Translations under genes and position numbers: made by a program | Source: an uncultured Hyphomicrobiales bacterium | GTDB taxonomy: Bacteria > Pseudomonadota > Alphaproteobacteria > Rhizobiales > Ancalomicrobiaceae | NCBI GenBank assembly: GCA_903930435.1 | Contig: CAIYYN010000008.1 | Location: 186,001-250,000 of the forward strand | Direction: 5' to 3' | Length of the DNA stretch: 64,000 bases | Part shown: positions 1 to 64,000 of the stretch, piece after piece | Layout: each line of letters starts with the position of its first letter | Position numbering within the stretch: position 1 is the first letter of the stretch | The notes under the pieces: model-generated | The model's database searches: none | Seen by the model: the letters and a program-made list of their open reading frames with translations, nothing else | What the model was told of the DNA's origin: nothing

Positions 1-282
1 CTTGTGCCTGAAATTCGTGATCGGGATCTCGTGCACACCATCATCTTCGATGAACTCTGCAAGGGCATCGTCAACGACCGGTCACGGGATGAGTACTTGA
101 GGATCATCCAGCGTGGGGCGGAACGCGGCGCTGATTCCGTCATCCTCGGCTGCACGGAGATTGGTCTCCTGATCAACCAGAGCCATTCGCCACTGCCGAC
201 ATTTGACTCAACGCTGATCCATGCAACCGCTGCGGTCGATTTCGCCGAGGCCGCCGAGCGAGCCGTGCGGAATGCCGCCTGA
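1..282 (+). CDS. Aspartate/glutamate racemase family protein, C-terminal part
   Basis: The reading frame is open from the window edge, so the N-terminus is missing and only about 93 residues are seen. The stretch ADSVILGCTEIGLLI is the second-cysteine motif (GCTE) of the Asp/Glu racemase superfamily (YgeA-like racemases, hydantoin racemase, maleate isomerase, arylmalonate decarboxylase). The preceding EL-KGI helix and the final IHATAAVDFA helix also fit that fold. The family isomerises or racemises small acids with a Cys pair; only the second Cys is in this window. It lies 107 bp upstream of nicA on the same strand, so a role in nicotinate catabolism is possible but not shown. The family is secure; the substrate is unknown. 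Confidence 0.8.
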   Translation, partial: LVPEIRDRDLVHTIIFDELCKGIVNDRSRDEYLRIIQRGAERGADSVILGCTEIGLLINQSHSPLPTFDSTLIHATAAVDFAEAAERAVRNAA

Positions 283-389
283 GGTCTCCATGCACGTCGA
301 CAATCGTTGTTGCATGGCGTTTTCGTCTATGGACTAATGCGTCGGACTGAGCTTGCGTCTCGGGTCATCGCAACGAGACGGAGGCGAGT

Positions 390-863
390 GTGATCGAATT
401 CACCGTCAATGGTCAAAGGGTTCGGTTGGATTTGCCGCGCAAGACGCCGCTGCTGTCGGTCTTGCGCAATGACCTCGAACTGAATGGTCCGAAATTTGGC
501 TGCGGCCTCGGTGAATGCGGTGCCTGCACGATCCTGGTAGACGGGCGGGCAGCTCGCGCCTGCGTCCTCACGCTGAACGAGGCGGAAGGGCGGTCGGTGA
601 CAACGCTTGAGGGGCTCGGCAGTACGGCCATGCCTCATCCGGTTCAGGATGCCTTCATTGCAGCCTCTGGCACGCAGTGCGGGTATTGCCTCAACGGCAT
701 GATCATGACGACCGTTGCCCTGTTGACGGAGAACCCCTCGGCTGGCGAAGCTGAAATCCGCGACGCACTGCGCTATAATTTGTGTCGGTGCGGTGCACAT
801 GTGGAGATCCTCGCCGCCGCCATGCACGCGGCGACCGCGCTCAAGACGACGGTGCCATGCTGA
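390..863 (+). CDS. nicA: Nicotinate dehydrogenase small subunit, [2Fe-2S] protein
   Basis: This is the electron-transfer subunit of a molybdenum hydroxylase that converts nicotinate to 6-hydroxynicotinate. Residues 38-58 hold the plant-ferredoxin type motif (C38, C43, C46, C58). The second, C-terminal cluster is bound by the CGYC and CRC motifs around residues 97 and 131. The 157-residue length equals that of Pseudomonas putida NicA as I remember it. The start is GTG at 390, preceded by a good ribosome site (GGAGGCGA). The stop overlaps the start of nicB by a few bases, which implies translational coupling. IorA (isoquinoline oxidoreductase) is the other close family; the downstream 6-hydroxynicotinate reductase and enamidase favour nicotinate. 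Confidence 0.85.
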   Translation: MIEFTVNGQRVRLDLPRKTPLLSVLRNDLELNGPKFGCGLGECGACTILVDGRAARACVLTLNEAEGRSVTTLEGLGSTAMPHPVQDAFIAASGTQCGYCLNGMIMTTVALLTENPSAGEAEIRDALRYNLCRCGAHVEILAAAMHAATALKTTVPC

Positions 864-3800
864 TGGCCGATGTCACCGAGCACCGGACGCGGGCTGATTT
901 TCTCGAGGCAAACAGTACGCTCGCCGTTGTTCGCCCGCTCAATGCCGAACCTGTCGACGACGCGTCGACGGATAGTCTCGAACCCTTTGTCGTGATTGAT
1001 GCGCAGGGTGGCGTCCATGCCTTCAATGGCCATGTTGATCTTGGAACAGGTATCCGAACCGCACTGGGCCAAATCGTCGCCGAAGAATTGGATGTCCCGT
1101 TCGAGCGTGTGACACTGGTGCTGGGTCACACCGGACTTGTGCCGAACCAGGGACCGACGATTGCCTCGGAGACAATCCAGATTGCAGCCGTTCCGCTCCG
1201 CAATGCGGCAGCACAGGCGCGGCACTGGCTGGTTGCCGAGGCAGCGAAGCGCTTCGGATTGTCAGTCGACCAGTTGACGATTGAGGATGGACTGATCCGG
1301 CCACGCACCCCTGACAATCGCGCACTGACATTTGGCGATCTAATCGGCGATGCCCGAATTCGGCTCAGGCTCGCGGATGATGTCGCGTTGAAGCCGGTGG
1401 CAGACTACCGGATCGTTGGTCAGTCGCAGGCACGCGTCGATTTGCCCGCCAAGGCAACGGGCGTGCTTGTCTTCGTGCACGACATGCGTCTGCCCGGCAT
1501 GTTGCACGGTCGCGTCGTGCGGCCGCCCTATGCGGGGGTAGATGTCGGGCCACATGTGGGGACAAGCCTGCTCTCCGTAGACCGATCCTCCATCGCGCAT
1601 ATTCCCGGCATTGTAGATGTCGTGGTCATCGGCGATTTCGTCGGGATCATTGCCGAGCGCGAAGAGCAGGCTGAAGAGGCCATGCGGGCGCTTCACGTGG
1701 AGTGGCGACCCGGCCCACGGTTGACGGACCTATCAGACATATCGGCAGCCCTTGTCGCAAACCCATCGAAGCCGCGCGTGATCAAGAACGACGGCGACGT
1801 CGATGCCGCGATTTCCAAAGCTGCGCAGCGACTGAGCCGAACCTATGTTTGGCCCTACCAATTGCACGGATCGATTGGTCCAAGCTGCGCGCTGGCGTCC
1901 TTCGAGGCGGGACGACTTACTGTCTGGTCTGGTACACAAAACCCGGTGCCAATGCAGGGTGATCTGGCCCGGCTGCTGGATTTGCCGGAGCGATGTGTCG
2001 ATGTCATCCGCATGGAGGCATCCGGGTGTTACGGGCGCAATGGCGCGGATGACGTGACAGCAGATGCGGCGCTCCTGTCGCGGGCAGTTGGCCGAACAGT
2101 GCGTGTCCAGTTGGCGCGGGATCAGGAGCATCAGTGGGAGCCGAAGGGCACCGGTCAGGTGATGACGTCCGACGGCGGCCTGGACGCTGATGGAACCGTC
2201 ATCGCCTATGACTTCTCCACGCGCTATCCCTCGAATTTTGCGCCGACGCTGGCACTTCTTTTGACTGGCAAGGTCGATGCGACCAAGCCGCAAGTGGTTG
2301 AAATGGGCGACCGGACGGCGGTCGGCCCCTATGAGTTCGCCAATCATCGTGTCACGGTGCATGACATGCCGCCGATCGTCCGGGCGTCCTGGTTTCGCGG
2401 CGTGTCGGCCCTGCCCAATTCATTCGCGCATGAGAGCTATATCGACGAACTGGCGACCATGGCCGGTGTTGACCCGGTAGAATTCCGCCTGCGCTATCTC
2501 AGGGACAAGCGCGGCAGCGATCTGATCAGGGCGACGGCTGAGCGTGCTAATTGGCAACCCCATACGCGTCCGCAGATGATCCGCGACGACGATGGAGTGC
2601 TACATGGGCGTGGGTTTGCCTACGCCGTTTACATGCACTCAAAGAATTCGGCGACGGCGGCAGCTTGGTCGGCGTGGGTTGCTGACGTAGCCGTCAATCC
2701 GGCGACCGGCGATGTCGCGTTGAGCCGGATCACGGTCGGGCAAGATTCCGGCTTGATGATCAACCCCGACGGGGTCCGGCACCAGATCAATGGCAATGTC
2801 GTCCAGTCCATAAGCCGGGTCATGAAGGAAGAAGTGACCTTCAACGATATCGCGGTCACGACTCGGGAGTGGGGTGCGTATCCGCTCCTGACGTTCCCGG
2901 AATTGCCGCCCATTGACGTGCTCATGGTGCCGCGACCGGAAGAACCGCCACTCGGGGTGGGTGAATCCGCGTCAGTGCCGAGCGCTGCCGCCATCGCGAA
3001 TGCGATCTTTGATGCCACAGGTGTCCGGTTTACGGAGCTGCCCTTTACACCTGAGCGCATCCGGAAAGGATTGCGAGCGGTGGGATATGCTGAGGCGGCA
3101 GCGCCTGTTTCGTTGCCTGCTTCGGCGAAGGTACCAGTCCGCAAGCCCTTCAATCGCTGGTTACCGGTCTTAACGTCAGCTGTTGCGGCAATCGGCATGA
3201 TTGGCGCGGCGACGCTGCCGATCCGCTCAGCGATCGCCCCGATTCTACGGCCAGATCCCTCGGTCTATTCCGAAGCGACTATCGAGCGTGGTCGATTGCT
3301 GGCAAAGCTGGGGGCCTGCATCACCTGCCACACAACCGAAGCCGAGTCGCCGCTGGCGGGCGGCAGGGCCATCGAAACGCCGTTTGGCCGCGTTTACACG
3401 ACGAATATCACGCCCGATGTCGACACGGGCATCGGCAGCTGGAGCTTTACGGCCTTCGAACGTGCCATGCGCGACGGCATCTCGCGGGATGGGCATCATC
3501 TCTATCCCGCATTCCCCTATACCTCTTTTGCCAAGACCTCCGAGGCGGACCTGCAGGCGCTCTATGCGTTCCTGATGGCGCAGCCGCCGGTCGCTCAATC
3601 AAATATACCGTCTAACCTGTCCTTTCCCTTCAATGTCCGACCATTGATGGCCGCTTGGAATACGCTGTTCCATCGCGCCACTCCATTTGAACCTAGCCCT
3701 GCGAAGACAGACCTCTGGAACAAGGGTGCCTATCTCGTCGAGGGGCTCGGGCATTGTTCGGCGTGCCATAGTCCACGCAATGCGCTGGGCGCGGAAATGG

Positions 3801-4453
3801 ACGGGCAGGCACATCTGGCGGGCGGGGTTGTCGAAGGTTGGGAGGCACCCGCGCTGACGGCCCTGTCTAACGCGCCGGTGCCCTGGACTGAGGCCGCGTT
3901 CTACGACTATCTGCGGACCGGATTTTCCGGTGAACACGGTGCAGTTGCCGGACCGATGGCCCCGGTCGTCGCCGAATTGAAGACGCTGCCCGATACGGAT
4001 ATCAAGGCCATGGCCCATTATCTCGCCAGCCTGAACCCGGCAGCCGCGACGGTCGATACCGGCAAGCTCGTGCAGGAACGCGAGGCACTTGCTGCTGCCC
4101 GCGCATTGACGCCGGTTTCGACCGATGGGGCCAGACTTTACGAGGGGGCGTGTGCCGTTTGCCATGAACCGGGCAGGGGGCCGACGCTCTTTGGTGTGAA
4201 GCCGTCGCTGGTCCTGAATTCAGCCGTACACGCCGATCAACCCGATACGCTCATTCGTGTGATCCTAGAAGGCATCCATGTCGACCAACTCGGTGAACTC
4301 GGCGCGATGCCCGCTTTCTCAAACCATCTGGACGATCATCAAGTCGCCGACGTCGTTCGCTACCTGCGCGGGCGATTTGCAAGTGATCGATCTGATTGGG
4401 ATCAATTGGAGGGTCGCGTTGCCGTGATACGTAGACAGTTGAGTATGCATTAG
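857..4453 (+). CDS. nicB: Nicotinate dehydrogenase large subunit: molybdopterin domain plus three cytochrome c domains
   Basis: This is the catalytic subunit of nicotinate hydroxylase, about 1198 residues, very near the size of P. putida NicB. Roughly residues 1-750 form the xanthine-dehydrogenase-like molybdopterin-binding part. A hydrophobic stretch follows at about 768-790. The C-terminal third has three haem c sites, CITCH (C821), CSACH (C967) and CAVCH (C1099), so electrons should pass from Mo through NicA to the cytochromes and then to the respiratory chain. I chose ATG 857 because it overlaps the nicA stop; ATG 863 is equally possible. An in-frame extension to 782 lies inside nicA and is rejected. 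The hydrophobic stretch suggests a membrane anchor with the haem domains on the other side. Other Mo-hydroxylase/cytochrome fusions act on aldehydes or isoquinoline. Confidence 0.85.
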   Translation: MLMADVTEHRTRADFLEANSTLAVVRPLNAEPVDDASTDSLEPFVVIDAQGGVHAFNGHVDLGTGIRTALGQIVAEELDVPFERVTLVLGHTGLVPNQGPTIASETIQIAAVPLRNAAAQARHWLVAEAAKRFGLSVDQLTIEDGLIRPRTPDNRALTFGDLIGDARIRLRLADDVALKPVADYRIVGQSQARVDLPAKATGVLVFVHDMRLPGMLHGRVVRPPYAGVDVGPHVGTSLLSVDRSSIAHIPGIVDVVVIGDFVGIIAEREEQAEEAMRALHVEWRPGPRLTDLSDISAALVANPSKPRVIKNDGDVDAAISKAAQRLSRTYVWPYQLHGSIGPSCALASFEAGRLTVWSGTQNPVPMQGDLARLLDLPERCVDVIRMEASGCYGRNGADDVTADAALLSRAVGRTVRVQLARDQEHQWEPKGTGQVMTSDGGLDADGTVIAYDFSTRYPSNFAPTLALLLTGKVDATKPQVVEMGDRTAVGPYEFANHRVTVHDMPPIVRASWFRGVSALPNSFAHESYIDELATMAGVDPVEFRLRYLRDKRGSDLIRATAERANWQPHTRPQMIRDDDGVLHGRGFAYAVYMHSKNSATAAAWSAWVADVAVNPATGDVALSRITVGQDSGLMINPDGVRHQINGNVVQSISRVMKEEVTFNDIAVTTREWGAYPLLTFPELPPIDVLMVPRPEEPPLGVGESASVPSAAAIANAIFDATGVRFTELPFTPERIRKGLRAVGYAEAAAPVSLPASAKVPVRKPFNRWLPVLTSAVAAIGMIGAATLPIRSAIAPILRPDPSVYSEATIERGRLLAKLGACITCHTTEAESPLAGGRAIETPFGRVYTTNITPDVDTGIGSWSFTAFERAMRDGISRDGHHLYPAFPYTSFAKTSEADLQALYAFLMAQPPVAQSNIPSNLSFPFNVRPLMAAWNTLFHRATPFEPSPAKTDLWNKGAYLVEGLGHCSACHSPRNALGAEMDGQAHLAGGVVEGWEAPALTALSNAPVPWTEAAFYDYLRTGFSGEHGAVAGPMAPVVAELKTLPDTDIKAMAHYLASLNPAAATVDTGKLVQEREALAAARALTPVSTDGARLYEGACAVCHEPGRGPTLFGVKPSLVLNSAVHADQPDTLIRVILEGIHVDQLGELGAMPAFSNHLDDHQVADVVRYLRGRFASDRSDWDQLEGRVAVIRRQLSMH

Positions 4454-4520
4454 ACACTTGACACTTGACACATTCGGTATCCTGTCAGATCATTTGCATA
4501 CAAACAAACGAGGCGTTTGG

Positions 4521-5996
4521 ATGCCGGAAGTAGCCGATACGACTGACGACAAGGTGCGCTGCGATGCGTGCCCGGTGACCTGTTTTATCAAGCCGGGCAT
4601 GGTCGGTGCGTGTGATCGTTACGGCAATGACGACGGCAAGCTCGTTCGCGTCGATCCACACGTCATTCTGCATCAGACCATCGAACATGGCGGTACGCTG
4701 ATGCCCTTTGTTCAATCCGCTGATGACTGGGATGGCAAGATCGTTGCCGACAAATCCGTCTTTGTTACAGCCATCGGTGCGGGCACGACCTACCCCGATT
4801 ACAAACCCGCGCCGTTTATCGTCTCTTCAACGATCGATGGCGTCGACATGGTCACGGTGGTGACCGAAGGTATCTTCAGTTACTGCGGCGTGAAGGTGAA
4901 GGTCGATACGGATCGATATCTGGGGCCGGAACAGGCGACCGTCCGGGTGGATGGTGAACCCATTGGCCATGTGACAACCGGCGAATATGGGTCGCAGATG
5001 CTGTCGCTTGGCGGCGTGCATCACCTCGTCGGTGGAACGAAAAAGGAAGGCCGTGTTACCTGCGAAGCCTTGCTGGCACTGTCGAACTGCAAGCCCGTGG
5101 AATTGTCGATTGATGACGGCGTGACAATCGTCGTTGAAGCGGGCAAGCCCCCCGTGATCAACGGCGTCAAGGAAGATCGCATGCGGGTAGGCTGCGGATC
5201 TGCCGCCATCGGCATGTTTGCCAAGCAGTGGCAAGGGCTTGTTGATGAGGTCGTCGTCGTTGATGATCACATCACTGGCGTGCTCTCGGAACATCAGGCT
5301 GGCAAGGTCCTCGGGATCGAGCCGACAGGCATTCGCATGAAGGGCAGGCGATCGACGCCGGGCCGGTATTTTCAGGTCGCCGAGCCGGGTACTGGCTGGG
5401 GCGGGACCAATATCACGGACCCCTTGTCGATCCTCGGGCCCTTCAACGCAAAAGTCGCCAAGCCCGGTACGACAATGCTCATGGTTTCAACAACGGGAGA
5501 GCATTTCGGCTTCTACCGGCTGAATGACGCCTTGCAGCCCATCGAGGAAGACTTGCCGGAGGCGCTCAGGCTATCGGTCGAACGCATTGCCGAGAATTGC
5601 GAACCTGCCTTGGCGACCGTCCTGTTCATGGCTGGTGCCGGAGGTTCGCTGCGTTCCGGCGTAACGGAAAATCCCGTTCGGTTGACGCGGTCAGTCAAGG
5701 AAGCGTTCACCCAGGTCACCTGCGGCGGTGCGCCCGTCTATGTCTGGCCCGGTGGCGGCATCACGTTCATGGTTGATGTCACCCGGTTGCCGGAAAATGC
5801 CTTCGGATCGGTTCCAACACCCGCGCTCGTCGCACCCATCGAGTTCACGCTCACGCTTGCTCGCTATGCCGAACTGGGCGGACATATAGAACATGTGCAG
5901 CCGCTTGCAACGGTCTTGGCGGCAAACCCGAAGTCGGTCGATCTGCAACCAGACAATCCCTGGCCATTGTTGGCCGGTTTGACGCACTCGCGATGA
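4521..5996 (+). CDS. hnr: 6-hydroxynicotinate reductase
   Basis: The family member reduces 6-hydroxynicotinate to 1,4,5,6-tetrahydro-6-oxonicotinate using low-potential electrons from ferredoxin. The 491-residue protein begins with a cysteine motif (C14, C17, C21, C31) fitting an Fe-S site. More cysteines in FSYCGVKV and RVGCGSAA may hold further clusters. The Eubacterium barkeri enzyme is described as carrying iron-sulphur clusters and a covalently bound flavin. ATG 4521 is preceded by GAGG at good spacing; an in-frame TTG at 4458 lacks a clear site. Two TTGACA hexamers at 4458-4463 and 4465-4470 in the 67-bp gap after nicB may be a separate promoter. The stop overlaps the next gene by 4 bp. 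Confidence 0.85.
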   Translation: MPEVADTTDDKVRCDACPVTCFIKPGMVGACDRYGNDDGKLVRVDPHVILHQTIEHGGTLMPFVQSADDWDGKIVADKSVFVTAIGAGTTYPDYKPAPFIVSSTIDGVDMVTVVTEGIFSYCGVKVKVDTDRYLGPEQATVRVDGEPIGHVTTGEYGSQMLSLGGVHHLVGGTKKEGRVTCEALLALSNCKPVELSIDDGVTIVVEAGKPPVINGVKEDRMRVGCGSAAIGMFAKQWQGLVDEVVVVDDHITGVLSEHQAGKVLGIEPTGIRMKGRRSTPGRYFQVAEPGTGWGGTNITDPLSILGPFNAKVAKPGTTMLMVSTTGEHFGFYRLNDALQPIEEDLPEALRLSVERIAENCEPALATVLFMAGAGGSLRSGVTENPVRLTRSVKEAFTQVTCGGAPVYVWPGGGITFMVDVTRLPENAFGSVPTPALVAPIEFTLTLARYAELGGHIEHVQPLATVLAANPKSVDLQPDNPWPLLAGLTHSR

Positions 5997-6955
5997 CGGC
6001 GGCGGGATCGGTTTCGGCGCATATCCGATTGCCCCAATTCCGCTGGCTGGATGGTCGTCGCCGCATCCATCTGAGCGATGGTCCGATTGACCTGATCATT
6101 GAAGCCTATGGACCACCTGACGTCGTCGAGCGCGCCTATGCCGCCGCCTATGACCGATTGACCGGCCTGCTCGATGAACTCTGTGCCGAACTTCCGCAAT
6201 TGCGCAGGCAAGTCTTTCCCGGACAGAAGGTGTTGCGAGGTTCAGTCGCGAGCCGAATGGAGGCATCCGTCTTGCCCTATGCCAGCGACGGCTTCATCAC
6301 CCCGATGGCGGCAGTCGCGGGTAGCGTCGCAGATACGGTTCTGGCGGCGCTCGTCGCAGGTGCAGGGGGAGAATTGTCACGCGCCTTCGTCAATAATGGC
6401 GGCGATATCGCGTTGCATCTGACGCCGGGCACACGGTTTGTCGCGGGGCTGGTGACAAGACCCGATCAGCCAAGCCTGTTTGCCCGGACCGAGATCCCTG
6501 CCGAATCCGGGATACGTGGGATCACAACGTCAGGCGCACCGGGCCGCAGCTTTTCGCTCGGGATCGCAGACGCGGTGACCGTGCTCGGGGCCACGGCAGC
6601 CGAGGCCGATGCGGCAGCGACCGTGATTGCCAACGCCGTCGATCTCCCCGGTGATCCGCGTATCCTGCGCCGTCCGGCAAATGCGCTGCAACCGGATAGT
6701 GATCTGGAGGAGCGGCTTGTGACGTGCCATGTGCCGTCGCTCGCAGAGCAGGACAAGGCGATTGCGCTTGAGCGTGGACGTGTCGTCGCAAACAGACTTG
6801 TATCAGACGGCAGAATCTCCGGCGCGGCGCTTTATCTGCAAGGCGCTACCCGTTTTGTATCCTTGCCCCTCGCGTTGGCGCTATCGTCGACAGTGATAGA
6901 GGAAGGCACGACCTCGAACACACTGTTAATCACTGGAGGAGCCGGAGATGGCTGA
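5993..6955 (+). CDS. UPF0280 family protein (ApbE-like)
   Basis: A 320-residue protein of the UPF0280 family, distantly related to ApbE, the FAD:protein FMN transferase. Visible family features are the central stretch ASDGFITPMAAVAGSVAD, the NNGGDIAL turn followed by a beta-rich part, and the GITTSG segment near residues 180-185, which resembles the ApbE nucleotide-binding region. No signal peptide is seen, so it should be cytoplasmic, unlike many ApbE lipoproteins. Its ATG overlaps the hnr stop by 4 bp (ATGA), which ties it tightly to hnr. Because the characterised 6-hydroxynicotinate reductase carries a covalent flavin, I infer that this protein may attach or insert that flavin. The family call is good; the function is inference. 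Confidence 0.75.
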   Translation: MTAAGSVSAHIRLPQFRWLDGRRRIHLSDGPIDLIIEAYGPPDVVERAYAAAYDRLTGLLDELCAELPQLRRQVFPGQKVLRGSVASRMEASVLPYASDGFITPMAAVAGSVADTVLAALVAGAGGELSRAFVNNGGDIALHLTPGTRFVAGLVTRPDQPSLFARTEIPAESGIRGITTSGAPGRSFSLGIADAVTVLGATAAEADAAATVIANAVDLPGDPRILRRPANALQPDSDLEERLVTCHVPSLAEQDKAIALERGRVVANRLVSDGRISGAALYLQGATRFVSLPLALALSSTVIEEGTTSNTLLITGGAGDG

Positions 6956-7532
6956 CGTGGACATCCGCAAGAAAATCATCATTCTGGAGGAAATCCTGCA
7001 CGAAGGTGGTCCTCCTGCAGCCACGCCTTTGAAGCGCGGGGCAATCGTTTCAGTGATCAAGAACCCCTTCGCCGGTCGCTACGTCGAGGATATCGCCTTT
7101 TTCATGAAGGATCTGGAGCCGCTTGGCCTGTCAATGGCGCACGAGCTCGTCGGAGCCTTGGGCGGCGATCCAAAGCGCGTGGAAGGCTATGGCAAGGGCG
7201 CAATCGTCGGTACAGCCGGTGAACTGGAACATGGCGCGCTCTGGCATGCGCCCGGCGGTTACGCGATGCGCGCCGTGCTCGGCGATGCCAAGGCGATTGT
7301 TGCCTCGACCAAAAAGGTCGGCGGACCCGGCACCAAGCTGGACGTGCCGGTCACCCATATCAATGCGTCCTACGTCCGAAGCCATTTCGATGCTTTCGAA
7401 GTGGGGGTTACAGATGCACCGCGCGCTGATGAAATGGCGTTGATCCTCGTGATGACGACGGGATCGCGCATTCATGCGCGGGTTGGCGGATTGGCGGCTA
7501 GTCAGATCAAGGGTGAGGATGGCCTCAGATGA
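6948..7532 (+). CDS. PF06684 'amino acid synthesis' family protein, copy 1
   Basis: A 194-residue protein of the PF06684 (formerly DUF1185) family. Hallmarks are the IKNPFAGRYVEDI motif near residues 31-43, GYGKGAIVGTAGELEHGALWH, and GGPGTKLDVPVTH. Structures of this family were reported to resemble the YjgF/chorismate-mutase fold, but no reaction is established. The start is ATG 6948 with GGAGG ahead; it overlaps the upstream gene by 8 bp, and its stop overlaps the next copy by 4 bp. The two adjacent paralogues share motifs and length but differ enough to be old rather than recent copies. They may form a hetero-oligomer acting on a ring-opened or reduced nicotinate intermediate; that is inference from position only. 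Confidence 0.8.
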   Translation: MADVDIRKKIIILEEILHEGGPPAATPLKRGAIVSVIKNPFAGRYVEDIAFFMKDLEPLGLSMAHELVGALGGDPKRVEGYGKGAIVGTAGELEHGALWHAPGGYAMRAVLGDAKAIVASTKKVGGPGTKLDVPVTHINASYVRSHFDAFEVGVTDAPRADEMALILVMTTGSRIHARVGGLAASQIKGEDGLR

Positions 7533-8113
7533 GTCTCAATGTGCGAAAGTTCGTCACGGTTATGGACGAAGTTCTGACTGAAATGGGGCAGGCGATCACG
7601 CCACCCATTCGGCGGGCAGCGGCACTCGCCATTATCGAAAACCCGTTTGCCGGTCACTATGTCGAGGATCTCACGCCCCTCATCGATATGGGCGAGGAGC
7701 TCGGGCGGATACTGAGTGAACGTGCTTTGGAAGCCTTGGGTATTCAGGGAAGCGATGCGCAAGGGTATGGCAAAGCAGCCCTCGTGGGTGAAAATGGCGA
7801 GATGGAGCACGCTGCCGCCTTGCTGCACCCGAAGATGGGCGCGCCCGTACGGAAAACCCTTCTGAAGGGCGCTGCCCTCATTCCGTCCTCCAAAAAGCGC
7901 GGCGGACCGGGCGCAGAACTCGATATTCCGCTCGGGCACAAGGATGCGGCCTATGTTCGAAGCCATTTTGACGGTATGCAGGTTTCGATAAATGATGCGC
8001 CACGCGCCAACGAAATCGTTGTTGCGGTTGCCATCACGAGCGGTGGACGTCCCTTGCCACGGGTTGGCGGATTGAAGCATCACGAAGTCAAGGGTGAGGA
8101 CGGGCTCAGGTGA
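7529..8113 (+). CDS. PF06684 'amino acid synthesis' family protein, copy 2
   Basis: The paralogue of the preceding gene, also 194 residues. It has the same markers: IENPFAGHYVEDL, GYGKAALVGENGEMEHAAAL, GGPGAELDIPLGH, and an identical C-terminal pattern ending in VKGEDGLR. Its ATG overlaps the previous stop (ATGA), and its own stop overlaps the GTG start of the MarR gene (GTGA). The strict head-to-tail coupling suggests the two proteins are made in equal amounts and may work as a complex. The biochemical role is unknown. Similar twin genes elsewhere are usually labelled only 'amino acid synthesis family protein', a name that should not be read as a known function. Confidence 0.8.
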   Translation: MSLNVRKFVTVMDEVLTEMGQAITPPIRRAAALAIIENPFAGHYVEDLTPLIDMGEELGRILSERALEALGIQGSDAQGYGKAALVGENGEMEHAAALLHPKMGAPVRKTLLKGAALIPSSKKRGGPGAELDIPLGHKDAAYVRSHFDGMQVSINDAPRANEIVVAVAITSGGRPLPRVGGLKHHEVKGEDGLR

Positions 8114-8544
8114 CAACGCAAAAGCTGATGAAAGACTCCTATCTGCTGGAAGAGCAGGTGGGCTTCATTCTCCGGCAGGTGAGCCAGAGGCACGCCGCCT
8201 TGTTCATGGCTCGCATGGGCGAAGACATCACGCCGATGCAATGGGCCGCGATGGCCAAACTGCACGAGGTCGGGCCGACCTCACAAAACCTTCTTGGTCG
8301 GATGACGGCCATGGATGCCGCGACAATCAAGGGCGTCGCCGACCGGTTGATGAAGCGTGAGTTTATCGGCACGACTTCCGATGCACTGGATGCGCGCCGC
8401 CGCCTGATAGCCCTCACAGATGAAGGCAGGGCCTTCGTTCTGAAACACTACGACGCAGCATTCGAAATCAGTCGGGAGACTGTTGCACCGCTTGATCCGG
8501 ACGAGTGCAAAACGTTCATCCGCTTGCTGGAAAAGCTTCGGTGA
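8110..8544 (+). CDS. MarR family transcriptional regulator
   Basis: A 144-residue winged-helix regulator of the MarR type. The segment MQWAAMAKLHEVGPTSQNLLGRMTAMDAATIKGVADRL is not quoted whole in families but its parts (a helix-turn-helix at about residues 55-75 and a beta-wing with DARRRLIALTDEGR at about 95-108) are typical. The start is GTG at 8110, overlapping the upstream stop (GTGA), and it is the only start that keeps the N-terminal dimerisation helix. It sits inside the nicotinate operon and is the best local candidate for its regulator, responding to nicotinate or 6-hydroxynicotinate, though no ligand can be read from the sequence. P. putida NicR is also of the MarR type. Confidence 0.85.
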   Translation: MTTQKLMKDSYLLEEQVGFILRQVSQRHAALFMARMGEDITPMQWAAMAKLHEVGPTSQNLLGRMTAMDAATIKGVADRLMKREFIGTTSDALDARRRLIALTDEGRAFVLKHYDAAFEISRETVAPLDPDECKTFIRLLEKLR

Positions 8545-9479
8545 GCGCCGCAGAACTCGCGAGGGTTGAGCGCCCGGCCATCATTTGCCTGGGCCACGCG
8601 GCGCTCGATCGCATTTATTCAATCAGACAGTTTCCAGCCACGCCGCAAAAACTGCGGGCCGTCTCCGCCGAAGAGGTCGGTGGCGGGATGGCGGCGAATG
8701 CATCAGTTGCGGCGGCGCGACTGGGGGCGGACGTCGCCTTTTGCAGTCGCGTCGGCGATGACCTCGCGGGAGAAGCCATCTCCGCAGAACTGGCCCGCGA
8801 GGGTGTCGATGTCTCGCAGGTTCGCCGTTTTGCAGGCGGGCAATCCTCGACGTCAGCGGTGATAGTCGACGGTTCCGGCGAACGGCTGCTCGTCAACCAT
8901 CGCGGCACAGGCTTGAGCGACGACGCGTCCTGGCTCGACGTCTCGGGGGTAAGTCAGGCACGCGCCGTCCTGGCCGATGTCCGCTGGCCACTGGGTGCGC
9001 TCAAGCTGTTCAGGGCAGCACGGGACGCAAACGTGCCAACTATCCTTGATGGGGATATCGGCGCAGGCGAGGCTCTCCCGGAATTGTTGGCCTTGGCGGA
9101 TTACGTCGTCTTTTCAGCACCGGGGCTGGCTGAATTTTCGACCGGCGACAGGGCGGAAGTATTGGCAGACGTGTTGCGCCTGGGTGCACGACATGCCGGT
9201 GTCACGCAAGGCGGCGAGGGGTATCTGTGGCTCGATCATGCGGGCAAGCACTACCAGCCGGCCTTTGACGTCAGCGTTGTCGATACCAGCGGTGCAGGCG
9301 ACGCCTTCCACGGCGGATTTGCGTGGGCCGTCGCGCAAGGCCTGCCAGACGAGGACTGCGTCCGCATCGCCCAGGCAACCGCCGCGCTGAAATGTCTTCA
9401 GCCGGGTAATCGAAGGGGTTTGCCGGATTTGGTGACGCTTGAGGCATTCCTCGCGGGAAGATCGGTCGCGTCAACCTGA
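8541..9479 (+). CDS. PfkB family carbohydrate kinase
   Basis: A ribokinase/PfkB-type kinase of about 312 residues that would phosphorylate a sugar, nucleoside or similar hydroxyl compound with ATP. The N-terminal signature is the glycine-rich GGGMAANASVAAARLGADV region. The C-terminal signature DTSGAGDAFHGGF holds the anion hole and catalytic Asp. I start at GTG 8541, whose TGA overlap with the MarR stop repeats the pattern of the upstream genes; an ATG at 8505 lies in the MarR gene without a ribosome site. It is the last gene of the plus-strand nicotinate operon and converges on ena with a 22-bp gap. A kinase has no obvious place in nicotinate breakdown, so its substrate is open. Confidence 0.85.
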   Translation: MSAAELARVERPAIICLGHAALDRIYSIRQFPATPQKLRAVSAEEVGGGMAANASVAAARLGADVAFCSRVGDDLAGEAISAELAREGVDVSQVRRFAGGQSSTSAVIVDGSGERLLVNHRGTGLSDDASWLDVSGVSQARAVLADVRWPLGALKLFRAARDANVPTILDGDIGAGEALPELLALADYVVFSAPGLAEFSTGDRAEVLADVLRLGARHAGVTQGGEGYLWLDHAGKHYQPAFDVSVVDTSGAGDAFHGGFAWAVAQGLPDEDCVRIAQATAALKCLQPGNRRGLPDLVTLEAFLAGRSVAST

Positions 9480-9501
9480 CTGCTTGCCGGACGCAATAAA
9501 A

Positions 9502-10698
9502 TTACCCACCGACCACCTCCGGCACTTTCTCGGCTGGCGGCGTATTGCGGCTGCGACCGGTGCGAACAATCCCGTCAATCACAGTCATGCCGATCCCCGG
9601 CAGATCGCCCAACTGGATCGAATGCAGGAAATCACGTCCCCCGGAATGCTGGGCCTTGTCCATGAAGACGAAATCGGCAACCCGACCGACTTCGATCAGC
9701 CCGCAATCGAGCGCCCGCATGCGGGCTGTGTTGCCGGTCGCGAAGCAGAAGGCGAGTTCGGCGGGGACGTCTCCGAGGCTCGACAACATCGACACCATGC
9801 GAATGATGCCGAGGGGCTGCACACCGGAGCCCGCCGGTCCGTCGGTGCCGAGGATCACGCGGTTCAACTCGTTCATTTCCCGCGCCGTGCGCAGCGTGAA
9901 AAGGGCTGACCGTTCATTGCCATTGTGAACCAGTTCGAGGCCACGCTTGCAGCCTTCGCAGATGCAGCGGATCTCGGCATCCGGCAAGGCCGTGTGACCG
10001 CCATTGATATGGCCGACGACATCGGTGTCGGCTTCAAGCACCACGTCAGCGCCGATCAGGCCGGAACCGGGGATCGAGGGGCCACCAGTATGGATCGTTG
10101 ACTGGATGCCATATTTGCGTGCCCAGGCAACCATCTGCTTTGCCGTAACACCATCCTTAACGCCACCAAGCCCGACTTCGCCGAGGAGCCGGACACCTGC
10201 ATCGGCCAAGTCCTTGAAATCCTGCTCCGTCATGCCGGGTTCGATGACCGGTGCGCCCGCGTGTATCTTGACGCCGCCAAAGCGGAAATTGTGAAAGGTT
10301 CGCTGCGCCGTAATCGCGTGTGCCTTGAGGCCGACGATATCGCGTGGTCTTCCGGGCTGATGCACTTCGCCGGCGGAGATCATGGTTGTCACGCCGCCGT
10401 GCAGGGTGGAATCGATCCAGCCCATCTGGTTTTGTCGTGGCGTCCAGTCCCCAGCAACCGGGTGAACATGGCTGTCAATCAGGCCGGGGGCCAATACTGT
10501 CCCATGGGCATCGATAACGGTCGTCGCATGGTCCGTGTCCAGATCAGCCCCGCGACCAATCGCAGCGATGCGGCCATTGATCGCAATGACCGTATCGGCA
10601 TCGAGGATCGGCTGCTCCATGGCTCCGGATAGCATCAGCCCGACATTACGGATCACAAGCTTCGTGGGGCCTGTCGCGACCGGGGCATCATGAGCCAT
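9502..10698 (-). CDS. ena: Enamidase, amidohydrolase family
   Basis: A 398-residue amidohydrolase. The E. barkeri enzyme is a Fe-Zn protein that opens the ring of 1,4,5,6-tetrahydro-6-oxonicotinate, giving ammonia and 2-formylglutarate. Here the metal site is visible as SHVHP (H77, H79), the GEVGLGG loop, HTGG, HINGGH and the terminal LGTDGPAG (catalytic Asp). No signal peptide is seen. The start at 10698 is preceded by AGGAG at proper spacing; an upstream in-frame Met at 10803 has no such site. It is transcribed away from the SDR gene at 10912 through a 213-bp divergent region with a perfect palindrome. The pairing with hnr on the other strand strongly supports the assignment. Confidence 0.85.
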   Translation of the reverse strand: MAHDAPVATGPTKLVIRNVGLMLSGAMEQPILDADTVIAINGRIAAIGRGADLDTDHATTVIDAHGTVLAPGLIDSHVHPVAGDWTPRQNQMGWIDSTLHGGVTTMISAGEVHQPGRPRDIVGLKAHAITAQRTFHNFRFGGVKIHAGAPVIEPGMTEQDFKDLADAGVRLLGEVGLGGVKDGVTAKQMVAWARKYGIQSTIHTGGPSIPGSGLIGADVVLEADTDVVGHINGGHTALPDAEIRCICEGCKRGLELVHNGNERSALFTLRTAREMNELNRVILGTDGPAGSGVQPLGIIRMVSMLSSLGDVPAELAFCFATGNTARMRALDCGLIEVGRVADFVFMDKAQHSGGRDFLHSIQLGDLPGIGMTVIDGIVRTGRSRNTPPAEKVPEVVGG

Positions 10699-10759
10699 CG
10701 AACATCTCCTGGATAATGGGATAAGGCGCGCAGCGGGGATGTCCCGAGCAGCCAGCCCA

Positions 10760-10771
10760 TTCGTATACGAA
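10760..10771. promoter_or_regulatory. Perfect 12-bp palindrome TTCGTATACGAA, candidate operator
   Basis: This palindrome lies in the divergent region between ena (start 10698, minus) and the SDR gene (start 10912, plus), 62 bp upstream of ena and 140 bp upstream of the SDR. Its form (GTATAC core with TTC/GAA arms) is typical of operators for dimeric regulators, including GntR-type proteins. No second full copy was noticed in the nicotinate cluster. The regulator is unknown; the MarR protein at 8110 is one candidate. Confidence 0.45.
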
Positions 10772-10911
10772 CGATACCCCAAGGCCATGTCGATGCAAGC
10801 CAATTTGTCTCATCAACCGGCTTGCGAAGCGTTGCCTTGTACCAAGCCTTGGCCTAGGTTCGGGGCCAATCACAATCGGTCAATTGAAACGGATCATTCA
10901 GAGGAAACGAC

Positions 10912-11685
10912 ATGGCATTCCCCACAAAGGTAGCCCTCATCACAGGCGCAGCGCGCGGCATCGGCAAAGCGGCGACGCGCGCGTTTCTCGATGAAGGCTG
11001 GGCGGTCGCGCTGCTCGATATCGACGCTGATACGCTCGATGCCACAATGGAAGAACTCGGCAGCCAGGAACGCACGCTGCGGCTCCATGCGGATATTTCC
11101 AACCCGGACCAGATCAAATCTGCCTTTGCCGAACTGGAAGCGAAGTTTGGTCGACTGGATGCGCTCGTCAACAATGCGGGCATCGCCATCTTCAAGCCAA
11201 TCCTTGAGACAACGCTAGAGGACTGGAACCGTGTCCTCGCCGTCAATCTGACGGGACCATTCCTGATGACCCAGATCGCAGCGCCATTGCTCAGCAAGAC
11301 ACGCGGCGCAGTCGTCAATATCGCCTCGATTTCCGCGCTCAGGGCGTCCACACTCCGCGTCGCCTACGGAACCTCGAAGGCGGGGATCGCACATCTGACC
11401 AAGCAGCAGGCCGTCGAGCTCTCCGAGCTTGGTATTCGGGTGAATGCAGTTGCGCCCGGACCAGTCGATACGGCGATGGCGAAGGCGGTTCACACACCAG
11501 CCATCCGCGCCGATTACCACGATACCGTGCCGCTTGGACGCTACGGGCTGGAATCCGAACTGGCTGACGCGATCTTCTTCCTCTGCTCAGAACGCGCGAC
11601 CTATATCACCGGCCAGATCCTCGCCGTTGATGGCGGGTTCGAAGCCACCGGTATCGGCCTGCCGACCCTGCGCCGGGGCGGCTGA
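10912..11685 (+). CDS. SDR family oxidoreductase
   Basis: A 257-residue classical short-chain dehydrogenase. It has the cofactor motif TGAARGIGKAATRAF near the N-terminus, NNAG at about residue 86, the catalytic Ser in IASISALRAS, and the YGTSKAG (Tyr-x-x-x-Lys) motif. A terminal ILAVDGGFEATG is typical of 3-oxoacyl-ACP-reductase-like members. The start ATG is preceded by AGAGGAAA. It is divergent from ena and may share its operator. In E. barkeri 2-formylglutarate is reduced by a 3-hydroxyisobutyrate-dehydrogenase-type enzyme; no such gene is in this cluster, so this SDR is a candidate replacement. That assignment is inference. Confidence 0.85.
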   Translation: MAFPTKVALITGAARGIGKAATRAFLDEGWAVALLDIDADTLDATMEELGSQERTLRLHADISNPDQIKSAFAELEAKFGRLDALVNNAGIAIFKPILETTLEDWNRVLAVNLTGPFLMTQIAAPLLSKTRGAVVNIASISALRASTLRVAYGTSKAGIAHLTKQQAVELSELGIRVNAVAPGPVDTAMAKAVHTPAIRADYHDTVPLGRYGLESELADAIFFLCSERATYITGQILAVDGGFEATGIGLPTLRRGG

Positions 11686-11688
11686 CCC

Positions 11689-12687
11689 TCACTGTTCAGC
11701 TGCGAAACAGGCCACGCTATGATCCGCGTGGCCGCTCATCTCCGGTCGCCGTTGACTGCACAGGTCAAAGGCGACCGGGCAGCGCGGATGAAACACGCAG
11801 CCAGACGGCGGCGCAAATGGCGACGGCATCTCGCCCTTCAACACGATCCGCTCCTTGACATGGCGCGGATTGGCGACTGGCGTCGCTGACATCAGGGCAC
11901 GCGTATAGGGATGCAGCGGCTTGCTGAAGACCTCTTCCGACGAGCCATATTCCGCGACACGTCCGAGATACATGACGAGGACCCGGTCTGCGATGTGGCG
12001 GACAACCGAGAGATCATGGCTGATGAACACATAGGCCAGTTGGAACTCGGTTTGCAGATCCGCGATCAGATTGAGGATCTGCGCCCGAACAGACACATCG
12101 AGCGCTGAAACGGGCTCGTCGAGCACAAGGATTTTCGGTCGTAACATCAAAGCGCGGGCAATCGCGATGCGCTGGCGTTGTCCGCCTGAGAACATGTGCG
12201 GATAGCGGTCCGCATGCTCTTTCCGCAAGCCAACCCGCTCCAGCATGGCAAGCGCGGCGGCACGGCGCTCGTCTGCGGGCGTCGAGGTGTTGACGAGCAG
12301 CGGTTCTTCCAGCGCGGCACCGATGGTCTGGCGCGGATTGAGGGAGCCATAGGGGTTCTGGAACACCATCTGAACGGCCGAGCGCAGCGACTTCTTGTGC
12401 GTTCCGCCTGTCGACACATCGACGCCATCAATTCGCAGATGCCCATCAGTCGGCGTCTCGATCAAGGTCAGCATCCGGGCCAGCGTCGATTTGCCAGACC
12501 CGGATTCCCCAACGATAGCTAGGGTTTCGCCGGCGTTCAGCTCAAAGGAAATCCCGGCGACAGCCTTCACCTCAGCCGCCGCGCCGAACATGCCACGCGA
12601 AACAAGGTAAGTGCGATGCAGGTCACGGGCTTCGAGGAGCGGGACCTGCGTATCGGTGGCGCGGATCATTTCGGCAGCCATGGTCAT
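11689..12687 (-). CDS. Dipeptide/oligopeptide-type ABC transporter ATP-binding protein (DppF-like)
   Basis: The second ATPase subunit of the importer, about 332 residues. It has a Walker A ([10 protein letters not shown]), signature (FSGGQRQRIAIARAL), Walker B (ILVLDEPVSALD), and the C-terminal cysteine-bearing peptide-transporter domain (GCVFHPRCPVAFDLC) that marks the OppF/DppF group and may bind an Fe-S cluster. I start at ATG 12687, which overlaps the stop of the DppD-like gene as TGATG; an in-frame extension to 12861 lies wholly within that gene. It is the last gene of the five-gene minus-strand operon and converges on the SDR with a 3-bp gap. The substrate cannot be read; peptides, or small acids linked to the neighbouring pathway, are both possible. 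Confidence 0.9.
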   Translation of the reverse strand: MTMAAEMIRATDTQVPLLEARDLHRTYLVSRGMFGAAAEVKAVAGISFELNAGETLAIVGESGSGKSTLARMLTLIETPTDGHLRIDGVDVSTGGTHKKSLRSAVQMVFQNPYGSLNPRQTIGAALEEPLLVNTSTPADERRAAALAMLERVGLRKEHADRYPHMFSGGQRQRIAIARALMLRPKILVLDEPVSALDVSVRAQILNLIADLQTEFQLAYVFISHDLSVVRHIADRVLVMYLGRVAEYGSSEEVFSKPLHPYTRALMSATPVANPRHVKERIVLKGEMPSPFAPPSGCVFHPRCPVAFDLCSQRRPEMSGHADHSVACFAAEQ

Positions 12688-13688
12688 CAAACGGCCTCCA
12701 GCTGGTGATTGAGGACCGGTGTGGCTTGACCGCCAACCAGCGGCGCATGGCACAAGGCCCGCCCAAGCGTCATCGATGCCTTGACCGGTTTCACCGATTG
12801 GCAGATGTCGAGGGCATGGGCGCAGCGCGGGGCAAAGAGGCAACCATTCGGTCGATCCCATTGTCCGGGAACAACACCGGGAATGGAGGGGAGCCGCGCC
12901 TCGGTTGCCCGTTCAGGCAAGGCTGCCAGCAGCGCCGAGGTATAGGGGTGATGCGGATCATCGAACAGGTCGAGCGTGGACGCCTCTTCCACCTGTTGCC
13001 CGGCATATTGCACGATGACCCGTTCTGACGTTTCCGCGACAACGCCCATGTCATGGGTGATCAGCACAAGCGCCATGCCTGTCTCGCGTCCAAGCCGTGT
13101 CAGGAGGTCGAGGATCTGGGCCTGAATGGTAACGTCTAGCGCCGTCGTTGGCTCGTCGGCAATGAGGAGTTTTGGATTGCAAGCAATCGCCATGGCGATC
13201 ATGACGCGCTGGCTCATGCCGCCGGAGAGTTGATGCGGGAAGGCGTTCAGTCGCTTTTCCGGCTCAGGGATGCCAACCTGATCAAGCAGTTCGATGGTCC
13301 GCGCCTTCCGTGCTGCACGACCTAGCCCCATATGCGTTGCCAGCGTCTCGCCAATCTGGAAACCGACGGTAAAGCAAGGATTGAGCGACGACATCGGCTC
13401 CTGAAAGATCATCGCCATCTGCTTGCCGACGATCTGACGACGTTGATGCGGTGTGATGTTCTGGAGGTCTATCCCGTCGAAGGCCAGCCGATCCGCCGTC
13501 ACATGGGCGGTCGGCGGCAGCAGTCCCATCACTGCCAGCATCGCGACGGATTTACCCGATCCGCTTTCGCCAACGATTGACACAATCTCGCGCGGATCAA
13601 CCGAGAGCGACACGGAATCGACGGCCCGGAAGCGTCCGCCGCGCGTCTCGAACTCGACGGTCAGATTGGAAATCTCAAGCAACGCCAT
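12687..13688 (-). CDS. Dipeptide/oligopeptide-type ABC transporter ATP-binding protein (DppD-like)
   Basis: The first ATPase subunit, about 333 residues. Visible are Walker A ([10 protein letters not shown]), signature ([15 protein letters not shown]), Walker B ([12 protein letters not shown]), the H-loop (ITHDMG) and the C-terminal [15 protein letters not shown] motif of the DppD/OppD group. I chose ATG 13688 because a GAAGGG ribosome site precedes it; an in-frame TTG at 13703 would cover that site. It follows the DppC-like permease by 32 bp and overlaps the DppF-like gene by one base of its stop, so the two ATPases are likely co-translated. Confidence 0.9.
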
Positions 13689-13720
13689 GGGCGAACCCTT
13701 CAAACAGGTCTATCATCGGC

Positions 13721-14626
13721 TCACCCGCGCTTCAGCTTGGGATCAAGTGCGTCACGCAGTCCATCGCCCATGATGTTGACGGCGACGACCGTGACGAGGA
13801 TGGCGAGGCCGGGCAGGGTGACGATCCACGGATTGGAGCGGATGAACTCGCGATTATCCGCCAGCATCGCACCCCATTCCGGGATCGGCGGTTGCGCACC
13901 AAGTCCAAGGAACCCGAGCGCGGCCGCTTCCAGGATTGCGTCAGACACACCAAGCGCGGCCTGGACGATGAGCGGGGCGAGACAATTGGGTAACACAGTG
14001 ATGAACATCAATCGGAAGGTGCCGACACCAATCACGCGCGCCGCTGTCACATAATCCTTGCCGATTTCGGACATGGCAGAGCCGCGCACCAGTCGCACAT
14101 AGCGCGGCATGTAAACGACGGTCACCGCGATAATCGTGTTTTCGAGGCTCGGCCCGAGAATGGCGACAACGAGAATTGCCAGAACTAGCGATGGAATGGC
14201 GATGATCAGGTCCATGATCCGCATGATGATCATGTCCACCACGCCACCTGCGAAGGTCGCGACCAGCCCCAATATCACACCAATCACGATGGACACGCTC
14301 ATCACCATCAAGCCGATGAACAGCGATATTCGTGCGCCATAAATCAGCCGCGACAAGGCATCACGACCAAGCGCGTCGGTGCCTAGCGGGAACGACCAAT
14401 TGCCACCCGCTTCCCAAACCGGCGGCAATTTGGTGAAATTGCGGAATTGCTCGATTGGCGAATGGGGAGCAACAAACGGCGCAAAGATGGCCATCAAGGC
14501 AATCACGCCAACAAACACCAGGCCGATGACCGCGCCGCGATTTTCCGAGAACGATGCCCAGAAATCCGCCAATTGGCCAGGTCGCTTCGGTGCTGTTGCC
14601 GCTACGGCTTCTGTTTCAGCGACCAT
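13721..14626 (-). CDS. Dipeptide/oligopeptide-type ABC transporter permease (DppC-like)
   Basis: An inner-membrane permease of about 301 residues with an N-terminal cytoplasmic tail, a first membrane segment (AVIGLVFVGVIALMAIFAPF), a periplasmic loop, and five more segments. The EAA coupling motif is seen as EAAALGFLGLGAQPPIPEWG, typical of the DppC/OppC group. ATG 14626 has GAGG upstream; the in-frame extension to 14665 lacks support. The start lies 11 bp inside the end of the DppB-like gene, indicating coupled translation of the two permeases. Confidence 0.9.
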   Translation of the reverse strand: MVAETEAVAATAPKRPGQLADFWASFSENRGAVIGLVFVGVIALMAIFAPFVAPHSPIEQFRNFTKLPPVWEAGGNWSFPLGTDALGRDALSRLIYGARISLFIGLMVMSVSIVIGVILGLVATFAGGVVDMIIMRIMDLIIAIPSLVLAILVVAILGPSLENTIIAVTVVYMPRYVRLVRGSAMSEIGKDYVTAARVIGVGTFRLMFITVLPNCLAPLIVQAALGVSDAILEAAALGFLGLGAQPPIPEWGAMLADNREFIRSNPWIVTLPGLAILVTVVAVNIMGDGLRDALDPKLKRG

Positions 14627-15629
14627 GACGAAGCCTCGGATTGATGGCACCATACAGCACATCAACCAGCAGGTTGATGACGATGACGAATGAGGAAATC
14701 AGCATGATGCCGCCTTGCAGCGAGGGATAGTCGCGTTCATTGATGCTCTCGATCAGCCATGTGCCGATGCCCGGCCAGGAAAAGATGGTCTCGGTCAGCA
14801 CTGCACCAGCCAGCAAGGACCCGATCGCCAGACCAATCGACGTGACCACCGGGATCAAAGCATTTCGTAGCGCATGGAGGCCAACAACACGCAGCGGCGA
14901 CATCCCTTTGGCGCGGGCAGTGCGGACATAGTCTTCAGACAGGACTTCCAGCATTGAGGATCGCGTGATGCGGGCAATGACAGCCAGAGGCACGGTGCCG
15001 AGCACAATGGTCGGCAAGATCAGGTGTTGCGCAGCGTCCCAGACGGCACCCTCCTGACCTGACCACCACGCGTCAAACAGCATGAAGCCCGTTGGCGTAT
15101 CGAAGTAGAATTTGATCGGATCGATCCGGCCGGAAATCGGCGTCAGATTGAGCCATTCCGAGAAAAACATGATGAGCAATAGACCCCACCAGAAAATCGG
15201 CATCGAATAGCCGATCACCGATATGCCCATCACGCCGTGATCGAGCACATTGCCGCGCCGGACGGCTGCCAGCACACCCGCTGGTATGCCAAGCAGGATC
15301 GCGAACATCATGGCGCAAAAGGCGAGTTCAAGCGTTGCTGGAAACAGCGAGAAGAATTCGGTGGCGACAGGCCCGGACGTGCGCAGCGACGTCCCGAAAT
15401 TGCCATGCGCCAATTGCCAGAGGTATTGAAAATACTGGACGATGACAGGCTGATCGAGCCCCATTTCGTGCCGAAGCATCGCCAATCGCTCGGGCGAAAT
15501 GCCGTGCTCTCCGGCCCGCACTTCCACGGGGTCGCCAGGTACAAGACGGATCGCAACGAAGGTCACCAGCGTCAAAGCCAGGAATGTCGGGATCGTCAGC
15601 AAGAGGCGACGCAAGATGAATTTGATCAT
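14616..15629 (-). CDS. Dipeptide/oligopeptide-type ABC transporter permease (DppB-like)
   Basis: A 337-residue inner-membrane permease. It starts with MIKFILRRLLLTIPTFL, the usual first membrane helix of DppB/OppB proteins, then VRLVPGDPVEV-like sequence, and a long periplasmic loop with predicted helices around SGRIDPIKF. The C-terminal half has the coupling motif region (RTARAKGMSPLRVVGLHALRNAL), which is highly characteristic of the family. It is separated by 162 bp from the substrate-binding-protein gene; that gap holds a hairpin (15759-15784) that would lower expression of the membrane parts relative to the binding protein. Confidence 0.9.
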   Translation of the reverse strand: MIKFILRRLLLTIPTFLALTLVTFVAIRLVPGDPVEVRAGEHGISPERLAMLRHEMGLDQPVIVQYFQYLWQLAHGNFGTSLRTSGPVATEFFSLFPATLELAFCAMMFAILLGIPAGVLAAVRRGNVLDHGVMGISVIGYSMPIFWWGLLLIMFFSEWLNLTPISGRIDPIKFYFDTPTGFMLFDAWWSGQEGAVWDAAQHLILPTIVLGTVPLAVIARITRSSMLEVLSEDYVRTARAKGMSPLRVVGLHALRNALIPVVTSIGLAIGSLLAGAVLTETIFSWPGIGTWLIESINERDYPSLQGGIMLISSFVIVINLLVDVLYGAINPRLRHGR

Positions 15630-15758
15630 TGAGTGACCCGACTAAACGGAACGCGGAACGCACCATTCTGGTTCAGTGGAGGTTCGAAGCGAACAGAACA
15701 ACTCTATTACGCCCGCCCCGAAGTGCATTTACAGGTGCGTCTTTTCACGTGAAGAAGA

Positions 15759-15784
15759 GAGCGGGCACCCTGAGATGCCCGCTC
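15759..15784 (-). terminator. Intra-operon hairpin after the binding-protein gene
   Basis: A 9-bp perfect inverted repeat (GAGCGGGCA / TGCCCGCTC) with an 8-base loop lies between the stop of the substrate-binding protein and the DppB-like gene. On the minus strand it is followed by a pyrimidine-rich but not pure-T stretch, so it is more likely an attenuator or RNA 3'-end stabiliser than a full terminator. Such hairpins commonly keep binding proteins in excess over permeases. Confidence 0.55.
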
Positions 15785-15791
15785 CTGATGC

Positions 15792-17393
15792 TTACTTCAG
15801 ATCGACATTGTAGAAGTAATGCGATCCGAGCGGCGAGATCTTGTAACCCTCGACGCTCTTGCGGATCGGCTCATAGACGACTGAATGCGCGATGGTCATC
15901 ATCAATGCATCATTGTGCATGATCACCTGCATCTCCTTGTAGATCTTGGCGCGTTCGGCCTGATCGGAGAGACCGCGAGCCTTCACAAGGTCAGCATTGA
16001 ATGCGTCATCGCAGTATTTGGCGAGGTTCTGGCTCGCCGGCTTCTTCTCGGCGTTACAACCGAACAGGAAGAAGAAGTTGTCGGGATCACCGTTATCGCC
16101 TGTCCAGCCGAGTTGACCGGTCATCGACTCGCCTGCCTGCATGCGCTTGCGGTATTCACCCCATTCGTAGGACTTCAGCGTCGCGTTTACACCAACCTTG
16201 GCAAGATCCGACTGCATGAGTTCAGCGATCCGCTTTGCGTTCGGGTTATAGGGACGCTGTACCGGCATCCACCAGAGATCGATCTCCAGCGGCAATGTGA
16301 TCCCTGATTTGGCCAGCAATTCCTTGGCCTTGGCAGGATCATAAGCATAATCGGTGACGTCGTCGTTGTAACCCCACATGATCGGCGGGATCAGGTTTTT
16401 GGCAGCCTGGCCAGCACCTTGGTAGACTTCCTTGATGATGGTCGGCTTGTCGACCGCCTGGATGAGAGCCTGACGTACCTCAAGCTTGTCCAGTGGTGGC
16501 TTGGTCGTGTTGAATGCCCAGTAAGCGATGTTCAGGCCAGGCGCATGCAGCAGGTTGATGTCTGCATTCTTACCCAGTTCCGCCAGATCTGCCGGACGCG
16601 GGGCGATCATGATCTGGCATTCGTTCTTCTCGATCTTGGCAAGGCGAACCGTCGGATCGGGTGTGATCGCGTAAACGAGATCGTCGATCTTGGCCTTGCC
16701 ACGCCAGTACTCGGGGAACGCCTTGAAGCGGATCACGGCGTCCTTCTGATAGGCGACGAAGGAGAACGGTCCGGTGCCGACCGGGATCTGATCGAATTGC
16801 TCAGGTTTTCCGGCCTTGAGCAGGAAGTCAGCGTATTCCGCCGACTGGATCGACATGAAGTCCATCGCCAGATTGGCAAGGATCGGCGCATTCGGCGACT
16901 TCAGCTTCATCACAACCGTGTAATCGTCCGTCTTGGTGACGGAGTCCAGGCTGGCCGGCATGTCCATGTCCGAGAAGTAGTCGAACTTGCCGCCGGAAAT
17001 CTTGTGATACGGATTGTCATCCTTCCACTGCCGATTAAAGGAAAACAGCACGTCATCAGCGTTGAAATCGCGGGTCGGCTTGAAGCCATTGACGCCGCCG
17101 TGGAATTTAACGCCCTTGCGCAGGTGGAAGGTGAAGGTCAATCCATCCGGCGACACATCCCAGCTCTGGGCGAGACCCGGCTCGGTCTCGGTGGTGCCTG
17201 GCTTGAATTCAGTCAATTGATCAAAAACCGGGCGCGCGGCATCAAACGACGTTCCCGTCGTGTTGAGGGCTGGCGTGAAGTTTTCGGGGCTACCTTCCGA
17301 GCAATACACAAGCGTCTTGGCGCCCGCAGCTGTAGAAGCGAGCAGGGCGGCGGCGAAAAGCGCCACGGCACCTGTCTGGATAAACGACTTCAT
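15792..17393 (-). CDS. Peptide-type ABC transporter substrate-binding protein (family 5)
   Basis: A periplasmic binding protein of about 533 residues and the first gene of the importer operon. It has a signal peptide (MKSFIQTGAVALFAAALL, cleavage near ASTAAGA-KTL), followed by YCSEGSPENFTPALNTTG, a typical start for DppA-like proteins. The SBP family 5 pattern (FTFHLRKGVKFH, NADDVLFSFNRQ) is clear. ATG 17393 is preceded by GAGGAG; an upstream in-frame Met at 17480 has no site. DppA-like members bind dipeptides, haem or other small molecules, so the substrate is not certain. The promoter should lie in the 260 bp upstream, before the terminator at 17653-17686. Confidence 0.9.
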   Translation of the reverse strand: MKSFIQTGAVALFAAALLASTAAGAKTLVYCSEGSPENFTPALNTTGTSFDAARPVFDQLTEFKPGTTETEPGLAQSWDVSPDGLTFTFHLRKGVKFHGGVNGFKPTRDFNADDVLFSFNRQWKDDNPYHKISGGKFDYFSDMDMPASLDSVTKTDDYTVVMKLKSPNAPILANLAMDFMSIQSAEYADFLLKAGKPEQFDQIPVGTGPFSFVAYQKDAVIRFKAFPEYWRGKAKIDDLVYAITPDPTVRLAKIEKNECQIMIAPRPADLAELGKNADINLLHAPGLNIAYWAFNTTKPPLDKLEVRQALIQAVDKPTIIKEVYQGAGQAAKNLIPPIMWGYNDDVTDYAYDPAKAKELLAKSGITLPLEIDLWWMPVQRPYNPNAKRIAELMQSDLAKVGVNATLKSYEWGEYRKRMQAGESMTGQLGWTGDNGDPDNFFFLFGCNAEKKPASQNLAKYCDDAFNADLVKARGLSDQAERAKIYKEMQVIMHNDALMMTIAHSVVYEPIRKSVEGYKISPLGSHYFYNVDLK

Positions 17394-17729
17394 TCGGTTT
17401 CTCCTCTCCCTCTTCGAGGGCATGTGCGGGTTTCGCCCCGCATTCCTCGTATAAGCAGGTTCCGTGCCGTAATTGCCCATGGCAGCAACGACATGACCTT
17501 AGCCAATCAGATACCAACCCAAGCGACTGCGCAATGGGGAAAAGAGATCGTCAAAACCAGAAAATCGAATTTGGGTATGCGCTTTTACCGGGCTGTTGCG
17601 CACATGGACGGCGTCGACACAACGTGTGTAGCGCCCGATGCCGTCGACCTATAAAAAAACCCCGAAAGCCATTTTTGCTTTCGGGGGGTAAATGAGGCGA
17701 AACGTGCTGCAGATGGGGGCGTACGATAA
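17394..17729. other. Intergenic region: leader of the importer operon and 3' end of the RiPP locus
   Basis: The 336 bp hold the untranslated leader of the minus-strand importer operon and the terminator at 17653-17686 belonging to the next minus-strand unit. A long plus-strand frame over this region is not supported by codon pattern or homology. I saw no convincing -35/-10 pair, though the AT-richer part around 17520-17580 is the likeliest promoter site. Confidence 0.5.
17653..17686 (-). terminator. Rho-independent terminator of the RiPP locus
   Basis: A 10-bp perfect stem (CCCCGAAAGC at 17660-17669, GCTTTCGGGG at 17677-17686) with a 7-base loop. On the minus strand the stem is followed by seven T residues (17659-17653). 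It lies 44 bp beyond the stop of the small peptide gene and isolates the radical SAM/peptide unit from the importer operon downstream. Confidence 0.9.
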
Positions 17730-17921
17730 TCAGAACGACTTGCCGACGACAACGCCGACACTCACGCCATCATCCTCAAGCGCCCGTCCATTGACGATCG
17801 CATGCGCGTTCAGTTTCGAAATCACGCGAGGGTCAGAGATCGTGACCTTCCCCGTTGTATCGATCGCAACATCGGCCTTGTTGACTGTAATCTTGGTTTC
17901 TTCCTGCTGCGTACCGCTCAT
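17730..17921 (-). CDS. Small peptide, candidate RiPP precursor coupled to the radical SAM maturase
   Basis: A 63-residue peptide. Its ATG overlaps the stop of the radical SAM gene as ATGA, and a strong terminator follows 44 bp later, so the frame is very probably translated. The N-terminal two thirds (MSGTQQEETKITVNKADV and on to a charged, helix-prone VISKLNAHAI segment) look like a leader. The C-terminus GVSVGVVVGKSF is rich in Val and Gly, contains no Cys, and ends in an aromatic residue. Enzymes of the partner family methylate unactivated carbons, with Val a known target in polytheonamide, so the Val cluster is the natural core; this is inference. I recognise no known precursor family, and the cleavage site is unclear. 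Confidence 0.7.
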   Translation of the reverse strand: MSGTQQEETKITVNKADVAIDTTGKVTISDPRVISKLNAHAIVNGRALEDDGVSVGVVVGKSF

Positions 17922-19936
17922 GACGCCATCTCCATCGGTTTGACGTAATTGGAAAGAGTTTCAGCACTGATCAGTGCCACGTTATCCGGATGTATATTCA
18001 ATATGTTTGTGTCTCCTCCCGCTTCGAGGTCGTCGGCGAAAAGCCTTGAAAGCTTGGCTACAGCCTTTCGCGGTGGCTTGTATTCCCCGTACAGGGGAAT
18101 TGAGACATTCAGGACTTGCGCACCATCTCGCACGAAGACACCCAGAGCTTCGAGAGCGTCCACGACATCCTCGACGGTCGTCCGGTCAGACGTGAATTCG
18201 CGCAAGGTGTCGATGGAGACAACGGCGTCACACTCTTCGAAGATCTTGCTGACGATTCCCGTCAGTCGGAAGATCTTCGGCTCCGCGCCACGGGCGTCGA
18301 ACACAAGGACGCCGTCCTCTGTCGGCAGGTGGAAGAGCGCATAATCGTCGCTGTTGTGTTTCCACTCGTTCAATTCACCGAACAGCTCTTCAACATAACT
18401 CTCGACATGCTGGTCTCCGTCAAATCGGCAGGTGAAATAATAGGCGATCTCAGACACCTGAGTGTCCTCAAGGCCTTTGTAGATGTACCTGTAGGCTGGA
18501 TAAGGCGTGATCTCGCGGACCGAGAAGTCCTCGGGATGCTCGGTGTAGGGACTGAACCGGTCAAATCTGAGCGTTGAAACACCAATCGGCGGTGGCAAAT
18601 GTTTGATGTGTTTTACGAGGCCCGGTAGCGAGTGGTACCACTCGGCCTGCTCGCCGGGGAATCCCGCGAGATAATTCCACTTCGGGTCTATGCCGTACTC
18701 GTGGCACCATTTGAGCAACTGGATATTCTGGAGCGCGGATACACCCTTCCGCATGAGGCGGAGCACATCGGTGCTCAGGCTTTCGATTCCAGGCTGGATT
18801 GATGTCAGACCAGCCTGCCGATAGATTTCAACCTGCTGCTTCTTGAGATTGGCCTTGGTTTCATAGAACAGGCTGATTTCGAGTTTCAGATCGGCCAGCT
18901 TGGGCAGAAACGTCGAGAAATAATTATACGGCATGATATTGTCTGTCGCCGTTAAATGGTTCGTATAGCGACCGTATTTCCCGACAAGAAATTCAATTTC
19001 CTCGACGGCGCGCTGTCCGGATTTCTGACGGAATCCCATCGTCCCGCCGTTGAGACCGCAAAATGTGCAATGGTTCTTCTGGCCCCACCAACAGCCACGC
19101 GAGGATTCAAAGATCAATCGGTGCTCACGCCGATAGTCGGCGTCGTCCGGGTTGGCATCCCGGAAGAAATCATCGAAATCCGGGTAGGGCAGCGTCTCCA
19201 TATTGACCGCCGGGCTATGCCGGAGACTTTTGGCATAGGCATCCGGGTCACGAAGATCGTCGCGGGTAATGAAGCCCGGGGTCGAGGGCTCGCCATTGGC
19301 GAGATTCCGGAGATAGGCGGGGAAAGCCGTATCGCCTTCACCCAGGCACACAGCATCAACGAATGGAAAATTCCGGAGCGTCGCCCAGCCCATCTTGCCT
19401 TCGCAATTGGCGCCACCAAACAGGATTTTCAAATGGCTGTACCGATGCTTAAACTCCTTGGCGAGTGCGAGCGACGCAACATGCTGCTGGAAGGTCGATG
19501 TGAACCCGACGACTTGAACCTCTGACCAGTCGATTGCATCGCAACACTGCTCGATAAATGCTGGAACCCGGTCGCGTAGCGCCGACAGTTTTGCGCAAAT
19601 TTCGTCAACAGCCCGGTTGTCCATCGTCTTCTTATGGGCTGGATCGTTGCCGCGCAGTACCTCCCGGAAAAAGGCCGCATCATTGACAGGATCAGGTCCC
19701 CAAAGCGCCGATGAAAAGACCCATTCCCCAGCAAGATCAACATTTTGCGGTGCGCCACGGGCGAGCTTGTCGTAAATGTCCTTGTCGACGATCCTGGCGA
19801 AGGCGTGATTGAAATACGCGATCTCGACGTCATGGCCGTCGCCTTTCAAGATCGATTTCAGCAGACTGATACCAAGTGATGGCCACGAGGTCACTGCAAA
19901 CGGCATCTGGATGAGTACAACGCGAAACGTCTGCAT
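17918..19936 (-). CDS. B12-type radical SAM RiPP maturase (RiPP C-methyltransferase / rSAM_ocin_1 family)
   Basis: A 672-residue enzyme. Residues 1-230 resemble a cobalamin-binding Rossmann domain (MPFAVTSWPSLGISLLKSIL; ILFGGANCEG; AVCLGEGDTAFP). The radical SAM core follows, with cluster ligands C282, C290 and C293 in SSRGCWWGQKNHCTFCGLNG. The CX7CX2C spacing and flanking WWG and GLNG residues match the family annotated as RiPP maturation radical SAM protein 1. Residues about 540-615 form a small helix-rich domain with an IFEECD segment that may bind the leader peptide. No separate protease, transporter or second modifier lies nearby. The start ATG 19936 is preceded directly by GAGG and then a run of nine G. 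The family is clear; C-methylation of the adjacent peptide is inference. Confidence 0.85.
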   Translation of the reverse strand: MQTFRVVLIQMPFAVTSWPSLGISLLKSILKGDGHDVEIAYFNHAFARIVDKDIYDKLARGAPQNVDLAGEWVFSSALWGPDPVNDAAFFREVLRGNDPAHKKTMDNRAVDEICAKLSALRDRVPAFIEQCCDAIDWSEVQVVGFTSTFQQHVASLALAKEFKHRYSHLKILFGGANCEGKMGWATLRNFPFVDAVCLGEGDTAFPAYLRNLANGEPSTPGFITRDDLRDPDAYAKSLRHSPAVNMETLPYPDFDDFFRDANPDDADYRREHRLIFESSRGCWWGQKNHCTFCGLNGGTMGFRQKSGQRAVEEIEFLVGKYGRYTNHLTATDNIMPYNYFSTFLPKLADLKLEISLFYETKANLKKQQVEIYRQAGLTSIQPGIESLSTDVLRLMRKGVSALQNIQLLKWCHEYGIDPKWNYLAGFPGEQAEWYHSLPGLVKHIKHLPPPIGVSTLRFDRFSPYTEHPEDFSVREITPYPAYRYIYKGLEDTQVSEIAYYFTCRFDGDQHVESYVEELFGELNEWKHNSDDYALFHLPTEDGVLVFDARGAEPKIFRLTGIVSKIFEECDAVVSIDTLREFTSDRTTVEDVVDALEALGVFVRDGAQVLNVSIPLYGEYKPPRKAVAKLSRLFADDLEAGGDTNILNIHPDNVALISAETLSNYVKPMEMAS

Positions 19937-20020
19937 CCTCGCCCCCCCCCAATTCGGGAAAAACCATGGCTTGGTGTCGAACGGAAATCAGGTTCTATAA
20001 CAGTGACTCTACCATCTGTG

Positions 20021-20048
20021 ATTTTATCTGGCTGCACAAAAATAACAA
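20021..20048 (-). promoter_or_regulatory. Promoter-like sequence for the RiPP locus
   Basis: Read on the minus strand, TTGTTA (20048-20043) and TAAAAT (20026-20021) are separated by 16 bp, a fair match to a housekeeping sigma-factor promoter. It would start transcription about 75-80 bp upstream of the maturase ATG at 19936. Confidence 0.4.
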
Positions 20049-20190
20049 GCTTAAAGTTGTATCTAACGTATAAATCAATATATGGTTTTATTTTCTGCCT
20101 TTGGCTTGTAAGCAAAATTCAACAATCACAGAAACGCGTGTTCCAGCAAGAAGATACACCAAATGGGGGTATTCGCCGACAATCTTCGTC

Positions 20191-20206
20191 CATCAATATA
20201 TTGATG
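20191..20206. promoter_or_regulatory. Perfect 16-bp palindrome CATCAATATATTGATG
   Basis: A perfect inverted repeat in the AT-rich region upstream of the RiPP maturase and downstream of the LivM-like gene. A partial match, ATCAATATAT, recurs at about 20076-20085. It could be an operator for the RiPP locus; no local regulator gene is present. Confidence 0.4.
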
Positions 20207-20277
20207 AGCGCGCTACAGTCGCTCCGACGCTTGCGGCAGACCATCATTTAAAAAGATCGCGATGTGCTAAAAAGACG

Positions 20278-21234
20278 CTATCCGTTCAAATGCCTTGAGA
20301 CCGTCGTCCTCTCGCCGAGCAAGCCACGCGGGCGGATCACGATTGTGCCGGACAGGATCAGCCCAATGGCAACGATTTGCAGGGCAGCGGCGCGGGCTTG
20401 CTGCTCGGGCGGGAACACCATGCCCGTGAAAAAGCCGGTCGCGCTCCAGGTCGTCCAGATGAGCGCCGCACCGAGGATGGCGCCGAGATTGTTACCGGAG
20501 CCACCGACGATCAGCATTGTCCAGATCTGGAATGTCACGCTGGAGAGATAGTTGTCGGGTGCAATGAACCCGATGAAGCTGGCGTGGATGGCACCCGACA
20601 GACCCATGATCGCGCCACCGAGCGCGAATGCCTGCAAGCGATAACGGGTCGCGCTTTTGCCAAGCGATGCGGCCGCCCGTTCTTCTTCGCGGATCGCCCG
20701 CAAAACCCGTCCCCACGGACTGCGAACAAGCCGTTCCAGTCCGACGTAGAGAACGACCACAACGGCAACAATCAGCGCCAGATTGGCCAGCCCGAAGACC
20801 GCGGGTTGGGATGCGTAGGTTTCAAACGGGCGGGGGATGAAGGCGATGCCGAAGGAACCGCCCGTCAGGCTCTGCGCATTCAGGGTGACCAGGTGGACCG
20901 TCACGGCAACGCCGAAAGTCGTTATGGCGAGATAGTCTGATCGCAGCCTTAGCGTCGCTGCGCCAACGAGGAAAGAGGCCAGGCCAGACGTAATCATCGC
21001 ACCCAGCCAGCCAATCAGGATGGGCAAGTGAAGCCCGCCGATGTGATCCGTCGTTGCGGGCGTCGTCAGGAGGGCAGATGTATAGGCACCGATGGCGATA
21101 AACCCGGCGATGCCAACATTGAACAGGCCAGTCTGGCCCCACTGAAGATTGAGGCCAAGGCACCCGATGGCATTGATGCCGATGATCGCCAGAAAGAAGC
21201 TGCCGTAGGCGACGAGGCCGAGAAGATCAGGCAT
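20278..21234 (-). CDS. Branched-chain-amino-acid-type ABC transporter permease (LivM-like)
   Basis: An inner-membrane permease of about 318 residues. It carries the LivM pattern: LQWGQTGLFNVGIAGFIAIGAYTSALL early on, and the permease coupling loop WGRVLRAIREEERAAASLGKSATRYRLQAF near two thirds of the length. I start at ATG 21234, which overlaps the stop of the LivH-like gene (TGATG); the in-frame extension to 21315 lies inside that gene. It is the last gene of the minus-strand livGFHM-order unit, whose binding protein is encoded on the other strand at 26124. The ligand is unknown. Confidence 0.9.
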   Translation of the reverse strand: MPDLLGLVAYGSFFLAIIGINAIGCLGLNLQWGQTGLFNVGIAGFIAIGAYTSALLTTPATTDHIGGLHLPILIGWLGAMITSGLASFLVGAATLRLRSDYLAITTFGVAVTVHLVTLNAQSLTGGSFGIAFIPRPFETYASQPAVFGLANLALIVAVVVVLYVGLERLVRSPWGRVLRAIREEERAAASLGKSATRYRLQAFALGGAIMGLSGAIHASFIGFIAPDNYLSSVTFQIWTMLIVGGSGNNLGAILGAALIWTTWSATGFFTGMVFPPEQQARAAALQIVAIGLILSGTIVIRPRGLLGERTTVSRHLNG

Positions 21235-22142
21235 CAGACCCTCTTTCCGAAGAGGCCGGATGGCCTGATGAGCAGGACCGCTATCAAGAGCAGAAACGCC
21301 ACGGCTGCACGCCATTCAGCGCCGATCAGTTGCACCGTGGCAGCCTCCGAGACGCCAACGACCAAGGCTCCGATGATCGCGCCCGGCACGCTACCGATCC
21401 CGCCCAGAATGGCGCTCGCAAACAGCGGCAGCAGCATGTCGAAACCCATATAGGGTCGGATCTGGACCACGAGACCAAGCATTACACCCGACGCACAGGC
21501 CAAAGCTCCGCCGAGCAGCCAGGTGATATGGATCACGTGATCGATGTCGATACCGAGAACGCGGGCAAGAGCCGGGTTTTCGCTGACGGCCCGCATCGAG
21601 CGACCCATGTGGGTCTGGGTCAGGATGAGATGTACCGCCAGTGCGAGAGTTACTGTCATACCCAGCAGCGCCATCTGATCCGGCGTAACGCGGATGCCGG
21701 GAACAACCGGAACAGCGATCTGCAGATCGCGCGAAAAATAGCGGGGACTGGAGGTAAACAGGAATTCCAGCAAGGCTCTCAACGCCATGGACGCGCCGAA
21801 GCTCGCCATGACAACCGTAATCGAAGCTCCCTTGCGACGCAGACGGCGAAAGAGTAGCCGATCCAGCAGGACAGCGAGAAGCCCGGTCAAAACCATCGCG
21901 ATCAGCCCGGCGACGAGCACCCCCCAACCGACCGAAAACGGGCCGTATCCCTCGTTTGACGATGGGGCCAGATATCCAATCAGTCCCGCGGTCAACAGCG
22001 TTGCATAGGCACCCCAGGAGATGAATTCGCCATGGGCAAAGTTAGAAAACCGGAGGATCGAATAGGTCAGGGTGACGCCAATGGCACCCAGACCGATCAT
22101 TGCACCTGCCACAAGTCCGTCAGCAATGAATTGCGGGTTCAA
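21234..22142 (-). CDS. Branched-chain-amino-acid-type ABC transporter permease (LivH-like)
   Basis: A 302-residue permease with the classical LivH start, IGVTLTYSILRFSNFAHGEF, and several membrane helices. The coupling-loop region MRAVSENPALARVLGIDID and the GAIIGALVVGVSEA helix are typical. It overlaps the LivF-like gene by 4 bp upstream and the LivM-like gene by one codon downstream, so the whole unit appears co-translated. Family members import branched-chain amino acids, urea, amides or other small polar compounds. Confidence 0.9.
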   Translation of the reverse strand: MNPQFIADGLVAGAMIGLGAIGVTLTYSILRFSNFAHGEFISWGAYATLLTAGLIGYLAPSSNEGYGPFSVGWGVLVAGLIAMVLTGLLAVLLDRLLFRRLRRKGASITVVMASFGASMALRALLEFLFTSSPRYFSRDLQIAVPVVPGIRVTPDQMALLGMTVTLALAVHLILTQTHMGRSMRAVSENPALARVLGIDIDHVIHITWLLGGALACASGVMLGLVVQIRPYMGFDMLLPLFASAILGGIGSVPGAIIGALVVGVSEAATVQLIGAEWRAAVAFLLLIAVLLIRPSGLFGKRV

Positions 22143-22891
22143 GGGCGGGCCTCCGTTGCGGGTAGGCGTGCTTTCGAAGCTCCGAGGTAGAGCGAGGCGA
22201 CAATCGGGTCGTCGGCCAAGGTCGCCGCCGCCCCTTCGTGGGCATTACGCCCCTCGACCATGATGGTGGCGCGGTCGGCGATCCCGAGCGCTGCCCGGAC
22301 ATTCTGCTCAACAAGCAGGATGCTGATCCCCGTTGCCCGGATCTCGAGCAACTTCTGAAACACGATCTCGACCAGCTTCGGCGACAGGCCTGCCGAGGGT
22401 TCATCCAGCATGAGAACTGTTGGCGAGACGATCAAGGCACGCGCAACCGCGAGCATTTGGCGCTGCCCCCCTGAGAGCCTGCCAGCCAATAACCGACGTT
22501 GCCGGGCGAGGTCCGGGAAGAAGCCATACAGCTCGTCGACGCGAACGAGGGCAGACTTCGACCGCATCACGCCAGCGGCAAGGCGCAGATTGTCATCGAC
22601 GGTCATGGTGGCAAAGACGTTCTCGGTCTGGGGAACAAACGCCAGTCCATTTCCGATCATCCTATGCGCCGGTACGTCGGTGATATCCCTGTCGCCAAGG
22701 CAGACCTGTCCCGATACTTTCGGCACCAGACCAGCAATCGCCTTGATCAGCGTTGATTTGCCAGCACCGTTCGGGCCGAGAACCGTAGCGATTTCGCCTG
22801 CGTTCACGTGGATCGATGCGCCGTTCAGGATCGGCAGACCCGGTTCATAACCCGCGACAAGATTCTCGACGCGAAGCACTGTCGTTTTCAT
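22139..22891 (-). CDS. Branched-chain-amino-acid-type ABC transporter ATP-binding protein (LivF-like)
   Basis: A 250-residue ATPase. It has Walker A (LGPNGAGKST), Q-loop (FVPQTENVFATMTV), signature (LSGGQRQMLAVARAL), Walker B (VLMLDEPSAGLSP) and the ILLVEQNVRAAL H-loop that marks LivF. Its start overlaps the LivG-like stop by 4 bp. It energises the LivHM permease together with LivG. Confidence 0.92.
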   Translation of the reverse strand: MKTTVLRVENLVAGYEPGLPILNGASIHVNAGEIATVLGPNGAGKSTLIKAIAGLVPKVSGQVCLGDRDITDVPAHRMIGNGLAFVPQTENVFATMTVDDNLRLAAGVMRSKSALVRVDELYGFFPDLARQRRLLAGRLSGGQRQMLAVARALIVSPTVLMLDEPSAGLSPKLVEIVFQKLLEIRATGISILLVEQNVRAALGIADRATIMVEGRNAHEGAAATLADDPIVASLYLGASKARLPATEARP

Positions 22892-23730
22892 ACCTTGGCT
22901 CCACCAAGATAGGCTTCGATCACGTCGGGATCGCGGACCACCGTTTCGGGAGTTCCCTCAACAAGCAGCTTACCGGACGCCATCACGAACACATGCCGGC
23001 AAAGCCGGGAGACCAGATCCATATTGTGCTCGATGATCAGGAAAGTCATCCCGCGGCTATTCAAGGCTCCGATACGTTCGATGATGATTTCGAGCAGGCT
23101 CGGATTGACCCCTGCGGCGGGCTCATCAAGCAGGACGATCTCGGGCTTTGCCATCAGCACGCGGGCCAGTTCCAGCAATTTGCGCTGGCCGCCGGACAGC
23201 ACTCGTGCTGGCTCGTGGGCGAGATGCTGGAGAGTCACGAATTCCAGCAGCTCCATCGCCTCCGTGAAATTGCGGCGCTCTTCCGCGGCAACAAGACCGG
23301 GTCTGAACCAGTTTGGCCAAATGACTTCACCGGATTGCCCCTGCTTGCCGAGCATGACGTTCTCGACAAGGCTCATGGCAGCGAATGGTCGCGGGATCTG
23401 AAACGTGCGTCCGAGGCCAGCCCGGATCCGCGCATGTGCAGGCTCGGCTTGCACCGCGCGGCCCTGCAACCGGATCTCACCCGCTGTGGGCTTCAGATCA
23501 CCCGCCAACATGTCGAACATCGTGGTTTTTCCGGCACCATTTGGTCCGATCAAGCCGACAATCGCACCTCGCTGAACCGAGATCGACACACCGTCGACCG
23601 CAGCGATCCCGCCGAAATGCTTGGACAGGGACAGCGTGCTCAGAATTGGCGAGGCACCCGTTGCCTGGGTGCCTGTCGATCCGGAAGGCCGATCTTGCAT
23701 TGCTGTCGCCGTCAACGTTTGATCTTTCAT
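22888..23730 (-). CDS. Branched-chain-amino-acid-type ABC transporter ATP-binding protein (LivG-like)
   Basis: A 280-residue ATPase and the first gene of the minus-strand transporter unit. Walker A (IGPNGAGKTT), the LivG-specific insertion with RTFQIPRPFAAMSLVENV, signature (LSGGQRKLLELARVL), Walker B (IVLLDEPAAGVNP) and H-loop (FLIIEHNMDLV) are all present. The first ATG (23730) lies inside operator-like copy 1 and has no clear ribosome site; ATG 23700 is an alternative giving 270 residues. The overlap of start codon and operator suggests the repressor can act directly at translation-start-proximal DNA. Confidence 0.9.
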   Translation of the reverse strand: MKDQTLTATAMQDRPSGSTGTQATGASPILSTLSLSKHFGGIAAVDGVSISVQRGAIVGLIGPNGAGKTTMFDMLAGDLKPTAGEIRLQGRAVQAEPAHARIRAGLGRTFQIPRPFAAMSLVENVMLGKQGQSGEVIWPNWFRPGLVAAEERRNFTEAMELLEFVTLQHLAHEPARVLSGGQRKLLELARVLMAKPEIVLLDEPAAGVNPSLLEIIIERIGALNSRGMTFLIIEHNMDLVSRLCRHVFVMASGKLLVEGTPETVVRDPDVIEAYLGGAKV

Positions 23731-23741
23731 CTTTGATCAAA
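23718..23741. promoter_or_regulatory. Operator-like 24-bp element, copy 1
   Basis: The element ends in the perfect 10-bp palindrome TTTGATCAAA (23732-23741) and begins with the half-site TTTGATC (23718-23724). It overlaps the LivG-like start codon. A second copy with one mismatch lies exactly 100 bp away at 23818-23841. Both lie in the divergent region beside the GntR gene, their likely binding protein. Confidence 0.65.
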
Positions 23742-23817
23742 GTTCCATAGGTTCAACGCTAGTGGCAGTGCGTGGACGACGCAAGCCTCCATTTCAGTCA
23801 TTTTCGTCTGATTGATT

Positions 23818-23841
23818 TTTGATCTTCCATCTTTGATCAAA
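23818..23841. promoter_or_regulatory. Operator-like 24-bp element, copy 2
   Basis: This copy differs at one base from copy 1 and again ends in TTTGATCAAA (23832-23841). It is 34 bp upstream of the GntR start codon, a position suited to autorepression. The 100-bp spacing is close to a whole number of helical turns, so two bound dimers could face the same side and loop the DNA. Confidence 0.65.
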
Positions 23842-23874
23842 CATTCGTAGGCTGGCGCCATCTGTGAGTAGAGC

Positions 23875-24660
23875 GTGAGGTCTCGGGTCGTGGCGCGAGT
23901 GGCAAGGCAAGCCGAAACTCTCAATTATTCCATTGGCTTGACGCCGGATCGTCAAGTTGCCAATCCAGCTCTGACACCTGTTGCCCGTGATACCGTCCAG
24001 ACCCAGGTGTATCGTGAGCTCCGCCGGGCGCTCATGCATGGTCGCTTCACGCCGGGGCAGGTTCTCGGAATCGTGGACCTGTCGAGGTCGCTGAACACGA
24101 GCACCATGCCGGTCCGCGACGCCTTGTCGCGGCTGATTTCGGAGCAGGCGCTTGAAGCCATGCCAAACCGGTCCGTCCGGGTGCCTTTGATCAGTGTCGA
24201 ACGCTTGGCCGACCTGCGACGGGCCCGCACGCTCATCGAAGGTGAAGCCTTGGCGCTTGCACTGCCACGACTGACGAGGGAGGACGTTGACGCCGCCCGG
24301 GCAGCCGTCCGCGACTATGATGCAGCGATCGCGGCGCGCGGAACTTGCGCCATCGATGAAGAACTCGACGCAAATTATGCGTTCCACCTGAGCCTCTATG
24401 CCGCTTCCGGCTCGGCAATCCTGATCCCCTTCATCGAAAGCCTGTGGCTGCAATCCGGCCCCATCATTCGGGCGGCAACGCTCGCGTTTGATCCGACCAG
24501 TACCGTGTCCGGCCCGCACTACCATACGGAGATTGTTGACGCGCTCGAGGCTGGCGACGAGGCCGGTACGCGCGCTGCATTGGAGCGCGATATCGGTCGC
24601 GCCTTCGATCTGCTGATCCATCAGTTAAGCGCCGCCGAGGCCGGAGGAGGGCAGATATGA
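23875..24660 (+). CDS. GntR family transcriptional regulator (FadR/FCD type)
   Basis: A regulator of up to 261 residues. The winged helix is at about residues 40-110 (VYRELRRALMHGRFTPGQVL; MPVRDALSRLISEQALEAMPNRS in shorter parts). The FCD ligand domain follows, with LRRARTLIEGEALALALPRL, the FHLSLYAASGS helix and the HYHTEIVDALEAGD region bearing metal-binding His residues. The GTG at 23875 is the furthest start; a later one is possible because the first 35 residues are unusual. It is the first gene of the plus-strand unit and divergent from the transporter genes. It probably binds the two operator-like copies; the inducer would be the transported compound or a product. Confidence 0.85.
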   Translation: MRSRVVARVARQAETLNYSIGLTPDRQVANPALTPVARDTVQTQVYRELRRALMHGRFTPGQVLGIVDLSRSLNTSTMPVRDALSRLISEQALEAMPNRSVRVPLISVERLADLRRARTLIEGEALALALPRLTREDVDAARAAVRDYDAAIAARGTCAIDEELDANYAFHLSLYAASGSAILIPFIESLWLQSGPIIRAATLAFDPTSTVSGPHYHTEIVDALEAGDEAGTRAALERDIGRAFDLLIHQLSAAEAGGGQI

Positions 24661-25025
24661 CCGAACTGTCCGACGATACCTTCTACCTCTACGATCTCCG
24701 CGTTGAAGCGGTGATCCCGGAAGGCGCTGCGATCTATTGTGGCGCCAAGCCAGGCGACTATTTCGAGCTGAAAGGCGAAATGCTGACTTTGCCGGAGGGG
24801 CAGGGCATTTCGATTTATTCGCTTGCTTCGGTCTTGCCTTTGCTGGCCGCCAAGCAGCGCCCGGTGCACCGCAACGACTGGATGAGCACGGACGCGGATA
24901 TCGCCTGTCCCGACCCGAATTGCGGCAGTCGCTTGCGGATCATTCGAACCGGTCTGAGGGCATTCAGCCATGCGGCGACAACAGCCGTCCCGCTCACCCC
25001 CCTGTGCGAGGAAACAGCGACTTGA
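24657..25025 (+). CDS. TIGR04076 family protein
   Basis: A 122-residue protein whose layout (a beta-strand start, GAKPGDYFELKGEMLTLPEGQGIS, a central helix, and CPDPNCGSRLRIIRTG near the C-terminus) matches the uncharacterised TIGR04076 family. Members are small, cytosolic, cysteine-bearing proteins found beside oxidoreductases. Its start overlaps the GntR stop by 4 bp, and its stop overlaps the TTG start of the aldo/keto reductase. Function is unknown; a metal- or redox-related accessory role is only a guess from the CPDPNC motif. Confidence 0.65.
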   Translation: MTELSDDTFYLYDLRVEAVIPEGAAIYCGAKPGDYFELKGEMLTLPEGQGISIYSLASVLPLLAAKQRPVHRNDWMSTDADIACPDPNCGSRLRIIRTGLRAFSHAATTAVPLTPLCEETAT

Positions 25026-26080
25026 CCGCCATTGAGCGTTTCCGGTTTGCACCTGACTATTCGATTTCACGCGTCATTCGCGGCGGCTGGCAGCTGGCAG
25101 GCGGGCACGGCGACATCGACCGGGAAACCGCAATTGATGATCTCGTCGCGGCTTTTGATGCGGGGATCACGACATTTGATTGCGCTGACATCTACACAGG
25201 CGTTGAAGAGCTGTATGGGGCGTTCAGGACGCGGCTGATCGAGGCACCCGGACGAGCCTCGGTCGCTGATTTGCGCGTCCATACGAAGCTCGTCCCGGAT
25301 CTGGCGATCCTCGACACTGTGCGCAAGCAGGATATCGAGGCCATCGTCGACCAGTCACTGCGGCGATTGCGGCTTGACCAGCTCGACCTCGTGCAATTTC
25401 ACTGGTGGGATTACGCGGCTCCGAAATGGCTGGACGCCCTGCACTGGCTGGATGAACTGCGGCAAGCTGGCAAGTTGCGGTATGTCAGCGGCACGAATTT
25501 CGACGTTCCGCGTGTCAGGGCGATCCTGAATGCCGGCATCCCGCTCAGGACGTTGCAGGTGCAATATTCCGTCCTCGATCATCGCCCGGAGAACGGATTG
25601 ATTGCCCTGTGTCAGGCAAGCGGTATCGATCTCCTCTGCTATGGTTCGGTCGCTGGCGGATTCCTGAGCGATCGCTGGCTCGGCGTGCCCGAACCGAGCC
25701 ATCCCCTCGAAAACCGCTCGTTGACCAAATACAAGCTGATCATCGATGATTTCGGCGGCTGGGAGCTGTTTCAGGAGCTACTCATGACGCTGCGCCGGAT
25801 TGCCGATCAGCACCGGACCGATATCGCCTCGATTGCCGGACGCATTGTTCTCGACAGGCCCGGCATCGCGGCCATTATTGTCGGTGCCCGGAACCGCAAG
25901 CACGTTTCTGCGAATGCGACAGTCGCCGAAATCAGGCTAACCGATACCCAAAAAGCAGAAATCGCCGGGGTCCTTGACCATCGTCAGGGACCAGAAGGCG
26001 ATGTGTACACGTTGGAACGCGATCGGACCGGACGGCACGGATCGATCATGAAATATAATCTGAATGCCGAAGCAACTTGA
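25022..26080 (+). CDS. Aldo/keto reductase
   Basis: A NAD(P)H-dependent reductase of about 352 residues. The catalytic tetrad can be read as Asp and Tyr in TTFDCADIYTG, Lys in VHTKLVP, and His in LVQFHWWD. The C-terminal cofactor region is AAIIVGARNRKH. I start at TTG 25022, whose TTGA overlap with the upstream stop mirrors the coupled genes around it; an extension to 24737 would lie within the TIGR04076 gene in another frame. It resembles the AKR domain of the fused gene at 27461, so the two may act on related substrates of the same pathway. The substrate is not known. Confidence 0.85.
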   Translation: MTAIERFRFAPDYSISRVIRGGWQLAGGHGDIDRETAIDDLVAAFDAGITTFDCADIYTGVEELYGAFRTRLIEAPGRASVADLRVHTKLVPDLAILDTVRKQDIEAIVDQSLRRLRLDQLDLVQFHWWDYAAPKWLDALHWLDELRQAGKLRYVSGTNFDVPRVRAILNAGIPLRTLQVQYSVLDHRPENGLIALCQASGIDLLCYGSVAGGFLSDRWLGVPEPSHPLENRSLTKYKLIIDDFGGWELFQELLMTLRRIADQHRTDIASIAGRIVLDRPGIAAIIVGARNRKHVSANATVAEIRLTDTQKAEIAGVLDHRQGPEGDVYTLERDRTGRHGSIMKYNLNAEAT

Positions 26081-26123
26081 GGCGTCATAGGGACTCATGT
26101 CCCGTTGTGGAGAGGGAAAAGCC

Positions 26124-27386
26124 ATGAAATCAATCGCATTTCTGACGACAACAGCATTGGCATTCGGACTTCTGGGCCTCCCGGCCAAGGCAGCGGATTG
26201 TACCATCACCGTGGGCATGGTCATGGAACTGACTGGCCCAGCCGGTGAATATGGTCAGGCCGGTGCCAAGTCCGTTGATATGGCGCTCCGTGACATCAAT
26301 GACGCAGGCGGCGCGCAGGGCTGCAAGCTGGTGTCCGAAACCAAGGATTCGCAGTCTTCGGGCACGGTTGCCGTCGACGCCGCAAACCAGCTGGTTCAGC
26401 TCAAGAAGGTTCCAGTCATCATCGGCGGGATTATTTCGTCGGTCTCGATCCCGATCCTGACGTCGGTGACCGGCCCGGACAAGATCGTCCAGGTCTCGCC
26501 AGCCTCATCCTCGCCGACGCTGACGAAGCTCGGCCGCGACGGCAAGACCAACGGCATGTTCTTCCGCACCATTACGTCGGATGCGCTCCAAGGCACTGCT
26601 GCCGCCCAATATGCCATTGACAAGGGCTTCAAGAAGATTGCCATCATCCATGTCAACAATGACTTCGGCGTCAATCTCGAAGGTGAATTCGCCAAGGCAT
26701 ACAAGGCGCTCGGTGGAGAAATCGTCAATGTGACGCCCTACAACGAAAAGCAGTCGAGCTACGCATCCGAAGTCACCGCTGCTCTCGGCGCAAAGCCCGA
26801 TGGCCTCTATCTGATCTCGACGCCTGTTGATGGTGCGACCATCGCACGTGCCTGGATCAGCCAGGGCGGGCCGTCCAAGCTGCTGCTGAACGACGGTATG
26901 AATTCCCCGGATTTCATCACATCTGTTGGCGCGAAATACCTCAATGACGCCTATGGCACCTCATCGGGCACCGCGCCGTCTGCCTCGACTGCCTATTTCA
27001 ACGACAATTACAAAGCCTTCTCCGGTGGTATCGACCCGTCAAATCCGGCAGCCGACCGGTCCTATGATGCGGGCGCGATTGTCGGTCTGGCGCTTGCCTC
27101 GATCAAGGGCACCGATCCCCTGGCGCTACGGGACGCGATCTTCAAGGTCACCGATCCCAAGGGCGAGGTCATCCATGCGGGCAAGGCCGAGTTCACCAAG
27201 GCTCTGGCTTTGCTGAAGGACGGCAAGTCCATCCGCTATGAAGGCGTTATCGGCCCGATCGCCTTCGACCAGTACGGCGACATCACCGGTCCGTTCCGTC
27301 TGTGGAAGATCACGGACGGCAAGGTGGAAACAACCGGCGAAATGTCGACCGATCAGGTCAACGCCCTGAAGGCGAAGATCAAGTGA
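26124..27386 (+). CDS. Branched-chain-amino-acid-type ABC transporter substrate-binding protein
   Basis: A periplasmic binding protein of about 420 residues. The signal peptide (MKSIAFLTTTALAFGLLG, cleavage near PAKAAD) is followed by the LivK/Leu-Ile-Val pattern ITVGMVMELTGPAGEYG and MALRDINDAGG. ATG 26124 has GAGAGGGAAAA ahead; the in-frame Met at 26097 is less well placed. It is the partner of the LivGFHM-type genes on the other strand, lying in the divergent unit with the GntR regulator and the two aldo/keto reductases. Such proteins bind amino acids or other small compounds; this one could serve the substrate of the neighbouring reductases. Confidence 0.9.
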   Translation: MKSIAFLTTTALAFGLLGLPAKAADCTITVGMVMELTGPAGEYGQAGAKSVDMALRDINDAGGAQGCKLVSETKDSQSSGTVAVDAANQLVQLKKVPVIIGGIISSVSIPILTSVTGPDKIVQVSPASSSPTLTKLGRDGKTNGMFFRTITSDALQGTAAAQYAIDKGFKKIAIIHVNNDFGVNLEGEFAKAYKALGGEIVNVTPYNEKQSSYASEVTAALGAKPDGLYLISTPVDGATIARAWISQGGPSKLLLNDGMNSPDFITSVGAKYLNDAYGTSSGTAPSASTAYFNDNYKAFSGGIDPSNPAADRSYDAGAIVGLALASIKGTDPLALRDAIFKVTDPKGEVIHAGKAEFTKALALLKDGKSIRYEGVIGPIAFDQYGDITGPFRLWKITDGKVETTGEMSTDQVNALKAKIK

Positions 27387-27396
27387 TCTGACAGCT

Positions 27397-27430
27397 TCGG
27401 GACAGCGGGCAAACAGGCCTGCTGTCCCGA
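27397..27430 (+). terminator. Hairpin after the binding-protein gene
   Basis: A 10-bp perfect inverted repeat (TCGGGACAGC / GCTGTCCCGA) with a 14-base loop, 10 bp after the stop of the binding protein and 31 bp before the next gene. No U-tract follows, so it is more likely an mRNA-stabilising or attenuating hairpin than a strong terminator. Confidence 0.5.
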
Positions 27431-27460
27431 TCCAAACGCATTTAACTCTGAAAGTCTGCA

Positions 27461-28945
27461 ATGGCCGTCACACCCGATCGATATGCGCTTGCACCTGACC
27501 TTGAGATCAGCCGGATTGTTACCGGACTTTGGCAGGTCGCAGACATGGAGCGAGGCGGAACGCTGCTCGATCCGCAGGTGGCATCGGACAATCTGCTCGA
27601 CTACGCGCGGGCAGGCTTTGATACCTTCGATATGGCCGACCACTACGGCAGTGCAGAGGTCATCACGGGTCGGATGTTGTCGCGTGTGAGGGCAGGCGAG
27701 CAGGCAGGCAGCAATCGCCCGGTCGCCTTCACCAAGTGGTGCCCGACACCGGGGCCAATGACAATCGATGTCGTCCGTGACGGGGTGAAGCGGAGCCTTG
27801 ATCGAATGCAACTCGACTGCATTGACCTCATGCAGTTTCACTGGTGGAGTTTCGAGCATCTGGCCTGGCTGGACGCTCTGAAATGTCTCGCTGAATTGCG
27901 GGACGAGGGACTGATCCGGCATATCGGCCTGACCAATTTCGACACCGCTCATTTGCGCGTTCTCGTCAAACACGGAATCCCCATCGCGACCAATCAGGTC
28001 TGCTTTTCGCTGCTCGACCGCCGCGCAGCGGGCGACATGAGCGCCTTCTGCCTCGACCATGGCGTCCGTTTGCTGGCCTATGGAACGCTCGCCGGAGGAT
28101 TGATGTCAGAGAAGTGGCTCGGCGTTCCTGAACCGGGCATTGATGACATCGCCGACTGGAGCAAGATGAAATACAAGCGCTTCGTCGACAGTGTCGGTGG
28201 CTGGCAGGCCTTGCAGGCGATACTGGTGGCCCTCAGAGATGTTGCGGCAAAGCATCAGGTGTCGCTACCAAACGTCGCCACACGTTGGGTGCTGGAGCAT
28301 CCGGCGGTGGCGGCAACCATCGTTGGGGCGCGGCTCGGTGAACGCGAGCACCGCGCTGATAATCTGAAGATCTTTGATTTTCAGCTGGATGAAGAAGACC
28401 GTTCTTCGATCAATGGCGCACTGGCTCACACACGAATGCTGGCCGGTGATTGCGGCGATGAATACCGCAAACCGCCATTTCTGACAGCATCCGGCGACCT
28501 CAGCCATCACCTCGACAGCATGCCGAAATATTATTCAGCTGAACCGGTTCCCGGGCGCCCAAATCGACGACGGGTGTCCTCCGGTAGCCATTGGGAGCCG
28601 CTCGCAGGCTATTCGCGCGCCGTCCAGGTTGGCAATCGCATTCTCGTCAGCGGTACGACGGCAACAAATGGCACAGGCGAAGTGGTTGCGCCCGGCGATC
28701 CAGCCGCACAAACGGCCTTCATCCTTGACAAGATCGCCGCGAGCCTCAGTGCGCTTGGAGCGACGCTCGAAGATGTCGTCCGCACACGAGTCTTTCTGGC
28801 AAACCAGGATGATTGTGAAGCCGTCAGCCGCATGCACGGTCGCTATTTCGGTGATATCCGACCGGCCAACACGCTTTTCGAGATTGGCCATCTGATCGGC
28901 GATTATCTCGTCGAGATCGAGTGTGAAGCGGTGCTCGATGCGTGA
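27461..28945 (+). CDS. Aldo/keto reductase fused to a RidA-like domain
   Basis: A 494-residue two-domain protein. Residues 1-345 are an aldo/keto reductase: FDMADHYGS (Asp, Tyr), FTKWCP (Lys), LMQFHWWS (His), and AATIVGARLGERE near its end. Residues about 365-494 are a RidA/YjgF domain (RILVSGTTATNG, LGATLEDVVRTRVFL, EIECEAVLDA). The Arg that binds the carboxylate of imine substrates in RidA is replaced: the motif reads RPANTLFEI where RidA has PARS. So this domain is probably not a standard imine deaminase. No stop or frameshift separates the domains, so the fusion is real in this sequence. The joint protein may reduce a carbonyl and handle an unstable product; this is inference. Confidence 0.85.
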   Translation: MAVTPDRYALAPDLEISRIVTGLWQVADMERGGTLLDPQVASDNLLDYARAGFDTFDMADHYGSAEVITGRMLSRVRAGEQAGSNRPVAFTKWCPTPGPMTIDVVRDGVKRSLDRMQLDCIDLMQFHWWSFEHLAWLDALKCLAELRDEGLIRHIGLTNFDTAHLRVLVKHGIPIATNQVCFSLLDRRAAGDMSAFCLDHGVRLLAYGTLAGGLMSEKWLGVPEPGIDDIADWSKMKYKRFVDSVGGWQALQAILVALRDVAAKHQVSLPNVATRWVLEHPAVAATIVGARLGEREHRADNLKIFDFQLDEEDRSSINGALAHTRMLAGDCGDEYRKPPFLTASGDLSHHLDSMPKYYSAEPVPGRPNRRRVSSGSHWEPLAGYSRAVQVGNRILVSGTTATNGTGEVVAPGDPAAQTAFILDKIAASLSALGATLEDVVRTRVFLANQDDCEAVSRMHGRYFGDIRPANTLFEIGHLIGDYLVEIECEAVLDA

Positions 28946-28957
28946 GCCGGGCGCATT

Positions 28958-29272
28958 TCAGGCGAGATAGAACATCTTTTCCAAAGGCTTGGCGACAGGT
29001 GCCCCGTCAAGCTCGCTGGCCATGATGTCACTCATGTAATCCCACCAGCGCCGCATGACTGGCGACGTCGGCAAGTCGGCCATTGTATGGTTTGCAGGAC
29101 GTTTCAGAATGGCGAACAACGTGTTGGTGTCTTCATCCAGCCAGATCGAATAGTCTGAAATGCCTGCGGCCTTCAGAAGATCTACCAGTTCCGGCCAGAT
29201 CTCGTCGTGTCGGCGACGATATTCCTCGGTCTTGCCGGGATTGAGATGCATCTTGAATGCAAACTGTTCCAT
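28958..29272 (-). CDS. rhaM: L-rhamnose mutarotase family protein
   Basis: A 104-residue protein of the RhaM (RhaU, DUF718) family, which interconverts the anomers of L-rhamnose and related 6-deoxy sugars. The pattern [25 protein letters not shown], followed by [11 protein letters not shown] and the tryptophan pair in [11 protein letters not shown], is typical; His in the RRHDEIW motif is the proposed general acid. ATG 29272 has GGAGTGAG upstream; an extension to 29374 is inside the SDR gene in another frame. It follows the SDR by 5 bp. A sugar mutarotase here supports a deoxysugar-related role for the neighbouring aldo/keto reductases, but no rhamnose pathway genes are seen. Confidence 0.85.
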
Positions 29273-29277
29273 GGAAC

Positions 29278-30030
29278 TCACTCCCGATGGATCGAAAACG
29301 GCGACCACGTCTGGCTGATGGGCATGACTTCGAGGACGTTGATGTTGACGTGCGGCGGCAGCGTGGCAACCCATTCAATTGTCGCGGCGATATCGTCGGC
29401 TTGCAGGGGATTTGCACCCTTGTAGAGGTTGTCGTGCACCTGCTGGTTTCCGCTGGTACGGACAAGCGTGAACTCCGTCTCGCATAGACCGGGTTCAATA
29501 ACCGTGACGCGCATGCCTGTCCCGGCCAGTTCGCTTCTCAGATTCTTTGAGAACTGATGGACGAAAGCCTTTGTCCCGCCATAGACATTGCCGCCGGGGT
29601 AGGGGTAGTGCGCCGCGATTGAGCCAATATTGATGATCGCACCCTTGTGCTCGATCAGGACCGGCAATAGCTTGTACGTCATCCGCGCAAGGCCGGTGAC
29701 GTTCGTGTCGATCATCTGCTGCCACTGCCCGAGATCGGACTTCTGTGCCGGGCTGGTACCCAGCGCGAGACCAGCATTGTTGACGAGAAGATCAATCCCC
29801 CGAAACGCTGGAGGCAAAGCCGCAAGAGCGGTATCGAGGCCTGCTTCGTCCCGGATATCGAACGCCGCGATGTGCGCGACATCGGGACCGCCCAGTTCAT
29901 CCGACAGCGACTGCAGCCGTTCAGCGCGCCGTCCCGTGATGATGACGCGCCAGCCCAACTTGACGAGTCGCCGGGCGGTGGCCGCACCAAAACCGGATGA
30001 CGCTCCGGTGATCATCGCCGTTTTGGTCAT
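29278..30030 (-). CDS. SDR family oxidoreductase (YdfG-like)
   Basis: A 250-residue short-chain dehydrogenase. It has [14 protein letters not shown] (cofactor binding), the NADP-type TGRRAERL after the second strand, NNAGLALG, Ser in [15 protein letters not shown], and YGGTKAFV with Tyr and Lys. This combination is characteristic of the YdfG group, which oxidises serine/3-hydroxy acids and reduces malonic semialdehyde. It lies 7 bp after the opgH-like gene and 5 bp before the mutarotase gene, so it may be read from the same transcript. The physiological substrate is not certain. Confidence 0.85.
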
Positions 30031-30037
30031 GGCAGCC

Positions 30038-32305
30038 TCAGCTCAGTTTAACGGGTTCAGGATCATTGGCCGGGATGACGGCTGATCGGGGATCGGGATT
30101 GCCTCGCAGCTTGACGAGGGAGGCCACGAGCTGGGGCTGTGTCAGAACGGCCATTCGTTCCTTCGGGGTCAGCCAGATCAGCGCCTCTTCCAGTGTCACG
30201 GCCTCAGCGATCTTGGCTGCTGCCATGACGGGTTCGAGTTCCGGCTTGCCGCGCGGCCGCAACGGCGGTGGAAGCGACAGACGCTCGTGCAGTTCCCGCA
30301 CCTTGCGGTCAGCCACGACCATGATGAGGCCATCTTCCACTTCCGGCAATTCATCACCGGCAATGGCCTGATAGTTGCCGGTTTCGGTCAGAATCGTCGG
30401 CGGTGTGATCTCTTCCGGAATGAGCAGCAGATGTGCCTTGCGCAGGGCCAATCCGATTTCAGCAGAGCCACTCGCCCAGGAAATGCCGATAGACCCGACC
30501 AATCCGATCAAGGTCGGCGCCATCCAGGCGAGGATCGCCGGAGAGATAACATAAGCGGCAAACGTCATGACGAGCCCGATCGTGACATGCTGCCAGTGCT
30601 GGCGCACAACTTCGCTGAGCGCGATGCCACCGTCGTCGCGGCGCTGTGTCTTCCAGCCTGAGTCGCGGCCAGACAGGATCTCGATCACGTGTCGGCTCTG
30701 GATCAGCATCATCACCGGCGCGACAAGGGCCGACAGAAGCGTTTCGACCAGCAACGAACCAATAATCGATAAGGCACCGCCTGCTGCCGCCCGGGTCTTT
30801 CGGTCAAGAACCGACTCGATCGTGCCAAGCACCTTCGGCAGCAACAACACGCCCATCGTGATGATGAACAACTGAAGGGCGCGTTCGCTATCGAATCGCG
30901 GCCAGGCCGGGAACAGCGAGAAGTCGTTGGTGAAATACTCAGGCCGGATGAAGCGCGCCTGAAGGGCCAGCGCCAGTCCGGTCATCAGCAGCGCCAGCCA
31001 GATCGGCGAGGCCAGATAGCTCATGATGCCTGTTGCAAAATGCACACGGCTCGGCCATGCGAGGCCAGCCGAGAACATGACCGGAATGTGCTGCAAGTTG
31101 CCTTGCGCCCAGCGACGGTCGCGGGCTGCGACATCGAGCAAGGAAGGCGGACTTTCCTCATAGGATCCGGTCAGCCAAGGGATCATGTAGACGCCCCAGC
31201 CACCACGACGGATCAGCGCAGCCTCAACAAAGTCATGGCTCATGATATGGCCGCCAAACGGCTTGGGGCCGGGCAGATCGGGCAGGCCGCAGCATTCCGC
31301 AAAGGCAGCCGTCCGAATGATGGCGTTATGCCCCCAGTAGTTCCCGTCGCGGCCATGCCAGAGGGCCAGTCCACGCGCGATGACCGGCCCGTAAATCCGC
31401 CCAGCAAACTGCTGAAGTCGCGCAAACAACGTATTGCGATTGACGATGACGGGCAGTGTCTGGATGATCCCGGCCTTCGGATCGTCTTCCATCAGCTGGG
31501 CAAGCATGACCAATGTGTCGCCAGACATGATGCTGTCGGCATCCAGCACAAGCATATGGTCATAGCGACCGCCCCAGCGGGTCACGAAGTCCGCAACATT
31601 GCCAGCCTTGCGCGCGACGTTCTTGTGACGCCGCCGATACCAGACCGCCATGCGGCCTGAGAGCCGATGCCGAAGGCGCTCGAACGCGATTTCCTCTTCG
31701 ACCCAGACCGTAAAGTCGGTTGTGTCGGAGATGATGAAAACTTCGAAATTCTGACCGGCACCCAGATCTGCAACTGCCCGCGCCATGGCTTCGAGCGCTC
31801 CAAAGGTCCGCGACGGACTTTCGTTATAAACGGGCATCACCAAAGCGGTGCGACTTTTCAACGGTCGCGATTCGGGCCGACGTGTTTCAAAGAACCCTGC
31901 AATGAACCCGGCGATACCGCTGGTGCAGCTGAACGCGATCCAGGAATAGGTGAGCGCGAACAGGATAAGCAGCGGCCATTCCAGACCCACGATGCCACCT
32001 GCACGCACCACCTGGACCATTTCGTTGACACCGAAGACCGATAGCAGAATTGCACCGCCGAACACGAAGACGCGTGCAATGATCGTGTTCCGGGACGCTG
32101 GCGTATCGTCGCGCCGAACCTGCTGCTTCTGATGCTTGAACAGCCGCTGCGTCGGCATCGTCAAGGGCATTTCGTGCGGCACCGGACCAAGCAGGCTCAG
32201 GTCTGCCACAGACGAGGGAGCGAAGGGACCATCCATAGAGCTATCCGTTGCGATCACAGGGGAAGACTTGAAGTCAGGTTCTTCGACAACGAAACGTTCG
32301 GACAC
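30038..32305 (-). CDS. mdoH: Glucans biosynthesis glucosyltransferase H
   Basis: A 755-residue inner-membrane glucosyltransferase (OpgH/MdoH) that builds and exports the backbone of osmoregulated periplasmic glucans from UDP-glucose. Two membrane segments precede the GT2 domain, which holds HMLVLDADSIMSGD (DxD metal site) and RRWAQGNLQH (the QxxRW-type acceptor motif). A group of membrane helices follows (YLASPIWLALLMTGLAL; ETLLSALVAPVMML). The C-terminal tail is cytosolic. The length is near that of other alphaproteobacterial members and shorter than the E. coli enzyme (about 850). It follows the opgG-type gene with a 124-bp gap. Confidence 0.9.
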   Translation of the reverse strand: MSERFVVEEPDFKSSPVIATDSSMDGPFAPSSVADLSLLGPVPHEMPLTMPTQRLFKHQKQQVRRDDTPASRNTIIARVFVFGGAILLSVFGVNEMVQVVRAGGIVGLEWPLLILFALTYSWIAFSCTSGIAGFIAGFFETRRPESRPLKSRTALVMPVYNESPSRTFGALEAMARAVADLGAGQNFEVFIISDTTDFTVWVEEEIAFERLRHRLSGRMAVWYRRRHKNVARKAGNVADFVTRWGGRYDHMLVLDADSIMSGDTLVMLAQLMEDDPKAGIIQTLPVIVNRNTLFARLQQFAGRIYGPVIARGLALWHGRDGNYWGHNAIIRTAAFAECCGLPDLPGPKPFGGHIMSHDFVEAALIRRGGWGVYMIPWLTGSYEESPPSLLDVAARDRRWAQGNLQHIPVMFSAGLAWPSRVHFATGIMSYLASPIWLALLMTGLALALQARFIRPEYFTNDFSLFPAWPRFDSERALQLFIITMGVLLLPKVLGTIESVLDRKTRAAAGGALSIIGSLLVETLLSALVAPVMMLIQSRHVIEILSGRDSGWKTQRRDDGGIALSEVVRQHWQHVTIGLVMTFAAYVISPAILAWMAPTLIGLVGSIGISWASGSAEIGLALRKAHLLLIPEEITPPTILTETGNYQAIAGDELPEVEDGLIMVVADRKVRELHERLSLPPPLRPRGKPELEPVMAAAKIAEAVTLEEALIWLTPKERMAVLTQPQLVASLVKLRGNPDPRSAVIPANDPEPVKLS

Positions 32306-32429
32306 TAATTTGCTCCAACGGCCGACGCTGCAAATCGGCGCAACAACAGCAGATATTAGTCAATCGATCAACAGTTACTGTCAGGACAGGCGAGATCAAG
32401 TGCTGATTGTCAGACCCGAAAACCAATGG

Positions 32430-33983
32430 TCATGCCGTCCAGCGGTAAAGCCACGTCTCGCTGATCCGCTTTGTGCCATCGGTCAGACTGGCCCGCAATT
32501 CGGATAATTGTATGGTTTTCGTATCGAGTTCAAAGACAACCCGCAAGCCGCCGCGGATATCGTTGCCGATAACCGATTGGGACAGGATTTTCCCAGCAGA
32601 CGCCGATACTTCCAGCTTCACCTTGTCCGGTGACGGCAAGGTTCCCGCGAAATCGATGACAAAATGACGGGTCTGGGCCTGCGCGCCTTGCCCGATCCGG
32701 GTATCGGCGACGAGGGCAAGATCCGTCGTCAGCGATCGTCCTGCTGACCAGTGCATCCTGTAGCTGGCTGTGAATTGCTGGCCGGCCGGCAGCTTCGCGC
32801 GGGGCCGCCAATTGCACAAGATATTCTCATGAATCTCGCTATCCGACGGGATCTCGATCAACTCGACCGCGCCTTGGCCCCAGTCCCCGATTGGCTCAAC
32901 CCAACAACTCGGCTTCAGGTCATAGCGTGTCGTCAGATCGGAGAAATGATCAAAGCTGCGATGCCGCTGGATGAGCCCGAACCCACGCGGATTCTGATCA
33001 ACAAAGGCGGAAATCTGCAGCGCTTTGGGATTTGCCAATGGCCGCCAGATCAGCTCGCCGCCGCCTGTGAGAATCGACAGGCCATCGGAGCCGTGGACCG
33101 CTGGACGAAAGTCATCAAACCGCGTGCGGCTCGTCGCATCGTAAAGGAACATCGACGTAAGCGCACCCAGACCGATGTGCGTCATATCTTCGCGCGGGAA
33201 CAACGACAATTCGACGTCGACCGTTGTTTCGCCGTCCGCCCGCAACGTGAACCGGTAGACACCTGAACAGGAGTTCGAGTTCAAAAGGGCATGAACGACA
33301 ACGGACGTCGCATTCACGTCCGGCATTTCAATCCAGAAGGCTTCGAACAGCGGGAATTCCTCGCCGCTGGGTTCGCCGGTATTGATCGCCAGACCGCGAG
33401 CCGACAGACCATAGACTTGCCCCGGTGCCTTGGCCCGGAAGTACGTCGCGCCCTGAAACGCGACAATTTCCTCGCCCGCATCCGCAGGATTGAGCGTGCG
33501 GCGCAGCTTGAATCCGGAAAAACCGAGTTCTTCGCCTGCTTCAGGTGGCTTGACGTCGGGACCGTAATCAAACAGGTCCGAACTGAACCTGAGTTTACGC
33601 TGAACACCCTGGTCGACGATGAAAATGCTGACGGGTTGCCGATACAGGAACCCGGAATGGAGCAAGCTTGACGTGAAGCCGCGTCCCTCTCCGGACCAGA
33701 GTGCATCGGGCAAACGAAATTTGATGTCGCGATACTGGTCGTAGGCTAATGTCGCCCAGCGCTCCGGAATCTGCGGTTTGGCCTTGAAGCTCTCGGTGGA
33801 GAGCTTGTGAGCTTCATCGAGCAACAAAGTTCGGGAAAAAGGAACCGGGTCACCAAGCAACCCCTTGGTCAGCTCGGATGCGGCAGCCGGCGTCGCCAAA
33901 AGCATGCGCGCAGTTGCCATCGCCCCTGCAAGTCCCATCGCTCCCACACCGAGAGTCGACGACAGTAATTCACGCCGGTTCAT
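32430..33983 (-). CDS. mdoG: Glucan biosynthesis protein of the OpgG/OpgD family, Tat-exported
   Basis: A periplasmic protein of about 517 residues needed for branching or processing of osmoregulated glucans. The N-terminus MNRRELLSSTLGVGAMGL has a twin-arginine motif and a hydrophobic region ending at TPAAAS, which points to Tat export; that is typical of OpgD, while E. coli OpgG uses Sec, so the assignment between G and D is open. The MdoG-family beta-sandwich patterns (YDQYRDIKFRLPDALWS; FPLFEAFWIEMP; IGDWGQGAVELIEIP) are clear. ATG 33983 is chosen over 34001 because it directly starts the twin-arginine motif. It is the first gene of the glucan unit. Confidence 0.88.
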   Translation of the reverse strand: MNRRELLSSTLGVGAMGLAGAMATARMLLATPAAASELTKGLLGDPVPFSRTLLLDEAHKLSTESFKAKPQIPERWATLAYDQYRDIKFRLPDALWSGEGRGFTSSLLHSGFLYRQPVSIFIVDQGVQRKLRFSSDLFDYGPDVKPPEAGEELGFSGFKLRRTLNPADAGEEIVAFQGATYFRAKAPGQVYGLSARGLAINTGEPSGEEFPLFEAFWIEMPDVNATSVVVHALLNSNSCSGVYRFTLRADGETTVDVELSLFPREDMTHIGLGALTSMFLYDATSRTRFDDFRPAVHGSDGLSILTGGGELIWRPLANPKALQISAFVDQNPRGFGLIQRHRSFDHFSDLTTRYDLKPSCWVEPIGDWGQGAVELIEIPSDSEIHENILCNWRPRAKLPAGQQFTASYRMHWSAGRSLTTDLALVADTRIGQGAQAQTRHFVIDFAGTLPSPDKVKLEVSASAGKILSQSVIGNDIRGGLRVVFELDTKTIQLSELRASLTDGTKRISETWLYRWTA

Positions 33984-34235
33984 AATATGTCGTCCGCACA
34001 AGGTCCGTTTCAGCCCAACCTTGAAGCGGTGGCTCGACAGTCAATAACTGTCCATGCGCCGCCCAGCCCCAATCCACAGCGGTATGCTCTTTATCGATCT
34101 AATAGGAAAGGGGTTTGACGTAAATGACACGAACTTAACTGGCTTATGACAGATATGCGACAAGTGGGGAGCATGGCAAAAAAGCCCGCTCAACGCAGCC
34201 GGTCAGTGTGGCTGTGAAGTCGAGGGTGGAAACGC

Positions 34236-34544
34236 TTACCGAGACGATACTGACGCAAGCGTTGTCGTTTGCTGCGTTACATCCGAGATTTCAAGTGTGC
34301 CCGACGACATGGCACGGGAGCATTGGCTAGATGTGTCATCGCCCTTGTTATAGACGGAGCAAGATCCAAAAGCACCGAAAGCATCAGCCAGACGATCGCC
34401 AAGGCTTTCCGTGATCGGCTCACGGTCAGTTTTAGCCGATATATCCAAAATCTGCACGCGCCCTGCCTCGGCATCCGTAAACAGGAGCGGCATTGACAGC
34501 AGTAGCCCAACAATGAGGGCTGAAAAGCTTGTGATTTCCAACAT
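34236..34544 (-). CDS. Small predicted secreted protein, unknown
   Basis: A 102-residue frame with a convincing signal peptide (FSALIVGLLLSMPLLF, cleavage near DAEA-GRV) and a GGGGGAT ribosome site ahead of the ATG. The mature part has two Cys (in FGSCSVYNK and SQCSRAM) that could form a disulphide. I recognise no family. Overlapping plus-strand frames lack such features. It stands alone, between the glucan unit and coaD, in a stretch of about 600 bp that is otherwise non-coding. Confidence 0.55.
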   Translation of the reverse strand: MLEITSFSALIVGLLLSMPLLFTDAEAGRVQILDISAKTDREPITESLGDRLADAFGAFGSCSVYNKGDDTSSQCSRAMSSGTLEISDVTQQTTTLASVSSR

Positions 34545-34686
34545 CGGTAATCCCCCGCTTCAGGTTCGATCCAGTGTGATCAAGATACGCACCCATCACT
34601 GAATGGTTTCAGTGCAGTCCGTTCATCTTCGTTTCAGAATCAGTCGGGCACTTGCGGGGAGTAGACACAGGCGATAAACCCGGTGC

Positions 34687-35184
34687 ATGGCACATGTAGC
34701 GCTTTATCCCGGTTCATTTGATCCCGTCACAAACGGGCATATTGACGTGCTTGCGCAAGCACTTGATATCGCTGACAAGGTGATAGTTGCAATCGGTGTG
34801 CATCCCGCAAAAAAAGGGATGTTTACCTTCGATGAACGTGTTCTCATGATTCGTGAGGCGGTCACGCACCTTGGGGCAAGCGCCGACAGGGTCGATGTCA
34901 TTGCGTTTGAATCATTGGTCGTTCAGGCCGCGCAAAAGCTCGGAGCAACGATCCTCGTCCGCGGCCTGCGCGATGGCACGGACCTCGACTACGAGATGCA
35001 AATGGCCGGTATGAACGGGGCTATGGCCCCCGGCGTCCGAACCGTGTTTCTTCCGGCTTCACCTGCCGTTCGTCACATCACGGCCACGCTCGTCAGGCAG
35101 ATCGCTCAGATGGGGGGCGACGTCTCGGCGTTTGTTCCAGCTGATGTTGCTGACCGTCTGAAGGCGCGACTGGCAAGCACGTGA
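34687..35184 (+). CDS. coaD: Phosphopantetheine adenylyltransferase
   Basis: A 165-residue enzyme of the fourth step of coenzyme A synthesis: ATP plus 4'-phosphopantetheine gives dephospho-CoA and pyrophosphate. The nucleotidyltransferase motif [16 protein letters not shown] (with the TxxH element as TNGH) is at the N-terminus, [14 protein letters not shown] in the middle, and the ISSTLVR-equivalent ([21 protein letters not shown]) near the end. The usual Ser-Ser here reads Thr-Ala, a conservative change. The length is normal. The gene is followed by a cyclophilin gene, a pairing common in alphaproteobacteria. Confidence 0.95.
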
Positions 35185-35248
35185 CGCGCTGCATTTTCGA
35201 AGAGACATCTGACACTATCCCGTTTGCCTGATGCTCCAGGAGGTACCA

Positions 35249-35839
35249 TTGAACCGTCGCCATTTCACAGCCGCGCTTTTAACAGCCATCACTTTGGTGT
35301 CTGGCTTTGCCCTGACGGCAACCGGGCCTTCGCCTGCAATGGCCATCACATTGCCTCAGGGGTCGGATCCTGCCAACACGCTCGTGTTGACGCTGAAGGA
35401 CGGTCAGGTCCTCATCCGGCTGCGCCCGGATCTGGCTCCCAATCATGTTGCTCAGATCAAGGCGCTGGTGAAGAGCGGATTTTACGATGGAATTGTTTTT
35501 CATCGCGTGATCAATGGGTTCATGGCCCAAACGGGCGATCCGACCGGAACAGGGGCAGGTGGCTCCAAGCTGCCCGACCTCAAGGCCGAATTCACCAATA
35601 CGCATTTTGGACGCGGTGTGCTTGGCATGGCCCGGACCAGTAATCCGAATTCCGCAAACTCGCAGTTCTTCATCATGTTCGCCGACGCACCGCATCTGGA
35701 CGGTCAATACACCGTCTTCGGAGAGGTTGTTTCCGGGATGGAGTTTGTCGACAGGATCAAAAAGGGTGATACATCCGACGGGATGGTCGTCGGCCCGGAC
35801 AAGATTATCAAGTTGCAACTGGCTAGCGACGCCAAGTGA
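35249..35839 (+). CDS. Periplasmic cyclophilin-type peptidyl-prolyl isomerase
   Basis: An exported prolyl isomerase of about 196 residues. The core motifs are FYDGIVFHRVINGFMAQTGDPTGTG, here split around the catalytic Arg in FHRV, then GVLGMARTSNPNSANSQFFI and LDGQYTVFGEV. The start is best placed at TTG 35249, because a perfect AGGAGG sits 6 bp upstream; an in-frame ATG at 35231 would place that site inside the gene. From TTG the protein begins with a signal peptide (NRRHFTAALLTAITLVSGFA, cleavage near SPAMA). It assists folding in the periplasm and follows coaD by 64 bp. Confidence 0.88.
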   Translation: MNRRHFTAALLTAITLVSGFALTATGPSPAMAITLPQGSDPANTLVLTLKDGQVLIRLRPDLAPNHVAQIKALVKSGFYDGIVFHRVINGFMAQTGDPTGTGAGGSKLPDLKAEFTNTHFGRGVLGMARTSNPNSANSQFFIMFADAPHLDGQYTVFGEVVSGMEFVDRIKKGDTSDGMVVGPDKIIKLQLASDAK

Positions 35840-35920
35840 GTTTGTCTCGCTAATTTCAGCTAAGACGGCACGGTTGCCCAGTGTGGCAACGGTCCCATAG
35901 TTTGACTTTTCGGAGGAAAA

Positions 35921-36217
35921 ATGACCCTCAATTTTTTTGCATGCATGCGCGGCTCAATCCTTGCTGCCCTTGTTCTTTCGACGGGCGTCGCTCGGGCCGA
36001 GAACGATAATCGACCCGCACTAATCCAGCAGATGATGGAAAACTGTTACACGAACCATGCGAACGACGATCCAGCTACCAAGGCAAAGTGCGAATGTTTT
36101 GCGCGCGCCTTCGTCAATTCGCTCACGCCTGCGGAGATCGCTGTTCCGAGAAAGTCGGCAGCCATCAATGCAAAGGTCGCGGATGCGCGTCGGATGTGTC
36201 GGCTTGGCGACTTTTGA
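35921..36217 (+). CDS. Small cysteine-containing secreted protein, unknown
   Basis: A 98-residue protein with a signal peptide (MRGSILAALVLSTGVARA) and a strong ribosome site (GGAGGAAA) before ATG 35921. The mature part has four Cys in a CX14CXC pattern plus one near the C-terminus (ENCYTNHAND; KCECFARAF; RRMCRLGDF), suggesting two disulphides and a helical fold. The helices around the CEC motif resemble small periplasmic proteins often seen in alphaproteobacteria, but I do not recognise a named family. Its stop abuts the stop of the convergent acyltransferase gene with no gap. Confidence 0.7.
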   Translation: MTLNFFACMRGSILAALVLSTGVARAENDNRPALIQQMMENCYTNHANDDPATKAKCECFARAFVNSLTPAEIAVPRKSAAINAKVADARRMCRLGDF

Positions 36218-37351
36218 TCAGCGTGCCCGACTGAACAAACTGTTCCAGCCCTGATGCAGTCGCCGGTCAACCCAGACCGAGAGTTCGGCGCGGCGACTTA
36301 GTATTGGGCGCTCGACGAACCACCAAGACATTGCGGCATAAGCAAAACTGGCAATTAGCGCAATCGCTGCGTTGTCGTACCAGATCGCAAAGCCGGGCAT
36401 CAAAGCGACTTCGGCTTGCTGGATCGGGAAGGCGAATAAGTAAATCCCGTAGGAATAATCGCCGGACATCAGGATCGGCACTTTTTTCGGGTTGAGCAAG
36501 CCGACATAAATCGTCGCATAGGCAATCGGAATAACGGCGAGAAAGCTGAGCCGCATATCGAACAGAAGCAGCATTCCAAGCGCAAGGCTCACGGCAGCTA
36601 GTCGCCCGCTTAGCCTTATGCGTTGGCCGTACAGGTTCAAGGCGACACCGGTCAGGAACGCCAGCACCAGCCCGCGACCCGGCACACCATCAAACCGCCA
36701 CTCTGGCCGATACCGGATGAAGAGCCAGGCTGTTCCGGCAACACACAGAAGTCCCATCAGCCAGAGCACGTAGCGCGGCCTCTTTATGAAGCCGATGAAA
36801 GACAATAGGGCGAGCAGAATATAGCAATCAAGTTCAAACGGGATTGTCCAGATTGACTGATTGATGACATCGGGAAATGGATTATGCGCAAACAGTCCCG
36901 GCAAGATGAACTGGACGTCGCCGTATAGATTGCGAAAATACCGCCAGAACTCGGGCGACGAAAAGTAGTCGGACAGCGGAAGTGTCGTCAATAATGGGCC
37001 GATGACCAGTGCCGAGAGCAAGACTTCAACAGCCAAGGCCGGAGCAAGTCGCAGAACTCGCAACGTGACGAAAGAGACCAGCGAGTTCCGCTTCAGCAGG
37101 CTTCCGGCAACAAGAAAGCCACTCAAGGCAAAGAAGGCGGGCATGATGATCGCCAAGCCAATTCGAGGCCAGGTTGACCATAGCGATTCGGCCAGAAGTT
37201 GATCCGTGACAACGACACTGTGCTCGAGCACGACACTGATTGCGAGACCGATCCGCAAATAGTCAAACCCCGTCGTCACGCCTCCGTGGCGGTCAAGCCG
37301 CTCGGATATCGTGTCTCCAACACTTGGATCGGCTGCGACAGAGACGTTCAA
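36218..37351 (-). CDS. Acyltransferase family 3 membrane protein (OafA-like)
   Basis: A 377-residue integral membrane acyltransferase of the Acyl_transf_3 (OafA/NodX/ExoZ) family, which O-acylates cell-surface sugars or glycans. It opens with FDYLRIGLAISVVLEHSVVV, whose His corresponds to the conserved active-site His, and shows about ten membrane segments (LAIIMPAFFALSGFLVAGSLL; FLAVIPIAYATIYVGLL; ALIASFAYAAMSWWFVERPI). The VERP near the end is a family hallmark. The start could be later than 37351 by some residues because the first 20 are hydrophilic. The acyl donor and acceptor are unknown; periplasmic glucans are one possible acceptor given the nearby glucan genes. Confidence 0.85.
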   Translation of the reverse strand: MNVSVAADPSVGDTISERLDRHGGVTTGFDYLRIGLAISVVLEHSVVVTDQLLAESLWSTWPRIGLAIIMPAFFALSGFLVAGSLLKRNSLVSFVTLRVLRLAPALAVEVLLSALVIGPLLTTLPLSDYFSSPEFWRYFRNLYGDVQFILPGLFAHNPFPDVINQSIWTIPFELDCYILLALLSFIGFIKRPRYVLWLMGLLCVAGTAWLFIRYRPEWRFDGVPGRGLVLAFLTGVALNLYGQRIRLSGRLAAVSLALGMLLLFDMRLSFLAVIPIAYATIYVGLLNPKKVPILMSGDYSYGIYLFAFPIQQAEVALMPGFAIWYDNAAIALIASFAYAAMSWWFVERPILSRRAELSVWVDRRLHQGWNSLFSRAR

Positions 37352-37543
37352 TTCAAACCCCTAAAAGGGCTGGTCGACTGACTGATCGGTTTGCGCTCTC
37401 AAGGCGCTGTCGCTGCGGTAAAAGCATTGCCAGCTATCGAGACAACAAGAATGGGCAACGAAACGCAAACGCCATCAGTACAATCTAAATGAAAATCGTG
37501 CTCCTGTCAGTTTTTGTTAAAATCAACAGAGATCATCGTTAAT

Positions 37544-38317
37544 TCACTTTTCGACAAAGGCCTTTTCGATCACGTAATCGCCGGGAACACCGGTATTGCC
37601 TTCGATATAACCCAAGGCTTTCAGCTGTGCCGGAACATCGATCAAGAGCTGCGGGTTACCACACAGCATGGCGCGATCGCGAGCCGGATCGAGCGAAGGC
37701 AAACCAATATCCGTAAACAATTGGCCGGACGAAATCAGATCCGGAATGCGCCCCTGTGTCTTGAACGCCTCGCGCGTCACAGTCGGATAATAAATGAGTG
37801 CCGGAGCCACCATTTCGCCAACCAGTTCGTCGGTCGGGAGCTGATTGGTGATCAAGTCTTCGTAAGCCAACTCGGCGACTGTGCGGACGCCATGCACCAG
37901 AACGACTTTCTCAAAGCGATCATACGTCTCGGGATCGCGGATCGTTGCCATGAAGGGGGCTAATCCAGTTCCTGTGGAGAAGAGATAGAGATTTTTGCCG
38001 TCCTTGAGGTTGTCGAGAACCAGCGTCCCCGTCGGCTTCTTGCCGACCAGCAAGGTATCGCCGACCTTCAGGTGCTGTAGCCGGGAGGTGAGCGGCCCGT
38101 TTTGGACCTTGATGGAAAAGAACTCGAGCGTATCGGCATAATTGGGGCTGACGATCGAGTAGGCGCGCAGCAGCGGACGGCCTTCAACCTCGATCCCGAT
38201 CATGACGAATTGCCCGTTTTTGAAACGGAATGCAGGGTCACGTGTTGTCGTGAAGCTGAAGAGCGTGTCTGTCCAATGGTGTACCGATAGCACGCGTTCT
38301 TCGAAGAAATTGCTCAT
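37544..38317 (-). CDS. fpr: Ferredoxin--NADP reductase
   Basis: A 257-residue FAD flavoprotein that passes electrons between NADPH and ferredoxin or flavodoxin. The FAD motif RAYSIVSPNY, the phosphate-binding GPLTSRLQHLKVGDTL, the NADP region FSTGTGLAPFMATIRD, VLVHGVRTVAELAY, and MLCGNPQLLID are all in the order of the bacterial subclass. The C-terminal FVEK matches the typical bacterial end. It is monocistronic by spacing. It may provide reduced ferredoxin for the 6-hydroxynicotinate reductase and Rieske oxygenases in this window; that link is inference. Confidence 0.92.
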   Translation of the reverse strand: MSNFFEERVLSVHHWTDTLFSFTTTRDPAFRFKNGQFVMIGIEVEGRPLLRAYSIVSPNYADTLEFFSIKVQNGPLTSRLQHLKVGDTLLVGKKPTGTLVLDNLKDGKNLYLFSTGTGLAPFMATIRDPETYDRFEKVVLVHGVRTVAELAYEDLITNQLPTDELVGEMVAPALIYYPTVTREAFKTQGRIPDLISSGQLFTDIGLPSLDPARDRAMLCGNPQLLIDVPAQLKALGYIEGNTGVPGDYVIEKAFVEK

Positions 38318-38426
38318 GTGTCAGGGATCCCAAGTCTCGTTCAGGGTCTTCTGCCCCGACTGGCCGCAGGGATCAACCCCAATATGGGTCTCGATACCCT
38401 GTGTTGACTGCGTATGGGCACTCAAC

Positions 38427-39476
38427 TCAACTGAGTTTTCCGAGGATTGTAGAAATCTTTTCTGCGGTGTCACCCCAGCGCGGCAAGTGGTAACTTCGCG
38501 CGCGTGACTTCGTCAGCAAATCATTTCTGACGATTTTATTTGAATGAACTGCTTTCAATGCTGCGACGAGAGCGATGACATCGCCGGGATCAATCATCAG
38601 GCCGCCATCACCTATGACCTCGGATGCTCCACTGGTCCCAATCACGGGCAGACCGAAGCTGAAAGCCTCGGCAAACGCCATGCCATAGCCTTCATACTGC
38701 GTCGCCAGCACAAAGCAGTCCGCTGTCATATAACGGCTCGTCAAGTCCGCTTCATCAAGCGCACCTGTCAATGTGATCCGGTCTGCGAGACTCGAGCGGT
38801 CGATTGCGGCCCTTATATCCCGTGCGTGGTCCGGATCCAGCGTCGGGTCTCCGACGATCTCAGCGCACCAGTCCAGATCACGGATGGCAGCGAAAGCTTT
38901 GATCAGGTCCAGATGCCCTTTGCGCGGGATCAGGGAACCGACCGACAGAAACTTGAATGGCCCGTTCTCTTTGTCTAGCCTGGTATCTGGGGGTATCACC
39001 GGATCAACGCCGGGGCAGGCGACCGTGATTTTCGATGACGCGACACCGTAGTCGCTCTGAAGGATTTCGGAAGTTGCCGGGCTGGTCACAATAATCGCCC
39101 GAGCATGGACAAGCGCGGACCGCTCTGCCTCTCTCAGCCACTCGGCGCGTTCGGCGGACAATCCTGTCTCAAGCGCCAACGGATGATGCACGAGTGCCAC
39201 GAGCATGTGCGACCCAGCCAGCCGGGCAATCACGTCAGGCATCGCGCTATAGGCGAGCGCGTCAATGATGAGAGGCTGGTCAGTAGCCACTGCCGCCAAC
39301 GTCGCCTCTGTGATTGCAAGGTCTTCGGCTGTCGGATCAGGAAAGCGATCTGGCAGCGTCACGATCTCGACATTATGACCCAAGGCTCGCAACTCGTGAA
39401 TCACCCGGCGGTCATAGCGATAGCCGCCTGTCGGCTTATCCAGCGACCCCGGAACGGCGAAGGCGACAGATATCAT
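38427..39476 (-). CDS. Glycosyltransferase family 4 protein
   Basis: A 349-residue GT-B fold glycosyltransferase. The nucleotide-sugar-binding half shows FLSVGSLIPRKGHLDLIKAFA, FVLATQYEGYGMAFAEAFSFGLPVIGT and SGASEVIGDGGLMIDPGD, the E-x7-E region of GT4. The acceptor half starts with FAVPGSLDKPTGGYRYDRRVI. Its start overlaps the stop of the PTPS-like gene by 4 bp, so it belongs to a three-gene operon with a medium-chain dehydrogenase and a PTPS-like protein. From this pairing the acceptor could be a pterin-like or related small molecule; lipopolysaccharide or another glycan cannot be excluded. Confidence 0.88.
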   Translation of the reverse strand: MISVAFAVPGSLDKPTGGYRYDRRVIHELRALGHNVEIVTLPDRFPDPTAEDLAITEATLAAVATDQPLIIDALAYSAMPDVIARLAGSHMLVALVHHPLALETGLSAERAEWLREAERSALVHARAIIVTSPATSEILQSDYGVASSKITVACPGVDPVIPPDTRLDKENGPFKFLSVGSLIPRKGHLDLIKAFAAIRDLDWCAEIVGDPTLDPDHARDIRAAIDRSSLADRITLTGALDEADLTSRYMTADCFVLATQYEGYGMAFAEAFSFGLPVIGTSGASEVIGDGGLMIDPGDVIALVAALKAVHSNKIVRNDLLTKSRARSYHLPRWGDTAEKISTILGKLS

Positions 39477-39877
39477 CGCTCGATGTCCGCCTCGTAACTT
39501 GCCTTGGCGATGTGGCTCTCTTCAAGTGTGACCCTCATGCGTGTCAGGTTTTGTGATCCCGCACCCAATTCACCGCTGATGATGGCATCCCGCAGTTGGT
39601 CAAAGATGTATTTCGACAAGACCTCGGTCGTCGTGTTCTGGCCCTTGAACTGGGGAAGGTCATCGAGGTTACGATAGTTCAGTGGAGCCAGGATCGATTT
39701 CAGGGTATCGATTGCGCGCCCGATATCAATCACCACGCCCTCATCCGTCAAAACGGGCGCATAGAAGGCTGCATCGACGACAAACGTTGCCCCGTGCAAC
39801 GCCTGTGCAGGGCCAAACAGCTCGCCCTTGAAGGAATGTGCGATCATGATGTGGTCACGAACTTCAACCGAAAACAT
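39473..39877 (-). CDS. 6-pyruvoyl-tetrahydropterin synthase-like protein with incomplete zinc site
   Basis: A 134-residue protein of the PTPS/QueD superfamily. Classical members bind zinc through three His and turn over dihydroneopterin triphosphate. Here the first His (H14 in IAHSF) and the second (H28 in ALHGATF) are present, but the third position of the HGH motif is Ala (A30), and no Cys lies in the usual catalytic place before it. The later LNYRNLDDLP-FKGQNTTTEVL and RVTLEESH segments retain the family pattern, including the conserved Glu. ATG 39877 has CGAGGT upstream; an extension to 39979 is inside the dehydrogenase gene. The altered site suggests a changed reaction. It lies between a dehydrogenase and a glycosyltransferase. 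Confidence 0.75.
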   Translation of the reverse strand: MFSVEVRDHIMIAHSFKGELFGPAQALHGATFVVDAAFYAPVLTDEGVVIDIGRAIDTLKSILAPLNYRNLDDLPQFKGQNTTTEVLSKYIFDQLRDAIISGELGAGSQNLTRMRVTLEESHIAKASYEADIER

Positions 39878-39893
39878 CGAATACCTCGTGAGA

Positions 39894-40913
39894 TCAGGGA
39901 TAAATAACCAGCGGACATTGCCCGCTGCGCTGGGACAGCAGGTGACCGAACTTGCGCGGAAGATCATCGAACGCAACACGTGCTCCGATCAGCGCGTCCA
40001 GCCGATCATCCAGCAATAGCTTCTGGACCACCGCCATGCGCCTGCGATGATCAAACCGGGACCGCCGTGCCGGTGCGATAGATCCGACCTGACTGGAAAT
40101 GATCTGTAGCCTCCGACTATGGAACGCTTCACCCAATGGGAGGGTCACGGATGCCGATCCATACCAGCTCACGTCAATGATCCGAGCCTCGGTCCCCGCA
40201 ATTGACAGGGCCGTTGCAAGGCCCGCCGGGTGGCCGGACGCCTGAAACACACAGTCGAAGTCTTCAATCGTCGACGCCTGAAAGTCGGTCGTGACGCTCA
40301 CAAAGTTTGCGCCGAAATGATCAGCCCGCGCAGCTCGGGCGGGGTCGGTATCCAGCATGGTCACGTCAACGCCAGCGATCCGGCTGAGAATGGCTGCCAG
40401 CAGTGAACCGATGACGCCAGCGCCAATGATCGCAACCCGCTCGCCCGGCGCAATCGCTCCATCCCAAACCGCATTGAGCGCTGTTTCCATATTGGCCGAC
40501 AGCACAGCCCGTTCCGGCGGACAGGCCGGTTCAACCCGCGTGAGACTGGTCACCGGGACGACATATCTGTCCTGATGGGGATGCAACACGAAGACGCAAG
40601 CGCCTGTCCAATCGTCGGGGCCAGCCTCGACAACCCCGACTGACGCATAGCCGTATTTAACCGGGAATGGAAAGTCGCCGGCCTGAAATGGCGCTCGCAT
40701 CCGTTGAAATTCACTTGCGGGGATCTTGCCCGAGTAGACCAGCGATTCAGTGCCGCCACTGATGCCGGAAAAGAGCGTCCGCACGCGGGCTGTATTCGGG
40801 CCGACGTCAGCCAGCACTTCGTTCCGCATCTCGCAAAAGCGCGGTGCAATCGTCCAGACGGATCTGGCCAGACCGGACGTGTCGCCATCGATGATCTCGT
40901 GTTCAGGCAACAT
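39894..40913 (-). CDS. Medium-chain (zinc-type) alcohol dehydrogenase-like protein
   Basis: A 339-residue medium-chain dehydrogenase/reductase. The NAD(P)-binding motif is VAIIGAGVIGSLLAAILSR with an Asp (MLDTD) after the second strand, favouring NAD. The N-terminal catalytic domain has FSGISGGTESLVYSG in place of the usual CGxDxH zinc motif, and I see no Cys cluster for a structural zinc, so catalysis may not use zinc. The domain resembles BchC-type or bacteriochlorophyllide-like dehydrogenases in having GISGGTE. It is the first gene of the operon with the PTPS-like and GT4 genes, 16 bp before the former. The substrate is unknown. Confidence 0.82.
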   Translation of the reverse strand: MLPEHEIIDGDTSGLARSVWTIAPRFCEMRNEVLADVGPNTARVRTLFSGISGGTESLVYSGKIPASEFQRMRAPFQAGDFPFPVKYGYASVGVVEAGPDDWTGACVFVLHPHQDRYVVPVTSLTRVEPACPPERAVLSANMETALNAVWDGAIAPGERVAIIGAGVIGSLLAAILSRIAGVDVTMLDTDPARAARADHFGANFVSVTTDFQASTIEDFDCVFQASGHPAGLATALSIAGTEARIIDVSWYGSASVTLPLGEAFHSRRLQIISSQVGSIAPARRSRFDHRRRMAVVQKLLLDDRLDALIGARVAFDDLPRKFGHLLSQRSGQCPLVIYP

Positions 40914-41131
40914 GCTTTTACAGTCTCAATCTTCTGTCATTCCGGACGGCACCTGACATGTCCCACTGTAGGGTACATAGGGTTCGTTTGCCATGAGTTT
41001 AGGGGGGCCTTGCAAAACGATTGCTCCATTTGATGAACACGGTCGTATAGAGAGGCTCCTTCCAGCCTGTCATGGGCTGATTGTCTCCGACACGCCGACC
41101 ATTCATCGATTGCAACAACAAGGGTGTTTCC

Positions 41132-42901
41132 GTGCCACCAGCCGACTCAGCAAAAAGCCTGAAGCCGCAAGAGATTGGCTATCGGCGATACATATTCGGC
41201 AGCCTTGTCCTGATCAGTTGGTTCGCCTGCGTCTCGCTTGCCGCATCAGTCGTCGCATCCGGACAATGGTCGATATTGCTTGGTGCGATCCTGTTTCTCT
41301 TTGCGTGCCAGTTGCCTTGGCCAATCATCGGGTTCTGGAATGCCACAATCGGCTTCCTGATCACTCAGTTCAGCAATGACCCATTGGCGCTGTGCAGCCC
41401 GCCGGCCAAACTGAAAAGCGAAACCAGAGCGTCAACCACGACCGCAGTGCTGATGTGTATTCGCAATGAGGATACGCAAACAGTTTTCGCCCGACTGAAC
41501 GCCTTGATTGGTGAACTCGTCGCAACGGGGCAGGGGTCCAGTTTCAGCGTCTATATCCTGTCGGATACCTCGGTCCCGTCCATTGGCGAGGCGGAAGAAG
41601 TCGCGACGGCAGCGCTGAAGGCGGATTGGGGACAGCAGATTGCTGGCATAACCTACCGACGTCGGGCGATAAACACGGGCTTCAAGGCGGGCAATATCCG
41701 GGATTTTTGCCTGACATTCGGCGGCAGTCATGATTATGCGCTCGTGCTGGATGCCGACAGTTTCATGAGCGGTGACAAGATCATGCAGTGCGTTTCAGCG
41801 ATGGATGAGAATCCGACGCTTGGCATCCTGCAATGCCTGACGGTTGGATTGCCGTCGCTCAGCCCACTGGCGCGGCTGTTTCAATTCGGCATGCGGCTCG
41901 GCATGCGGGCCTATACGCTCGGTAGCAGCTGGTGGCAGGCGGATTGCGGACCCTACTGGGGCCATAATGCCATCATCCGGCTCCAACCCTTCACAGCCTA
42001 TTGCGATCTTCCACAATTGCCGGGGCGACCACCTTTTGGCGGCGACATTCTCAGTCACGACCAGATCGAAGCCGTCCTGATGCGGCGTGCGGGGTTCGAG
42101 GTGCGCGTCATCCCGCTGGAAGGCGGTAGCTATGAAGAAAATCCGCCGACAACGATTGAGTTCATCCGTCGGGATCTGCGCTGGTGCCTCGGCAATCTGC
42201 AATATTTCGCACTGCTGGGGATGCCTGGCCTGAAAGTCACCAGCCGTGTGCAACTGTGCCTCGCAATCTGGATGTTCCTGTCGGCGGCCTGCAATGTCGG
42301 CTTCTGGAGCCTGTTGCTGCTTCAATCGCTCCTGCATCCCACGGGTGACTGGATCGAGCGCGGTCCTGCATTCAGCGTTATCGGCCTCATGATTGTTTTG
42401 ACGCTTGTGCAGAAATGCGCCTCGGCTCTGGCCGTCCTGCTGAACGCGGTTGAGCTCCGCACCTGGGGTGGCCCGTTACGCTTCCTGACCGGCTTCGTTA
42501 TGGAACTGCTGTTTTCCATTATCCTAACGCCCATCATGCAGCTGTCTGAAACCGCCGCGATTGTGATGTTATGCTTCGGTCAGACGATTGGCTGGCAGGC
42601 TCAAAACCGCAGCGAACACGCAATACCCTGGTGGGAAGCCTTCGTCCGATTCTGGCCGCATACCGTCGTCGGCCTGGTGGTTGGTTACGCTCTCAGCACG
42701 ATTTCGCCCATGGCTGCTGTCTGGTCGTTACCCGTCTATGGCGGTCTACTATTGGCAATCCCGCTGTCGGTCGTGACATCATCACCGAAACTGGGGGCCT
42801 GGATGGCCGGGGCAAAGGCGCTGGCAATCCCGGAAGACATTGACCCGCCCGACGAGATCAAGCCTTTGCAATTGCCCGCACTTGCTATCGCGGTGACTTG
42901 A
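41132..42901 (+). CDS. Second OpgH/MdoH-like membrane glucosyltransferase
   Basis: A paralogue of mdoH, about 589 residues. It has the same catalytic elements: ALVLDADSFMSGDK (DxD), ADCGPYWGHNAIIR, and RRDLRWCLGNLQYF (RW motif), with membrane helices before and after (FLSAACNVGFWSLLLLQSLL; FLTGFVMELLFSIILTPIMQL). It lacks part of the N-terminal tail and the long C-terminal tail of mdoH. The start is uncertain: GTG 41132 has AAGGGT upstream, while a TTG at 41081 has no site. It is followed 73 bp later by an unknown secreted protein instead of an OpgG homologue. It likely makes or modifies a beta-glucan distinct from that made by the gene at 30038; this is inference. Confidence 0.85.
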   Translation: MPPADSAKSLKPQEIGYRRYIFGSLVLISWFACVSLAASVVASGQWSILLGAILFLFACQLPWPIIGFWNATIGFLITQFSNDPLALCSPPAKLKSETRASTTTAVLMCIRNEDTQTVFARLNALIGELVATGQGSSFSVYILSDTSVPSIGEAEEVATAALKADWGQQIAGITYRRRAINTGFKAGNIRDFCLTFGGSHDYALVLDADSFMSGDKIMQCVSAMDENPTLGILQCLTVGLPSLSPLARLFQFGMRLGMRAYTLGSSWWQADCGPYWGHNAIIRLQPFTAYCDLPQLPGRPPFGGDILSHDQIEAVLMRRAGFEVRVIPLEGGSYEENPPTTIEFIRRDLRWCLGNLQYFALLGMPGLKVTSRVQLCLAIWMFLSAACNVGFWSLLLLQSLLHPTGDWIERGPAFSVIGLMIVLTLVQKCASALAVLLNAVELRTWGGPLRFLTGFVMELLFSIILTPIMQLSETAAIVMLCFGQTIGWQAQNRSEHAIPWWEAFVRFWPHTVVGLVVGYALSTISPMAAVWSLPVYGGLLLAIPLSVVTSSPKLGAWMAGAKALAIPEDIDPPDEIKPLQLPALAIAVT

Positions 42902-42974
42902 CAGCAAGCTGGCATCAGCGCCTAAAGCTGCCCGACAATTTGATTGATGTCGGACGTAAAACGAGGTTGGTGAC

Positions 42975-43958
42975 ATGATACGCAGCAAGGTCCTGATTGG
43001 TCTCGCAATGGCAATCGCCGCAGCTGCATCGACTCCGATCACCCACGCAGCAGAAGCCGGGCACCCTGTCTCGGTCATCGTCGAAAATCACTCGGTACCG
43101 ACCAGATGCGCCGAAGAAGACAACGTCTATTATACGTTCAAGGCTGCCCCCGGTGGCCCGGCCATCGGCGGGTTCCGGCTTGAGGCAACGGGCGTGCCGT
43201 ATCTGCCGGTGCTGCGCGATTCGACCCTGCCTGATTTCACCGATTGCGGATTCGGGCAGGACTGGGCGCTCGATACCCACCCCTATATTCCCCCCACCGC
43301 GACGCTTTATGAAGATGACCAATATATTCTGAAAGGCATTGTCTACCCTGATTTCTGGCGTCCGACCGTGGTGCCTGTGACCGTCGGCAAGCTGACCCAG
43401 AATTTCCTGCATCTGGTGCAGCTCTGGAAGAAGACAGCGACCGGCCCGGTGGAATTCGTCGTGTTCTATCCGCAAGATGGCTATTGGCGGCTAAAGACCT
43501 TGCCGCCGGTCGAGATGCGCGAAGTCGCTTACGGCTCATCGTTCCTGCTCGGCCCCATCGAGACTTCGACCCGTCCGTTCGTGGCCTACAAATCCCTGAG
43601 CTTTGATCCCAAAACCCTGAGCTTCTCAATTGAATTTGCCAGGGGCGGCAAGGCAACCGTGGCAATAACGGATATCAGGACGAATCACGCGAGCCTCGAC
43701 GTGACGTTTAACGGGGCCGTCGATGCCGGACAGGGACTTGCGGGACTGCGTTCCATGTATGTAACCCCAAGCCGGGCCGATGCCGCCGAGACCCGTTGGC
43801 AAACAAGTGAAACAGCGTCAACGCAGACGTCGGATATCGTGGCCTTCAAGTCAGCCGCCGCGACAGCCGTGACATTCGGTCGGTCGGTACCCTCAACGCA
43901 CAATACCAGCGCACCTGACATCGGATTCAATCACTTCATTGCTGGCTCTGGCAACTGA
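42975..43958 (+). CDS. Predicted secreted protein, unknown, next to the second OpgH
   Basis: A 327-residue protein with a signal peptide (MIRSKVLIGLAMAIAAAAS, cleavage near THAAEAG). The mature part is rich in aromatic and beta-prone sequence (VYYTFKAAPGGPAIGGFRL; YILKGIVYPDFWRPTVVPV; VEFVVFYPQDGYWRLKTL). Two Cys near the start (TRCAEED and TDCGFGQ) could form a disulphide. The last 70 residues are low in complexity, with many Ser, Thr and Ala. I know no family for it. Its close position behind the second OpgH-like gene suggests a periplasmic partner in glucan synthesis, much as OpgG serves OpgH, but it has no visible OpgG similarity. Confidence 0.7.
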   Translation: MIRSKVLIGLAMAIAAAASTPITHAAEAGHPVSVIVENHSVPTRCAEEDNVYYTFKAAPGGPAIGGFRLEATGVPYLPVLRDSTLPDFTDCGFGQDWALDTHPYIPPTATLYEDDQYILKGIVYPDFWRPTVVPVTVGKLTQNFLHLVQLWKKTATGPVEFVVFYPQDGYWRLKTLPPVEMREVAYGSSFLLGPIETSTRPFVAYKSLSFDPKTLSFSIEFARGGKATVAITDIRTNHASLDVTFNGAVDAGQGLAGLRSMYVTPSRADAAETRWQTSETASTQTSDIVAFKSAAATAVTFGRSVPSTHNTSAPDIGFNHFIAGSGN

Positions 43959-44300
43959 ATTCCAAATTAAATCATATCGTTATGTGAGGAGGGCACTCAC
44001 GATGGTGCCCGCTCTTCCCCGGTCTGTTTTAAACTGCGGACGGCCGAAGAACGTCTACATTCAAATAAATATATTATAAATTTAAAATGAATACTTATGA
44101 CATAGGTTGCAAATGTGCAACGCCAAAGCACTTTCATGATCTTGTGCGCGCGAATGCTTTAAAGCGACTGCAAATCTCAAAACTTCGGTAAGGAGTTGGG
44201 CGCACTCTTCCCTCAGTTGAGAGTGATTGAATCAAACGGGCGTAGGCGACCGGGTTGGCTTTATCATTCGATTGAATGTGTGCGGCCCGGGGAGGCACAG
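43959..44300. other. AT-rich intergenic region
   Basis: About 340 bp without a gene I can support. It holds a terminator-like hairpin (43991-44010), a very AT-rich core around 44060-44100, and a small inverted repeat GTTGCA-AATG-TGCAAC (44106-44121). A reading frame open from 44196 continues into the next gene but has no ribosome site there. The AT-rich core may be a promoter or a nucleoid-protein site for the gene at 44301. Confidence 0.5.
43991..44010 (+). terminator. Terminator-like hairpin after the secreted protein gene
   Basis: GGGCAC and GTGCCC pair around an 8-base loop 32 bp after the stop at 43958; with one bulge the stem extends through GAGGA and GCTCTTC. The following sequence has only a short T run (TGTTTT) 20 bases on, so termination strength is uncertain. 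Confidence 0.4.
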
Positions 44301-44639
44301 ATGCGCAGTGAGTTCAAGATGATCTTGGCCGGATTTGGTGCAGGGGCCCTCATCGGCATAGCGGCGCTTACGTCGGTCAGTGCGTCCATAGACCGGACGG
44401 CCCTTGTGCGCGCAGATCGTCAGGCCGTGACGGGGAAGGTCACCATTTCCTATGGGGATCCAGATCCGGCCATGAGCGCCAGCCACGTCGAACTGATCGG
44501 CGACAAGGGAGCCGTGGTTGAATACCGTAATACGCAAGGGCGCATCGTTTATCGATCGGACCCTGCCATCAACACGACGCTTGTTGCCAAGAATGAAGTC
44601 ATCCCGAGTGTGACTGTTCTGGAACGCAGCAGCCAGTAA
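44301..44639 (+). CDS. Small exported or membrane-anchored protein, unknown
   Basis: A 112-residue protein. ATG 44301 has GGGGAGG at good spacing. Residues 7-27 (MILAGFGAGALIGIAALTSV) form a signal peptide or anchor. The mature region is short and beta-prone (VTGKVTISYGDPDPAMSASH; AVVEYRNTQGRIVYRSDP) with no Cys. I recognise no family. It lies between the AT-rich region and ndk, on the same strand as ndk but 206 bp away, so the two probably have separate promoters. Confidence 0.65.
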   Translation: MRSEFKMILAGFGAGALIGIAALTSVSASIDRTALVRADRQAVTGKVTISYGDPDPAMSASHVELIGDKGAVVEYRNTQGRIVYRSDPAINTTLVAKNEVIPSVTVLERSSQ

Positions 44640-44845
44640 GGCGGTCTCAGCGGGCAATACCGCAGACTTTGGCGGCGCAGAGAGACCATTAAATAGGGCG
44701 CGCGCACAAAACTTGTGATCAGAGGCTTGGCTATAGACCTTGGCCGGGCTATAAGCCCGCCATTCTGGCTGGCTGTTTTTATGACCCTTTGAAATCCCGC
44801 ATCATGGGTTGGGTTAGCTGGCAAAACCCTTTGAGAGGATGACTG

Positions 44846-45268
44846 ATGGCGATCGAACGTACCTTTTCCATGATCAAACCGGACGCAACCCGTCGCAATC
44901 TGACCGGCAAGATCGTCGCCAAGTTTGAAGAAGCCGGCCTGCGTGTCGTCGCTTCCAAGCGCCTCTGGCTGAGCCCGGCACAGGCGGGTGCGTTTTACGC
45001 CGTTCACAAGGATCGCCCGTTCTATGGCGAACTCGTCGCACAGATGAGCGCTGGTCCCGTCGTGGCACAGGTTCTGGAAGGCGAAAATGCCGTCCTGAAG
45101 AACCGCGAAGTCATGGGCGCCACCAACCCGGCAAACGCCGCTGAAGGCACGATCCGCAAGGAATTTGCTCTCTCGATCGGCGAGAACTCCGTGCACGGCT
45201 CGGACGCCCCGGAAACAGCCAAGGAAGAAATCTCCTTCTTCTTCTCGGCGCTCGAACTCGTCGGCTGA
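44846..45268 (+). CDS. ndk: Nucleoside diphosphate kinase
   Basis: A 140-residue enzyme that transfers the gamma phosphate from ATP to nucleoside diphosphates through a phosphohistidine. It starts with [20 protein letters not shown] and holds the active-site motif [12 protein letters not shown], whose His is the phosphorylated residue, and [17 protein letters not shown]. The length is typical. A GAGAGGAT ribosome site precedes the ATG, and a rho-independent terminator follows 24 bp after the stop. Confidence 0.97.
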
Positions 45269-45291
45269 TTTCACTGACTTTCAGAGATTAG

Positions 45292-45327
45292 ACGCCCGTT
45301 GCTGACGTGATCAGCGGCGGGCGTTTT
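45292..45327 (+). terminator. Rho-independent terminator of ndk
   Basis: A 14-bp stem with two G-T wobble positions (ACGCCCGTTGCTGA at 45292-45305, TCAGCGGCGGGCGT at 45311-45324), a 5-base loop, and TTTT directly after. It separates ndk from the convergent flavin reductase gene. Confidence 0.85.
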
Positions 45328-45328
45328 C

Positions 45329-45988
45329 TCATGCGCGCTTGGTGCCTTCGAGGCCATTCAGGACCGCGCCTTCACCAGCGGGAATGCGCATCTCGAAGAT
45401 ATTGTCGACGACCGTGTAATCGTAATAGCCCATGCGAGCAATCGGGCGGATCTTCAGGATATCGAGCTTGCCGTTGGGCAGCAGCACATCGTCACGAATG
45501 TGAATGCGGGCGACTTCCCCGATCACCAGATCGAAGGTCCCGACATCGGTGCGCCCGGGAAGTCGGATTGTCTGGACATAGCGGCATTCAAAATGACAGG
45601 GCGATTCTGCCACCCGCTTGCAGTCGCTGAGCAGGCTAGGTGCCTTCGTGATACCTGCCCGCTCGAATTCATCCACGCCATGCGGCAAGGCCATTGCGCT
45701 GATGTTGACCGCCTCCCGCAGATCGTAAGTGGCCATGTTCCAGACAAACCAGCCGGTTTCCTCGATGTTCCGGACTGTATCCTTGCGCCCGCCCAGCGTT
45801 GACTGGTTGGCCGCAAACATGACCATCGGCGGATCAAACGTCAGGTTCTGCCATTGGCTGTAGGGCGCGAGATTATCGACCCCGTCGCGTGAAATGGTCG
45901 ACAGCCAGCCGATTGGCCTTGGAACCGTACAGCTTTTGAAGGGATCATAGGGCAGCGGGCAATCGGGCAAACGCGGGTCAAAGTCCAT
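45329..45988 (-). CDS. Flavin reductase family protein
   Basis: A protein of about 219 residues of the flavin-reductase-like FMN-binding fold. The key region YDPFKSCTVPRPIGWLSTIS, with DGVDNLAPYSQWQNLTFDPP and the segment PPMVMFAANQS, matches the DIM6/NTAB type rather than the HpaC type. ATG 45988 has GTGAGCGAGAG ahead; an ATG at 46030 that overlaps the upstream stop (ATGA) is possible and adds 14 residues. It follows the FMN/FAD oxidoreductase gene and probably supplies or uses reduced FMN in the same pathway. Confidence 0.85.
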   Translation of the reverse strand: MDFDPRLPDCPLPYDPFKSCTVPRPIGWLSTISRDGVDNLAPYSQWQNLTFDPPMVMFAANQSTLGGRKDTVRNIEETGWFVWNMATYDLREAVNISAMALPHGVDEFERAGITKAPSLLSDCKRVAESPCHFECRYVQTIRLPGRTDVGTFDLVIGEVARIHIRDDVLLPNGKLDILKIRPIARMGYYDYTVVDNIFEMRIPAGEGAVLNGLEGTKRA

Positions 45989-46026
45989 AGTCTCTCGCTC
46001 ACTGGGTTTCGGGTTGATCCACCGGC

Positions 46027-48066
46027 TCATATGTCCTTGAGCAGCCTGAGCGCATCATAGACGGCTGCGTGAATATTGCGACTGGCAACCGCATCGCCGA
46101 TGCGAAACAGCTGATAGGCACCATTGGCGTTGCGAACAAGCGTCTGGGGCCGACCCTCGATGATTGCGGGCTGGTCAACCTCGCCAAGATTTGAGGAGCC
46201 TGGCTTCAGCGCGAAATAGAGATCATCCAGCGGCAATGTGCCATGTTCGACCACGATTTTGTCAGCGGACTTTTCGATGTGACGACGACCGTATTCGTCA
46301 TGGAACCGACCCACCAGCTTGTTGCCGTCCCGGTGAACAGACTGAAGCCGCAGGTTCAGCGTTGTGACCACGTTTCCAGCAGAAAAAGCCTTGAAATAGG
46401 CGGGAAAGCTGGTTCCACCGACCTCCGGGGCCAGAACGCGCTCAGGCGTGACAATCTCGACACGACAGCCCGCTTCCACGAGGTATTCGGCGGTCGTCAT
46501 GCCGGGATGCGCGCCGTTATCGTCATAGAGCAGCACATCACCGCTGGCGGTCGCGCTGCCCGCAAGAATGTCCCATGACGTCGTGACAAGATCTTCGCCA
46601 GCATCAAGGAAGGATGTATTCGGCAGGCCACCAGTCGCAATGATGACGATATCCGGGTTTTCGGAGAGCACGTCGTCAGCCTCGGCGTAGGTGTTGAACC
46701 GGAAATCAACCCCGTCGCGCGCGCATTCGGCCATGCGCCAGTCGATGATCCCCGAGATTTCGCGGCGCCGCTTCAGGGCCGTCACGAGCTGCACCTGCCC
46801 ACCGGGCTTGTAGGCTGCCTCGAATACAACAACCTTATGCCCACGCGCTGCCGCCACCCGCGCGGCTTCCAAGCCACCGGGCCCCGCACCCACGACGACG
46901 ACTTTTTTCAAAGCGCTCGATGTCTTGGCGATGACATGCGGCATCAGCCCTTCACGACCGGTTGCGGCATTGTGAATACAGACCGCCTGCCCGCCATAGA
47001 TGCTGTCGATGCAATAGCCCATGCCGACACAGGGCCGGATATCAGCCTCGCGCCCCTGCATGACCTTCGATGCGATATGGGGGTCAGCCAGATGCGCGCG
47101 GGTCATGCCAACCATATCGAGCTTGCCGGCGGAAATCGCATAACGCGCCGTCGCGACATCCTGGATCCGGGATGCATGAAACGTCGCAATCCCTGCGGCC
47201 TGCCGCACTTCTCCGGAAAACTCCAGATGCGGGGCAGACTTGTAGCCCATGCCGGGAATAACGTGGCTGAGCCCTTCTTCTGTATCAATGTGGCCACGGA
47301 TCACGTTGACGAAGTCGATCTGACCGCTCGCCGTCAGCTTGCGGACAATGGCCAACCCCTCTTCCCGCGACAGGCCGCGATCCCAATCCTCATCGCAAAC
47401 CAGTCGTGCCCCGACGATGAAATCGGGCCCGACGCGCTTGCGGATAGCGTCCAGCACCTCGAAGGTGAAGCGAAGACGATTATCGAGCGATCCACCATAG
47501 TTATCATCGCGATGATTGGTGGCGGGCGACCAGAACTGATCGAGGAGATGGCCGTAGCATTCGAGTTCGAGGCCATCGAGTCCCGCCGCTTGCACGCGCT
47601 CCGCCGCATCCGCATAGGCGGAAATCACCCGCGCAATGTCCCAATCCTCCATAGCCTTTGGATAGGCCCGGTGTGCGGGTTCGCGGATCGGCGAGGGTGC
47701 AAGGATCGGCAACCAGTCTGATTTCGCCCAGGATGTGCGCCGCCCCAGATGCGTCATCTGGATCATGACGGCGGCACCGTGTTCATGCACGTCATCGGCA
47801 AGGCGAGCGAGCCAGGGAACGACTTCATCCTTGTAGAGCAGGATATTCCCGAACGCCTGCGGACTGTCCGGCGCGACAACAGCCGACCCGCCGATCATCG
47901 TCAAGCCGATGCCACCCTTGGCCTTTTCAGCGTGATACAGCCGGTAGCGATCCCGTGGCATGCCGTCTTCGGTATAGGCAGGCTCATGCGCCGTCGACAG
48001 GAACCTGTTGCGGATTGTCAGGTGCTTCAGCTGGAATGGCTGCAATAGGGGATCTGTGGATGCCAT
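46027..48066 (-). CDS. FMN/FAD oxidoreductase of the 2,4-dienoyl-CoA reductase / N-demethylase family
   Basis: A 679-residue protein with an N-terminal FMN-binding TIM barrel of the old-yellow-enzyme type (residues 1-330), a cluster-binding stretch, and a C-terminal FAD/NAD-binding part starting at VVVVGAGPGGLEAARVAA. The 4Fe-4S motif is changed: C346, C352 and C363 are present, but the position usually holding the second Cys is Met (M349, in PCVGMGYC). The family also contains trimethylamine dehydrogenase and stachydrine or N-methylproline demethylases, and the neighbouring Rieske and dimethylglycine dehydrogenase-like genes favour an N-demethylase role. ATG 48066 has GCGAGGG ahead. Which amine is used is not known. 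Confidence 0.82.
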   Translation of the reverse strand: MASTDPLLQPFQLKHLTIRNRFLSTAHEPAYTEDGMPRDRYRLYHAEKAKGGIGLTMIGGSAVVAPDSPQAFGNILLYKDEVVPWLARLADDVHEHGAAVMIQMTHLGRRTSWAKSDWLPILAPSPIREPAHRAYPKAMEDWDIARVISAYADAAERVQAAGLDGLELECYGHLLDQFWSPATNHRDDNYGGSLDNRLRFTFEVLDAIRKRVGPDFIVGARLVCDEDWDRGLSREEGLAIVRKLTASGQIDFVNVIRGHIDTEEGLSHVIPGMGYKSAPHLEFSGEVRQAAGIATFHASRIQDVATARYAISAGKLDMVGMTRAHLADPHIASKVMQGREADIRPCVGMGYCIDSIYGGQAVCIHNAATGREGLMPHVIAKTSSALKKVVVVGAGPGGLEAARVAAARGHKVVVFEAAYKPGGQVQLVTALKRRREISGIIDWRMAECARDGVDFRFNTYAEADDVLSENPDIVIIATGGLPNTSFLDAGEDLVTTSWDILAGSATASGDVLLYDDNGAHPGMTTAEYLVEAGCRVEIVTPERVLAPEVGGTSFPAYFKAFSAGNVVTTLNLRLQSVHRDGNKLVGRFHDEYGRRHIEKSADKIVVEHGTLPLDDLYFALKPGSSNLGEVDQPAIIEGRPQTLVRNANGAYQLFRIGDAVASRNIHAAVYDALRLLKDI

Positions 48067-48124
48067 TTGCCCTCGCACCTGTCTCATCGGATCGTATCAA
48101 CACGCGTCATGCTGCGACATGGCT

Positions 48125-48134
48125 TGTCTAGACA
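48125..48134. promoter_or_regulatory. Palindrome TGTCTAGACA, candidate operator
   Basis: A perfect 10-bp inverted repeat, in a CTTGTCTAGACACAAG context, in the 170-bp divergent region between the demethylase-type gene (start 48066) and the DMT transporter gene (start 48237). GTCTAGAC cores are common in GntR-type operators. It could coordinate the two genes; no local GntR gene is in this part of the window. Confidence 0.4.
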
Positions 48135-48183
48135 CAAGCGTATCGGCGACACGCAATGTCGCGGTGAAGGGATTTTCGGCTTA

Positions 48184-48222
48184 TTCCAATTGACGTTGCG
48201 CAGGGCTTCCCTGCAGTTGGAA
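48184..48222 (+). other. Leader hairpin before the DMT transporter gene
   Basis: Inner stem GCAGGG/CCCTGC (48199-48214 region, 3-base loop) and outer arms TTCCAATT (48184-48191) and AGTTGGAA (48215-48222) form a bulged hairpin. Its 3' arm ends immediately before the AAGGA ribosome site of the gene starting at 48237, so it could affect translation. Confidence 0.35.
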
Positions 48223-48236
48223 GGACTGCCGAAAAT

Positions 48237-49244
48237 ATGAGCGCCGTGCTACCAAACAGTCCAGGGATCGGATCTGTTTCGGTGCCGCCCATCACCCCAA
48301 GTCATGTGAACACGTCTGTGAGCCAAACAAAAAGCAGCCCAACGGGTTCACTACCCGGCGCTAAACCAGCCGGACTTGACCGGATCGGCGTCATCGCGAT
48401 CATTGCCGGGACGAGTTTCATAGCCTGGACAGGTATCTTCTTCCGGTTCTCGGAGGTTGGACCGATCACAGCGGCCGCGTGGCGCATGATTATCGCGGTC
48501 CCTGCGCTTATGCTCTGGATGCGGCTGCTCGCCAATCGCCCCAATTCAGATGGCGGTGCGAAGATCGCTCCGGCGATCTTGCCGCTGCTCGTCCCGATCA
48601 TCCTGGCCGGGCTATCGTTTGCCTCTGATGTGGCTGCGTTTCACATCTCACTGACGGGCACGAGTGTCACCAATGCCTCGTTCATCGGCAACATTGCGCC
48701 CATTCTGGCCGTGATTGGCGGAACAGCGTTCTTCGGTGAACATCCTGAGCGCCGTGTCTGGGCCGCACTCGCACTGGCGCTGACTGGCAGTTGGGTCATG
48801 GCAGGCATGGTCGGGCCTGCGCAACTAAACCATGGAGATATCTGGGCGCTTGGCGCTGCGGTGTCCTATTGCGCCTATCTGTTGTTCATCAAGCAGCTTC
48901 GCGTCTCACTCGACGGTCCAACTGCGACCATGTGGTCGGCTGCGGTCAGCGCGATCGTGCTGACGATTGCCGCCCTGATCATGGAACCGCAATTTTTCCC
49001 GACAACGATCATCGGCTGGGCGGCTGTTCTCGGCATTGGCCTCGGCTCGCACGCAATGGGGCAGGGCCTCACCTCGATCGCCATGGGCCGGATACCGGTC
49101 GGTATTGTCGCAACGGTGCTTTTGGTCCAGCCGCCCGTCACCGCCGTGCTCGCCTGGATAGTCGTCGGCGAACGGATCAATTCCCTGCAAATCACAGGTG
49201 GCGCGATCATCCTCATCGCGCTTGTGCTGGCGCGGCCAAAATAA
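48237..49244 (+). CDS. DMT superfamily (EamA) transporter
   Basis: A 335-residue membrane protein with ten predicted helices in two EamA repeats (IAIIAGTSFIAWTGIFFRF; PLLVPIILAGLSFASDVAAFH; WAAVLGIGLGSHAMGQGL; IVATVLLVQPPVTAVLAWIVV). It begins with a polar stretch of about 50 residues. EamA proteins commonly export amino acids or metabolites, or take them up; the direction is not evident. It is transcribed away from the demethylase-type gene and converges on the Rieske gene with a 24-bp gap, so it may protect the cell from excess substrate or product of this island. Confidence 0.88.
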   Translation: MSAVLPNSPGIGSVSVPPITPSHVNTSVSQTKSSPTGSLPGAKPAGLDRIGVIAIIAGTSFIAWTGIFFRFSEVGPITAAAWRMIIAVPALMLWMRLLANRPNSDGGAKIAPAILPLLVPIILAGLSFASDVAAFHISLTGTSVTNASFIGNIAPILAVIGGTAFFGEHPERRVWAALALALTGSWVMAGMVGPAQLNHGDIWALGAAVSYCAYLLFIKQLRVSLDGPTATMWSAAVSAIVLTIAALIMEPQFFPTTIIGWAAVLGIGLGSHAMGQGLTSIAMGRIPVGIVATVLLVQPPVTAVLAWIVVGERINSLQITGGAIILIALVLARPK

Positions 49245-49268
49245 CCGCGCCGCCGTCTTCTTGCCGGA

Positions 49269-50516
49269 TCAGGCGATCCGGCGAATTTTCGATGCGCTGT
49301 CACCGGACAGAGACCGCTTCAGCGCACCAACGTACCAATCAACGAACTCGATGACGCCAGCCTCATGGATCGGCGAATAGGGACCCGGCTCAAAGGCTGG
49401 CGACGAGCAACCGATCTGGTTGTCCTCAACAATGCGCCGATCCTGGTCGTTGGTGGCCATCCAGACCCGCGTCAGTTCTTCGAGCGTGTAGTCCTTGCCC
49501 TCGACGGCATCCTTGTGGACCAGCCATTTGGTTGTCAGCATCGTCTCGGTCGGGCTGATCGGCAACATGCGGAATGTCACCGCGTGATCGCCCAGCACAT
49601 GGTTCCACGTGGTCGGGAAATGGAACAGCATCAGCGTACCGATACGATCCGTTTTAACCGCGTCACTCAGAGGACGACTGACTGCCGGCTGGCCCGACAT
49701 CGTGTAGGATACGGCGTCGAATGCCAGTGGCATGCGGGTCGTGCGGAATTGGCCATAGGGACCGGGCAGGAACTTCGACGGCAACCCCGCCGCCTCGCAT
49801 CGACGCCAATGCTCGCCGATCAACGGATCGTCCTCTGTCGCACCGACGCCACCGACCGACGGGTCATCGTCGAACGTCCGGCAGAGTTCGGGGTGGCTGC
49901 CGGAACAGTGATAGCACTCGCGATTATTTTCCCATACGAGTTTCCAATTGGCCTTTTCAATGATCGTTGAGGAAAAGGCAATCTTCGCATCAGCCAGATT
50001 GTGCGGCGCGAAGTAGGGAGCCATCGTATCGCGCAAGGGCGCGAAATCAGGTGCGGCGTCAGCCAGGCAAATCCAGATATAGCCGCCAACACTTTCGCAA
50101 TGGATGGATTTCAGCGAATGCGCCGCTGGATCGAAATCAGCCCCCATATCGCGGGCATGGACTAGTTTGCCGTCCAACTCATAGGTCCATTGATGGTAAG
50201 GACACACGAGCCGGATCTTCGAACCCGACTCGGTTGTACACACTTTCGATCCGCGATGTCGACAGGAGTTGTGGAAGGCGCGGATCACCCCGTCCCGCCC
50301 GCGAACCACGACGACTGGATAGGCGCCGATTTGCAGGGTGAAGAAATTGCCCGCCTTCGGAATTTCGCAATCGTGCCCGACAAACAGCCAGTCGCGATAC
50401 CAGATCGTATCCAGATCGAGCTTGAAGATCTCTGGGTCCGAATAATAACGACCAGGCAGGGTGTAGCCGGAGCGCAGGGTTTCAAGCTCTCCCAGGATCG
50501 CGGTCGATGTTGGCAT
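49269..50516 (-). CDS. Rieske oxygenase alpha subunit (betaine-demethylase type), copy 1
   Basis: A 415-residue ring-hydroxylating-type oxygenase. The Rieske 2Fe-2S ligands are C85, H87, C105 and H108 (CRHRGSKVC, CPYHQW). The mononuclear iron site is ENNRECYHCSGSH (H203, H208) plus an Asp near the C-terminus. The overall pattern, including YSDPEIFKLDLDTIWYRDW at the start, resembles the glycine-betaine, carnitine and proline-betaine oxygenases rather than classic aromatic dioxygenases. ATG 50516 has GAGGT ahead. It would oxidatively remove an N-methyl group (releasing formaldehyde) and would need a reductase not seen here. The substrate is unproven. Confidence 0.85.
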   Translation of the reverse strand: MPTSTAILGELETLRSGYTLPGRYYSDPEIFKLDLDTIWYRDWLFVGHDCEIPKAGNFFTLQIGAYPVVVVRGRDGVIRAFHNSCRHRGSKVCTTESGSKIRLVCPYHQWTYELDGKLVHARDMGADFDPAAHSLKSIHCESVGGYIWICLADAAPDFAPLRDTMAPYFAPHNLADAKIAFSSTIIEKANWKLVWENNRECYHCSGSHPELCRTFDDDPSVGGVGATEDDPLIGEHWRRCEAAGLPSKFLPGPYGQFRTTRMPLAFDAVSYTMSGQPAVSRPLSDAVKTDRIGTLMLFHFPTTWNHVLGDHAVTFRMLPISPTETMLTTKWLVHKDAVEGKDYTLEELTRVWMATNDQDRRIVEDNQIGCSSPAFEPGPYSPIHEAGVIEFVDWYVGALKRSLSGDSASKIRRIA

Positions 50517-50604
50517 GGCGGACCTCATTGATGGCGGCGAACGTGACCATGAGTGTAAGTGATCGACATGTCCCCGGTAAATTCGAAACGACACGGCCTG
50601 TGTC

Positions 50605-50697
50605 ATTGGCGACAGTCATGCTGCGATGCGTCAATTGCATGGACCGGCCGAGTCAGTAGTTGGAACTGCAGCATATTGCCATCTTGTTGTCGCCAAT
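50605..50697. repeat. Nested inverted repeat
   Basis: ATTGGCGACA (50605-50614) pairs with TGTCGCCAAT (50688-50697), and within it ATGCTGC (50618-50624) pairs with GCAGCAT (50668-50674). The nested arms lie in the 265-bp divergent region between the Rieske gene and the DUF4337 gene. They could be operator arms or a cruciform-forming site. Confidence 0.5.
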
Positions 50698-50781
50698 GGG
50701 TGACTTATAAGTGCGCAACAATCCGGTTCCGGCGCGATCAACGGTATCGCGATCAGCTTTCTCACCACGAGGGACTATTTC

Positions 50782-51360
50782 ATGAGTGATATTCCGACCG
50801 AACCATTCGAACACGCCGAGCACGCCGCCCATGCAAGCCATGAGGCGCAGCACGGCAATGATTTCGTCGGCTATGTGACGATGACAATCGCCATTCTCGC
50901 AGTGGCAGCGGCGACTGTCGGCAGCCTTGAAACGATTGAAAGTGGCGCAGCTATTTCATCCAAGAATGAAGCCGTGCTCCTGCAAAACAAGGCAACCGAC
51001 CAGTGGAATTTCTTTCAGGCCAAGAGCTTGAAGAAGAACATGTATGAAATCGCGTCTGCTTCAGGTGGACCAAAGTCAGACGATTTCGCGCGGCAGGCCA
51101 AAAAGAACGAAGACGACAGCGTCGAGATCTCGAAGAAGGCCAAGGAACTTGAGACAGACGCTGACCACAAGCTGCACGAAGGTGACCAGCACGAAGAACG
51201 TCATCATATCCTGACGGTCGGCGTCACCATGCTGCATATCTCGATCGCCATCGCGACAATCGCCATCATTTCCGGCAAGAAGTGGCCGTGGTATGCATCA
51301 ATTGCTCTGGGTATCGTTGGCATCATCGCGGCGGCGGGCGCTTATCTGGTCTCGGCCTGA
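50782..51360 (+). CDS. DUF4337 family membrane protein
   Basis: A 192-residue membrane protein of the uncharacterised DUF4337 family. An N-terminal polar segment rich in His and Glu (EHAEHAAHASHEAQHG) is followed by a membrane helix (YVTMTIAILAVAAATVGSL), a long charged helical domain (NKATDQWNFFQAKSLKKNM), and two C-terminal membrane helices (ILTVGVTMLHISIAIATIAI; ASIALGIVGIIAAAGAYLV). GAGGGA precedes the ATG. Function is unknown in the family. Its position between catabolic genes may be incidental. Confidence 0.85.
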   Translation: MSDIPTEPFEHAEHAAHASHEAQHGNDFVGYVTMTIAILAVAAATVGSLETIESGAAISSKNEAVLLQNKATDQWNFFQAKSLKKNMYEIASASGGPKSDDFARQAKKNEDDSVEISKKAKELETDADHKLHEGDQHEERHHILTVGVTMLHISIAIATIAIISGKKWPWYASIALGIVGIIAAAGAYLVSA

Positions 51361-51470
51361 TCTCGATTTCTGTCGCCATCCCCGACGCGATCTGACGCAT
51401 TTGACGCAGCCGGCCAGCGCAAATCCGCTACGACTAACGCAAAGAATGTGATTCGACGGGGGGATGTTGC

Positions 51471-52682
51471 ATGCGCGTGACCGAACTGAAGACCTTCGTT
51501 GTCGGCAACCCGCCGCCTTACAGTGGCGGTCGCTACTTCATTTTCCTTAAACTGAAGACAGCCTGCGGCATTGAAGGCGTTGGCGAGGTCTATACGGCGA
51601 GCTTCGGGCCGCGCGTTGTCGAAGCCATGATCCGTGATGTCTTCCAGTACCATGTGGAAGGCAGCGACCCCTTCGAGATCGAAACGCTCTGGCGCAATGT
51701 CTATGGTCGCGGTTACTCCATGCGGCCCGATATTTCCCTGATGGGCGTGCTCTCCGGGATCGAGATGGCCCTGTGGGACATCGTTGGAAAGGCTGTGGAA
51801 AAGCCTGTGTACAAGCTGCTCGGCGGCAAGGTGCGCGACCGCCTGCGGACCTACACCTACATTTATCCGCGCGCCAACGAGGGTCACACCTACTCCGATC
51901 CCGCAGTCTATCGTGATCCGGACGCCGCCGCCGAACGTGCGCTTGAGTATGTGGCGATGGGGTTCACGGGCCTCAAGTTTGATCCGGCAGGGGCCTATTC
52001 CACGCTCGATCCGCGGCAGCCGTCGCTTGAACGGATGGAACTATCGGAAGCCTTCTGCAAGCGGATCCGGGAAGCGGTCGGTACGAAGGCCGATCTCCTG
52101 TTTGGCACGCACGGCCAGTTCACGACGTCGGGTGCCATCCGGCTGGCGCGCAAACTCGAAGCCTATGATCCCCTCTGGTTTGAAGAGCCGGTACCCCCTG
52201 ATATGCCGGAGGAAATGGCCAAGGTCGCGCGGTCAACGACAATCCCGATTGCGGCCGGAGAACGATTGACGACGAAATATGAATTCGCCCGGCTTCTGCA
52301 AACGGGTGCGGCGTCCATCCTGCAGATGGCACTGGGTCGTGTCGGCGGATTGCTGGAGGCAAAGAAAATCGCCGGCATGGCTGAAACCCACTACGCGGAA
52401 ATTGCGCCGCATCTCTATTGCGGCCCTATCGAAGGCGCAGCGAATATTCAGCTCGCCACCTGCAGCCCGAATTTCCTGATCCTCGAATCCATCGAGACCT
52501 GGAGCGGCTTCCACACCGAGATCCTGATGAAGCCGATCCGCTGGGAGGATGGATACGTGATCCCGTCCGAGGAGCCGGGCCTGGGTGTCGAACTCAACGA
52601 GGCCGTAGCGCTCGCCCATCCCTGGAATGGAACCGAACTGCATCTGGTGCCGGTTTATGGCCAGGTGGGCAAAGGGGAGTAG
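51471..52682 (+). CDS. Enolase-superfamily protein (mandelate racemase/muconate cycloisomerase type) with altered active site
   Basis: A 403-residue member of the enolase superfamily. The capping domain and barrel are intact, with K169 (GLKF), E238-E239 (WFEEP), E264 (AAGERL) and H314 (IAPH). Two expected residues are not: the first metal ligand, normally Asp in a D-x-H/N motif, reads Gly (G212 in FGTHGQ), and the Asp that normally pairs with the base His reads Ala (A287, in LQMALGR where relatives have QPD). The strong fold conservation with these changes suggests a changed reaction, such as epimerisation or dehydration with a different metal site. GGGGGGA precedes the ATG. It could be the epimerase of a betaine pathway, but the classical HpbD has a KxK motif that is not seen here. 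Confidence 0.85.
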   Translation: MRVTELKTFVVGNPPPYSGGRYFIFLKLKTACGIEGVGEVYTASFGPRVVEAMIRDVFQYHVEGSDPFEIETLWRNVYGRGYSMRPDISLMGVLSGIEMALWDIVGKAVEKPVYKLLGGKVRDRLRTYTYIYPRANEGHTYSDPAVYRDPDAAAERALEYVAMGFTGLKFDPAGAYSTLDPRQPSLERMELSEAFCKRIREAVGTKADLLFGTHGQFTTSGAIRLARKLEAYDPLWFEEPVPPDMPEEMAKVARSTTIPIAAGERLTTKYEFARLLQTGAASILQMALGRVGGLLEAKKIAGMAETHYAEIAPHLYCGPIEGAANIQLATCSPNFLILESIETWSGFHTEILMKPIRWEDGYVIPSEEPGLGVELNEAVALAHPWNGTELHLVPVYGQVGKGE

Positions 52683-52693
52683 GTCTCCCCCGA

Positions 52694-54118
52694 CTAAGCT
52701 CCACCCAGCATGGCCTTGATTTCGAGATAGTCGTGCAGGCCCCATTCGCCGTATTCGCGACCGTTGCCCGACTTCTTGTAGCCGCCGAAGGGGGCGTGAT
52801 AGTCGAAGGCCGGACCGTTGATTTCAACCCAGCCTGCGCGCAGTCTCCGCGCCACGCGACGTGCCCGATCGGGGTCGCCGGACTGAACGCGCGCAGCGAG
52901 GCCATATTCGGTGTCATTCGCCAGCGCGATTGCTTCGTCGTCCGAGCGATAGCCAATGAGTGAAATGACCGGGCCGAAGACTTCGTTCTGGAACGTCGGC
53001 ATGTCGGGCGTGACGTCAGCGAAGACAGTAGGTCGGACGTAGTAGCCTTTTCTGAGACCTTCCGGACGACCCGGTCCGCCGATAATCAGCGCCGATCCCG
53101 CTTCAATTGCCGCTTCAATCAGGCCCTGGACCTTCTCATAGTGGGCGAGGCTGACGACCGGTCCCACGTCCGTCTTGGGATCACGGGGATCGCCAACCCG
53201 GAGGCGACGGACGGTCGCCTTGGCGATGATGGCAGCTTCGACCATCTTTTCAGCTGGCACCAACATGCGCGCTGGGCTGTCACAGGACTGCCCGCTGTTG
53301 CCCATGACGGCAAGAACGCCCTCGCTGACGGCCTTTTCCAGATCGGCATCGTCAAGAATGATATTGGGTGAATTGCCGCCAAGCTCCTGAGCAACACGCT
53401 TCACGGTTCCGGCCGCCATTTCCGCAACGGCGATCCCCGCCCGCGTCGATCCAGTGAACGACACCATGTCGATGAGCGGATGGGCCGCAATCGCCTCGCC
53501 GACGGTTGGCCCGCTGCCGTTGACGAGATTGAAGACTCCCGGCGGAACGCCCGCCGCATCAAGGCACTCTGCGAGCACCAGTGCGCTGAGCGGTGCAACT
53601 TCGCTTGGCTTCAGCACCATCGTGCAGCCAGCCGCCAAGGCTGGAGCCACCTTGCAGATGATCTGGTTGATCGGCCAGTTCCAGGGTGTGATCATGCCGA
53701 CGACGCCGATCGGCTCGCGCGTGATCAGCGTAGTCCCCCGCCTTTCATCAAAGGGGAAGTGGTTGAGCACCTCGATCATTGCCGCGATATGATCGACACC
53801 TGACTGTGCCTGATAGGCGCGGGCAAAATTCACCGGGGCTCCCATGTCGCTCGTCATCGCATCAGCGAGGTCATCGAACCGGGCCATCATGGCAGCGTGG
53901 ATACGACGCAGCAGGAGGGTACGTTCAGGCCGTGACGTCTGGGAATAGCTTTCAAATGCGCGGCGGGCAGCAACGACAGCCCGATCGACATCAGCCCGTT
54001 TTCCCATAGCAAGCCTATGGATTACGGTTTCAGTTGACGGATCGATGACATCGATAAACGTGGCGGCAATTGGATTCACCCATGCGCCATCGATATAGAA
54101 CTTGTCAGTTGGGTACAT
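52694..54118 (-). CDS. NAD(P)-dependent aldehyde dehydrogenase
   Basis: A 474-residue aldehyde dehydrogenase. The cofactor region is GVVGMITPWNWPINQIICKV and VSFTGSTRAGIAVAEMAA; the catalytic Glu is in QELGGNSPNIIL and the catalytic Cys in GNSGQSCDSPARML. The C-terminal PFGGYKKSGNGREYGEWGL is typical of the betaine/aminoaldehyde-like group. ATG 54118 is preferred; a Met at 54148 is in frame but poorly placed. It converges on the enolase-type gene with an 11-bp gap. In this island it may oxidise an aldehyde formed by demethylation or ring opening. The substrate is unknown. Confidence 0.9.
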   Translation of the reverse strand: MYPTDKFYIDGAWVNPIAATFIDVIDPSTETVIHRLAMGKRADVDRAVVAARRAFESYSQTSRPERTLLLRRIHAAMMARFDDLADAMTSDMGAPVNFARAYQAQSGVDHIAAMIEVLNHFPFDERRGTTLITREPIGVVGMITPWNWPINQIICKVAPALAAGCTMVLKPSEVAPLSALVLAECLDAAGVPPGVFNLVNGSGPTVGEAIAAHPLIDMVSFTGSTRAGIAVAEMAAGTVKRVAQELGGNSPNIILDDADLEKAVSEGVLAVMGNSGQSCDSPARMLVPAEKMVEAAIIAKATVRRLRVGDPRDPKTDVGPVVSLAHYEKVQGLIEAAIEAGSALIIGGPGRPEGLRKGYYVRPTVFADVTPDMPTFQNEVFGPVISLIGYRSDDEAIALANDTEYGLAARVQSGDPDRARRVARRLRAGWVEINGPAFDYHAPFGGYKKSGNGREYGEWGLHDYLEIKAMLGGA

Positions 54119-54313
54119 GCCGGTTTTTGCCCCTGAGAAACAATTCATGAGACAGGTAACCCCAACAGCGCCCGCAGACTAGCGATTCCACGACATCCCG
54201 CTCATCGAACTCACAAAAAAATAGCGGCCTCACCCCTCTTTTCCTTCGTTTGAAGGCATAGGCGGTTCGCCATAGTCTCGCTCAAACGACAGTCGAACAG
54301 GGCAGGGATTTCA

Positions 54314-55219
54314 ATGAAATATGGCTTTATTGGCCTGGGCAATCTGGGTGCCAACCTTGCAGGCAGCCTCGTGCGCGAGGGTTTCTCTGTCGTCGTCACC
54401 GATATCGTGAAATCCAATGCAGACGATCTGCTCGCCAAGGGTGCCATCTGGGCAGATGATGCACAGGCCGTCGCCGAACAGGTTGATGCCGTGATCACCT
54501 GTTTGCCGTCACCAACGGTATCCGAGCGCGTGCTGTCGGGTCCGCGCGGCATCCTCGCCGGATTAAAACCGGGCAGCACCTGGATCGAAATGAGCACCAA
54601 TGGCGAGGCCGAGGCCTTGCGCCTTGCGGCAATTGCCGAAGCCGCCGGTGTCCATATGCTCGAATGTCCCGTGACAGGCGGCGTGCATCTGGCCGCAGCT
54701 GGTGAAATCACGGTGATCGTCGGCGGGGATGCAGATCGCCTCGCGCTGCACATGCCGGCGCTGGAAGCCATGGGCAACAAGATTTTCCACGTCGGCCCGA
54801 TCGGCAAGGCGGCGGTGATCAAGGTGATCACCAACATGCTCGCCTTTATCCATCTGCTGGCTTGCGGTGAAGCGCTGATGCTGGCCAAAAAGGGCGGCAT
54901 CGATCTGGCGCAGGCATTTCACGTGATCTCGGCCTCGTCCGGCACCAGCTTTGTGCACGAGACCGAGGGACAGCTGATCCTGAATGGCAGCTACAACATC
55001 AATTTCACCATGGATCTGGCTTGCAAGGATCTCGGCTTTGCGCTCGACTACGGACGCAAGTTCGGCGTGCCGCTCGATCTGGCGGGCCTGACTGAACAGA
55101 CCTTCATCCGGGGCCGTCAGGCCTATGGTGGCGACGCCTATTCGACAGCCATCGTCAAGCTGCTCGAAGATGCCCTGAAGACCGATCTGCGCGCTCCGGG
55201 CTTTCCGGCGGAATTGTGA
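54314..55219 (+). CDS. NAD(P)-dependent beta-hydroxyacid dehydrogenase (3-hydroxyisobutyrate dehydrogenase family)
   Basis: A 301-residue enzyme. The Rossmann motif GFIGLGNLGANLAGSLV, the cofactor-specificity Asp in VVTDIV, the substrate motif CPVTGGVHLAAAGEITVIVGG and the catalytic Lys in GKAAVIKVITNML are all in place, and two helices (FHVISASSGTSFV; LACKDLGFALDYGRKFG) complete the family. It oxidises hydroxy acids such as 3-hydroxyisobutyrate or tartronate semialdehyde. The start is followed closely by the two dimethylglycine-dehydrogenase-type genes (next gene 9 bp on), so it is probably the first gene of that operon. In E. barkeri a relative reduces 2-formylglutarate, but this gene lies 44 kb from the nicotinate cluster. 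Confidence 0.88.
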   Translation: MKYGFIGLGNLGANLAGSLVREGFSVVVTDIVKSNADDLLAKGAIWADDAQAVAEQVDAVITCLPSPTVSERVLSGPRGILAGLKPGSTWIEMSTNGEAEALRLAAIAEAAGVHMLECPVTGGVHLAAAGEITVIVGGDADRLALHMPALEAMGNKIFHVGPIGKAAVIKVITNMLAFIHLLACGEALMLAKKGGIDLAQAFHVISASSGTSFVHETEGQLILNGSYNINFTMDLACKDLGFALDYGRKFGVPLDLAGLTEQTFIRGRQAYGGDAYSTAIVKLLEDALKTDLRAPGFPAEL

Positions 55220-55228
55220 GGCTGAGCC

Positions 55229-57658
55229 ATGAAGTCCCATGCACGCGTCGTGATCATTGGTGGTGGCATCATGGGGGTAGGGCTTGCCTATCACCTGGCG
55301 CTTGAAGGCTGGACGGATGTCGTTCTCCTCGAAAAGGGTGAGCTGACATCAGGCTCGACCTGGCATGCCGCCGGGCAGTGCCCGCATTTCAATTCGTCGC
55401 TCAACATGACGAAGGTGCACCTCTACGGCACGCAGCTCTATCCCAAGCTCGAGGAATTGACCGGACAGGCCGTTTCCTGGCATGGCTGCGGCGGATTACG
55501 GCTCGCGACGACCGACGAGGAAGTCAATTGGCTCAAGTATGTCTATGGCATCTCGAAGCTTGCGGGCTACGAGGGCGAGATCATCGGCCCGGACGAAATC
55601 CCGAAGTATCACCCCTTTCTTGACACGTTCGGCATCAAGGCCGCGTTCCGCACGGTGACCGACGGGCACGTTGCCCCTGCTGACGTCACAAACGCGATGG
55701 CCGCTGGCGCACGCAAGCTGGGCGCGGAGATCGTCCGGCGTTGCCGTGTCACTAATGTACGGCTTTTGCCGTCAGGCGAATGGGCCGTCGACACCGAACA
55801 GGGGACGATCACCTGCGAACACGTCGTCAACTCCGCCGGTTCCTATGCAGACGTCGTGGGCAGCTGGACGGGTCATCTCGTGCCCATCGCCAACATGCTG
55901 CACCACTACCTGATCACTGAGCCGGTCAAGGAACTGATCGATTTCCTGCCGGAACTGCCCGTGGTCCGTGATCCCTACAGCCACGCCTACCTGCGCGAGG
56001 AAACCAACGGCATCCTGATCGGTCCCTATGAGACAGCGACGGCGCATGTCTGCTGGGGCGGACAACCGCCGACGTGGGATTTCGAGAGCGAACTGGTGAC
56101 GCCAGAACTCGACCGCCTGATGCCGTGGCTGGAACGGGCGGCGGAGCGCATGCCGCTCTTCAACACGGTGGGCGTCAAGTCGATCATTTCCGGTGCCATC
56201 ACGCATACCCCGGACGGTGTCTATCTCTCCGGACCCGCGCCGGGACCGAAGAATTACTGGATGCACACCGGTGCGTCGATTGGCATCTGTCAGGGCGGCG
56301 GCGCCGGCAAATATCTGGCGCAATGGATGGTACACGGTCAATCCGAGATCAACATGCGCGAGTTTGATCCGCGCCGGTTCGGCAATTGGGCAACGGCTGA
56401 TTACACCGAGACCGTCGCCATCGCCGACTATCATCACATGTATTATTGCTATAAACCCGGCGAGCAGCACACTGTCGGTCGCGATTTGCGCAAGTCGACG
56501 CTGCATGATCGCCTGAAAGCGTCAGGGGCCCAATTCAGCCAGATCTTCGGCTGGGAGCGTGCGCGCTGGTACGATACCTCGACGGCAGGCGAGGGCGAGC
56601 AATTCTCGTTCAAGCGGTCGAACTGGTGGGAGGCGGTCAAGGCTGAAGCCCTCAGCGTTCGCAACGTCGTCGGACTGATGGATCTGTCCACATTCTCGAA
56701 GTTCGAGGTCAAGGGGCGGGACGCGCATGCGTTCCTCGACCGGATCTGTGCCAACAAGATCCCGACCAAAGACGGCGGCATCATCCTCGGCCATCTCCTG
56801 AACCCCAACGGTTTCATCGAGAGCGAGATCACCGTCACGCGCCTTGCAGCAGACCATTATTACGTCCTGTCGGCGGCAGTTGCGCAACTGCACGATTTCG
56901 ACCAGCTCAACTGGCGCAAATTGCCATCCGAGATGGTCGAGATCACCGACGTGACGGACGATTTCGGTACGCTGGTTCTGGCTGGGCCGAAGGCACGCGA
57001 TGTGCTCGGTGCCGTGACATCAATTGATCTCGGCAACGGGTCATTCCGCTGGCTGACCGGTCGGGTCGCCGAGGTAGCTGGCGTGCAGGGCGTCCGGTTG
57101 CTGCGGGTCAATTATGTTGGCGAACTCGGCTGGGAATTGCATGTCCCGATGGCCGACATGCCCATCGTCTTCGAAGCACTCATGGCGGCAGGTCAGCCAC
57201 ACGGCATCCGCCTGTTTGGCACCTACGCGATGAACTCGCTGCGGATGGAAAAGGCCTACAGGGGCTGGGGGTCAGAGCTGACGAATGAAATCGACATGTT
57301 CGAAGCGTCGATGGCGCGCTTCATTCGTCTGGACAAACCGGATTTCATCGGGCGCGATGCTTCCTTGTCGATGAAGCAGCGCGGCCCGCGCATGCAGCTT
57401 GTCTATCTGGAGGTCGAGAACACAGACAGCGACTGCGTTGGCAATGAACCGGTTTATGCAGGGGAAAAGCTGGTCGGCCTCACGACATCGGGTGCCTTTG
57501 GCCATGCAGTCGGCAAGTCGCTCGCCTTTGCCTATGTGCCGCCGGACATGACCGAACCGGGAACGGCTTTCGAGATCATGATGTTCGGCGAGCGGCGACC
57601 GGCCCGCGTGCTGGCGGATAGTGCCTGGGACCCAGCAAACGAGCGCCTGCGCGCGTAA
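55229..57658 (+). CDS. FAD-dependent oxidoreductase with GcvT domain (dimethylglycine/sarcosine dehydrogenase type), copy 1
   Basis: An 809-residue flavoprotein that would oxidise an N-methylamine and pass the one-carbon unit to tetrahydrofolate. The FAD motif is ARVVIIGGGIMGVGLAYHLA, and TWHAAG (His46) matches the site of covalent flavin in dimethylglycine dehydrogenase. The DAO-type domain runs to about residue 400, and the C-terminal GcvT-like folate-binding domain follows (LMDLSTFSKFEVKGRDA; NYVGELGWELHVPM). GAGG precedes ATG 55229. It is 35 bp from its paralogue. Which amine is used (dimethylglycine, sarcosine, or another) cannot be read. Confidence 0.88.
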   Translation: MKSHARVVIIGGGIMGVGLAYHLALEGWTDVVLLEKGELTSGSTWHAAGQCPHFNSSLNMTKVHLYGTQLYPKLEELTGQAVSWHGCGGLRLATTDEEVNWLKYVYGISKLAGYEGEIIGPDEIPKYHPFLDTFGIKAAFRTVTDGHVAPADVTNAMAAGARKLGAEIVRRCRVTNVRLLPSGEWAVDTEQGTITCEHVVNSAGSYADVVGSWTGHLVPIANMLHHYLITEPVKELIDFLPELPVVRDPYSHAYLREETNGILIGPYETATAHVCWGGQPPTWDFESELVTPELDRLMPWLERAAERMPLFNTVGVKSIISGAITHTPDGVYLSGPAPGPKNYWMHTGASIGICQGGGAGKYLAQWMVHGQSEINMREFDPRRFGNWATADYTETVAIADYHHMYYCYKPGEQHTVGRDLRKSTLHDRLKASGAQFSQIFGWERARWYDTSTAGEGEQFSFKRSNWWEAVKAEALSVRNVVGLMDLSTFSKFEVKGRDAHAFLDRICANKIPTKDGGIILGHLLNPNGFIESEITVTRLAADHYYVLSAAVAQLHDFDQLNWRKLPSEMVEITDVTDDFGTLVLAGPKARDVLGAVTSIDLGNGSFRWLTGRVAEVAGVQGVRLLRVNYVGELGWELHVPMADMPIVFEALMAAGQPHGIRLFGTYAMNSLRMEKAYRGWGSELTNEIDMFEASMARFIRLDKPDFIGRDASLSMKQRGPRMQLVYLEVENTDSDCVGNEPVYAGEKLVGLTTSGAFGHAVGKSLAFAYVPPDMTEPGTAFEIMMFGERRPARVLADSAWDPANERLRA

Positions 57659-57693
57659 TGCGCAGTCAAGTGGAACGCTAAGGATTGGATCAG

Positions 57694-60138
57694 ATGACGA
57701 CAGCACTTCCCACCCACGCGGAAACGGTCATCATCGGCGGTGGCGTCGTGGGCGCGTCGATTGCCTATCACCTGACCAAGCTGGGTCATAGCGATGTCGT
57801 GCTGCTCGAACGCAAGCGGCTGACATCGGGCACGACTTGGCATGCGGCAGGTCTCGTCGGCCAGTTGCGGGCCACCGCCAATCTCACCAAGCTCGCGCGC
57901 TATACGACGGAACTCTATGCAGGACTGGAAGCCGAAACCGGGCAGGCGACCGGCTTCAAGCAGCGCGGTTCGATTTCCATCGCCACGCATGCCGAGCGCA
58001 TGGAAGAATTGCTGCGCGGCGCGTCGATGGCCAAGACCTTCGGGCTGGAGGTCAACGCTGTCACACCATCCGAAATACGCTCGATGTGGCCGCTGCTGAA
58101 TGTCGATGATGTCGTCGGTGGCGTGTTTCTGCCGGGCGACGGCCAGACCAACCCGATCGACACGACGATGGCGCTCATCAAGGGCGCAACGTCGCGCGGG
58201 GCCAAGGTCTTCGAAAATACCGAGGTGACCTCGATCCTGACGAAGAATGGACGGGCGATCGGTGTTGCCACGGCGTCCGGCGATATTCTGGCCGAGAACG
58301 TCGTCATCGCGACCGGCATGTGGTCGCGCCATCTCGGTCAAACGGCGGGTGTCGATATCCCGTTGCAGGCGAACGAACACTTCTACATCGTGACGGAGGC
58401 CTTTCCCGGCCTTGATCCGAACCTGCCGGTTCTGCGCGACCCCGACAATTGCGCCTACTTCAAAGAAGATGCCGGCAAGCTGCTGCTGGGCGCGTTTGAG
58501 CCCAATGCCAAGCCGTGGAGCGTGGACGGTATCCCATCTGATTTTGAGTTTGGCGAAATCCCGTATGATTTCGATCACTTCGAGCCGATTCTTGAAGCGG
58601 CGATCAAGCGGATGCCTGCGCTCGGCGAGGTCGGCATCCGAACCTTCTTCAACGGTCCGGAAAGCTTCACGCCCGACGTGCGCTATCTCCTCGGTGAAAC
58701 GCCTGACGTCGAACGGCTCTTTGTCGCTGGCGGCTTCAACTCAATTGGAATCCAGTCAGCCGGTGGCGCGGGCAAGGCGCTCGCCGAATGGATCGTCGCC
58801 GGTCATCCGCCCATGGATCTGGCCGACGTCGATATCCGCCGTGTCCAGGGCTTCCAGACCAACAAGCGGTATCTCAAGGACCGCGTGTCTGAATCGCTCG
58901 GGCTGCTCTATGCGATGCATTGGCCCTATCGCCAGTATGAGACGGCGCGTGGCGTCAGGACATCAGCCGTTCACGAACGTCTCGCTGCCGCCGGTGCCTG
59001 TTTCGGCGAAACCGCTGGCTGGGAGCGCGCCAACTGGTTCGCCGAGCCGGGTAGCAAGCCGGAGTACGCCTACAGCTACGGCAAGCAGAACTGGTTCGCC
59101 TATTCCGCCGCCGAACATATGGCAACACGAACAGCTGTCACCCTGACGGATATGAGTTCATTCGCGAAATTCCGCGTTGAAGGCCGCGATGCCGAAGCGG
59201 TGTTGAACCGGATTTGTGCCAATTCGGTCGCGGTTCCGCCCGGACGCATCATCTATACCCAGTGGCTCAATGACCGGGCCGGGATCGAAGCGGATCTGAC
59301 GATCTCCCGCCTATCGGAAACTGTCTTTCTGGTCGTCACGGCGGCAGCGACCGCGCGGCGTGATCTGGCCTGGTTGCGGCGGCATGTGCCTGCGGATGCC
59401 CATTGCATCGTGACCGATATCTCTTCGGGCGAAGCGACGTTCTGCGTCATGGGACCGAATTCGCGCGCCTTGCTGGAAGCTGCGTCTGGTGCTGATCTCT
59501 CCAATGCGACGCATCCCTTCGCGACGTGGCGCGAAATCGAACTCGGGTATGCCAGGGTTCGCGCGCATCGTGTGACCTATGTCGGCGAACTCGGCTGGGA
59601 GATCTATGCGCCGACCGAATTTGCCCGCAATGTCTTCGATGCCATCGTCGAAGCAGGGCAGCCGCACGGGCTGAAACTGGCGGGATTGCACGCACTCGAC
59701 AGCTGCCGCATCGAGAAGGCTTACCGGCATTGGGGCCATGATATCGGCGACGAAGACACGCCACTCGATGCTGGTCTGATGTTTGCCGTCAAACTCGATA
59801 ACCGCGACTTCATGGGCCGGGATGCGCTCTTAAGGCAGAAGGATACGGGTTCTACGCGCCGACTTGTCCAGTTCAAGCTCTCGGACCCGGAGATGATGCT
59901 CTATCATGACGAACCAGTCCTGGCCGACGGCAAGATGGTGGGGCGGACGACATCGGGTGCTTACGGCCATGCACTCGGTGGTGCCATTGCGCTCGGCTAC
60001 ATCCATGAGCCCGACGGTGATTTCGCCGGACTGATCAATTCCGCCAAATTCGAGATCGAGGTCGCAGGCCGGGCCGTCGCTGCAAGTGTCAGCCTCGCCC
60101 CCATGTATGACCCGAAGAGCCTGCGTATCAGGGCATGA
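57694..60138 (+). CDS. FAD-dependent oxidoreductase with GcvT domain (dimethylglycine/sarcosine dehydrogenase type), copy 2
   Basis: The paralogue of the preceding gene, about 814 residues and with the same layout: AETVIIGGGVVGASIAYHL, then TTWHAAG with His50 as the likely covalent-flavin residue, a DAO domain to about residue 400, and the GcvT-like part (LTDMSSFAKFRVEGRDA; TYVGELGWEIYAPT). ATG 57694 is chosen; a TTG at 57685 is in frame. The two copies differ along their length, so they are old paralogues, probably with different substrates or acting at successive demethylation steps. The next gene, a Rieske oxygenase, starts 17 bp on, in the same operon. Confidence 0.88.
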   Translation: MTTALPTHAETVIIGGGVVGASIAYHLTKLGHSDVVLLERKRLTSGTTWHAAGLVGQLRATANLTKLARYTTELYAGLEAETGQATGFKQRGSISIATHAERMEELLRGASMAKTFGLEVNAVTPSEIRSMWPLLNVDDVVGGVFLPGDGQTNPIDTTMALIKGATSRGAKVFENTEVTSILTKNGRAIGVATASGDILAENVVIATGMWSRHLGQTAGVDIPLQANEHFYIVTEAFPGLDPNLPVLRDPDNCAYFKEDAGKLLLGAFEPNAKPWSVDGIPSDFEFGEIPYDFDHFEPILEAAIKRMPALGEVGIRTFFNGPESFTPDVRYLLGETPDVERLFVAGGFNSIGIQSAGGAGKALAEWIVAGHPPMDLADVDIRRVQGFQTNKRYLKDRVSESLGLLYAMHWPYRQYETARGVRTSAVHERLAAAGACFGETAGWERANWFAEPGSKPEYAYSYGKQNWFAYSAAEHMATRTAVTLTDMSSFAKFRVEGRDAEAVLNRICANSVAVPPGRIIYTQWLNDRAGIEADLTISRLSETVFLVVTAAATARRDLAWLRRHVPADAHCIVTDISSGEATFCVMGPNSRALLEAASGADLSNATHPFATWREIELGYARVRAHRVTYVGELGWEIYAPTEFARNVFDAIVEAGQPHGLKLAGLHALDSCRIEKAYRHWGHDIGDEDTPLDAGLMFAVKLDNRDFMGRDALLRQKDTGSTRRLVQFKLSDPEMMLYHDEPVLADGKMVGRTTSGAYGHALGGAIALGYIHEPDGDFAGLINSAKFEIEVAGRAVAASVSLAPMYDPKSLRIRA

Positions 60139-60154
60139 CCGGGAGGACCCGCAC

Positions 60155-61378
60155 ATGAACCAGCATATCACTCAAGACATCACCACCGATGCCGAGACCG
60201 TCGCGGCGCTTGTTGCAGAGCAGCCAGCCGTTCATTCGCTGCATCAGGCGCTCTATAACTCCGAGGCTGCCTATCGACATGATCTGGCAACCGTCTTCAC
60301 CAACAACTGGCTGCTTGTCGGCCACGCCAGCCAGGCCCCAAATCCGGGCGACTATTTCCTCGCCGATGTTGCGGACGAAAACGTCATCATCATTCGCGGC
60401 AAGGATGACCAGCTTCGAGCTTTCGCCAATGTCTGCCGTCATCGCGGGTCCCGCGTCTGCCTGAAGTCGGAAGGCCACGCAACAGTCCTGTCCTGCCCTT
60501 ATCACGCCTGGACCTATAACCTCGACGGCACGTTGCGCACCGCGCGTCACATGGGGCCGGATTTTGACAAGTCACTCTACAGCCTGAAGCCGGTCACGAT
60601 TGAAGTGATCGAGGGGCTGATCTTCGTGACACTGGCGGAGAAGCCGCTGTCCCTCGACGTGGCCCGCAAGATTATCTCGGAAGCTTATCGTCCCTATGGG
60701 TTTTCCAAGGCCAAGGTTGCAATGCGCGAGATGTATCGCGTCAATGCCAATTGGAAGCTTTGTGTCGAAAACTACCTGGAATGCTATCATTGTGCGCCTT
60801 CACACCCCGAATATTCCAAGCTCCACGCCCTCGAACAGCCGCTCGACCAGATCGCCGACATGAACGCCGCGATGGAGGCCTGCACCGCCGGGCTCGGGCT
60901 GACGATCCCGCAGATCGACCACCGCGTGAACTCCTCAAGCGGCGAACAATCGATCTTCACCTTCCGCTATGCGCTCTATGATGGCGTCAAAACCGGCGGA
61001 CCGGATGGTGAGCCAGTAGCCCCGCTCATGGGCGATTTCATGGACTATGATGGCGGTGTTACGTCCACCCATTTTGCGCCGGCGAATTTCTTCATTGCCT
61101 ATCCCGATTACGGGCTTTTCTACCGGTTCATCCCGGTTGACGCACACACGACCGATGTGGAACAGGCTTGGCTCGTGCGGGGTGATGCAGTTGAGGGCGT
61201 CGATTATGACCCAGCGAAATTGCGCTGGCTCTGGGATGTCACGACGGCGGCCGACAAGCGCATTACCGAGGATAACCAGAAGGGCGTCAACTCGCGGTAC
61301 TATCAGCCCGGTCCCTATGCGCCGGTCGAGCCAAATGCGATCGCCTGGATTGCTTGGTATCTCAAGGAGATCGTCTGA
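60155..61378 (+). CDS. Rieske oxygenase alpha subunit (betaine-demethylase type), copy 2
   Basis: A 407-residue Rieske oxygenase. The 2Fe-2S ligands are C94, H96, C114 and H117 (CRHRGSRVC, CPYHAW), and the mononuclear iron site is ENYLECYHCAPSH with an Asp near the C-terminus. The GbcA-like layout, including YRHDLATVFTNNWLLVGHAS, fits glycine-betaine or related quaternary amine oxygenases. ATG 60155 has GGGAGG ahead; the in-frame start at 60086 lies in the previous gene. Clustered with two dimethylglycine-dehydrogenase-type genes, it suggests a betaine to dimethylglycine to sarcosine series. The reductase partner is not in the window. Confidence 0.87.
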   Translation: MNQHITQDITTDAETVAALVAEQPAVHSLHQALYNSEAAYRHDLATVFTNNWLLVGHASQAPNPGDYFLADVADENVIIIRGKDDQLRAFANVCRHRGSRVCLKSEGHATVLSCPYHAWTYNLDGTLRTARHMGPDFDKSLYSLKPVTIEVIEGLIFVTLAEKPLSLDVARKIISEAYRPYGFSKAKVAMREMYRVNANWKLCVENYLECYHCAPSHPEYSKLHALEQPLDQIADMNAAMEACTAGLGLTIPQIDHRVNSSSGEQSIFTFRYALYDGVKTGGPDGEPVAPLMGDFMDYDGGVTSTHFAPANFFIAYPDYGLFYRFIPVDAHTTDVEQAWLVRGDAVEGVDYDPAKLRWLWDVTTAADKRITEDNQKGVNSRYYQPGPYAPVEPNAIAWIAWYLKEIV

Positions 61379-61487
61379 ATGCCAATGCCGAGTGCCCGGG
61401 CGCTTGCGCAAGCTGAATTGATCCTTGCAGGAATGGTTTAATGCAGGCAGCTTACGTCGCGCAGCAGAGATAAATGGCGGACGATTG

Positions 61488-62480
61488 ATGCAGAAGGGCG
61501 ACGGCAATCCGGACGGGGCGACCACTGGCGCAGGTACGTCGTCCGTATTGCGCAATCCGGATACGAAAAGCCATATCGTCGCGTCCGGATATGATCTGCC
61601 ACCGCTCACCTGGCTCCGGGCATTTGAATCCTCAGCCCGTCACCTGAGCTTTACCAGTGCAGCACAAGAATTGAATCTGACCCAGGCTGCCGTCAGCCAT
61701 CAGGTGCGCTCGCTGGAAAAGCACCTCGGCGTGATCCTGTTTGAGCGCCTGGCCCGGACGCTCCGATTGACGGAAATCGGCAGCGCCTATCTGCCGCCCT
61801 TGAGGCGCGGCTTCGACGAAATGGCCGCCGCGACTGCCGGACTGTTCGGTCCCGTGGGACGACGAACGCTCGTTGTCCGAGCACCTGTTTCCTTTGTTTG
61901 CCTTTGGCTCGCCCGTCGCGTGGAACGCTTCACGGCGGCCTATCCCTCGATCTCGCTGCGCATCACGTCGGCCATCTGGGCCTATGCACAGGCAGATGAA
62001 ACCATCGACGTCGACATCCGGTTTGGCGATGGGGTTTGGCCGGGATATCAGGCCGAGCTTATCGCACATTATCCCGCAATAGCCGTTTGTCACCCGGATC
62101 ATGTGCCAAAAGGCACGTTCGCAGAACGCCTCCGTCAGCTGAGCCAGTCGCCACTGATCCATGTGACCGACTACGAGGATCTCTGGCAGCGGCTGTTCCG
62201 ACCCGAAGGCATTCAGATCCCGGCCTATTCCGGGCTTAACATCGACACGAGCATGGGCGCGCTGGAGATGGCTGCGTCGGGTCTGGGAACGACGATGGTG
62301 CAGACGTGTTTCGCCGAGCCCTATATCGCCTCAGGCCGATTGGCGCGGGCGCTTGACGTCGAACTGCCGCTTGGCGCGTCGCATTACATTCTGACTGCCG
62401 ATAGCCCAAAGCGGAAGCAGCCCGAGGCGATCCTGTTTCGCAACTGGTTGCGCGCAGAAGCGGCCTCTTCAACGGGTTGA
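61488..62480 (+). CDS. LysR family transcriptional regulator (GcvA-like)
   Basis: A regulator of about 330 residues. The winged helix (LTWLRAFESSARHLSFTSAA; LNLTQAAVSHQVRSLEKHLG) at residues 38-100 is close to the GcvA subgroup, and the effector domain (VSFVCLWLARRVERFTAAYP; LGTTMVQTCFAEPYI) follows. ATG 61488 with GGCGGA ahead is preferred over a longer start at 61425. The first 35 residues are an uncommon polar extension. It follows the second Rieske gene on the same strand and probably regulates this operon, perhaps in response to a methylated amine or glycine. Confidence 0.87.
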   Translation: MQKGDGNPDGATTGAGTSSVLRNPDTKSHIVASGYDLPPLTWLRAFESSARHLSFTSAAQELNLTQAAVSHQVRSLEKHLGVILFERLARTLRLTEIGSAYLPPLRRGFDEMAAATAGLFGPVGRRTLVVRAPVSFVCLWLARRVERFTAAYPSISLRITSAIWAYAQADETIDVDIRFGDGVWPGYQAELIAHYPAIAVCHPDHVPKGTFAERLRQLSQSPLIHVTDYEDLWQRLFRPEGIQIPAYSGLNIDTSMGALEMAASGLGTTMVQTCFAEPYIASGRLARALDVELPLGASHYILTADSPKRKQPEAILFRNWLRAEAASSTG

Positions 62481-62602
62481 AGGCCTGGCTATTTGTCATC
62501 GGAAAATCATCCCGACGGCTTTTTTAGTTTTACATCCAACTAATTTCGATGTTAGCCTCTGCAGAGATAGAGCCACCAAGGCCAGATATCGGGGAGGAAG
62601 GC

Positions 62603-63112
62603 ATGACCGTTGTCGACGGTTCCATGTCGCTTGACACAGATGTCCGGGAGTCAAACCGCGAGCAGGCGACTGCCGTGGGCAATCCTGACTATGGCGACGT
62701 CAATTCCTTCATCGGTTTCAAATTGCGTCTGGCTCAGGAAGCTGTTTTTCGCGGATTTGCGCGGGCAGTCGATGACCCCACGCTGAAGCCGGGTCGCTTC
62801 ACCGCTATGTGCTTCATTGCCCAAAAGCCGGGCATTTCCCAATCCGATCTGGGCGCGCTTATTGGACGCGACAAATCAACGATCACGCCGATGATCTCAG
62901 ACATGATCGTCGCAGGCCATGTCCGGCGCGAGCAGATGGTCGAGGATCGACGCAGCTTTCATCTTTATCTGACACCAGCCGGCGAAGCCATCCTGGAGCG
63001 GCAATGGGCCATCGCCTGCCGACACAGGGCTGCCGTCGATGCCGTTGTCGGGGAAGCGGAAAAGGTAACGTTTCTCGCGCAGCTGGATCGATTGATCGAA
63101 GCCTTCAGTTGA
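62603..63112 (+). CDS. MarR family transcriptional regulator
   Basis: A winged-helix regulator of about 169 residues. After a polar N-terminal stretch of 40 residues the MarR domain starts at IGFKLRLAQEAVFRGFARAV, with the recognition helix in SQSDLGALIGRDKSTITPMI and the wing in VEDRRSFHLYLTPAGE. ATG 62603 with GGGGAGGAAGG ahead is preferred over 62549. It precedes the thiamine-diphosphate enzyme by 25 bp on the same strand and is likely to regulate it. The ligand is unknown. Confidence 0.87.
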   Translation: MTVVDGSMSLDTDVRESNREQATAVGNPDYGDVNSFIGFKLRLAQEAVFRGFARAVDDPTLKPGRFTAMCFIAQKPGISQSDLGALIGRDKSTITPMISDMIVAGHVRREQMVEDRRSFHLYLTPAGEAILERQWAIACRHRAAVDAVVGEAEKVTFLAQLDRLIEAFS

Positions 63113-63137
63113 ATAACCGCACAGGATCGGGCAACAG

Positions 63138-64000
63138 ATGATCTCAGCCAGCATGTCCTTTCTGCAAACGTTGACCGAGGCCGGTGTCTCGGTGATCTTT
63201 GCCAATCTCGGCAGCGATCACCCCGCCATCGTCGAGGCCGTTGCCGAGGCCAATGCGACGGGACGCAAGGTGCCGGACATGATCACGGCACCCAACGAGA
63301 TGGTCGCGCTATCGGCTGCGCACGGTCACGTGCTCGTTTCAGGCATTCCGCAAGCGGTTTTCGTCCACGTGGAATGCGGTACGCAGGCACTGGCGGGCGC
63401 AATCCATAATGCCGCCAAGGGCAGGGCACCTGTCATCATCTTTGCGGGCGCTTCGCCCTTCACGCAGGATGGGGAATTGCCCGGCAGCCGCAATGAATTC
63501 ATCCAGTGGATACAGGATGTCCACGATCAGCGCGGCCTCGTGCGCGGCTACATGAAATATGACGCGGAATTCCGGACTGGCCGCAACATCCCGCAGATCA
63601 CGCGTCGCGCCCTGCAGATCGCGCTCTCCGAGCCGAAAGGCCCCGTCTATCTGATGGGTGCCCGCGAGGTCATGGAGGAAGCGGTCGAGCCGGTGGCGAT
63701 CAACCCGGCGCACTGGCAGCCTGTCAGGCCACGTGCCCTCTCAGAGATGGACGCCGACCGGATCCTTGATGATCTGATGGCCGCAGAGCGTCCCCTGATC
63801 GTTACGTCCTATGTCGGTCGAAACGCACGCGCCGTCGCCCCACTCGTAGAACTTTGCGAAGCCATGGGCATCGGCGTTCTGGAATCCGTTCCCGTTGCCA
63901 TGAATTTCGCGACGACCCATCCGCTCTATCAAGGCAACCAATGGAACCACCCCCGGCAAAATCCGGCCTTGGCGTCAGCAGATTGCATCCTGGTGGTGGA
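63138..64000 (+). CDS. Thiamine-diphosphate-dependent enzyme, N-terminal part
   Basis: The gene runs off the window; 287 residues are seen. The N-terminal pyrimidine-binding domain contains FANLGSDHPAIVEAVAEA and the conserved Glu in ITAPNEMVALSAAHGHVLVSG, followed by VFVHVECGTQALAGAIHNAA and the start of the central domain (RPLIVTSYVGRNARAVAPL). This is the layout of acetolactate-synthase-like, oxalyl-CoA/phosphonopyruvate/sulphopyruvate or benzoylformate decarboxylase families. The cofactor-binding GDG motif lies outside the window, so the reaction is open. It follows the MarR gene in one transcription unit. Confidence 0.85.
   Translation, partial: MISASMSFLQTLTEAGVSVIFANLGSDHPAIVEAVAEANATGRKVPDMITAPNEMVALSAAHGHVLVSGIPQAVFVHVECGTQALAGAIHNAAKGRAPVIIFAGASPFTQDGELPGSRNEFIQWIQDVHDQRGLVRGYMKYDAEFRTGRNIPQITRRALQIALSEPKGPVYLMGAREVMEEAVEPVAINPAHWQPVRPRALSEMDADRILDDLMAAERPLIVTSYVGRNARAVAPLVELCEAMGIGVLESVPVAMNFATTHPLYQGNQWNHPRQNPALASADCILVV

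Follow-up and report, generated by a model that had tools for sequence, protein, structure and literature searches.

Does a 63-residue reading frame coupled to a predicted B12-dependent radical SAM enzyme encode the substrate of that enzyme, and what kind of peptide system would the two genes form? Enzymes of the TIGR03975 family are thought to methylate unreactive carbons, which is a valuable reaction in peptide chemistry, and the well-studied examples are located in large clusters. Here, we report the analysis of a two-gene locus within a 64,000-nucleotide stretch of DNA (the window) from an uncultured Hyphomicrobiales bacterium. From its sequence, the locus is quite probably a compact RiPP unit, in which a precursor with a leader and a Val-rich core would be C-methylated by the coupled B12 radical SAM maturase.

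Locus layout

The two-gene unit comprises three features, all on the minus strand:

17918..19936 (-), maturase open reading frame, 672 amino acids, a TIGR03975 RiPP radical SAM C-methyltransferase (profile and Pfam matches, AlphaFold2 model)
17730..17921 (-), putative precursor open reading frame, 63 amino acids, ATGA-coupled to the maturase (codon score, homologues beside seven related maturases)
17660..17686 (-), intrinsic terminator ending the two-gene unit (10-bp stem, 7 G-C pairs, T-run with T7 tail)

An earlier note on this DNA had described a 672-residue maturase with a CX7CX2C motif, an ATGA overlap with a 63-residue frame, and a strong terminator shortly after the peptide. The first two were seen again by direct reading of the sequence, the overlap of maturase stop and peptide start was found at 17918-17921, and the terminator lies ~43 nt past the peptide stop. 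The 63-residue frame scored 0.41 bits per codon; segments taken from window genes scored 0.35 ± 0.12 when read in frame and −0.33 ± 0.12 when read off frame. GC content of the locus was 0.54 (window, 0.59). An Rfam scan (15000-24000) and a tRNA scan gave no match, and no second precursor copy was found elsewhere in the source genome.

Maturase

The NCBIfam model TIGR03975 (rSAM_ocin_1) matched the maturase at 615.2 bits (cut-off, 281.85; E = 1e-184) over residues 6-611 (model positions 1-604 of 606), so the earlier assignment to the RiPP maturation radical SAM/C-methyltransferase family was right; the window enzyme extends ~60 residues further than the model at its C terminus. Four features were placed within it:

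19313..19552 (-), B12-binding domain, residues 129-208 (PF02310, 35.3 bits; cut-off, 32.1)
18641..19105 (-), radical SAM core, residues 278-432 (PF04055, 54.4 bits, above cut-off)
19058..19093 (-), CX7CX2C cluster-binding motif, C282/C290/C293 (direct reading)
18107..18337 (-), probable C-terminal PqqD/RRE-like winged-helix domain, residues ~534-610 (AlphaFold2 fold and profile-profile match)

The enzyme has the B12-binding and radical SAM domains and the CX7CX2C motif that mark TIGR03975 C-methyltransferases. The motif lies in SSRGCWWGQKNHCTFCGLNG (residues 278-297), and its three cysteines (C282, C290, and C293) are invariant across 19 aligned sequences. An AlphaFold2 model (pLDDT, 85) had OxsB, TsrM, TokK, and CysS as its nearest structures, and the sequence profile of the maturase likewise reached TokK, OxsB, and CysS.

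In the model, residues 534-610 fold as three strands, three helices, and two strands. A profile of 19 maturase C termini matched a PqqD profile (built from the host's relatives) with 82-90% probability in profile-profile comparison, while segments outside the domain and 40 column-shuffled versions all gave ≤0.4%. A Foldseek search with the domain returned generic winged helices only (no match at E ≤ 0.001), and Pfam PqqD did not match the maturase; for these two reasons, the domain is graded as a probable, not a proven, RRE-like (PqqD-like) recognition domain for the leader.

Small peptide and its relatives

The peptide divides into two segments of interest:

17811..17894 (-), conserved leader segment, residues 10-37, KITVNKADVAIDTTGKVTISDPRVISKL (alignment with relatives)
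17733..17768 (-), putative Val-rich core, residues 52-63, GVSVGVVVGKSF (placed by its position after the conserved leader)

In Pfam and NCBIfam, the peptide had no match at a meaningful score; the sole loose-threshold match, OsmC (17.9 bits; cut-off, 138), was judged to be chance. NCBIfam leader models of Nif11 and the NHLP clan matched neither the window peptide and four relatives (E up to 10) nor two further relatives (E up to 1). The suggestion that the peptide falls outside both known leader types was borne out in these searches, which place it in none of Nif11, NHLP, and Os1348. A tblastn search of plasmids gave three chance matches only, and the leader had no description in the open-access literature searched.

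Seven other genomes have a homologous small open reading frame downstream of their maturase, at a distance of ≤~50 nt:

L032, L033, L036, Caulobacteraceae MAGs, small frame after the maturase
L034, L050, Ktedonobacter, two or three precursor copies after the maturase
L051, an alphaproteobacterium, small frame after the maturase
L057, a Niallia plasmid, small frame after the maturase (hypothetical protein WP_338473323.1)

The earlier note would have abandoned its reading had homologous maturases lacked a conserved small frame; the frame is there in all seven, and the alignment of a common leader with divergent C termini supports the proposal that the peptide is the precursor. The leader consensus spans ~28 residues (roughly K.I.(L/I/V)...(F/I/V).I...G.(V/L).I..P......L, then a divergent tail), with G24 invariant. 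Pairwise likeness between the peptides is weak (window versus L036, E = 0.004). Leave-one-out profiles were searched against 9,762 six-frame open reading frames (490 kb, whole window included). The window peptide was the top nontraining match (E = 5.2e-4; next nonfamily match, 0.43), and L036 (8.7e-9), L034 (4.4e-7), L051 (0.0054), and L033 (0.02) were likewise recovered. L032 was the best untrained match in its own search, albeit at E = 0.78, and the Niallia peptide was not recovered among the 9,762 frames; its membership, resting on position and visual alignment, is plausible. Judged on these comparisons, the leader family is secure for most members and plausible for L032 and L057. Because a common, previously unlisted leader (no match in NCBIfam or Pfam) occurs on peptides beside related enzymes of three bacterial phyla, this looks like a new leader family of ribosomal peptide substrates, in line with the new precursor class that had been raised as a possibility.

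Val/Ile-rich tails occur also in the Ktedonobacter peptides (GVGVAVIW and GIGVAVVF) and behind other leaders beside TIGR03975 enzymes (EVTVSVGVKF in L029/L030; also L037 and L039). These tails were noticed after selecting for them, so that the observation carries no statistic, and their recurrence is suggestive support for GVSVGVVVGKSF as the core. Caulobacteraceae peptides have a Pro-rich stretch followed by a terminal PGV, and the C terminus of the Niallia peptide (AAIWQDII) is not Val-rich.

Proposed modification

We infer that the two genes work as a pair. The small gene would yield a precursor whose leader is N-terminal and whose C-terminal core is rich in Val, and the maturase would grip the leader, probably via its C-terminal PqqD-like domain. 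Using methylcobalamin and a 5'-deoxyadenosyl radical, it would transfer methyl groups onto unactivated carbons, most likely at the Val beta-carbons of GVSVGVVVGKSF. Leader removal and export would then fall to enzymes encoded elsewhere. PoyC, for which CX7CX2C is reported, is reported to methylate valine in a peptide and to produce 5'-deoxyadenosine (PMC5682303), and by analogy with it, C-methylation of Val in GVSVGVVVGKSF is the most likely reaction. It is unlikely that the maturase instead performs some other B12/radical SAM reaction on this precursor (e.g., a crosslink, ring contraction, or epimerisation). Its structural neighbours do include nonmethylating B12 radical SAM enzymes such as OxsB, and the cores of L032, L033, L036, L051, and L057 have no Val run, but the enzyme exceeds the cut-off of the C-methyltransferase subfamily (TIGR03975) by a wide margin, and its CX7CX2C is the motif reported for the bottromycin and polytheonamide peptide C-methyltransferases (PMC5682303).

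Gene neighbourhoods

In the window, no protease, exporter, or second tailoring gene adjoins the pair, and the neighbouring genes belong to dpp and branched-chain amino-acid transport operons. These surroundings would also suit a small protein that assists the maturase as a chaperone or docking subunit, with another cellular peptide or protein as the true substrate. We consider such a role quite improbable, since a conserved leader with a divergent C terminus is the usual precursor pattern, the two or three tandem Ktedonobacter copies retain the leader and differ near their ends, and the maturase appears to have a recognition domain of its own. The dpp operon was rejected as a dedicated transporter, because all 14 family relatives without the maturase have dppA and the terminator separates this gene from the pair.

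The maturase is the sole neighbourhood gene common across phyla, and no protease or transporter is common to all loci. Caulobacteraceae neighbours are general genes (hisG, hisS-like genes, and a two-component system). On the same strand after the Ktedonobacter precursors stand three further genes:

L034:8851-12133 and L050:9415-12685, M16 peptidase, 186-amino-acid protein, and MFS transporter

These three genes plausibly form a cleavage/export set, making the Ktedonobacter loci a candidate complete cluster of this leader family. The description of the locus as a minimal system accordingly stands for the window, the Niallia plasmid, and the Caulobacteraceae and fails for Ktedonobacter, with its two or three precursors and nearby M16 peptidase and MFS transporter. 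Nor are two-gene TIGR03975 loci unique, as Ruegeria has an Os1348-type peptide with a maturase.

Distribution

A tree built from 36 maturases placed the window enzyme in a group with three Caulobacteraceae enzymes (support, 100/99), joined next by L051 and Niallia (98/93) and then by Ktedonobacter and Azospirillum L035 (95/94). The peptide was present in 8 of the 9 rows of the 95/94 group, the exception being L035; the flanking DNA of Azospirillum L035 or Paracoccus L059 yielded no such leader, and the leader profile had no match next to any other maturase examined (for some of these, the flank covered only 1.5 kb). Other TIGR03975 maturases have other precursor kinds: Nif11 in Mesorhizobium, the Os1348 type in Ruegeria and Azospirillum B4, and a pheganomycin-type precursor in Streptomyces. 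Since the peptide is confined to one group and other kinds occur elsewhere, leader type follows enzyme clade, which is the association that the earlier note had proposed looking for.

Several other loci had frames of their own upstream of the maturase. L029 (1095-1355) and L030 encode an 86-amino-acid, weakly Os1348-like peptide whose end resembles the window core and whose leader differs. In Azospirillum TSO22-1 (L035:3500-7935), the upstream frames resemble a second, tandem B12 radical SAM enzyme. A Paracoccus denitrificans plasmid (L059:4571-4963) has an unrelated 130-amino-acid frame with no NCBIfam match; its N-terminal half is charged, and its core is Cys-rich, with repeated CVIQQC/CVISQC-like units.

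Among genus and family relatives, only the source genome had the maturase above cut-off (absent from 14 same-family genomes), and in the relatives a different gene stands upstream of dppA, from which we take the maturase-peptide pair to be accessory. The same two facts, with the lower GC content of the locus (0.54 versus 0.59), would fit a decaying, nonfunctional remnant of a larger, horizontally acquired RiPP cluster. However, both frames are intact, the catalytic residues are conserved, and an equivalent two-gene form occurs in Caulobacteraceae and Niallia, which makes decay a shade less probable still than a partner role. That the 63-residue frame arose by chance, the maturase acting alone or with a distant precursor, is scarcely credible: the frame has no meaningful Pfam or NCBIfam match, but its codon score fits in-frame genes, it is ATGA-coupled and followed by a terminator, and homologues with a conserved leader stand in the equivalent place beside related maturases in seven genomes.

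Comparison with known systems and significance

A functional precursor-maturase pair would have partial counterparts among known systems. PoyB/PoyC (polytheonamide) and BotRMT1-3 (bottromycin) are, like the window maturase, of the B12-dependent radical SAM C-methyltransferase type with CX7CX2C and act on Val, Pro, Phe, and other residues of a RiPP core (PMC5682303, PMC11285071). Precursors in their clusters are of the proteusin or follower type, and several tailoring enzymes are present (PMC11285071), whereas the window has one enzyme, one peptide, and an unrelated leader. The plasmid of Ruegeria sp. B32 shares the two-gene layout (an Os1348-family NHLP-clan peptide and a TIGR03975 maturase), but its peptide lies upstream and matches NF038399; the window peptide, by contrast, is downstream of its maturase and has no such match. 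On a Streptomyces globosus plasmid, a pheganomycin-type cluster with TIGR03975 also has a small precursor adjoining the maturase; unlike the window locus, that cluster is large, with a peptide ligase, dpg genes, and a different precursor. The same plasmid locus (L058) encodes a glycine amidinotransferase and dpgA-C beside the TIGR03975 enzyme. Within TIGR03975 itself, the window maturase matches at near full length, and the leader type of its partner peptide is not in NCBIfam or Pfam. As read from sequence, the locus is a known enzyme family joined to a leader family absent from the searched libraries, in minimal two-gene form.

More speculatively, and with rather less than even confidence, the locus may represent a horizontally mobile, self-contained two-gene RiPP class across Pseudomonadota, Chloroflexota, and Bacillota. 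Such a class would be defined by a leader of its own and by one B12 radical SAM C-methyltransferase that has a recognition domain built in. Its products would be short, multiply C-methylated peptides (e.g., containing tert-butylglycine) that depend on the host's general proteases and export or else work within the cell. If the proposed pairing is true, a pair of one enzyme and one short peptide that brings a recognition domain of its own would be handy for learning about leader recognition and site choice, and the leader could be converted to a search profile that may reveal further members missed by current leader models.
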